From NCBI GenBank assembly GCA_017508065.1, contig JAFVZR010000013.1:1-32514 (forward strand): a stretch of 32,514 bases of DNA, written 5' to 3'. The notes beneath the pieces are model-generated. The model was given only the letters and a program-made list of their open reading frames with translations, was not told the origin of the DNA and made no database searches. Origin of the DNA: Candidatus Methanomethylophilaceae archaeon. GTDB taxonomy: Archaea; Thermoplasmatota; Thermoplasmata; Methanomassiliicoccales; Methanomethylophilaceae. Shown piece after piece: positions 1 to 32,514 of the stretch. Every line of letters begins with the position of its first letter. The first letter of the stretch is position 1. The translations under genes and the position numbers were made by a program.

Positions 1-114
1 GACATAGAGCTTCCTTCCCCATCCCTCTCCGAGATCGAGTCCGGATTTGACGAGAAGGTCCACAGCTCTTTCATTCAATCTACCTTTGTTCGGTACCGCC
101 ATTTTGAGGGTCAT
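1..114 (-). CDS. hisG: ATP phosphoribosyltransferase, N-terminal part (window edge)
   Basis: HisG catalyses the first step of histidine synthesis, joining ATP and PRPP. Only the first 38 codons lie in the window, and the gene runs off the left edge. The visible N-terminus reads MTLKMAVPNKGRLNERAVDL and then a KSGLDL stretch. The PNKGRL motif close to the start is the hallmark of the family, where it builds part of the active-site loop. The ATG at 114 is preceded by a Shine-Dalgarno-like GAGGT six bases upstream. An in-frame ATG at 102 (MAVPNKGR) is an alternative start. A TATA-like element lies about 37 bases upstream, so the gene probably has its own promoter although the gene before it is on the same strand. 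The family call is secure; length and the rest of the protein cannot be judged. Confidence 0.85.
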   Translation of the reverse strand, partial: MTLKMAVPNKGRLNERAVDLLVKSGLDLGEGWGRKLYV

Positions 115-145
115 TCTGTTACCTCTGATTGATGGGTACGTGCAC

Positions 146-156
146 ATTATAATTAA
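146..156 (-). promoter_or_regulatory. Candidate box A (TATA) promoter of hisG
   Basis: On the minus strand the AT-only stretch TTAATTATAAT lies in an otherwise GC-rich 84-bp spacer. Its centre is about 37 bases before the hisG ATG, which would give a leader of roughly 10-15 bases that includes the GAGGT ribosome binding site. Inferred from position and composition only. Confidence 0.45.
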
Positions 157-198
157 GGATTTACGCGCGCGAGGGTTTCGAATCGATATGATCGGATG

Positions 199-1605
199 TC
201 ATAGACAGATGTTCCAGCGTCCGCGGGTTCCTCCGATACGTTGGATGTAATTTTTCTCCTTCATGGATTTGATGATACGGGATACCTTGCTCCTTTCCAT
301 GCCTGTCTCTTTCGAAATCCTATCCAGTGTTATGGTCGGATCCCTTCCGATGAGCCGTATGATCGATTCTTCAACACTCTTGGATTCCGCCCACTGATTG
401 GATTTCAACATAACAGTCACTGTTTCCGGTTCGGTCGTTTCCTCATAGTCGGGATCCGGCATTCCGTTATTGCGGCATATGGATACGACATCGCTCACTC
501 CGCTACCTGCTCTCTCTGCCATACCTATGAGTCCCATCATAAGTGCCAGATGTGGATTGCGTGGATCACTGATGCCACCTTTGATCATATCCTGGAGTGA
601 CATTCTCAGATTTCCTGGGTTTCTGACGGAGAATGATGTCGGTCTCCATTCCACTCTGATTCCCCTAAGTCCGGCATAGTCAGCATGTGCCAGTGCATTG
701 ATCATCAGTTCCCTTTGGATCCTTATGAGGTATGTGTCGTCAATGCGGGACATACCCTCAAGGTTCTTTCCGCGATTGTTCATCAATACAAGCCTGTTGG
801 ATACATTGGTTAGGAATGTGTAGATGTTTCCTGTGAATTCGCCTGTGCCTGTGGACAATCTAAAGGTCCAATCCTTTGAGTCATTGGCGAATTCCAGGTA
901 ATCTAGATGATAGTTCGGGAATTTTGACATGATGCTATAGTCGTATCCAAACATTAACAGTCCTGCCATCGTAGGATATAGTCCGTTGGGTGTCTTGGAG
1001 CATGCACCGATCAGTCTTAGAAATTCCTCATTGCTTTTTGCATTCCAAGGGTGTGCTGGATTCCTAGAGGACATTCTTTCTCTGAATGATTTGATGGATT
1101 GGATGTCAAGGTCATCGATGGTGAGGTCCAACGCGATTTCAGAATCGAGTGGCGTATCCGAAGCATCCCTCAACATCTGTTTCAACTCATCGATGGAACA
1201 ATGGTAATCTCCCTCTCCATTCCTTTTGTAGGTACCATTTTCCATTGTGCCGTTGATGTATATGGGGCGCTTTCTCCTTTCGGCACGTGGGATGTCTACA
1301 CTTATGAGGGTTTTTTCATCAATTCTGATTGTCTTAACATCCTTGGGTGCGATGAGATTGATATTCACCTTCTTACCGTCATTGAGCAGGTCCCAAAGGT
1401 CCTTTATGATCTTATCTGGATCATTTAAACCTATGAGCATATGGGCATCATCAATTCCCATTATCACTCTGCCTCCGAAGGTGTTTGCGAATGCAGAATA
1501 TGTTGGTAAAAAATCCATTGAAATGTCATTTTTGCAAGATATGTATTCGAGAGTTATGGACTCTGAATCCATAATCTTTCCATTAACGACTTTCAAATGT
1601 CCCAT
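199..1605 (-). CDS. AlbA_2/Schlafen-type ATP-binding transcriptional regulator
   Basis: A 468-residue protein of the large, poorly characterised family often named putative DNA-binding or ATP-dependent regulator. Residues about 12-135 resemble the AlbA_2 (Schlafen-like) domain, with the typical stretch of an alpha helix ending in AFANTFGGRVIMGIDD. Residues about 290-390 resemble the HATPase_c_4 domain, with RELMINALAHADY and a later RNPG motif. Residues about 410-468 form a winged helix-turn-helix (ITLDRISKETGMERSKVSRI). This order is the usual one in the family, so the protein appears complete. It follows the UPF0280 gene by 30 bases on the same strand, but no job in sulfur metabolism is implied. 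Codon use looks more AT-rich than in the genes before it, which hints at later acquisition. A second in-frame ATG lies 11 codons in; neither start has a clear ribosome binding site. Targets are unknown. Confidence 0.75.
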   Translation of the reverse strand: MGHLKVVNGKIMDSESITLEYISCKNDISMDFLPTYSAFANTFGGRVIMGIDDAHMLIGLNDPDKIIKDLWDLLNDGKKVNINLIAPKDVKTIRIDEKTLISVDIPRAERRKRPIYINGTMENGTYKRNGEGDYHCSIDELKQMLRDASDTPLDSEIALDLTIDDLDIQSIKSFRERMSSRNPAHPWNAKSNEEFLRLIGACSKTPNGLYPTMAGLLMFGYDYSIMSKFPNYHLDYLEFANDSKDWTFRLSTGTGEFTGNIYTFLTNVSNRLVLMNNRGKNLEGMSRIDDTYLIRIQRELMINALAHADYAGLRGIRVEWRPTSFSVRNPGNLRMSLQDMIKGGISDPRNPHLALMMGLIGMAERAGSGVSDVVSICRNNGMPDPDYEETTEPETVTVMLKSNQWAESKSVEESIIRLIGRDPTITLDRISKETGMERSKVSRIIKSMKEKNYIQRIGGTRGRWNICL

Positions 1606-1635
1606 AAATGATTATGTCACATGATATGATCCGAA

Positions 1636-2370
1636 TCATATGTGCGGGAACAATATCTTGGTGACGTCGGATTCCGTACTGCTGACCCTTACCATTTCCG
1701 GGATATCCCCACACATCGCGATCAGTCCGTTGGAGACACACACGCATCCGGAAATGTCATCTATGGATGCGATATCCTCAGATGCCTGGCTCATTTCTTC
1801 CGAAGTCCCTTCTCTGATCATGTTCCCGAATGCGGTGGCACAACAATCCGCCAATACTGGGTCATTGGAGAATACGGTACAAATCCCGCTGTTCCCGAAG
1901 GATACGGATGGACCGACCTTCCCGGATGACGAGCATATGCTGAACACACGGTCGGTCGGAGGGATGCTGAATGCGATGTCCTTGAATTTGTCGTCACCTG
2001 AGAACACTCCGATGATCGTTGTCTCGGACGTTCTCATACAGATGTCCCCTCCGTTATCGATTATAATGTGGTCGCAACCATTCTCTATCGCAGCATCCAC
2101 GGCATACTTGGCGATGGCACCGGCGACACCGGCCATGGGTCCGACATTTGATAGTACGGATGCCTGGCACATGTGCTGTACGAGTTGATGGTCATCCTTA
2201 AGGGGAGAATATGGTTCAAAAGTGGTGCCGAAGAACGGGTCTTCGGCGATTTTATTCTCTATTATGGATCTGGCACTATGTACCGCATCCTTCACGATGG
2301 GGAGGTATCTCTCATCGCATATGATGCGGAGGGCGGTCTGCCCCAATTCATAGTGCGTCCTTACGATCAT
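1636..2370 (-). CDS. UPF0280 (COG2122) ApbE-like protein linked to sulfide assimilation
   Basis: A 244-residue member of UPF0280/COG2122, a family common in methanogens and related in fold to ApbE. The Methanosarcina acetivorans member MA1715 is reported to help growth at low sulfide and to support homocysteine formation. Visible family features are the start MIVRTHYELGQTALRI, the glycine-rich GPMAGVAGAIAKYAV, the segment HIIIDNGGDICM, and SSGKVGPSVSFG followed by ADCCATAFGN. The ATG at 2370 overlaps the stop of the ferredoxin gene as ATGA, which suggests coupled translation and fits the usual family N-terminus. Longer in-frame starts exist (for example at 2400) but only add residues unlike the family. 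It is the fourth gene of the asd-DUF39-NIL/ferredoxin set, which supports a role in sulfur delivery. The biochemical activity is not settled. Confidence 0.85.
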   Translation of the reverse strand: MIVRTHYELGQTALRIICDERYLPIVKDAVHSARSIIENKIAEDPFFGTTFEPYSPLKDDHQLVQHMCQASVLSNVGPMAGVAGAIAKYAVDAAIENGCDHIIIDNGGDICMRTSETTIIGVFSGDDKFKDIAFSIPPTDRVFSICSSSGKVGPSVSFGNSGICTVFSNDPVLADCCATAFGNMIREGTSEEMSQASEDIASIDDISGCVCVSNGLIAMCGDIPEMVRVSSTESDVTKILFPHI

Positions 2371-2768
2371 ATGGTGAGTGTGACTGCATGGGTCGGACAT
2401 GCTGTGAGACATGATCCGCATGCGATGCATCTCTCGAAGTTGAGATCTATGTCCCAGGTCTCCTTGTCGATGGAGAAAGCCCTTGCGGGACATATCGATA
2501 CGCAGGATCCGCAATCGATACACTTGTCCATATCGCGGTAGATATGCTTGTTCAGGAGTACCGTTTCCACACCGATCTCGTTCAGGTATCCGACACTGTT
2601 ATCGATGCTCTCCTCGCTTCCGCGAAGCCTGACGATCATCATTCCGCCATTGTCATCGATCTCCGCCCTAAGGACGCTGGGTTCGAGGTCGAATTTGGTG
2701 ACCAATGCGTAGGTGATGGATTCCTGAAGGTTGTGGTCGTTGAATACGAGCTTGTACTTTCTGTCCAT
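2367..2768 (-). CDS. NIL-domain 2[4Fe-4S] ferredoxin of homocysteine biosynthesis
   Basis: A 133-residue protein. Residues 1-75 form an ACT-like NIL domain, as found in methionine-related ABC transporters. The rest is a bacterial-type ferredoxin with two clusters: CIDCGSCVSICP and CIACGSCLTACP, each CxxCxxCxxxCP. This pairing matches MA1822 of Methanosarcina acetivorans, which works with the DUF39 protein MA1821 to make homocysteine. The ferredoxin probably feeds electrons into sulfur insertion (inference). The gene starts 4 bases after the DUF39 stop with a good ribosome binding site (GGGAGTGA), and its stop overlaps the next start. It is almost certainly co-translated with its neighbours and acts in the cytoplasm. 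Confidence 0.9.
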   Translation of the reverse strand: MDRKYKLVFNDHNLQESITYALVTKFDLEPSVLRAEIDDNGGMMIVRLRGSEESIDNSVGYLNEIGVETVLLNKHIYRDMDKCIDCGSCVSICPARAFSIDKETWDIDLNFERCIACGSCLTACPTHAVTLTI

Positions 2769-2772
2769 TCTA

Positions 2773-3921
2773 TCACTCCCTGATCTCCAAAGATTTCACA
2801 CCGCTTTCTTTAGGTAGGCTGAAGGAAGGTACGGTCAATTCGAACTCTCCCTTCTCGATCCAATCCTTGAGCTCGTTGGCAATGGCACGGGCATACTTGT
2901 AGGAGGAGAGCGGCGAGGTCCTGATGGTGTGACCCTCGTACTCGATGGATCCGCTCCTCAGGTCAGCATAACTGTACTGCTGCATCGCGGGCCTGCTGCT
3001 GCTTGTGATGCTGTAGTCCATCATGTTTGCGAATATCTCCTCGTCGGAGATCGCACAGTTCTTCATGATGTCCGCGTTGAGGATCGGGATGGGCACTCCG
3101 ACACCGACGGCCATGGATGTACCGTATCCGTAGATGTCGAGTCCTCTGATGTACTTGTTGCTCATCTGTTTCAGGTCACCGATGAGTGCGAGCGTCCTGG
3201 AACCGGAGATGGGCACACCGTTCTTCTCAGGCTTCTGGGTGTTGAATTGGGTTCCCTGCCATGCGACGTATCCGATTCCCCCTCCGAGGAAGATCCTGGT
3301 CCCTACACCGATGGTGTCGAGATGAGGGTCGTTGAGAAGAGGGGACAGCTGTCCTGCGGAACTGTATGTGGCGTTCTTCATCCTGGGCAGGAGCTTTCCC
3401 ATGTATGTGTGGAGGGTCCTGTCGGATGTGTTGGTGGCGATACCGTAGTTCTGATAGGTGTTTCTAGGATTGTAGAGGTATGCCTCGTTGAGCTCATCGA
3501 GGGTGAAGGAGGTCCTGATGTTCTTCCTGACGTAACAGTCGGTTCCGGGACCCCATGCCTCGAGTTCGATCCTCTTTCCAGCGAGGAGGTCCTCGATGAC
3601 GTGTGCTCCTCCATAGCCCTTGATGGTCTCACTGACTGCAGTGGCTCCGACGTACGTATCAACGGCTGCAAGTCCGCCGTATGCTTCGACACCGTTCACA
3701 CGGATGTTGCACATCCTGATCGGTGGGTCGCTGTGACCGAAGTTGAGGAATGCACCGGAGGAGCACATCGCACCGAATGTACCGGTGGTGACGACGTCCA
3801 CTTCCTCTGCGGCCTTCTCGGCACCCTTGCTTCTGACCAGGTCGATGGCCTCCTCCGCAGTGCAGACGACTGCCTTTCCACTGCGGATCTTCTCGTTGAT
3901 CTGTTCGATCGTCTTTGCCAC
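2773..3921 (-). CDS. DUF39 (COG1900) homocysteine biosynthesis protein
   Basis: A 382-residue DUF39 protein. In Methanosarcina acetivorans the homologue MA1821 is needed, with the NIL-ferredoxin MA1822, to convert aspartate semialdehyde and sulfide into homocysteine, which replaces the usual acylhomoserine route. The two cysteines reported as important in that protein have clear counterparts: Cys53 in GAMCSSGAFLNFGHSDPP and Cys129 in GPGTDCYVRK. Other family blocks are AYGGLAAVDTYVGAT, GGGIGYVAWQGTQF and GVGVPIPILN. No C-terminal CBS domains are present, unlike in some relatives. The start has a ribosome binding site (GAGGTG) seven bases upstream and lies 9 bases after the asd stop. Asd makes the substrate, so the order of the operon follows the chemistry. 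Confidence 0.9.
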   Translation of the reverse strand: MAKTIEQINEKIRSGKAVVCTAEEAIDLVRSKGAEKAAEEVDVVTTGTFGAMCSSGAFLNFGHSDPPIRMCNIRVNGVEAYGGLAAVDTYVGATAVSETIKGYGGAHVIEDLLAGKRIELEAWGPGTDCYVRKNIRTSFTLDELNEAYLYNPRNTYQNYGIATNTSDRTLHTYMGKLLPRMKNATYSSAGQLSPLLNDPHLDTIGVGTRIFLGGGIGYVAWQGTQFNTQKPEKNGVPISGSRTLALIGDLKQMSNKYIRGLDIYGYGTSMAVGVGVPIPILNADIMKNCAISDEEIFANMMDYSITSSSRPAMQQYSYADLRSGSIEYEGHTIRTSPLSSYKYARAIANELKDWIEKGEFELTVPSFSLPKESGVKSLEIRE

Positions 3922-3930
3922 GTTAGCACC

Positions 3931-4992
3931 TCAGATGAGACCCTTCTTAACGGCAAGTTCTGCGTTAAGGACGGATCCTCCAGCACCTCCCCTGAGTGTG
4001 TTGTGGGAGAGGGCGAAGATCTTGTAGTATTCTTCCTTCTTTCTGATCCTTCCGACGGTGACCGCCATTCCCTTGGACCTTCCGGTTCCTCCTGCGAACA
4101 CATCGTATGCGGGCTGGGGGCGGTTGGCCTCCTTCCTCACGATGATGGGCTGTGGGGGTGCGGAGGGGAGGTCGAGGAGCTGGGGCTCACCCTTGAACTT
4201 CTCGAACGCATCGATGATCTCCTCGACGGAGGGCTCGCTTCCGAGCTTGAGTGTGAGGGACTCGAGGTGTCCGTCCACGACGGGGACCCTTGCGCAGTTT
4301 GCGAAGGTCCTGAACTTGGCGAAGTTGAACTTTCCGTTCTCGTAGGTTCCGAGCATCTTGGCGAGCTCGGACTCCATCTTCTCCTCCTCTCCTCCGATGT
4401 AGGGGATGACGTTTCCTACCGCATCGAGCGAGGGGACTCCGGGATATCCTGCACCGGAGAGTGCCTGATAGGTGGAGATGAACGCCTCCTCGAGTCCGAA
4501 GGTGTCCCTGAGGACCGCGAGGGGTGCTGCGATACCGGTGGAGGAACAGTTGGCGTTGGTGATGATGAATCCGCCGTTGGAGAAGGTCTTCTGATCCTTC
4601 ACGGAGAAGAGGTGATCGGGGTTGACCTCGGGGATGAGAATGGGGACATCGGCATCCATCCTGTGGGATCCTGCGTTGGTGAAGACTCCGACACCGTTCT
4701 CCGCGAGTTCGGTCTCGGTAGGTCCTGCGAGATCAGAAGGGATTCCGCTGAATGCGATGCGACAGTTCTTTGCAATCTTGGAGACGTCCATGACCTCGAT
4801 CTTGGTGTCGAGGGTCTCCTCCTTGTAGACGTAGTCCCTGACCTTGAGGACGTCCCTGAGGCTCTTTCCCTCGGACCTCTCGGATGCGTAAAGCCCTTCC
4901 ATCTCGAAGTAAGGGTGGTCCTCGAGCATCTCGATGAACCTCTGTCCGATCATACCAGTGGCGCCTAGGATTGCAACTTTGATTTTTTCCAT
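3931..4992 (-). CDS. asd: Aspartate-semialdehyde dehydrogenase, archaeal type
   Basis: Reduces aspartyl phosphate to aspartate semialdehyde, the branch point for threonine, methionine and lysine. The 353-residue protein has an N-terminal Rossmann motif (VAILGATGMIGQRF, residues 6-19) and the catalytic cysteine Cys149 in NANCSSTG. The segment VDGHLESL and the end AGGSVLNAELAVKKGL are typical of the archaeal/fungal subfamily. The ATG at 4992 is chosen because MEKIKVAILGATG is the normal N-terminus and GAGTGAT stands just upstream. A longer reading from 5097 only adds 35 unrelated residues that cover the promoter region. Asd leads an operon with the three homocysteine genes, so its product is probably passed straight to the DUF39 protein (inference). 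Confidence 0.95.
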   Translation of the reverse strand: MEKIKVAILGATGMIGQRFIEMLEDHPYFEMEGLYASERSEGKSLRDVLKVRDYVYKEETLDTKIEVMDVSKIAKNCRIAFSGIPSDLAGPTETELAENGVGVFTNAGSHRMDADVPILIPEVNPDHLFSVKDQKTFSNGGFIITNANCSSTGIAAPLAVLRDTFGLEEAFISTYQALSGAGYPGVPSLDAVGNVIPYIGGEEEKMESELAKMLGTYENGKFNFAKFRTFANCARVPVVDGHLESLTLKLGSEPSVEEIIDAFEKFKGEPQLLDLPSAPPQPIIVRKEANRPQPAYDVFAGGTGRSKGMAVTVGRIRKKEEYYKIFALSHNTLRGGAGGSVLNAELAVKKGLI

Positions 4993-5030
4993 TCTAATCA
5001 CTCGACTGTTAATGAAAGGGTCAGTAGACA

Positions 5031-5074
5031 AAAGATTAAAACTGTTACTATCGCGAATATTCATATTAGAATAT
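5031..5074 (-). promoter_or_regulatory. Candidate promoter and operator of the asd operon
   Basis: The 111-bp gap before asd holds an AT-rich box A candidate on the minus strand (GTTTTAATCT, near 5033-5042), about 45 bases before the ATG. Directly upstream is a perfect inverted repeat, ATATTC and GAATAT with a 6-base spacer (5057-5074). It would be a fitting place for a regulator of this sulfur/amino-acid operon. Seen as sequence symmetry; function is inferred. Confidence 0.35.
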
Positions 5075-5103
5075 AGGACCGTGATGGAATCGGGCAAAGT
5101 GTG

Positions 5104-5376
5104 TCATCTGAAGTAGTGTCTCTGCCTTTCCTTGGAGATGTGGAGGATCACATCCGCGATCCTACGGGCCTCCTCCTCGGTCAGACCGACCTCCTCGCAG
5201 AGCTCGTGGTATCTGTTGATGACCTCCAGCTCCTTGGATTCGTCCCATGCCAGCTTGCCCTCCTTCTTCTTGGCTTCGGCAAGCTTGTCAGCGATCTCCA
5301 TACGCGTGGCTATGTTCTCGATGATGGTCTGGTCGATCTCCTCGATCATGCTCCTCAATTCATCTGTGTCAGCCAT
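5104..5376 (-). CDS. Monofunctional chorismate mutase, AroQ class
   Basis: Converts chorismate to prephenate, the entry to phenylalanine and tyrosine. The 90-residue helical protein matches the AroQ fold: LRSMIEEIDQTIIENIATRMEIADKLAEAKK supplies the first long helix with the conserved Arg and Lys. It is followed by DESKELEVINRY and a last helix with SKERQ. The size is right for a stand-alone enzyme without regulatory domains. The ATG at 5376 (MADTDELRS) is preferred; an upstream start at 5433 would add 19 residues not found in the family and would cover the divergent promoter. It diverges from an ACT-domain regulator, which fits amino-acid control. It probably forms a dimer in the cytoplasm. 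Confidence 0.88.
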   Translation of the reverse strand: MADTDELRSMIEEIDQTIIENIATRMEIADKLAEAKKKEGKLAWDESKELEVINRYHELCEEVGLTEEEARRIADVILHISKERQRHYFR

Positions 5377-5483
5377 GGTATTCGACCATTGGAGGTCATG
5401 GATAAAATGGTTGTGTAACGCATGGATGTACAATTATATTCAATGATGGATAGATATAATAACCAAGGTCTGTATGACAGGTC
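5377..5483. promoter_or_regulatory. Divergent promoter region, chorismate mutase / ACT regulator
   Basis: This 107-bp AT-rich spacer separates two genes that start away from each other. On the plus strand AGATATAATAA (5452-5462) is centred about 27 bases before the ATG at 5484, and no ribosome binding site is present, so a leaderless transcript is likely. On the minus strand candidate boxes are TTTTATC near 5402-5408 and GAATATAATTG near 5431-5441. Positions are seen; use as promoters is inferred. Confidence 0.45.
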
Positions 5484-5981
5484 ATGGAAATTTTGGATAA
5501 GGTCTTCAAGGGCTTCCCCTCACAGGAGAAGGTCGTTTCTGAATTGTTGAGGTCCGGTATCCGTGTCATCGACGGTACGGCATACTGCAACTCCATCGAG
5601 ATCTCCGATTCGGCTCTCGGCCGTGCCGCCCATGTCGACCGTAGGGTCGTCAGATCCACTTTGGAGAAGATCGATGCACATCCTCGTTTGAAGTCCATGT
5701 TCTCGAAGATGATATCCATCTCCCTCATGTCCGACATCGCATCGGATATGGGGTGCACGACCATCGAGATCATCCCGGAGGATGCCAATGAGCCAGGTAT
5801 CCTCGCTGATGTGTCAGCTACCGTATATCGTGCAGGAATCGCCATCCGTCAGGCCGTCGTGATCGATGATGCCAGGGGCGAGGATCCGCGTCTTGTACTG
5901 GTACTTGACGGAACGTTCCCTCCGGAGTACCTTCCTGCACTCAGGGGATGTCGCGGTGTCAAGTCCGTCATCCTGATGTGA
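5484..5981 (+). CDS. ACT-domain regulator of amino acid metabolism (COG2150-like)
   Basis: A 165-residue protein of a small archaeal family annotated as a predicted regulator of amino acid metabolism. The N-terminal half (about 10-70) resembles a helix-turn-helix region with GRAAHVDRRVVRSTLEKI. The C-terminal half (about 92-165) is an ACT domain, IEIIPEDANEPGILADVSATVYRAGIAIRQAVV, which usually binds an amino acid. The order and spacing match family members I recognise, such as those with IAREIGVDRRVVDAT and EPGILAEVA. Divergence from chorismate mutase suggests that it senses an aromatic amino acid, but this is inference; a DNA-binding role has not been shown for the family. It ends 2 bases from the converging ABC permease gene. 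Confidence 0.75.
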   Translation: MEILDKVFKGFPSQEKVVSELLRSGIRVIDGTAYCNSIEISDSALGRAAHVDRRVVRSTLEKIDAHPRLKSMFSKMISISLMSDIASDMGCTTIEIIPEDANEPGILADVSATVYRAGIAIRQAVVIDDARGEDPRLVLVLDGTFPPEYLPALRGCRGVKSVILM

Positions 5982-5983
5982 GG

Positions 5984-6712
5984 TCACTTCATAGTGGCCT
6001 TGCGGAACTTCCTTCCGCAGAGCAGTACCATACATACTGAAAGTACCAGCAGGATGGACATCTCCATCAGCGGGAACGATCCGGCCGCAGCTGCCCTTGT
6101 GGCATCGATGGCATAGCTCAGGGGATTCAGTTTGGCGATCCAGAAGAGCCAGGTGGGCATCATATCGTAGGACACCAACGCGGTTGATGCGAAGTACAAC
6201 GGCATGGACACGAACGACTGGAACGCAGCGTACGAATCGTGGTTCCCAAGGTACAGTGCCACTGTGGTACCGAGGGAGGAGAAGAACACTCCGAACATGA
6301 ACAGGATCAGATACATCTCCAGATATGCCAGAGGGGACAATATCGTTGCACCTATCAGTATGGATATCACTAGGATGACGGTGGCCTGAAGCAGTCCTCT
6401 AATCGTTATGAACATTATCTTCCCTGCGAGGATGGATTCCCTGGGGGCAGGCATGGCAAGGAACTTGTTGAGGTATCCCAACATCTTGTCGAACATGAGG
6501 GACGATCCTCCGGACAGTCCCGCCGTCATCACGGTCATGACCAATATACTGGGTGTGACATAGTCGAGGTAGTTCCCGTCCCATTCCACGGGCATGACGA
6601 GTCCCATGAACAAGAGCCAGGCACATGGCATGGCAAGTGTTGAAAGGACGTTCATGGGTGCTCTCGACCATCTGATGATGTCACGTCTGACGTATGCCAA
6701 TGCTCTGTACAT
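5984..6712 (-). CDS. ABC-2 type transporter permease
   Basis: A 242-residue membrane protein with about six hydrophobic segments, for example VLSTLAMPCAWLLFMGLVMP, YVTPSILVMTVMTAG, ATVILVISILIGATIL, ILFMFGVFFSSLGTTVAL and a final ILLVLSVCMVLLCG. This matches the ABC-2 (DrrB-like) permease family, generally exporters. The ATG at 6712 lies one base after the ATPase stop and has a strong ribosome binding site (GAGGAGG), so the two are a pair. It is the last gene of the carAB-chlID-cobN array. The cargo is unknown. The family differs from the BtuCD and CbiMNOQ cobalt or cobalamin importers, so uptake should not be assumed. Confidence 0.85.
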   Translation of the reverse strand: MYRALAYVRRDIIRWSRAPMNVLSTLAMPCAWLLFMGLVMPVEWDGNYLDYVTPSILVMTVMTAGLSGGSSLMFDKMLGYLNKFLAMPAPRESILAGKIMFITIRGLLQATVILVISILIGATILSPLAYLEMYLILFMFGVFFSSLGTTVALYLGNHDSYAAFQSFVSMPLYFASTALVSYDMMPTWLFWIAKLNPLSYAIDATRAAAAGSFPLMEMSILLVLSVCMVLLCGRKFRKATMK

Positions 6713-6713
6713 C

Positions 6714-7676
6714 TCAGCGCCTCCTCATCATGTTCTCGAACTGTTTCTGATTGAATCCGTCCGAATCGGAATTCATCTTACCTACCGATTGGAGGTACAC
6801 GTCCTCCAGAGTAGGCTCCCTCACGGTGGACGAATACACCTTGATGCCCTCATCATTCAAAAGTGCCAGCATCGCAGGGAGGGATTCGGAACCGTTGTCG
6901 GAGGTCACCATGATCTCACCGTTCTCGTCCCTCACCAGGGCAACACCCTCTGGGAGTTCCTTCAGCGGTGCGTGGGAATCCGTCCTTATGGTTATGACGG
7001 ACTTCATCTGGGATGTGAGGTCAGATGGGACACCTTCGTTGACCAGGTCACCCTTCTTCAGGATACCTACCCTGTCACAGTATCTCTCCGCCTCGTCCAT
7101 CTGATGTGTCGTCACGAAGATCGTTACTCCATGATTCTTCAGATTGACGATGTATTCCCATATGGAACGTCTTGCAGCCACATCCAATCCGACGGTGGGC
7201 TCGTCCAGGAACAACACCTCTGGTTGATGTACCAGCGCCTGTGCCAGTTCCAACCTTCTCCTCATTCCTCCGGAATATCCTTTGGTGAGGTCGTCCGCAC
7301 GGTCGGAGAGGTTCATGATCTCCAACGCATCCTCGACGCGTCTCCTCCTTTCGTGCCTGTCCCTGATTCCGTACAGACGGGCGAAGAAATCCACGTTCTC
7401 TCTGCCGGTCATCCTGATGTCCACTGCCATGTCCTGTGGGACGTAGCTCATGCATTCCCTGACGGCGGACTGTTCTGTGGCGATATCGTGACCGCAGATG
7501 ACTGCGGAACCCGCGGTGGGTCTCATCAACGTGGTCAGCATACTGACCGTGGTGGTCTTTCCGGATCCGTTGGGTCCCAGGAGCCCATAGACCTCGTTGT
7601 CGACGGAAAGGTCGATCCCATTGACCGCACGATTGTTACCATAATCCTTCGTAAGACCATGTGCCAGTATCTTCAT
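6714..7676 (-). CDS. ABC transporter ATP-binding protein, DrrA-like
   Basis: A 320-residue ATPase with Walker A GPNGSGKTT (34-42), Q-loop VPQD (79-82), signature YSGGM (134-138), Walker B VLFLDEP (Asp158, Glu159) and the switch histidine in TTH. A C-terminal extension of about 90 residues is usual for DrrA-type ATPases that pair with ABC-2 permeases. Its ATG overlaps the stop of cobN as ATGA, so it is translationally coupled to the cobaltochelatase large subunit. The partner permease follows directly. A link to tetrapyrrole or metal handling is suggested only by position. Confidence 0.9.
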   Translation of the reverse strand: MKILAHGLTKDYGNNRAVNGIDLSVDNEVYGLLGPNGSGKTTTVSMLTTLMRPTAGSAVICGHDIATEQSAVRECMSYVPQDMAVDIRMTGRENVDFFARLYGIRDRHERRRRVEDALEIMNLSDRADDLTKGYSGGMRRRLELAQALVHQPEVLFLDEPTVGLDVAARRSIWEYIVNLKNHGVTIFVTTHQMDEAERYCDRVGILKKGDLVNEGVPSDLTSQMKSVITIRTDSHAPLKELPEGVALVRDENGEIMVTSDNGSESLPAMLALLNDEGIKVYSSTVREPTLEDVYLQSVGKMNSDSDGFNQKQFENMMRRR

Positions 7677-10600
7677 CTTCTCGCCTTCTTGTCGTGGATT
7701 TTGTTCATGAGTTCGGCAATGTCCTTACCGATCGGGAGTTCTTCAGGAGAGATCATGGATGCCTCCCCGCCCTGGATGTCCTCTCCGTCGGAGAGGTCCT
7801 CCATCCAGGATTCGATCTCGAGATATGAGCTTCTGAGTCTGTCCAAGGTCTCCTCGTCCGCATCCCAAATGCCTCTGCTCTCGGCCTCGAGGAGTCTGCG
7901 TGATATCTCCTCTGCGGCATGCGGGTTGTTGTTACCGAAGAACCTTCTCATCTCCGGGTCATTGACATACGTGTCAGCGATACCGTCGAAGATGGCATCC
8001 TCCACTTCTCCGGTGGATGCTCCCCAACCATAGACCCTGGTGATCTTCTTCATCATGTCCGCCGCACCCTTGTATCCGTGGGCCTTCATACCCTCGATCC
8101 ATTTGGGATTCAGTAGTTTGGATCTCACCACACGGCCGATCTCATCTGAGAGTGTGCGTACACCGACGGAATCCCTTTCCCTGGTGTCGCCGTAATATGT
8201 GTTGACCTTCTTCTCGGACATCTGTCTGGCGGCGGCTGTGAGACCACCCTGGTTACTGTAGTAGCAGCAACATCCGAGGAGGTCATGGTCGTCGGACACG
8301 ACCTTGTTGAATGTGAGCGATACGTTCTCGAGTGCGGAAGCGAACTGTAGCTGGGACTCCTTCCCTTTCCTTCCGCCTCCGTATGCGTATCCGTTAACGG
8401 AGATGTAGATGCCGGCAAGGTCCTTCTCATCGGTCCAAGCACCGGAAAGAACTGCAAGGTTCACTCCGCTCGTGTATGTGCCGGGTTTGGAGGAGAACAA
8501 TCTGGCGGTCGCTCCGTCCATGTCCGTTCCGTTGGACAATTCCTCTCTGACGTGTTTCGCTATGAAGTTGACATCATCTGGTTCATCGAGTGCGGCAACG
8601 GCCCTTATCGCGGAATCTACCAGGTCCAACCTGTCGGGGAACGTATCCCTGAGGATACCGGAGATCCTGGCCGTGACATCTATCCTGGGGTGTACCAACT
8701 GTTCCTGTGGTACTATCCTGAATGAATTCACATGGCCTGCGGGGTTCCAGACCGGTTCCACACCGAGCAGGGAGAATATCTCCGCCATCATCTCCCCGTC
8801 GGAGGCCATGATGTCGTTCGTCATCCATTGGAACGCTACGGATTCGGGATAGTCCCCCTCATCCTGGACGTACTTGTCCAACAGGGCATCGGCGAGACGG
8901 GTACCGACCCTCCATGCGGAACGGGTGGGAACTCTCCTGGGGTCCAACGAATAGAAGTTCCTTCCGGTGGGAAGGACGTCGTCCCTTCCTCTGGAGATGT
9001 ATCCGGAAGGTCCTGCGGATGTGTATCCGCCGTTCAACGCGTTGATGAGTGAACCGATCTCATCGGAATCCCCCATACGGGTGGCTATGTCCCTGATGCG
9101 ATCCATGTATGAATCCAACCCATCGATCGGATCGGAACCGATGGATGAGAGTATACCCTCTTCATCCATTCCTCTGAGTGTCAATTTTATGATGATGTTG
9201 CATCTCTTGATGACGGTCTCGGCGAGTGCACCTTTGGTCACACCCTTGTCCTTATCGAACACGTTCCTGTTGGAGAGGAGGTCGGAATAGTCCAGTCCCA
9301 TCGCCGATGCTACGGATTGTGGTAAGGACGGTTCTCCCGAGCGTGACATGATCGAGGATATGAGGTCGACGGTCTGTTGGAAAGTCAGTTCGGAACCGAA
9401 CGTGTGCAATCCCGTCTCGGTACGGCTGTTCCTCATCAGGGATAACATGTCGTGGCATCTCGCGATGATGGAATCCATATCTCCGTCATGGTCCGCGGGG
9501 ACATCGTCCAATCCACACTCTTCCATGACCTCCAGGATCTCGTGTTGGAGGGCATGTGCTCTGGCGGGATCGAATCTCGAGGTCTCGTACTCGTTGACGA
9601 TGTCGTCGAGTCTCTGGTACGCTCCATACAGGCCTCCCATAGCGGTAGGTGCCTGCATGTGTCCGATGAGTGTGGAATAGATGCGTCTCTTTGCCACGGA
9701 TCCCTCTGGAGGGTTGTCCGTGTTGTACGCGTAGAACACAGGCATGTCCCTGACGGTGATGTCGGGATAACAGTCCTCGGAGAGACCGATGGCCTTTCCG
9801 GGAAGGAACTCGGTGGTCCCGTGGGTTCCCACATGGATGATGGCATCCGCTTTGAAGACATCCCTGATGAAGTGGTAGGTTGCAAGATATTGGTGTGAGG
9901 GTGGACATTCCGGATCGTGGAGGATCATACATGCGGTACCGTCGCATTTGGCACCCATGCATCCACGTTTGGGTTGTACCATGACTATGGCATTGCCGAA
10001 TCTGAGACCTGTGATCATGAGGTTCCCGTCGATGCACATGGACTCTCCGGGAGGTTCTCCCCAGGATCCGATCATCTTGGTCCTGACCTTCTCGGGCAGT
10101 GTGGAGAAGTATTCCTCGTATCTCTCGCCGGGCATCATGTAGATGCATCCTCCGCTGTCACGAATCATCTCCTTGGACGTCCATCTGAATTCGGAGTATG
10201 CCTTGCGTTCCATGAACAACCTCGTCAACGCTTCCGAACTCTCCGGAACATCGACGTCGTATCCTGCATCGCACAGTCCCCGAAGGATGTTGACCACCGA
10301 TGCTGCGGAATCCAGTCCTGCTGCGGAACCTATGTTGGCCTCCACGGATGCACAGGGGCTGTTGTTCAGGATCAGTACGACCCTCTTCTCGGAGTTGTCC
10401 TTCTCGGCGAGACCTATCCTTCTTTTGATCCTCTCCGCGATCCTTCTGCATCTTCCCGGAACGGAGCACCTGTTGTACAGGTCGTTGCTGTCGGAGCGGG
10501 TGGCTGCCAACATCAACGGTTCGATCGCGCCCTCGAATTCAGGCATGGTGACGCTCCAAGGTATGTCCGCAGTTATCCCGTCGGACGCCCCCCATTCCTC

Positions 10601-11452
10601 CAGGGACGATTCCAATGAGATTATCGGTTGGAATATGGGGATGTTCATCGATGCAAGGAGTTCGTCCGTCAATCTGGACGATGTCTCATGGTCGAGGTCG
10701 GGGCGTTTTCCGATGAGGAAAGTGACCAGTTTCACCAATGCGGACACTATAGGTCTTCCGTCCCTGATCAGATGTAGTTCGATGCATTCCGCTATGTTGA
10801 TCGAACCCATCTCCTCATTGTGGAGTGAGTTCGTCATGATCGGTACGACTCCTAATCCTACGTTCTCCAGTTCACGGATCAGTTCATCCTCCACGGGATG
10901 CTGGTTGCTGATCCATGAGCTCCTGGACAGGATGAGCGCCACAAGTCTTCTGTCACGGTGTCCGTACCATTCCAGATACTCCTCCGACGATGGGAAAATC
11001 CTCTTGGGGTCGTCGGGGTGTACGATACCCTGCCACGGGATGACCTTGGGTTCGGAATATGGGATGGTATCGTCGATGAACGTGTTCTCAATGAAACGGA
11101 ACATGTTCTCCAGATTGTCGTGATCGCCGCTCTGTTCGTAGGCGTATACCTTCGATACGATAGCAGGATCCACGGTGGAAAGTCCCCAGTACGAGGGGTC
11201 CTGTCCGAAACAGATTATCTTCTTGTCATTCAGGTCGGATATGAATGGTACGATCTCATCCCAGAACTGATGTGTCGTCCTGTGGATGACTATGATGTTG
11301 GATCCCTTCAGGTCCTCCTTCAGAAGCTCCAGTCTCTCCCGGTCGGTATCCAATTCCCTTTCGGAATAGACCTTGGTATCGAATTCGGATGTTCTCGCGA
11401 GGGAGGATATCGTCGGATACAGAGTATCCCAGATGACTATCGTAAGCTTCAT
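7673..11452 (-). CDS. cobN: Cobaltochelatase large subunit, CobN/ChlH family
   Basis: The large subunit of class I chelatases, which binds the tetrapyrrole and the metal while ChlI/ChlD-type AAA+ subunits supply ATP energy. The 1259-residue length is typical. The family signature is near residue 538: HVGTHGTTEFLPGKAIGL followed by SEDCYPD, and later NTDNPPEGSVAKRR. Other typical blocks are GCMGAKCDGTACMI and YGGGRKGKESQLQF. ATG 11452 (MKLTIVIWD) is preferred over 11470: it sits one base after the chlD stop and has AGGTGTGA directly upstream. Cobalt is the likely metal, because the neighbours are ChlI/ChlD and methanogens need corrinoids; magnesium is unlikely without chlorophyll genes. Nickel insertion for F430 uses the unrelated small chelatase CfbA. 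The exact step in corrinoid synthesis is not shown by sequence. Confidence 0.9.
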   Translation of the reverse strand: MKLTIVIWDTLYPTISSLARTSEFDTKVYSERELDTDRERLELLKEDLKGSNIIVIHRTTHQFWDEIVPFISDLNDKKIICFGQDPSYWGLSTVDPAIVSKVYAYEQSGDHDNLENMFRFIENTFIDDTIPYSEPKVIPWQGIVHPDDPKRIFPSSEEYLEWYGHRDRRLVALILSRSSWISNQHPVEDELIRELENVGLGVVPIMTNSLHNEEMGSINIAECIELHLIRDGRPIVSALVKLVTFLIGKRPDLDHETSSRLTDELLASMNIPIFQPIISLESSLEEWGASDGITADIPWSVTMPEFEGAIEPLMLAATRSDSNDLYNRCSVPGRCRRIAERIKRRIGLAEKDNSEKRVVLILNNSPCASVEANIGSAAGLDSAASVVNILRGLCDAGYDVDVPESSEALTRLFMERKAYSEFRWTSKEMIRDSGGCIYMMPGERYEEYFSTLPEKVRTKMIGSWGEPPGESMCIDGNLMITGLRFGNAIVMVQPKRGCMGAKCDGTACMILHDPECPPSHQYLATYHFIRDVFKADAIIHVGTHGTTEFLPGKAIGLSEDCYPDITVRDMPVFYAYNTDNPPEGSVAKRRIYSTLIGHMQAPTAMGGLYGAYQRLDDIVNEYETSRFDPARAHALQHEILEVMEECGLDDVPADHDGDMDSIIARCHDMLSLMRNSRTETGLHTFGSELTFQQTVDLISSIMSRSGEPSLPQSVASAMGLDYSDLLSNRNVFDKDKGVTKGALAETVIKRCNIIIKLTLRGMDEEGILSSIGSDPIDGLDSYMDRIRDIATRMGDSDEIGSLINALNGGYTSAGPSGYISRGRDDVLPTGRNFYSLDPRRVPTRSAWRVGTRLADALLDKYVQDEGDYPESVAFQWMTNDIMASDGEMMAEIFSLLGVEPVWNPAGHVNSFRIVPQEQLVHPRIDVTARISGILRDTFPDRLDLVDSAIRAVAALDEPDDVNFIAKHVREELSNGTDMDGATARLFSSKPGTYTSGVNLAVLSGAWTDEKDLAGIYISVNGYAYGGGRKGKESQLQFASALENVSLTFNKVVSDDHDLLGCCCYYSNQGGLTAAARQMSEKKVNTYYGDTRERDSVGVRTLSDEIGRVVRSKLLNPKWIEGMKAHGYKGAADMMKKITRVYGWGASTGEVEDAIFDGIADTYVNDPEMRRFFGNNNPHAAEEISRRLLEAESRGIWDADEETLDRLRSSYLEIESWMEDLSDGEDIQGGEASMISPEELPIGKDIAELMNKIHDKKARR

Positions 11453-11453
11453 T

Positions 11454-12269
11454 TCACACCTGTGTAGCATTCTTCGCAGCCTTGGATATGGCGTCGCTTC
11501 CGATGTCGTCCAGTTTCATATATTTGGCACCCAACGCATCGGACATCTTCTTGCCCAATCCCAATTTGATCATTCCCTGTTCCGTATCGAGGAACAGTGA
11601 CCTGAACCTGTTCTCCCTGATGGATATGCACATCTTCAGACTGTCATCCGTGGGATCGTTACCCTTGATGAGGGGGATGTTCCCTCTTCCGTCGGATACG
11701 ACCACGAGGAGATACAGGTCCTTGGGGCGTTTCACACGTTCGTTCATCAATAGTCTTTCGGCAACCGCCAATCCCTTGGCCAAAGGGGTCTTCCCACCGG
11801 TGGGCATGACTTCCATCCTGCGTTTGGCCAGTTCCACACTGTTCGTCGGTGGGACGAGGATCTCCGCACCCGGTCCTCTGAACGATACGAGGGCGACCCT
11901 GTCCCTCTTCTGATAAGCGTCGGTGAGGATGGACAACATCGCACCTTTGACTGCGGACATCCTCTTCCTCGCACCCATGGATCCGCTCGCATCCACCAGG
12001 AACACGATGGTGACCCCGGTCCTGCGTTGGTAGACCTTCTCCATGACATCGGTGTCCTTGATGGATAGATTTCCATCCTCCGTGACGCTTCCGTTCCTGG
12101 CCGCGGTCCTTACCGTGGCATCTATGGCGATGCTCCTTGGTTTACCGTGGGGGGCTCTGCTACCTGTGTACCTTCCGGAGTATGACTCCGTCTCGGAACG
12201 TCTGCCGGTGCTGTCCCGCACGATACTGTCGATCCTCAGTTGCGGGTCGATTTCCGAGGATCTTATGCG
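11454..12269 (-). CDS. chlD: ChlD part (VWA domain) of chelatase, reached by -1 frameshift
   Basis: This reading frame encodes the C-terminal, von Willebrand factor A half of a ChlD/BchD-type subunit. The MIDAS motif DASGSMG and the later [11 protein letters not shown] and VVSDGRGN are clear. The first conventional start is GTG at 12221, but homology begins earlier: the residues [20 protein letters not shown] before it, and [13 protein letters not shown] after it, match the linker between the AAA+ and VWA parts of fused ChlI-ChlD proteins. The frame is -1 relative to chlI and is entered at CCCTTTC (12275-12269). A shifted ribosome would make a 642-residue fusion (371 + 271 residues) with MIDAS near residue 464. 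No ribosome binding site supports an independent start at 12221. A separate short ChlD cannot be fully excluded. Confidence 0.85.
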
Positions 12270-12275
12270 AAAGGG
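12215..12275 (-). other. Programmed -1 ribosomal frameshift signal with pseudoknot
   Basis: On the minus strand the chlI frame reads C CCT TTC at 12275-12269, an exact X XXY YYZ heptamer. After a 6-base spacer that contains the zero-frame stop TAA (12265-12263) comes stem 1, GATCCTC (12262-12256) with GAGGATC (12237-12231). Its loop carries CCCGCA (12246-12241), which pairs with TGCGGG (12220-12215) to form an H-type pseudoknot. Slippery site, spacer length, structure and the match of homology on both sides all agree. Programmed frameshifting in chlD genes giving both subunits is established in cobalamin producers; this instance is inferred. Confidence 0.85.
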
Positions 12276-13381
12276 TCGGTCGCTTTGAAGTTCTTCGTCG
12301 AGGATCCGTCGGGAGTGTCGCTTCCGGTCTGTTCGGTAGGCTCACTGTTCTTTCCGATGGATTCGTCGACGGCCTCCTCGATCCTCTTCTCGTCGGTCTC
12401 TGGATCGTCGAAGGGGGTCTTCTTCATACGGTGTGCGAGTACCAATCCTGCCGCTTCGCGGATATCGTCCTCGTTGACCTCGGTCCTGCCCGCGAATGCC
12501 GCGATGGCGGAACAGGTCTTCATCATGGTGATGTCCCCGCGGTGTCCGTCCACACCTAATTTGATGCAGATATCGACGATTATACGGAGCATGTCCTTGG
12601 AGATCCTTACCTGCGGAAGGAGTTCCTTCGCCTTCATGATCATGTCGGCGGTGGCCTCGTCCTCCTTGGACCATTTCTCGATGAATGCCTTCTGATCACT
12701 TTCGAATTCGGCACGTCTCAGGATGATCTCCAATCTGGTCTCGGGATCGTCTATCCCTATGACGTTGACGCACAGTCCGAAACGGTCGAGCAACTGTGGT
12801 CTGAGGTCCCCCTCTTCGGGGTTCATGGTTCCGATGAGGATGAAGTTGGATGGATGGGAGTACGAGATCCCTTCACGTTCTACGGTGTTGACACCCATGG
12901 CCGCCGCGTCGAGGAGCACATCCACGATATGGTCGTTGAGAAGGTTCACTTCGTCCACGTACAGGATGTTCCTGTGTGCCTCGGCGAGGATACCAGGTTC
13001 GAACTTCCTCTCTCCGTGTTTGATCGCAGCGGAGATGTCCAAGGTTCCAACTACCTTATCCTCCGTGGCGGAGATCGGCAGTTCTACGACTCTCATCCTC
13101 TGACTCGCTGCCTGACGTGCGGGGTTCTCCCTGCACTTCTTGCACATCTCCTCGGGCTCGTTGGGATCGCAGGAGAACTCACAGCCGACCACGACATCGT
13201 GTTTGGGCAGGAGTGCCGCGAGGGACCTGACGGATGTGGATTTCGCGGTCCCTCTGTCCCCCTTGATCAGAACTCCGCCGATCCCGGGGTTGATGGCGTT
13301 AAGCATCAGGGCGGTCTTCATACGCTCCTGGCCTACGATGGCCGAGAATGGAAAGAGCACACGCTCGTGATGCTCGGACAT
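12263..13381 (-). CDS. chlI: ChlI-type AAA+ ATPase of cobaltochelatase (zero-frame product)
   Basis: A 372-residue AAA+ motor protein of the BchI/ChlI family, working with the VWA subunit and CobN. Walker A is GDRGTAKST (41-49); Walker B is [11 protein letters not shown]; the sensor and arginine-finger region shows [21 protein letters not shown]. Four cysteines in [17 protein letters not shown] (67, 71, 80, 83) could hold a metal, as in many non-photosynthetic members. The acidic tail after residue 330 is the linker normally found in ChlI-ChlD fusions. The zero frame stops right after the slippery site, so this is the size of a stand-alone small subunit. The ATG lies 4 bases after carB with AGGTGAG upstream. 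Confidence 0.92.
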
Positions 13382-13385
13382 CGAC

Positions 13386-16300
13386 TCACCTGTGGAATTC
13401 CTTCATTCCGCGGACGCCGAGTTTCTGATCCCTTGCGACCTTGATGGCTGCGACAGCGATGTTGGCACCCTGAACGGTGGTCATGGAGGGGATCTCCAGT
13501 TCCACTGCGGTACGGCGCATGGTGGCTCCGTCCCTCACGGCTCCGCTCTTGAGGGAGGGTGTGTTGATGATCAGGTTGATCTTACCCTGCCTCATGAGGC
13601 TGAGTCCGTCGATTCCCATGTTCTCGTTGACCTTGAACACGGTTGTCGCGGGGATGTCGTTGTTCCTGAGGAACGTGGACGTTCCCTTGGTGGCGTAGAT
13701 GGTGAATCCCATCTCGTAGAGTGACTTGGCTGCGGGGAGGATGTTCTCCTTGTCATCGTCGTTGACGGTGATGTACACTCCTCCCTCCGTGGGCAGTTTG
13801 TTACCTGCCGCAACGAGGGCCTTGTAGCATGCGATGTCGAAGTTCTCGTCGATTCCCATGACCTCTCCGGTGGATTTCATCTCGGGGGTGAGGATCGAGT
13901 CCACGCCTACGAGTTTGAGGAAGGGGAAGACGGATGCCTTGATGGCATAGTGGTCCAGAGTCTTGTATCCGGATCCGAGACCGACCTCCTTGAGGGTCTT
14001 TCCGAGCATGATCTGTGTGGAGATCTTCGCCAGCGGGATTCCGGTCGCCTTGGAGATGAACGGAACGGTCCTGGAGGACCTGGGGTTGGCCTCGATCATG
14101 TAGATCTTGCTGTTCTTGACTGCGAGCTGCAGGTTCATGAGTCCGCGGATGTTGAGTCCGAGGGCCACTTTCCTGGATACTTCGAGGACCTCTGCGAGTT
14201 CGGATTCGGTGAGGGTGAAGGGAGGCAGCACCATGGTGGCGTCTCCGGAGTGGACTCCTGCATACTCCACGTGCTCCATGATACCTCCGACGAACACGTC
14301 GGTCCCATCACAGAGCAGGTCGACATCCAACTCGATGGCCTGCGAGAGGTACTTGTCGATGAGGATGGGGTGGTTCCTGGACACCTTGACCGCGGTCTCG
14401 ACATAGGTCTTGAGCTCATCGGTGGAGTAGACGATCTCCATCGCACGTCCTCCGAGGACGTACGAGGGTCTGACGAGTACGGGGTATCCGATGTCCTCCG
14501 CGATGGACTTGGCCTCCTCGAAGGAGTATCCGGTTCCGGACCTGGGCTGTTCGATGTTGAGGTCGTCCATGAGCTTGGAGAACCTCCTCCTGTCCTCTGC
14601 GAGATCCATGTCGTCGGGTTTGGTTCCGAGGATCTTGGTCTTGGTTCCCTCGAGGGCCTTCTCGAGGTCCAATGCGAGGTTGACACTGGTCTGTCCGCCG
14701 TACTGGCAGACGACACCGTCGGCATCCTCGGCCTCGATGACGTTCAGGACGTCCTCGAGGGTGAGGGGTTCGAAGTAGAGTCTGTCGGAGATGTCGAAGT
14801 CGGTGGAGACGGTCTCGGGGTTGTTGTTGATGATGACGGCGTCGATTCCCTCGTCCTGGAGTGCCATGACGGAGTGGACGCAGCTGTAGTCGAACTCGAT
14901 ACCCTGTCCGATCCTGATGGGACCTCCTCCGATGATGATGACGTTCTTCTTGCTCTTGTCACGCTTGAGCTCGGTGGTGCGTCCGTATGTGGAGTAGAAG
15001 TAGGGGGTCTGAGCCTCGTACTCTCCGGCACAGGTATCGACCATCTTGTAGGTGGGGATGATTCCCATGTCCTTTCTGGTCTTGCGGACGGACATCTCGT
15101 CGGAACCGGTGAACTTGGCGATGACGGCGTCGGCGAATCCCATGTCCTTCGCTTCCTTCATGAGCTCAGGAGTCATCTTCTCGTTGGCGAGCCTCTGCTC
15201 CATCTTCACGATGTTGTCGATCTTGGTGGTGAAGAACGGGTCCCACTGTGCGAGCTTGGAGACCTTCTCGACTCCCCATCCTCTTCTGAGTGCCTCGGCG
15301 ATGGCGAACATGCGCCTGTCGGTGGCGTGGATGAGCTCGTCCTCGATCTCCTCGTCGGAAGCATCCATCCTGTCGAGGTGGTTGACTCCGATCTCCAGGG
15401 ACCTGATTCCCTTGAGGATGGCCTCTTCGAAGCTGCGTCCGATGGCCATGGTCTCTCCGGTGGACTTCATCTGGGTTCCGAGGTGTCTGTCGACGGTACG
15501 GAACTTGTCGAAGGGCCATCTGGGGATCTTCATGACCACGTAGTCGATGGCGGGTTCGAATGCGGCGGAAGTGGTGCCGGTGACCTTGTTGGGGATCTCG
15601 TCGAGGTTGTATCCGACCGCGATCTTCGCGGAGACACGTGCGATGGGGTATCCCGTGGCCTTGGATGCCAGTGCGGACGATCTGGACACACGGGGGTTGA
15701 CCTCGATGAGCCTGTAGTCGCCGTTCTCGGGGTTGAAAGCGAACTGGACGTTGCATCCTCCCTCGATCTCGAGGGCACGGATGACCTTGAGGGAGGCGGT
15801 CTTGAGCCTCTGGTGGTCCTCTGCGGACAGGGTGAGACAGGGAGCACAGACGATACTCTCTCCGGTGTGGATACCCATCGCGTCGAGGTTCTCCATGTTA
15901 CAGATGATGATGCAGTTGTCGTTGTGGTCCCTCATGACCTCGTACTCGTACTCCTTCCATCCGAGGACGCTCTCCTCGATGAGGACCTGATGGATACGGG
16001 AGTATGCGAGACCCCTTCCACAGATGTCCCTGAGTTCCTCCTCGTTGTATGCGATTCCTCCTCCGGTACCTCCGAGGGTGTACGCGGGTCTGACGAGGAC
16101 GGGGTACCTTCCGATATATTCCACTGCTTCGAGGGCCTCCTCGATGGATGTACAGGTCCTGCTGAGCGGAACGGGTTCGCCGATGGCCTCCATGGTCTCC
16201 TTGAACAGTTCCCTGTCCTCGGACTTGGCGATGGCTTCGGGCTGGGTTCCGAGGAGGGTGACCCCGAGTCTGTCGAGGGTTCCGTTCTCTGCGAGTTCGG

Positions 16301-16592
16301 AACAGATGTTGAGTGCGGTCTGACCCCCCATTCCGGCCATGATTCCGTCGACGCCCTCCTTCTCGATGATCTTGGCGACGATATCGGCGGTCATGGGCTC
16401 GATGTAGACTGCATCGGCCATGTCGAGGTCGGTCTGGATGGTTGCGGGGTTGGAGTTGACGAGGACGGTCTTGTAACCCTCTTCCCTGAGTGATTTACAG
16501 GCCTGTGATCCGGAGAAGTCGAACTCCGCTGCCTGTCCGATGACGATCGGGCCGGATCCGATGACCATTAGCTTCTTGAATTCCTTTCTCAT
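13386..16592 (-). CDS. carB: Carbamoyl phosphate synthetase large subunit
   Basis: Makes carbamoyl phosphate from bicarbonate, ammonia and two ATP for pyrimidines and arginine. The 1068-residue length is normal. Both synthetase halves are present: the first opens with [20 protein letters not shown], the second with [19 protein letters not shown] near residue 555. Each has ATP-grasp blocks ([13 protein letters not shown] and [13 protein letters not shown]). The last ~130 residues form the MGS-like allosteric domain with [14 protein letters not shown]. The ATG at 16592 overlaps the carA stop as ATGA and has GGAGG upstream; longer readings only cover carA in another frame. With the glutaminase partner apparently dead (see carA), the enzyme probably uses free ammonia. 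The gene leads directly into chlI. Confidence 0.96.
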
Positions 16593-17662
16593 TTCCTCGC
16601 CTCCATCATCTTGGTGAAATCTTCGTAAACGAACGCTGTGTCGGAGGATTCTCCGGGCACGTACTGGCAGGTGATGATGGGCAGGTCCTTGTGCCTGGTA
16701 CCTTCGACTGACTTGTCGTTGATGTTGATCTGGTCGGCAACGAGGCCGGTTCCCTCGAGGGATGCCTCGTCGATGGCATATCCGTGGTTCTGAGTGGTGA
16801 TGTAGATCCTGGTTCCGCAACGTACGGGCTGACTGGTTCCGCGGTGTCCGTACTTCAGTTTGCTGGTCTTTCCGCCGAGAGCGAGTGCGACGATCTGGTT
16901 TCCGAGTCCGAGTCCAACGATGGCGGTTTTGGACGAGAGCTCCTTGACCGTCTTGACGACAGTGTCCATGATCTCGGGGTGAGCGGGGTTTCCGGGTCCG
17001 TTGGTGACGACCACTCCGTCCACACCTGCGTCGAGGATGGTCTGTGCGGCGGTGTCGTACGGGAACACCTTGAGGTTGTACCTCTCGGAGAGGGACTTCT
17101 TTATTCCGTTCATGAGTCCGCAATCGATGACTCCGACGGTGAGGTCCTTTCCGTTGTCCACGGAGTAGGCGGTCTTGCACGATACCTTGGAGACGAGGTT
17201 CTCAACGGGGTATTCAGGCATCTTTTTGAGGTCTTCGATGACCGCATCGATGTTCGCCTTGTCGTAGACGATCGCTCCCTTCATGGTTCCGTTATCACGG
17301 GTCTTGAGCGTGATCTCACGGGTATCGATCCCGGAGATTCCGGGGATCTTGTGCTCCTTGAGGAAATCGTCGATCTTCCTTCCGTTGTACATGGGGGATG
17401 GTTCATCACAATATTCCTTGACTACCAGGCCGGCGATCCAAACGTTGTCGGATTGGTTGGCGGAATCCGTGATCCCGTAGTCTCCCATGAGAGGGTAGGT
17501 AGAAACGAGTATCTGGCCACAGTTGGAGGGGTCAGTGATATTCTCCTGGTATCCACCCATGGCGGTTGTGAAAACGACTTCTCCAGAGACTGCCTTCTCA
17601 TATCCGAAGGCCACTCCCTCGAGAACCGTTCCGTCCTCAAGAACAAGATAATTAGTTGCCAT
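16589..17662 (-). CDS. carA: Carbamoyl phosphate synthetase small subunit, catalytic triad lost
   Basis: A 357-residue CarA with normal length and domains: an N-terminal CarA-specific domain (about 1-150) and a class I glutamine amidotransferase domain (about 172-350). The family active site is altered. The nucleophile elbow, normally GICLGHQ, reads GLGLGNQ: Cys becomes Gly252 and the following His becomes Asn255. The block that normally reads HPEASPG is VPGESSD, so the catalytic His and Glu become Val335 and Gly337. The fold-supporting parts (TNGPGNP, ALALGGKTSKLKYGHRG, TTQNHGYAID) are kept, and the frame is intact, so the protein appears retained without glutaminase activity. It probably serves as a structural subunit of an ammonia-using synthetase (inference). 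No ribosome binding site precedes the ATG; a TATA-like box about 26 bases upstream suggests a leaderless transcript. Confidence 0.93.
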   Translation of the reverse strand: MATNYLVLEDGTVLEGVAFGYEKAVSGEVVFTTAMGGYQENITDPSNCGQILVSTYPLMGDYGITDSANQSDNVWIAGLVVKEYCDEPSPMYNGRKIDDFLKEHKIPGISGIDTREITLKTRDNGTMKGAIVYDKANIDAVIEDLKKMPEYPVENLVSKVSCKTAYSVDNGKDLTVGVIDCGLMNGIKKSLSERYNLKVFPYDTAAQTILDAGVDGVVVTNGPGNPAHPEIMDTVVKTVKELSSKTAIVGLGLGNQIVALALGGKTSKLKYGHRGTSQPVRCGTRIYITTQNHGYAIDEASLEGTGLVADQININDKSVEGTRHKDLPIITCQYVPGESSDTAFVYEDFTKMMEARK

Positions 17663-17696
17663 CGGGATTATTACATTGGCATTTTCTATTTAATCC
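17663..17696 (-). promoter_or_regulatory. carA promoter box A within an inverted repeat
   Basis: On the minus strand ATTAAATAG is centred about 26 bases before the carA ATG, the normal archaeal spacing for transcription starting at or next to the start codon. The box is bracketed by a perfect 7-bp inverted repeat, GGGATTA (17690-17696 on the minus strand) and TAATCCC (17663-17669), 20 bases apart. One half overlaps the box and the other ends just before the ATG, so a bound dimer would block initiation. The regulator is unknown. Confidence 0.5.
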
Positions 17697-17745
17697 CTAC
17701 CTCAAAATTAAGACAGCCGATATTCTGAGTTGTCGGATAATGGAC

Positions 17746-17777
17746 ATAACGCGCGTCGCGTTATTTTCTCTATATAG
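17746..17777 (+). promoter_or_regulatory. Pelota promoter with 19-bp palindrome
   Basis: ATAACGCG and CGCGTTAT form a perfect 8-bp inverted repeat with a 3-base centre (17746-17764). Five bases further on comes the TATA box CTATATAG (17770-17777). Transcription would begin near 17800, which places the pelota ATG at 17835 in the transcript and rules out the in-frame ATG at 17787. The palindrome sits at the upstream edge of the box, where an activator or repressor would touch TFB or TBP. Function inferred. Confidence 0.5.
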
Positions 17778-17834
17778 AATATAGAAATGTCGCCGTGGCA
17801 GATGGTTAATAATGTGGTAGCCGTTGCGGGTATC

Positions 17835-18860
17835 ATGAGGTACTCGCAGAGCGAGAAAGGGGTCACCATCCAGTTGGAGAGCGATGATGACCTGTGGCAC
17901 CTGTACAACATCGTCGAGATAGGGGACCTTGTTACCGCATCCACCATGCGCAGGGATGAGAAGGCGAGGAACGCGGTGGCGGATCAGCGCACAGAGAAAC
18001 GCAGGATGACGTTGGGTATCAGGGCCGAGAAGATCGAATTCTCGGAGGAGGACCTCAGATTAAGGATCCTTGGGGTCATCGAGGAGGGCCCTCAGGACAT
18101 CGGACAGCATCATTCCCTGATGATGGAGGTCGGTGAGAGGGTCACCATTGGAAAGAAGCACTGGAAGGAGACCCAGATCGAGAGGTTGAAGCGTGCCGTC
18201 GCGGATACCAACAAGCCCAGGATGATCTTCGTGGCCATGGATCAGGACGATGCCACCATCGCTGTGCTAAGACAGTTCGGACTGAAGGAGATAGCCTGCG
18301 TCCGTTCACAGAGGGCCGGTAAGCAGTACCAGGATGATTCGAAAGGGCAGGACTACCACGGTGAGATAATCTCCAAGCTCAAGACCCTGGCAGAGCCCAA
18401 CATGCCCCTGGTGTTGCTGGGTCCCGGATTCGAGAAGGAGAGATTCGCGGACAGTGTCAAACCTCTGGGTCTTTTCACTTCCATGTTCGTCTACCACACC
18501 GGACAGAGCGGTATGCAGGGTGTGAACGAGCTCATGAAGAAGGGTATGGGCGCCGACCTCCTGAGGGATTCAAGGGTAGGTGTGGAGATGGAGGCAGTTG
18601 AGAAGCTGATGGAGCACATCGGAAAGGACGGTCTCGCCACATACGGAAACCAACAGGTGAGGGATGCGGCCGATGCAGGTGCCGTCGAGACCCTGTTGAT
18701 CCTCGATTCCAAACTTCGCGAGGAGGATTTGGACACCATAGTACGTACCGTCGAGGTGCAGAAAGGCAACGTCATCATCGTTTCGGCCCAACACGACGGA
18801 GGCAAACAGTTGGCCTCGTTGGGTGGACTCGGTGCGATTCTGAGGTATCGCCTGGCATAG
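17835..18860 (+). CDS. pelA: Pelota, ribosome rescue and mRNA surveillance protein
   Basis: Archaeal pelota (Dom34 homologue), an eRF1-like protein that enters stalled ribosomes and, with aEF1A and ABCE1, splits them. The 341 residues match the family. The N-terminal Sm-like domain shows DDDLWHLYNIVEIGDLVTAST; the central domain has an eRF1-like fold but no GGQ motif, as expected; the C-terminal domain ends VIIVSAQHDGGKQLASLGGLGAILRYRLA. The start MRYSQSEKGVTIQLESDDDLW is chosen from family alignment and promoter position. The stop is TAG, one of two in this window, and lies in the loop of a terminator hairpin. If TAG were read through, nine residues would be added before TAA. Confidence 0.95.
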   Translation: MRYSQSEKGVTIQLESDDDLWHLYNIVEIGDLVTASTMRRDEKARNAVADQRTEKRRMTLGIRAEKIEFSEEDLRLRILGVIEEGPQDIGQHHSLMMEVGERVTIGKKHWKETQIERLKRAVADTNKPRMIFVAMDQDDATIAVLRQFGLKEIACVRSQRAGKQYQDDSKGQDYHGEIISKLKTLAEPNMPLVLLGPGFEKERFADSVKPLGLFTSMFVYHTGQSGMQGVNELMKKGMGADLLRDSRVGVEMEAVEKLMEHIGKDGLATYGNQQVRDAADAGAVETLLILDSKLREEDLDTIVRTVEVQKGNVIIVSAQHDGGKQLASLGGLGAILRYRLA

Positions 18861-18888
18861 TGCCAGCATACCTCAAACTATCTTTTTT
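18841..18888 (+). terminator. Hairpin terminator overlapping the pelota stop codon
   Basis: TGAGGTAT (18841-18848) pairs with ATACCTCA (18868-18875), and inside it CTGGCA (18852-18857) pairs with TGCCAG (18861-18866). The three-base loop is the TAG stop. A run of six T follows at 18883-18888. Stem plus T-run suits termination in archaea, where the T-run matters most. Confidence 0.7.
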
Positions 18889-19103
18889 AAATTGTGTTGC
18901 GTACTTCGTCGACCATCTGCTGACTACTGCAAAAAACGTTAGTCTATAGACGATATTCGTAAATATTTCCATATTATTCTACGAAATCTGTTCGTTACAT
19001 AGATATCATTTTGTTTGTGTCTGACAAGTTATAAAAACAATAAGACAATCCCATACCTTATTACTAATATAACTTAGAAATCCCGACCACTGGAGAGGCT
19101 GAG
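18889..19103 (+). promoter_or_regulatory. AT-rich leader and promoter region of citrate synthase
   Basis: No gene is visible in this spacer. A good box A, TTATAAAAA, lies at 19029-19037, giving a start near 19058 and a leader of about 45 bases that ends with GGAGAGG before the ATG. Upstream is a 10-bp palindrome GTCTATAGAC (18942-18951) and AT-rich sequence with no clear structure. Confidence 0.5.
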
Positions 19104-20462
19104 ATGAAAAACAATATCGACGAAACCAAGTTCATCAAAGAGAGAGGCGAGATCTGCAAGAACAGGGACTTCATTCCCCTTGATCTCTATAAGAAATACG
19201 ACGTTAAGAGAGGACTCCGTGACAGCAACGGAAAAGGTGTCCTTACCGGACTCACCAACATCTCCAGAGTTGATGGATTCGACAATATCGATGGTGTCAG
19301 GGTACCCATCGAGGGCCGTCTTTGGTTCAGAGGAATCGATATCGTAAAGCTTATCGAGGGTGCCAACTTCCACATCGGAGGATTCGAGGAGGCAGCGTAT
19401 CTCCTTCTCTTCGGAGACCTTCCCAACATGGAGCAACTCGAGGAATTCAAGCAGATGATGAACCAGAACAGTGTCCTTCCGGTGACGTTCGTCAGGGATG
19501 TCATCCTCAAGGCACACAACAGGGACATCATGAACTCCATCACCAAGAGTGTCCTCACACTGTCCGCATATGACAAGAACCTTTCAGACCTCTCCATCGA
19601 AAACGTTCTCAGACAGTGCATCTATCTTATCAGCGTATTCCCCATGTTGGCCGTCTACGGTTATCAGGCGTACGTCTACTACGACTGTAATGACAGTCTT
19701 TTCATCCACAGGCCGGATCCGAATCTCTCCACTGCGGAGAACATCCTCAAGATGCTGAGGCCTGACGGGCAGTACACCGATCTCGAGGCCAGGGTCCTTG
19801 ATGTCGCTCTCATGCTCCACATGGAGCATGGAGGAGGAAACAACTCCACATTCACCACAAGGGTGGTCACATCCACCGGTTCCGATACATACTCCGTGAT
19901 CGCAGCGGCACTCTCATCGCTCAAGGGTCCTAAGCACGGCGGAGCCAACATCAAGGTGATGGAGATGATCGCGGACATCAAGGAGCATGTCCCTGACACC
20001 ACTGACAAGAAGGCCCTCGAGGAGTACCTCATCAAGATCCTTGACAAGGAGGCGTTCGACAAGCAGGGTCTCATCTACGGAATGGGACATGCGGTCTACT
20101 CCATCTCCGATCCCAGAGCGAAGGCCTTCAAGAGACTTGTCGAGAAGCTTGCCGTGGAGAAGCACCGCGAAAGGGACCTCCAGCTTTACAAGGATATCGA
20201 GGAGATGTCCCCGGAGCTCATATGTGCCAGGAGGCACGCGTTTACCGGTGTCAGTGCCAACGTGGACTTCTACAGTGGATTCGTCTACAACATGTTGGGA
20301 ATCCCGCCGGAGCTGTTCACCCCCCTCTTCGCCATCGCAAGGGTCGTAGGATGGAGCGCACACCGTATCGAGGAGCTCGTCAACTCCGGAAAGATCATCC
20401 GTCCTGCATACCATAGTGTCATGGAGGAGAGGGACTACATCCCGATGGACGATCGTGAGTGA
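19104..20462 (+). CDS. gltA: Citrate synthase (Si-type fold)
   Basis: Condenses oxaloacetate and acetyl-CoA to citrate. The 452-residue protein has the classic catalytic triad: His278 in GPKHGGAN, His329 in GMGHAVY and Asp388 in ANVDFYSG. His242 in HGGGNNSTF is the substrate-binding block. It belongs to the longer (about 450 residue) form seen in anaerobes and lacks NADH-binding N-terminal features of the E. coli enzyme. It is not the Re-citrate synthase, which is related to isopropylmalate synthase. Isocitrate dehydrogenase lies 2.5 kb away on the other strand, so the pair would feed 2-oxoglutarate for glutamate. A 2-methylcitrate synthase activity cannot be excluded. The gene has its own promoter and terminator. 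Confidence 0.93.
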   Translation: MKNNIDETKFIKERGEICKNRDFIPLDLYKKYDVKRGLRDSNGKGVLTGLTNISRVDGFDNIDGVRVPIEGRLWFRGIDIVKLIEGANFHIGGFEEAAYLLLFGDLPNMEQLEEFKQMMNQNSVLPVTFVRDVILKAHNRDIMNSITKSVLTLSAYDKNLSDLSIENVLRQCIYLISVFPMLAVYGYQAYVYYDCNDSLFIHRPDPNLSTAENILKMLRPDGQYTDLEARVLDVALMLHMEHGGGNNSTFTTRVVTSTGSDTYSVIAAALSSLKGPKHGGANIKVMEMIADIKEHVPDTTDKKALEEYLIKILDKEAFDKQGLIYGMGHAVYSISDPRAKAFKRLVEKLAVEKHRERDLQLYKDIEEMSPELICARRHAFTGVSANVDFYSGFVYNMLGIPPELFTPLFAIARVVGWSAHRIEELVNSGKIIRPAYHSVMEERDYIPMDDRE

Positions 20463-20475
20463 TTAAAAACATATG

Positions 20476-20517
20476 CCGACGTCCGCTCTATGATGGTGGA
20501 CGTCGGATTAATTTCTA
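20476..20517 (+). terminator. Terminator of citrate synthase gene
   Basis: CCGACGTCC (20476-20484) pairs perfectly with GGACGTCGG (20498-20506) around a 13-base loop and is followed by a T-rich tail. A second, weaker hairpin, GATTTCA with TGAAATC (20542-20558), followed by TATATTTTTT, may back it up. Confidence 0.7.
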
Positions 20518-20578
20518 TCTTTATTTGACTGGTTTCTATGTGATTTCAGTTTGAAATCTATATTTTTTCGTAAAAATT

Positions 20579-20709
20579 AAACCAAAACTGGGAAAAACAG
20601 TAAACCAAAATTGGGAAAAACAGTAAACCAAAATTGGGAAAAACAGTAAACCAAAATTGGGAAAAACAGTAAACCAAAATTGGGAAAAACAGTAAACCAA
20701 AATTGGGAA
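20579..20709 (+). repeat. 23-bp tandem repeat, five full copies and one partial
   Basis: Five direct copies at 20579-20601, 20602-20624, 20625-20647, 20648-20670 and 20671-20693, then 16 bases of a sixth. The unit begins AAACCAAAATTGGG and ends CAGT. Copies 2-5 are identical; copy 1 differs by one base (C for T). There are no spacers, so it is not a CRISPR. The unit length is not a multiple of three, so no frame reads through. The partial last copy runs straight into the coding remnant of a DUF4143 ATPase. Confidence 0.95.
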
Positions 20710-21077
20710 TGGATATGGAGGCCTGTAAATCAGATCTCAGTACCTATGGTTTCATGTTTGAGGCATTGTGTGAGAGAGATCTTGATGTGTACTCCTCAGT
20801 AATTGATGGAGAATTAAGACATTATCGTGATGGCAATGGTAATGAAATTGATGCCATAGTAAAAATCGGTAATAGGTGGGGTGCATTCGAAATCAAACTT
20901 GGAACCAATCAGATCGATGATGCAGCGAAAGAACTTCTGAAAATGAAACACATCTTCGAAGAATCCGATAATGCTGTTCCGCCTGAATTCCTCTGTGTGA
21001 TTTGTGGGATGTCATCATCGGCATACATGCGCCCGGATGGTGTATATGTCGTACCGATCACGATGCTGGGCCCTTGA
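20703..21077 (+). pseudogene. C-terminal remnant of an AAA ATPase with DUF4143 domain
   Basis: About 120 residues that match the C-terminus of the AAA/DUF4143 family (full proteins are roughly 400 residues or more). Clear family blocks are SDLSTYGFMFEALCERDL, YRDGNGNEIDAIV, GAFEIKLGTNQIDDAAKELL and the ending PDGVYVVPITML. The EIDAIV and EIK residues fit the PD-(D/E)XK-like core of DUF4143. The whole ATPase and helix-turn-helix half is missing; the break falls exactly at the tandem repeat. TTG 20703 or ATG 20709 could start a short protein, but no ribosome binding site exists, so it is treated as a remnant. Codon use is more AT-rich than its neighbours, as expected of an acquired accessory gene. 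Confidence 0.8.
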
Positions 21078-21102
21078 CTCGGTCGGAGTGGATGGAAGAA
21101 AG

Positions 21103-21125
21103 ATGCCCGCCATGACGGCGGGTAT
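21103..21125. terminator. Shared hairpin between convergent genes
   Basis: ATGCCCGCC and GGCGGGTAT pair with a 5-base loop (ATGAC) and one G-T wobble. It lies between the DUF4143 remnant (plus) and the ABC-F gene (minus). On the minus strand CTTTCTTCC follows, on the plus strand TGTTGTTT, so it may serve both directions, mainly abc-F. Confidence 0.6.
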
Positions 21126-21132
21126 TGTTGTT

Positions 21133-22941
21133 TCACTTCTCGTCAGTGGGTTTCTCGATCGCGATCTTCTTCCTCTGACGACCACCGGTCTTCTTGAGTT
21201 TACCTTGGCTGATGGCCCATTCGTAGTTCTTCATCTCTGTCGGTGCAACGAGGACGCGGTCGCCCTTGGCGAACTTCTTACCCAGCGCCCAATTCGTGAA
21301 CGGTGAGATCACACGGTACTCATCGGCATCCATGACGATCTCCGTCGTATTTGGTCTACCCTTGGTAGCGGAGTATGTGCCAGTAGTCAGTTTTATATGA
21401 CCGTCCCTGACCTCGCAGACCTTGTTGCACACGGTGTCGAGGAAGTATCTGTCGTGTGTGACGGTCAGGATCGTACCGTTGTATTCGTTGAGGGCCTCCT
21501 CCAAAGCGTGCCTCGCAGGGATGTCCAGATAGTTGGTGGGCTCGTCGAGGACGAGCACGTTGGTCTCCTGGAGCAACAGGAGCGTCAGGGACACCCTGAC
21601 CCTTTCTCCTCCGGAGAGGTACCTCATCTGCTTGTCGACCTCATCGTCGAAGAGCAGCATCCTGGCAAGGAGTTTCCTCGCTTCGGCACGTCTGTCCTTT
21701 CCGATCACCTGTAGGATCTGTTCCTCGGGTGTGAGGTTCAGGTCGAGGTTCTCATGGTTCTGACAGAAGTATCCGATCTTCGCACCGGGTGCGATCCAAA
21801 GGTCCCCTTCGGAGGGGATCTCGCCGATCAGTGCCTTGATCAGGGTGCTCTTACCCTCACCGTTGGCACCGAATATTCCGATCTTCCCCCCCTTGTGGAT
21901 ATCTATGTCTATGTCCGAGAGGATGGTCCTTCCGCCCAACGAGACGGACAGCCCCTTGGCGGTGATGACGTTCTTTCCGGACTTGGGTGCGGATTGGATC
22001 CTGACGGTGATCTCCTTGTTCTTTTCGGGAGCCTCCTTCTCCTCCATCTTCTCAATGAGCTTCTGACGCGTCTTGTGTGTGGTCAGGAACCATTGGTCGT
22101 GATGGAGCTTCTCCGCGATCTCCTCCTGTTTCTTCTTCTGGGCGACGTACTTGTCGTACTCCTTCTGCATACGGTCCAGGTCCAGCATCTTCTTCATTAT
22201 GAATGCGGAATAGTTGCCCTTGTATTCCCTGGTCTTACCGTTGGAGATCTCCACGGTACGGGTGGCCATCTTGTCGAGGAAGTACCTGTCGTGGCTGATC
22301 ACCACGCAGGCTGTGTGTGAATCCAAAAGGAAGTCTTCCAGCCACTCGACGGTATCGATGTCTAGGTGGCTGGTGGGCTCGTCGAGGAACAGTAGGTCGC
22401 AGTCCTCGGCCTGGACGACGATCCTGGAGAGCATGACCTTGGTCCTCTCCCCACCGCTCAATGTGTCCATCTCCCTGTCCATTATGTCCTGGGAGAGTCC
22501 GACGGTCTCCAGAGCGGAGATCTGCATCCTCTCGTCGTCGCTGGCGTTCTTGGAGAGTTGGCTCTCCAACCTGGCATATTCGGTGGTGACGGTGTTCCAA
22601 TCGATATCGTCCCTTCCCGATGCCATGATGTCATCGAGCTCCCTCATCCTGCGTTTGATGTTCTCGATGTGTCCGTACGGACGGCCGAGAACATCCCTCA
22701 CGGTCAGACCTTTGGCATCCTCCGGGAATTGCGGAAGGTAGCCGATCCTTTGGGTGTTGACTATCAGTTCACCCGTGTCGCAACGGTCCTCCCCTAAGAG
22801 GATCTTGAGGAAGGTGCTCTTACCGGCACCGTTTACCCCGATCAGGCCGATACTGTCGCCCTTGTTGATCTGGAGGTCGGCCTTGGTGAGCACCTTCACA
22901 GGACCGAAGGATTTCGTGAGGGATTCTGCTCTGAGCAGCAT
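21133..22941 (-). CDS. ABC-F family ATPase (ribosome-associated)
   Basis: A 602-residue soluble protein with two ABC cassettes and no membrane segments. First cassette: Walker A GVNGAGKST, signature LSGGERTKVMLS, LFLDEPTSHLD. Second: GANGEGKST, LSGGERVRVSLT, VLDEPTNYLD. Between them is a charged, helical linker (the P-site tRNA interaction motif region, with DLDRMQKEYDKYVAQKKKQEE). ABC-F proteins act on the ribosomal E site in translation control or antibiotic resistance. This one has a lysine-rich C-terminal tail. ATG 22941 (MLLRAESLTKSFG) is the natural start; an earlier in-frame start only overlaps the preceding gene. It follows icd by 10 bases, so the two are probably co-transcribed. The family is mainly bacterial and eukaryotic, so transfer is plausible. 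Confidence 0.92.
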   Translation of the reverse strand: MLLRAESLTKSFGPVKVLTKADLQINKGDSIGLIGVNGAGKSTFLKILLGEDRCDTGELIVNTQRIGYLPQFPEDAKGLTVRDVLGRPYGHIENIKRRMRELDDIMASGRDDIDWNTVTTEYARLESQLSKNASDDERMQISALETVGLSQDIMDREMDTLSGGERTKVMLSRIVVQAEDCDLLFLDEPTSHLDIDTVEWLEDFLLDSHTACVVISHDRYFLDKMATRTVEISNGKTREYKGNYSAFIMKKMLDLDRMQKEYDKYVAQKKKQEEIAEKLHHDQWFLTTHKTRQKLIEKMEEKEAPEKNKEITVRIQSAPKSGKNVITAKGLSVSLGGRTILSDIDIDIHKGGKIGIFGANGEGKSTLIKALIGEIPSEGDLWIAPGAKIGYFCQNHENLDLNLTPEEQILQVIGKDRRAEARKLLARMLLFDDEVDKQMRYLSGGERVRVSLTLLLLQETNVLVLDEPTNYLDIPARHALEEALNEYNGTILTVTHDRYFLDTVCNKVCEVRDGHIKLTTGTYSATKGRPNTTEIVMDADEYRVISPFTNWALGKKFAKGDRVLVAPTEMKNYEWAISQGKLKKTGGRQRKKIAIEKPTDEK

Positions 22942-22951
22942 GTGTAACCGC

Positions 22952-24175
22952 TCAGTTCTTGTTCGCTGCGATGGCAGCGTCGATGTAACCCTGCCATACC
23001 TGTTCGAGGTCGGGTCTCTGGATGGTCTCCATGATGTACTCGGCGAACTCGTCTCCGGTGGCACCGGTGTCCCTTCCGGTCATGACCAGCTTCTTCTCGA
23101 ACTGACAGCAGACGTCGAGGGCCATGTTGAGCTTCTTGGCTTTCTCGGCCTCTCCGATGTGGTCCATCATCATTGCGACGGCCTTGATCATGGAGCAGGG
23201 GTCAGCGTACTGTGCGCGTCCTTCGGTGACCATCCTGGGTGCGGATCCGTGGATGGCCTCGAACATCGCGTACTTGGTTCCGATGTTGGCGGATCCTGCG
23301 GTTCCGACTCCTCCCTGGATCTGTGCTGCCTCGTCGGTGATGATGTCACCGTACAGGTTGGGCAGGACGAAGACCTTGAAGGCGGACCTTCTGGCGGGGT
23401 CGATGAGTTTGGCGGTGGTGATGTCCACGAACCAGACGTCGTGCTTGACCTCGGGGTAGTCCTTGGCGATCTTGTCAGCAAGGTCGACGAAGAGTCCGTC
23501 GGTGGTCTTGATGATGTTGGCCTTGACGATGATGGAGACGTAGTTCTTTCCGGTGTTCTTCGCGTTCTCGAATCCTGCGCGGATGATCCTCTCGGTTCCC
23601 TGGAGGGTCGCGACGCAGAAGTCCATGGCGAGGTCGTCGGTGACGAAGAATCCGTCGCTTCCGAGTGCGTAGGATCCCTCGGTGTTCTCCCTGTAGAATG
23701 TCCAGTCGATTCCGAGTTCGGGAACGGAAACGGGTCTGACGTTGGCGAAGAGGTCGAGTTCCTTCCTCATCGCGACGTTGGCGGACTCGATGTTGGGCCA
23801 GGGGTCTCCCTTCGCGGGGGTGGTGGTGGGTCCCTTGAGGATGACATGACACTTCTTGAGCTCTTCAAGGGTGTCGTCGGGGATGGCCTTCATGACCTCG
23901 ACACGTCTCTCGATGGTGAGTCCGTCGATGATCCTGATCTCCGCCTTTCCTGCCTTGAGCTTGTCCTCGAGGAGGAACTCCATGACCTTCTGAGCGGATG
24001 CGCAGATGTACGGACCGATTCCGTCTCCTCCGCAAACTCCGACGATGAGCTTGTCGAGCTTGGAGTAGTCGACGGGCGCTCCCTCTTCCTTGAGCTTCTC
24101 CACTCTGTTGAGCTGCTTCTCGAGGAGAATTCCGAACTTCTCCTTCGCTGCTTCGATTGCCTTCTGGTCAACCAT
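22952..24175 (-). CDS. icd: Isocitrate dehydrogenase (isocitrate/isopropylmalate family)
   Basis: A 407-residue beta-decarboxylating dehydrogenase. Substrate-site blocks are NIESANVAMRKELDLFANVRPV (the Ser-x-Asn and Arg pattern of isocitrate enzymes), YRENTEGSY, the metal-binding NLYGDIITDEAAQ, and EAIHGSAPR. It opens with an extra helical ~40 residues before the VGVCGGDGIGP start of the fold. With citrate synthase nearby, isocitrate rather than 3-isopropylmalate is the better substrate call, but homoisocitrate or isopropylmalate cannot be excluded by eye, nor can NAD versus NADP. The ATG at 24175 is preceded by AGGTGA seven bases upstream. abc-F follows. Confidence 0.82.
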   Translation of the reverse strand: MVDQKAIEAAKEKFGILLEKQLNRVEKLKEEGAPVDYSKLDKLIVGVCGGDGIGPYICASAQKVMEFLLEDKLKAGKAEIRIIDGLTIERRVEVMKAIPDDTLEELKKCHVILKGPTTTPAKGDPWPNIESANVAMRKELDLFANVRPVSVPELGIDWTFYRENTEGSYALGSDGFFVTDDLAMDFCVATLQGTERIIRAGFENAKNTGKNYVSIIVKANIIKTTDGLFVDLADKIAKDYPEVKHDVWFVDITTAKLIDPARRSAFKVFVLPNLYGDIITDEAAQIQGGVGTAGSANIGTKYAMFEAIHGSAPRMVTEGRAQYADPCSMIKAVAMMMDHIGEAEKAKKLNMALDVCCQFEKKLVMTGRDTGATGDEFAEYIMETIQRPDLEQVWQGYIDAAIAANKN

Positions 24176-24181
24176 TGATTT

Positions 24182-24219
24182 TCACCTAACGGGCGAATCG
24201 CTCTCTTAATAAAAATAAG
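24182..24219 (-). promoter_or_regulatory. icd promoter and ribosome binding site
   Basis: On the minus strand CTTATTTTTATTAAG (24219-24205) is a box A candidate and may also end tetR transcription. AGGTGA (24187-24182) lies just before the icd ATG. A 9-bp palindrome GCGAATCGC (24193-24201) sits between them. Confidence 0.4.
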
Positions 24220-24241
24220 GTTGGTGGGGAGACCACTCGCC

Positions 24242-24940
24242 CTACCAGAGTCCCATCTCGCTCGACGTTTCCCCGGAGAGGAACAGGTCCATGAACCTCT
24301 GGGTAAGTTGGTCGATGCTGTGGAGCGGTAGATTCAGGAGGGTGAAGAGGAGGATCATGAGGGTGCGCAGGTCCTCCTGGACGTCACCCTCGTGCTCGAA
24401 GACGTACCTGTCGATTATCTTGCCGAACCCTCCGTCGATGGCTATGACGATCTGTTTCAGATGTCCTTGGTCGAGAGGGATTCCAAACTTCTCCGACACA
24501 TGTACGATCCATCCGATGTCCAGGTCGACGATCTTGTTGAACGTGTCCCAGTTCGAGTACGCCTCATGCATCAGTTCACCGATCTTCGGTTCGTTCTTGC
24601 CTATGTAGAGTTCCAATGCGATCGGAAGTGCCAGTGCGAAGAGGTAGTCCTTCTCCTCATCAATGAGGCCCATGCATTTGTTGTGCCTCTTCTCCACGGT
24701 CTTCATGAAGATGTAGTCGAATATGTCGTCCTTGCTGGGATACAGGTTGTAGAGGCTGCCGTTGAGGATCTTCGCGCGGTACGCGATCTGTCTCATGGTG
24801 GTCCTTTCGTAACCCTGTTCCATGAAGAGTTCGAACGCCGTGCGTGCAACGTCATCGCGCATCAGCTCCTTCTTCTCCTTACGGGAGCTGGCACTGTCCT
24901 TCGACGGTTTGGACGCGGCATCCTTCCTCTTTCTGATCAC
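24242..24940 (-). CDS. TetR-family transcriptional regulator
   Basis: A 232-residue regulator. The DNA-binding helix-turn-helix is ARTAFELFMEQGYERTTMRQ followed by IAYRAKILNGSLYNLYPSKDD, the standard TetR pattern. The C-terminal ~160 residues should bind a ligand; they contain several aromatic and acidic residues but no motif I can tie to a compound. The start is GTG at 24940, supported by a TATA box 26 bases upstream (leaderless); the first 25 residues are basic and serine-rich and come before the family core, so ATG 24862 is an alternative. It is divergent from the MMPL transporter and, from the two palindromes between them, very likely represses both itself and the transporter. The stop is TAG. 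Confidence 0.88.
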   Translation of the reverse strand: MIRKRKDAASKPSKDSASSRKEKKELMRDDVARTAFELFMEQGYERTTMRQIAYRAKILNGSLYNLYPSKDDIFDYIFMKTVEKRHNKCMGLIDEEKDYLFALALPIALELYIGKNEPKIGELMHEAYSNWDTFNKIVDLDIGWIVHVSEKFGIPLDQGHLKQIVIAIDGGFGKIIDRYVFEHEGDVQEDLRTLMILLFTLLNLPLHSIDQLTQRFMDLFLSGETSSEMGLW

Positions 24941-24960
24941 GTCGACAACAATCAGATGTC

Positions 24961-24986
24961 AGTATATAATTTTGAGCATGTTCAAA
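24961..24986 (-). promoter_or_regulatory. tetR promoter with operator 1
   Basis: Operator TTTGAGCATGTTCAAA (24971-24986) is a 16-bp palindrome with one G-T mismatch. It directly abuts the tetR box A, ATTATATACT on the minus strand (24970-24961), which is 26 bases from the GTG start. The same sequence pattern recurs at operator 2, so the TetR protein is the likely ligand. Confidence 0.7.
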
Positions 24987-25053
24987 AAATATTATGATTA
25001 ATGGTGGTCCAAGGCTACAAACGGTATCGGTTTGTCGATGATAATTACGTTTA

Positions 25054-25085
25054 TTTGAGCGCGCTCAAAGGTTTATTATATAGAG
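25054..25085 (+). promoter_or_regulatory. MMPL promoter with operator 2
   Basis: Operator TTTGAGCGCGCTCAAA (25054-25069) is a perfect 16-bp palindrome. Two bases later begins the box A TTTATTATATAG, whose centre is about 26 bases before the transporter ATG at 25104, so the transcript is probably leaderless. A bound dimer would cover the edge of the box and block TBP or TFB. Confidence 0.72.
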
Positions 25086-25103
25086 AAGGACAATGCGTCA
25101 AAC

Positions 25104-28100
25104 ATGGCCAATCTCTATTCGAAATTGGCGGATCTGATCGAGAAACACCCTAAGAGGGTGATCCTCACTTGGGTCGTCGTCCTCCTGTTGGCACTACCGC
25201 TCGGTGTCATGACCATGACACAGCCTGGTGTGCTCCAGTATGACATGACTGCCATGGTTGGGGACGATTCAGAGTCCGTCCAGGGTATGTATATCCTTGC
25301 AGACACCAATTACTTCGACTCAGGTTCCACAGGAATGGATCCGATCATCGTCGTCGAGGTCCCCACCAACCCCGCGAACGATACGACCATCAAGAACGGA
25401 ATATCCAATTTTGTAGATGAGTTGAACAATTCATTGTCCGACGAATACGACAAAGGTTTCGTCAGCATAATGGATGCCGGATTCTACAGCAAGAACTCTT
25501 CTGGATCCGGTATCGAGATGATAGCACTCACATTCACTGCGGATGTGAACGTGAACAAGCAGATCCCTGCCATCAGGGAGCTTGTCGATGACGCAAAGGA
25601 CGCGACCGGAATGGATTACACGACCTACGTCACCGGTTCCTCCGCGATCAACTTCGACACCGAGGACGGTGCGATGACCGATGTCAAGAGGATCGACCCC
25701 TTCTCCATCCTCCTTGTCCTGATCCTGATCGGTCTGTTCTTCAGGTCCTTTGTCTCCGCAGCGACTCCCCCCTGTGTCATCGGATTCGCGTACGCGATGA
25801 CCCTCGCCGTCATCTACGGACTCTCCCAGCTCATGGGAATCTACTACATGACGAGCACATTGGTCCTGATCGCGATGTTGGGAGCCGGTTGCGACTACTG
25901 TATCTTCATCCTGTCCAGGTACAGGGAGGAACGTGTCGCGGGCAGGGACCACAGCGAGGCACTCCGTGAGGCCATCGTCTGGGCCGGTGAGTCCATCACC
26001 ACATCCGGAATCTCGGTCATCATCGGATTCGGTGCCATGTCCCTCTGTTCCTTCGCCATGATCAAGACTATGGGAATCGTCCTTGCAGCAGGTATCGTCT
26101 TCGCACTCCTCGCGGCACTCACGCTCATCCCCGCGATCATCGCCGTCGTCGGCGACAAGATATTCTATCCCAACAAGGCACTGAAGCTCGATCCCAAGGG
26201 AAAGACCATGAACAGCTGGTACGGTGCGATCGTTAGGTTCGGTCACAGATACTTCAGGTCCTCCGCAGAGCATGCGACCAAGTACGCCGTCCCCATTGTC
26301 ATCGCAGCCATCCTCATCACCCTGCCTTTGGGATATGTAGCACTGAACAACACCGGTTCGTACGACATGATCAGTACCATGCCCGAGAGCGAGGCAAAGA
26401 CCGGTGTGGAAGTCATCACCGAGAACGCCTACGGCGGTCTCGTCATGCCCACCTACGTTCTTCTCCAGGTCGACGGAGACGATGAGCTCTACGACTTCGA
26501 GTATCAGGCGAACGGATTGCCTGTTCCACAGATGTATTGGACAAGTGAAGGGGAGAAGTACTCCGAACTGTCCGTCATGCTGATGTTGGACATATGGAAC
26601 TCCGACAAGAGTCTGGAGAACATGTTCCTCGGTAAGGAGGGCGGAAACATCGCGTACACCATAGGTGCGGTCGACAGCGAACTCCTGATGAACGAGCTCA
26701 GCAGACTCACCGGCGGAGTCGTCACTCCCGACGAGATCCTTATGCTCTTTGCCACACAGTTCCCCGAGGAGATCTCCAAGAACATCGTAAAGCTGTTGAG
26801 TCTCAAGGAACAGGGTCTGATCGATGACACCATGGTGTTCGGAGCGGTCAACTACATCTTCAACACCGGACTCGGAACTGTATCCGAGTTCTATGAGGAT
26901 GTCCAGTACCTCAAGATGAACGTGGTCGTCAAGGACGAGCCCATGTCCAACGAGTCCATGGAGACCATCCAGAACGTGAGAGAGGTCGTTCAGAAGTTCA
27001 TGGATGATGGCGGAGACGATTACTTCGCAGCATTCTATGTGACAGGAACCGTTGCGGTCATCGATGACATGTCCGAGTCCATCAACAAGGACTTCAAGAT
27101 CATCGAGGTCCTTGTCATCATCCTGATCGCACTCCTGTTGTTCTTCGTGATGAAGTCCTACTTCACTCCGATCCGTTCACTGGTGACCATCATCATGAGT
27201 GTCATCTGGACCCTCGGTCTGACCTTCATCGTGTTCGAGAACATCATCGGTGTTCCCGTGACCTTCATCATGCCGATCATCCTGTTCGTCATCTGTCTCG
27301 GTCTCGGAATGGACTACGATATCCTTCTGACCACCCGTATCAGGGAGAACGTCACCAAGGGAATGTCGAATGACAAGGCTATCAAGGAAGCCATCGTCAA
27401 GTCCGGTTCGATCATCACCATCTGCGGAATCATCATGGCCAGTGCGTTCGGTACCATGATGCTGTCCACGTCCCCGATGCTCCAGGAGGTCGGATTCGCA
27501 CTGTGCTTCGCAATCGCCGTCGATGCGCTCGTCATCCGTACCTATGTCGTTCCCGCACTCATGCACCTCATGGGCAAGTGGAACTGGGTCGGACCCAAGT
27601 GGCTCTCCAGGGACGGTCAGCACCTCACCGACCTCCTCGCCGAGGCCAAGGACGACGGTTCCCTCGATGAGATCGACGATTACCTCGCATGCGACACCGG
27701 ATACAGGTTCTGTACCCACTTCAGGACAGGAATGTTCATGCTGGTCGCCGTCATCGCGATGGCGCTCGCCGTGTTCATCCCCTGGATCGCCATGGGCAAG
27801 CCCGCATTCGAGACGTTGTCGTTCATCGACCTGATCAACGCATCCGGAAACGCAGGAACCGCAGCCACTCTCGCTATGGTCGCAGCGGCACTGTTCCTGT
27901 TATTGGCAGGAATCTGCGCCACCAACCGCATGTCCGGTACCACCAAGTTCTCCGGACTCTTCATGGTCGCAGGTGCGTTCGGTGTCGTAGCGGCGATATT
28001 CGCATCCACATCCTTGGTATGGGGTATCGCACTCGCACTGCTCGGTCTCTCCTGTGTCGCGATGTTCAACGTCGAGAAGGGTTCCAAGAATGCGGTACAG

Positions 28101-28238
28101 AGCGGTATCGCGGCAGCGACCCTCATCGCGATGATCGGTGTGTACTTCAACGATGTGTTCTATGTGACCATGGGTCTTGCGTTCGTCGTCATCGTCGCAC
28201 TCCTGGTCACATCCCTGATGCACATCATGAGGGACTGA
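25104..28238 (+). CDS. MMPL/RND-family transporter with extra C-terminal membrane region
   Basis: A 1044-residue membrane protein of the MMPL (RND) family, which export hydrophobic or lipid-like compounds using the proton gradient. There is one membrane segment at 18-38, an outer domain at about 40-200, then five more segments. A second half repeats this: outer domain about 420-665, then membrane segments to about 820. The two MMPL motifs are GAGCDYCIFILSRYRE (near 259) and GLGMDYDILLTTRIRE (near 734), each with the proton-relay Asp. After residue 875 come about five further hydrophobic segments that a usual 12-segment RND protein lacks. Divergent control by TetR suggests induction by a toxic compound or by the exported product. 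The cargo is unknown. Confidence 0.9.
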   Translation: MANLYSKLADLIEKHPKRVILTWVVVLLLALPLGVMTMTQPGVLQYDMTAMVGDDSESVQGMYILADTNYFDSGSTGMDPIIVVEVPTNPANDTTIKNGISNFVDELNNSLSDEYDKGFVSIMDAGFYSKNSSGSGIEMIALTFTADVNVNKQIPAIRELVDDAKDATGMDYTTYVTGSSAINFDTEDGAMTDVKRIDPFSILLVLILIGLFFRSFVSAATPPCVIGFAYAMTLAVIYGLSQLMGIYYMTSTLVLIAMLGAGCDYCIFILSRYREERVAGRDHSEALREAIVWAGESITTSGISVIIGFGAMSLCSFAMIKTMGIVLAAGIVFALLAALTLIPAIIAVVGDKIFYPNKALKLDPKGKTMNSWYGAIVRFGHRYFRSSAEHATKYAVPIVIAAILITLPLGYVALNNTGSYDMISTMPESEAKTGVEVITENAYGGLVMPTYVLLQVDGDDELYDFEYQANGLPVPQMYWTSEGEKYSELSVMLMLDIWNSDKSLENMFLGKEGGNIAYTIGAVDSELLMNELSRLTGGVVTPDEILMLFATQFPEEISKNIVKLLSLKEQGLIDDTMVFGAVNYIFNTGLGTVSEFYEDVQYLKMNVVVKDEPMSNESMETIQNVREVVQKFMDDGGDDYFAAFYVTGTVAVIDDMSESINKDFKIIEVLVIILIALLLFFVMKSYFTPIRSLVTIIMSVIWTLGLTFIVFENIIGVPVTFIMPIILFVICLGLGMDYDILLTTRIRENVTKGMSNDKAIKEAIVKSGSIITICGIIMASAFGTMMLSTSPMLQEVGFALCFAIAVDALVIRTYVVPALMHLMGKWNWVGPKWLSRDGQHLTDLLAEAKDDGSLDEIDDYLACDTGYRFCTHFRTGMFMLVAVIAMALAVFIPWIAMGKPAFETLSFIDLINASGNAGTAATLAMVAAALFLLLAGICATNRMSGTTKFSGLFMVAGAFGVVAAIFASTSLVWGIALALLGLSCVAMFNVEKGSKNAVQSGIAAATLIAMIGVYFNDVFYVTMGLAFVVIVALLVTSLMHIMRD

Positions 28239-28243
28239 TAAAC

Positions 28244-28272
28244 GAGGGGGTCACCCCCTCCCTTTATTTTTC
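28244..28272 (+). terminator. Terminator of MMPL gene
   Basis: GAGGGGG (28244-28250) and CCCCCTC (28254-28260) pair around the loop TCA and are followed by CCTTTATTTTT. The same T-rich tract, about 27 bases before the next ATG, could be the box A of the S66 peptidase gene. Confidence 0.75.
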
Positions 28273-28293
28273 CGTTATACATATTCTCGACAC

Positions 28294-29304
28294 ATGATAA
28301 GACCGAAGTTCCTGTCCGCAGGCGACACCATCGCCGTCACGGCACCGTCCGCAGGCGTGTCCGAACCCGTGGACGTCATACGTTTCAACAATGCGAGGTC
28401 CAACCTCGAGAAGAGAGGATATTCCGTGAGGTTCACCCCTAACGTGTTCTCCGACATCGACGGGGACAGGAGCTCTCCCGCAGAACAGAGGGCGAAGGAA
28501 CTGGATTCCGTTCTTTCGGATCCCGATGTCAGATATGTGGTATCCGCCAAGGGCGGGGACTTCCTGAACGAGATCTTCGAGTTCACGGACCTGTCATCGA
28601 TCTCTGACGATCCGAAGTGGGTGCAGGGCTATTCGGACAACACGGACATCCTCATGGGGATAACGACCGTGTTCGATATCATGAGCGTCTATTGCGGGAA
28701 CTTCGGTGACTTTGGTATGGAACCCTGGCATCGTAGTATCACGGAGAACATGGAGTTCATCGAAGGCAGAAGGTCCGAACAGGTGTCCTTCGATACCTAT
28801 GAGGACATGTTCAAGGACAGGGTCACCGGTCTGGAACCCATTAACGGGGACCTCCCCGTGTTCTGGAAATCTGAGGAGGACGTGTCCTTCACCGGTATCG
28901 CATTGGGCGGTTGCCTCGATAAGCTGGCACTCATGGTCGGTACCTCCAGGGACAGGGTGAGGGACTTCGCGGAACGTTACCGGGATGAAGGTATCGTCTG
29001 GTACATGGAACGCTTCGCAGGCGACCGTGAGACCGAGATCAGGGATCTGAGGTCGATGTTGGACAACGGTTGGTTCGAATACGTGTCCGGATTCGTGTTC
29101 GGAAGGCCGATGTTCTACGACGGTGACGATTACGAGGATGCTGTGCGCAGCGTCCTGTCGGACCTTCATGTACCGATCGTGTTCGATGCGGACGTGGGAC
29201 ACAAGGCCCCACGTATGACATTGATCAACGGTGCCAGCATCAGGGTGGACGTAACGGATGGAAAGGGAAGGATATCCTATCCGGGATTCACCGAAGACTA
29301 TTAA
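28294..29304 (+). CDS. S66 family serine peptidase (LD-carboxypeptidase/MccF-like)
   Basis: A 336-residue S66 protein. Family residues are visible: nucleophile Ser114 in GYSDNT, Glu239 in WYMERF and His303 in DADVGHKAP. The start (KFLSAGDTIAVTAPS) is also typical. Known members cut murein tetrapeptides (LdcA) or inactivate the antibiotic microcin C7 (MccF). Archaea of the kind suggested here lack murein, so an MccF-like detoxifying or peptide-scavenging role is more likely (inference). It leads a plus-strand operon, 23 bases before the pseudouridine synthase. No signal peptide is seen, so it is cytoplasmic. Confidence 0.87.
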   Translation: MIRPKFLSAGDTIAVTAPSAGVSEPVDVIRFNNARSNLEKRGYSVRFTPNVFSDIDGDRSSPAEQRAKELDSVLSDPDVRYVVSAKGGDFLNEIFEFTDLSSISDDPKWVQGYSDNTDILMGITTVFDIMSVYCGNFGDFGMEPWHRSITENMEFIEGRRSEQVSFDTYEDMFKDRVTGLEPINGDLPVFWKSEEDVSFTGIALGGCLDKLALMVGTSRDRVRDFAERYRDEGIVWYMERFAGDRETEIRDLRSMLDNGWFEYVSGFVFGRPMFYDGDDYEDAVRSVLSDLHVPIVFDADVGHKAPRMTLINGASIRVDVTDGKGRISYPGFTEDY

Positions 29305-29327
29305 TCGCGTGCAAGGATGGTAAGTTC

Positions 29328-30041
29328 ATGGCAGACGGGGAACCGATACGTATCAACAAGTATCTGGCGGATTGTGGTGTATGTTCCAGGAGGCAGGCCG
29401 ACGAGATGGTCGCCCAGGGAAGGGTCACCGTGGACGGGGAGACTGCGGTCACCGGTACCAAGGTCACACCGACACAGGAGGTCCGTGTGGACGGAAAGAG
29501 CATCAAGGATGACGGAAAGACCATCGTGCTGCTCCTCAACAAGCCCGTCGGTATCGTCTGTACCACCGCAGAGGACGAGAAGGACAATGTGGTGAAGTTC
29601 GTCAACTACAAGAGGAGGGTGTACCCCGTAGGTCGTTTGGACAAGGATTCCAGGGGATTGCTCATCCTCACCAATAGAGGGGACCTCGTCAACGGGATCA
29701 TGAGGTCCAGGTACGATCACGAGAAGGAGTACATAGTCACCGTGCACAGACCCGTCACTCAGAAGTTCCTCGACGGTATGTCCGCGGGGGTGCCCATCCT
29801 GGGAACCAGGACGAAACCCTGTGTGACCGAGAAGCTCAGCAAGTACCGTTTCAGGATAGTCATCACTGAAGGGTTGAACCGTCAGATCAGGCGCATGTGC
29901 GAGCATTTCGATTATGTCGTGACGGATCTGAAGAGGGTACGTATCCTAGACATCAATCTCGGGGACATACCTGAGGGTAAATGGAGACAGGCCACCAAGA
30001 ACGAGGTCTACAGTCTCTTGAAGTATGCGGGGCTGAAATGA
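29328..30041 (+). CDS. RsuA/RluF-type rRNA pseudouridine synthase
   Basis: Isomerises a uridine in ribosomal RNA. The 237-residue protein has an N-terminal S4 RNA-binding domain (INKYLADCGVCSRRQADEM, about 8-60) and the catalytic domain with Asp105 in PVGRLDKDSRGLLILTN. The segments GLNRQIRRMCEHF and LKRVRI are typical of the bacterial RsuA/RluB/RluE/RluF group. The substrate position cannot be assigned; RluF-like is the best guess. This family is bacterial, and archaea normally rely on other synthases, so acquisition from bacteria is likely. The ATG at 29328 follows AAGGATGGT. The stop overlaps the next start. Confidence 0.9.
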   Translation: MADGEPIRINKYLADCGVCSRRQADEMVAQGRVTVDGETAVTGTKVTPTQEVRVDGKSIKDDGKTIVLLLNKPVGIVCTTAEDEKDNVVKFVNYKRRVYPVGRLDKDSRGLLILTNRGDLVNGIMRSRYDHEKEYIVTVHRPVTQKFLDGMSAGVPILGTRTKPCVTEKLSKYRFRIVITEGLNRQIRRMCEHFDYVVTDLKRVRILDINLGDIPEGKWRQATKNEVYSLLKYAGLK

Positions 30042-31144
30042 TGGACATCGAAAGAGCCAGAACGATGATCGCAGGCGAAGGTCGCGAGAAGGCCGAGGGT
30101 CTCAGGATGCTCAGGAACGCCGCGAATCAGGGCGATGTACAGGCTACCGTGGAATTGGGCATACTGTACATGCAGGGTAATCATGTGGATCAGAACACCG
30201 AGGAGGCGGCCAAATGGTTCAACAAGGCCGTCCTCAAGGACGATCCCGAGGCACAGTACTGTCTGGGTATGTTGCATGAGTACGGTGACGGTGTCAAGCA
30301 GGACCTGGAGAGGGCGTTGGACCTGTACACAAAGGCGGCGGAGAGGAACCATCCCGGTGCATTGTTCATGAGGGCGATGTTCCTCGAGGAGGGCATCTCA
30401 TGCGAAGCGGATGTGCCCGAGGCGATGAGGTGCTACGAGGAGGCCGGTCTTCGCGGAAATCCCGATGCTATGTACTACATGGGTGTGTTCACGCAGCACG
30501 GAATGAACGGAAAGACCGTCAATCCCTTGGAAGCTATCGAATGGTACTGTCGTGCCGCCGAGAGGGGACACCCCGAGGCACAGTACGCTCTCGGAGCGAT
30601 ATACGAGGACGGTGAGGGTGTCGATAAGGACATCAAGAGGGCCGTCAAATGGTATTCCGTCGCCGCTAAGGGCGGAAGTGCCAGGGCACAGTGTGCGTTG
30701 GGATTCATGTACGACAACGGTGTAGGATTGACTCAGGACAGCGAGAAGGCGTTCGAGCTCTATCTCATGGCGGCCAACCAGGGGAACGACGTGGGACAGT
30801 TCAACGTCGGTGACGCCTATCTGAACGGAGTCGGAGTGGAGAAGGACGAGAGCGAGGCATTCAAGTGGTTCGCATTGTCCGCAAACCAGGACAACATGCT
30901 CGCGATGTGCAACGTGGGATACATGCTTCAGCACGGTATCGGTACTGGTAGGAAGGAATCCGAGGCCGTCAAGTGGTATTCGCGCGGAAGCGACGCCGGA
31001 TCCGAACTGTGCACATTCAACCTCGCTGCTATGTACGAGGGCGGTATCGGTGTCGAGAAGGACCTTTCCAAGGCCAAGGAACTCTACCTCAAGGCGGCGG
31101 AGATGGGTATGAAGGATGCCAAGGAACGTGCGGAGAGGCTTTGA
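30038..31144 (+). CDS. Sel1-repeat protein
   Basis: A 368-residue helical-repeat protein made of about nine to ten Sel1-like repeats of roughly 36 residues. They follow the pattern A-xx-WY-xx-AA-xxG-xx-A-xxxLG-xxY-xxG-xGV-xxD, for example in PEAQYALGAIYEDGEGVDKD. No other domain or signal peptide is seen. Such proteins are scaffolds for protein contacts, and the family does not predict a partner. ATG 30038 overlaps the preceding stop (ATGATG); ATG 30041 is equally possible. Translation is coupled to the pseudouridine synthase. DUF1963-like and Sel1 genes are common neighbours in accessory operons. Confidence 0.9.
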   Translation: MMDIERARTMIAGEGREKAEGLRMLRNAANQGDVQATVELGILYMQGNHVDQNTEEAAKWFNKAVLKDDPEAQYCLGMLHEYGDGVKQDLERALDLYTKAAERNHPGALFMRAMFLEEGISCEADVPEAMRCYEEAGLRGNPDAMYYMGVFTQHGMNGKTVNPLEAIEWYCRAAERGHPEAQYALGAIYEDGEGVDKDIKRAVKWYSVAAKGGSARAQCALGFMYDNGVGLTQDSEKAFELYLMAANQGNDVGQFNVGDAYLNGVGVEKDESEAFKWFALSANQDNMLAMCNVGYMLQHGIGTGRKESEAVKWYSRGSDAGSELCTFNLAAMYEGGIGVEKDLSKAKELYLKAAEMGMKDAKERAERL

Positions 31145-31145
31145 T

Positions 31146-31664
31146 ATGATCAATTTCGAGATATGTGACAGGGGCGAGGCCGAATACGAGGGATCCAGGT
31201 TCTTCGGCGATCCGGTGGTTCCCGAGAAGTGGGCCGACAAGGAACCTTGGCCGGAGGATGACATCTTCATGTGCCAGATCAATCTTGCAGACCTTGACGG
31301 ATACGATACCGAAGGATTGTTGCCCGCCGAGGGATACCTGTACTTCTTCGCCGACATAACGGACGGTATCGAGGTACATCCCATCCTCTCCACACAGGAG
31401 CCCGATACGATCTACGAGGATTGCAACATGGGGTTCGAGGAGGACACATCCGACGATATCTTCACCGACTGGGTCATCAGGTTCGGTAAGGGAAAGGGTT
31501 CCATCCTGGAACGTGTGGATGACAGAATCGTTCTCCTTGAGTTCGATCCCCGTCATACACAGATGGACTTCCTGAAGGCCATCGGCGGAAAGGTACGTGT
31601 CACCGTACCCGAATCCGAGATCAAGGCCGGGGTCATCGCAGGTGCGGTGACAGAGGTCATTTGA
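31146..31664 (+). CDS. DUF1963 (YwqG)-like protein
   Basis: A 172-residue acidic protein. Blocks such as YEGSRFFGDPVVPEKW, FMCQINLADL, LLPAEGYLYFFAD and a late VLLEFDPRH resemble DUF1963/YwqG proteins, whose function is not known. The protein is shorter than many relatives and lacks a clear enzymatic motif. The ATG at 31146 lies one base after the Sel1 stop, with GGAGAGG nine bases upstream, so it is the last gene of the operon. A hairpin terminator follows. Confidence 0.65.
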   Translation: MINFEICDRGEAEYEGSRFFGDPVVPEKWADKEPWPEDDIFMCQINLADLDGYDTEGLLPAEGYLYFFADITDGIEVHPILSTQEPDTIYEDCNMGFEEDTSDDIFTDWVIRFGKGKGSILERVDDRIVLLEFDPRHTQMDFLKAIGGKVRVTVPESEIKAGVIAGAVTEVI

Positions 31665-31673
31665 AATGACCAT

Positions 31674-31707
31674 GGGTGCGATGGCACATTCTTCTGTGCC
31701 AGCACCC
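31674..31707 (+). terminator. Hairpin terminator of the S66-DUF1963 operon
   Basis: GGGTGC (31674-31679) pairs with GCACCC (31702-31707), and inside it GGCAC (31683-31687) with GTGCC (31696-31700). A pyrimidine-rich tail follows. Confidence 0.6.
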
Positions 31708-31768
31708 GACCCTTCATCCTTCCTTTCGAGGACGTGCAGACGGTTCTGATTCTACTGCGCGCGATATG

Positions 31769-31777
31769 TTTATAAAC
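31769..31777 (+). promoter_or_regulatory. Box A of the FKBP gene
   Basis: TTTATAAAC is a near-ideal archaeal TATA box, centred about 25 bases before the ATG at 31798. No ribosome binding site lies between them, so the transcript is probably leaderless. Confidence 0.65.
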
Positions 31778-31797
31778 AACTCTCCTAATGCCAGCGT

Positions 31798-32499
31798 ATG
31801 GCAAATCTCAAGAAGGGCGACATTGTTCGCATGAACTACAACGCTAGCATCATCGGTTCCGACGTCGTTTTCGACACCACCTATGAGGACAAGGCAAAGG
31901 AAGCAGGAATCTTCAACGAGAAGTACTCCTACGCACCCATGCCCTACATCGTCGGATCCGGAAGGTTCTTCAAGGCACTCGACGACGCCATCGCAGCAGC
32001 AGAGGTCGGAAAGGAGGTCACCATCGAGGTCCCCTGCCAGCAGGCAGCAGGAGAGAAGGACCCCAAGCTCATCGAGACCTTCACCGTCAAGGACTTCTAC
32101 AAGCAGGAGATCCGCCCCGTTCCCGGACTCGAGGTCAAGCTCGGAGACAGGACCGGAGTCATCACCACCGTCGGAGCAGGCCGTGTCAAGGTCGACTTCA
32201 ACAACAAGCTCGCTGGAAAGGACCTCAAGTACACCTTCACCGTCACCGAGGTCATGGAGTCCAACGAGGACAAGGCAATGGCGATCGCACAGATGGACTT
32301 CGGATCCAACGAGGGATTCAAGTTCGAGTTCTCCGAGAACAAGGTCTCCATCTACACCCCTGACATCGTCAAGTTCAACCAGAACTGGATGATGACCAAG
32401 TTCAGGATCGTCAACGACATGCGCGAGGCCTTCGCCGTCGACACCATCGAGTTCATCGAGGTCTGGGAGAAGGCACCCGCAGCAGAGAAGAAGGAGTAA
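31798..32499 (+). CDS. FKBP-type peptidyl-prolyl isomerase, archaeal long type (SlyD-like)
   Basis: A 233-residue folding helper that speeds up proline isomerisation. The FKBP domain is split by an insert-in-flap (IF) chaperone domain. FKBP blocks are VFDTT (Asp26), YIVGSGRFFKALDDAI and, after the insert, VDFNNKLAGKDLKYTFTV. The last ~80 residues form the C-terminal domain of the archaeal long FKBPs. Codons are strongly biased to GTC, AAG, ATC, GGA and CTC, as in highly expressed genes. A strong TATA box and leaderless start support high expression. The protein is soluble. Confidence 0.9.
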   Translation: MANLKKGDIVRMNYNASIIGSDVVFDTTYEDKAKEAGIFNEKYSYAPMPYIVGSGRFFKALDDAIAAAEVGKEVTIEVPCQQAAGEKDPKLIETFTVKDFYKQEIRPVPGLEVKLGDRTGVITTVGAGRVKVDFNNKLAGKDLKYTFTVTEVMESNEDKAMAIAQMDFGSNEGFKFEFSENKVSIYTPDIVKFNQNWMMTKFRIVNDMREAFAVDTIEFIEVWEKAPAAEKKE

Positions 32500-32513
32500 G
32501 GCTTCGGCCTTAC
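32496..32513 (+). terminator. Hairpin with TTCG loop at the FKBP stop
   Basis: GTAAGGC and GCCTTAC pair perfectly around a TTCG loop; the stop codon TAA is in the stem. The window ends before any T-run could be seen, so termination is likely but not confirmed. Confidence 0.5.
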
Positions 32514-32514
32514 C

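Follow-up and report, generated by a model that had tools for sequence, protein, structure and literature searches.

The window, i.e. the whole stretch of 32,514 nucleotides that was analysed, carries on its reverse strand the genes for a small (ChlI) and a medium (ChlD) chelatase subunit in a -1 relation, followed directly by the gene for a large subunit of the CobN type. The elements of this locus are the following, with all coordinates being those of the window:

12263..13381, (-): ChlI, small chelatase subunit, AAA+ ATPase, the zero-frame product (372 residues, ending ..ATDPFA; Pfam Mg_chelatase and AAA_lid_2)
12269..12275, (-): slippery heptamer C CCT TTC, in zero phase relative to chlI, identical in 8/8 genomes
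12263..12265, (-): zero-frame stop TAA, one codon past the heptamer (TAA or TGA at the equivalent place in all eight genomes)
11454..12269, (-): -1 frame part, ChlD linker and VWA domain (271 residues; with the shift, a predicted fusion of 642 residues)
12254..12262, (-): stem 1, 5' arm GATCCTCGG, six bases past the heptamer
12231..12239, (-): stem 1, 3' arm CTGAGGATC, forming nine pairs with 12262-12254
12241..12246, (-): putative stem 2, 5' arm CCCGCA, located in the stem 1 loop (moderate support)
12215..12220, (-): putative stem 2, 3' arm TGCGGG, closing the proposed H-type pseudoknot (moderate support)
12219..12221, (-): first GTG of the -1 frame past the heptamer, a rival start (a GTG in all five genes from the window's family, a GTA in the three of the second group)
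7673..11470, (-): gene for a large chelatase subunit of the cobN/chlH type, directly following the frameshift gene (Pfam CobN-Mg_chel, 1168.9 bits)

The chlI frame ends in AAA GCG ACC GAC CCT TTC GCA TAA, i.e. K A T D P F A stop, and no stop interrupts the -1 frame between the heptamer and position 11454. The original prediction had the chlI frame ending at a TAA just past C CCT TTC (12275-12269), which is what we found (stop at 12265-12263), and the product lengths it gave, 372 and 642 residues, match the frames read from the sequence. At the level of protein families, the cut-off of TIGR02442 (NCBIfam 'putative cobaltochelatase', 641 positions; cut-off 779.45) is cleared by the fusion only, with 787.4 bits over positions 1-641; neither half clears it alone, ChlI reaching 533 bits (positions 1-351) and the -1 part 260.9 bits (positions 403-641). 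According to Pfam, the fusion gains a VWA_2 domain over ChlI alone. A CobN gene adjoins the frameshift gene in the window and in all seven other frameshift loci (see below), lying downstream on the same strand in the window's family and divergently in the second group, where the contig of G449 stops inside cobN. By family assignment, the locus thus encodes a putative CobN-type cobaltochelatase with ChlI and ChlD subunits. No Rfam families were found in the window. As to the further surroundings, cobN is immediately followed by a drrA/drrB-like ABC transporter pair (5987-7724, (-)), and the product of 2776-3930 (-) is a relative of 'methanogenesis marker 16' that scores 132.6 bits, far under the cut-off of 363.95.

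The start of the ChlD part can be read from relatives that hold I and D in a single frame. These proteins run through the site (..ATEEFRVRRDVLNADVRLD.. in L074, ..TGEEFSVKHNSIDSRLRID.. in L034 and ..EGSAFRVNQQPFSPSRRID.. in L166), with joins such as ..ATEEF|RVR.. and ..EGSPF|RLD.. versus ..ATDPF|RIR.. in the window, so the D part begins at the heptamer, 16 codons ahead of the GTG at 12221. The claim that ChlD homology starts at the heptamer in the -1 frame, ahead of that GTG, is therefore borne out. The existence of fused single-frame relatives had been named beforehand as evidence against a frameshift. Such relatives do exist, but those examined are without a zero-phase heptamer and stop, and since they also show where the two halves join, they do not refute the shift.

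The junction C CCT TTC GCN TRA is present in eight genomes from two archaeal orders, five from the window's family and three from the order of G449, a genome titled Methanomicrobium, and all eight junctions read GA CCCTTTC GCN TRA. A DNA search with the junction recovered it in 5 of the 147 genomes of the window's order, namely G000 (the genome of the window), G001, G010, G022 and G031, the last three forming a second genus; G022 corresponds to isolate AS10tlH2TH_373 and G031 to Methanomassiliicoccales archaeon RumEn M2. A class-wide search by protein alignment (400 genomes, at least 84 of them with a match at E <= 1e-30) yielded no further case that was recognised among the matches listed. 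In a scan of named genome contigs, for which the best 80 loci were kept and the loci cut by a contig end (L073, L123, L141, L144 and L145) were left unscored, C CCT TTC plus stop was found in three of these 80 (L066, L069 and L068, the latter from Methanomicrobium sp. RGIG7908) and a -1 overlap of another kind in L075, L088 and L133. At least 3 of 232 genomes of the order to which L068 belongs carry the same junction (G449 itself, G564 and G566), and for 392 genomes sampled from the phylum of G449 only G449 was recognised among the matches listed. The motif CCCTTTCGCNTRA occurs in 31 of 239 loci, all from these eight genomes.

A search for other types of frameshifted chlD among short D frames covered ten loci (L218-L227), five of which gave a result: a clear A-rich -1 chlI/chlD overlap in L221 (G562:C20), an A-rich overlap scored +1 in L224 (G533:C62), a long overlap, likewise scored +1, in L226, a run of N in L222 and no partner frame in reach in L225. 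The junction motif is not present in L218, L219, L220, L223 and L227. A-rich chlI/chlD overlaps were seen in other frameshift genes (L088, L133 and L221). Some loci showed irregularities of their own: the chlD of RumEn M2 (L004 / L238, G031) shows a further frame break towards its end, with 216 in-frame residues versus about 271, and its last part matches separately; in L108 (Methanoperedenaceae GB37) a frame break lies in the ChlI part at about 4260-4359, upstream of the usual join, with 247 residues open; and in G564 and G566 (L228, L229) the frameshift gene is followed by a frame of 380-400 amino acids ending ..LIGGVFFIYLIVKGRGAGLE, perhaps a membrane segment.

The heptamer fits the pattern X_XXY_YYZ with CCC and TTT, and its sequence would allow both tRNAs to re-pair after a -1 slip (Pro CCU to CCC, Phe UUC to UUU). 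Counting heptamers in zero phase with Y = A/T and Z other than G, it is the sole X XXY YYZ in the chlI, chlD and cobN genes and the carB stretch of the window (8,856 bases). In the same genes CCT encodes 16 of 126 prolines and TTC 78 of 79 phenylalanines. These counts, the common junction of the eight genomes and the recoding of the window gene described below speak against a chance occurrence. CCCTTTC by itself is not rare everywhere, since G010 has two more zero-phase copies in the gene upstream. Nor are the encoded residues remarkable by themselves: when 13 in-frame genes are aligned at the join, 9 have Pro-Phe at the slip place and 12 have Phe, in mixed codons, so that protein constraint accounts for part of the heptamer. 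Pro-Phe as a peculiarity of frameshift genes was dropped on the same count, and judged from these alignments the pair is older than, or independent of, the frameshift. Among 40 tRNA matches of the draft genome there is a single tRNA-Pro (UGG), with no tRNA-Phe or tRNA-Pro(GGG); tRNA-Asp is missing too, and because this set is incomplete no conclusion on the decoding tRNAs is drawn.

Downstream of the heptamer, the predicted 7-bp stem GATCCTC/GAGGATC is present at a distance of six bases, within the usual spacer range of 5-9, and extends to nine base pairs. The original prediction had proposed to look in related genomes for the heptamer and for covarying stem pairs, and both were found: the heptamer is there in 8/8, and stem 1 is wholly paired in all eight genomes (63 of 63 cells over seven distinct sequences) while pairs 1, 5 and 8 are altered on both sides (GC/GU/AU, CG/UA and GC/GU/AU, respectively). 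The covariation score of 0.423 was matched by 0 of 500 shuffles and the three two-sided changes by 16 of 500, counts that are not probabilities because the sequences are related; the eight, which fall in three tight clusters, are also a small set. When the partner arm was slid by 1-3 columns, the paired cells fell to 22-60%. RNAalifold recovers stem 1 unprompted. It additionally pairs the CCC of the heptamer with a downstream GGG, a pairing we set aside because a ribosome on the heptamer would open it. Plain minimum free energy z-scores are weak in the window's family (-0.86 for the window element, -0.25 for a second sequence) and about -2 in the second group. We consider stem 1, a structure predicted from sequence, to be established by this comparison.

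The RNA element is under strong synonymous constraint, as measured over codons that encode the same residue in both members of a pair, the 19 codons past the heptamer being compared with those beyond codon 30. Synonymous differences number 0/17 past the heptamer versus 83/208 beyond codon 30 for G000-G001, 1/19 versus 104/202 for G010-G022 and 0/18 versus 64/198 for G449-G564, giving a P of 1.3e-9 for the three separate pairs (Fisher's combination). The suppression extends to the more distant pair G000-G010, with a D part that is 56% identical (0/12 versus 82/127), and is absent between the two groups (8/12 and 9/11 synonymous codons differ). Seven in-frame control pairs, some using the same gene twice, showed no suppression at the same place (P 0.088 to 0.76). 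The constraint begins at the heptamer and spans the fold: the 12 codons ahead of the heptamer vary synonymously (4/10, 2/10 and 3/11), and codons 13-19, which lie past stem 1, do not (0/5, 0/6 and 0/6; combined P 0.005). At the base level, the 63-base element has 2, 1 and 1 differences in the three pairs versus 14, 12 and 12 in the next 60 bases. These four differences fall at positions 28, 49, 36 and 14 (counting from the first C of the heptamer), three of them in predicted loops and one changing a G-U into an A-U in stem 1.

The interpretation that we favour, with a probability of roughly 0.93, is that of a programmed -1 ribosomal frameshift in an archaeal chlID gene, from a methanogen. Ribosomes staying in the zero frame would terminate at the chlI stop and release the small subunit of 372 residues. 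A fraction of the ribosomes would be held at C_CCU_UUC by the RNA fold six bases downstream, the Pro- and Phe-tRNAs would re-pair one base back (on CCC and UUU) and the ribosome would enter the D frame, yielding a medium subunit of 642 residues with AAA+ and VWA domains. Both subunits would work with the adjacently encoded CobN-type large subunit as a metal chelatase. What the comparison shows directly is the arrangement of the frames, their conservation, the synonymous constraint and the covariation in stem 1; the occurrence and efficiency of the shift, the tandem slippage, stem 2 of the pseudoknot and the composition and metal of the complex are what we infer from the sequence.

It is likely that the stimulating fold is a pseudoknot. 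The predicted arms CCCGCA and TGCGGG lie where they had been placed and can pair, and all five genes from the window's family retain them, one pair changing from A-U to G-U; what did not hold throughout is the register, which shifts in three of the eight genes and leaves the support moderate. In this second group two of the six stem 2 pairs are lost in the window's register and a nearby CTCCC/GGGAG pair is available instead (own search script and duplex calculation). The shifting register, together with the fact that all two-sided changes sit in stem 1, suits a variant that is compatible with the frameshift as such, namely that a plain 9-bp hairpin stimulates the shift and that the pairing between its loop and the downstream sequence is a by-product. 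Recoding speaks on both sides. When the 3' part alone was recoded, stem 2 was matched in 622 and 751 of 3000 cases for two other genes, as the plain hairpin would have it, but in only 26 of 3000 for the window gene. In four genes recoded synonymously, stem 1 plus stem 2 came out as strong as the real ones in 0/300 (window gene), 0/300, 4/300 and 4/300 trials, by an additive score that is not a pseudoknot energy. A second stem of 5-6 bp is possible in all eight genes (-10 to -11.8 kcal/mol), and this, like the constraint on codons 13-19 past stem 1, argues against the plain hairpin, which we regard as possible but doubtful.

With either fold, a programmed frameshift has to be weighed against the synthesis of a separate, short ChlD: ribosomes that have terminated at the chlI stop would re-initiate, in a coupled manner, on the GTG at 12221, and the overlap of the frames would be incidental. 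All five genes from the window's family have this GTG 44 bases past the stop's first base, and in the window a weak GAGG is found 12 bases ahead of it. However, the codon is GTA in the other three genes, the residues ahead of it (R.RSS...P...ID) are conserved and align with the in-frame relatives, and the constraint begins at the heptamer and covers the fold, all of which makes such a start very improbable. That the assembly is in error or the gene is decaying is hardly credible. One could point to the draft state of the genome (231 contigs), but this reading is contradicted by the identical break and heptamer in eight genomes, which are as good as a resequencing, and by a D frame protein that is 86-93% similar in close pairs while 18-51% of the synonymous codons beyond codon 30 differ. 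Equally hard to credit is a transcriptional slippage that joins the frames: the long A runs in chlD overlaps elsewhere (L088, L133, L221) could slip, but CCCTTTC has no run of more than three bases and is followed by a conserved RNA fold.

The programmed frameshift favoured here concerns a known kind of gene. The accessible part of Antonov 2013 (PMC3711429) describes a cluster of 23 chlD genes with a -1 shift, which includes Methanocaldococcus and Methanococcus, and reports values of 63, 40 and 10% for cassettes of three such genes in E. coli. The assertion that frameshifting of chlD is established, archaea included, is thus in print, but as far as that text goes the archaeal cases were predicted from sequence, with the three cassettes from the cluster tested in E. 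coli. These genes, which occur in bacteria as well as archaea, share with the window gene, as far as the accessible texts characterise them, the -1 relation of chlI and chlD, the supply of both a small and a medium subunit by a single gene and the proposed link to CobN-type chelatases. The window gene differs in its site and in its structure. Frameshift sites are, in the available part of Kuznetsov 2022 (PMC9227772), usually AT-rich with downstream structures, and the chlD site is given as A_AAA_AAR, with a structure whose sequence is not strongly conserved, in that of PMC5009743; here the site is C_CCU_UUC (Pro-Phe) in 8/8, and the structure is near-invariant within each group and covaries between the groups.

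Two other systems invite comparison. The fucA gene of Saccharolobus solfataricus (alpha-L-fucosidase), according to the accessible parts of PMC8211752 and PMC8037382 the sole archaeal gene with demonstrated expression by -1 frameshifting, is likewise chromosomal and has a slippery heptamer and a putative stem-loop. According to the same texts, its site contains an A stretch, two strains have the break, a polypeptide from the smaller ORF was never detectable, and a covarying structure is not described in them. The viral X_XXY_YYZ signals with pseudoknot share with the window the heptamer, a spacer of 5-9 bases (six here) and possibly a two-stemmed fold (PMC8211752, as far as accessible), whereas the signal in the window lies in a cellular archaeal gene and its stem 2 has a putative role. 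In the literature on archaeal and methanogen frameshifting we found no description of C_CCU_UUC with a covarying structure in chlD, in line with the suspicion that the pseudoknot signal was undescribed, and a listing in Antonov 2020 is possible. What we have is thus very probably a real programmed -1 signal in a gene of a known kind, for whose heptamer type and covarying RNA element we found no earlier description.

As far as these sources go, -1 frameshifting in archaea otherwise rests, apart from predictions, on a single chromosomal gene for which it was demonstrated and on a few viral genes. The present signal is chromosomal, is backed by comparison down to single base pairs and consists of a defined heptamer and a compact fold, and its presence in the rumen-type genome RumEn M2 and relatives offers a ready test of whether archaeal ribosomes answer heptamer-plus-fold signals as those of viral hosts do. 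It also suggests that a chlD frameshift need not use a poly-A site, and it carries a warning for annotation, in which such a gene will be split or its D half called a short protein.

In-frame chlID fusions of other methanogens (G014, G016, G007, G489, G588 and others) have the same domain order as the frameshift genes, a CobN gene within 8.5-10 kb in the six loci examined and often Pro-Phe at the join, but they have no frame break, no zero-phase C CCT TTC plus stop at the join and, in the seven pairs tested, no synonymous constraint there. They are also the nearest protein relatives in a quick maximum-likelihood tree of 31 ID proteins, in which long branches were flagged by the program. The eight frameshift genes fall in one branch of 13 genes (SH-aLRT 99) together with five in-frame genes, G489 standing beside the second group (SH-aLRT 85) and G014, G016, G007 and L074 beside the window's group (SH-aLRT 94). 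The tree implies at least two changes of state between frameshift and in-frame, and both two gains and one gain with two losses would fit it. One origin is attractive because heptamer, stop position and stem position are common to both groups, and horizontal transfer is possible. A wider hypothesis, which we put forward as speculation, is that a pseudoknot-stimulated -1 signal of the viral kind, of one origin or transferred, would serve two distant archaeal orders to tune the ratio of small to medium subunit of a CobN chelatase, and would be regulated via the wyosine of Phe-tRNA or via the cofactor state; wyosine comes in because PMC5009743, in its accessible part, states that this modification of Phe-tRNA can affect shifting at U-rich sites.

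Whether such systems need a free small subunit was judged from the other ChlI-like genes. In five of the eight genomes (G022, G031, G449, G564 and G566) no ChlI-like match (E <= 1e-20) other than the frameshift gene was found, several genomes being incomplete. A rule that an in-frame gene is always accompanied by a separate chlI holds for G014, G016 and G007, where such a gene adjoins it, and was rejected on G489, G588, G642 and G644, which have one in-frame fused ID gene and no other ChlI-like match, so that it is not evident that every system of this type requires a free small subunit. A mirror signal as in dnaX, in which a shift leads to the short product, was looked for by inspecting the linkers of 13 in-frame genes, taken from Methanoregula and the second order (including G489, G588, G644 and G642), which revealed no shared heptamer/stop pattern. 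Additional chlI genes, belonging to other chelatase sets, are present in G000, G001 and G010. The genome of the window (G000) contains three further chlI genes (on C24, C91 and C182), each followed by a fused chlD, and two further CobN genes (on C91 and C182), the CobN match on C91 holding an inner TAA.
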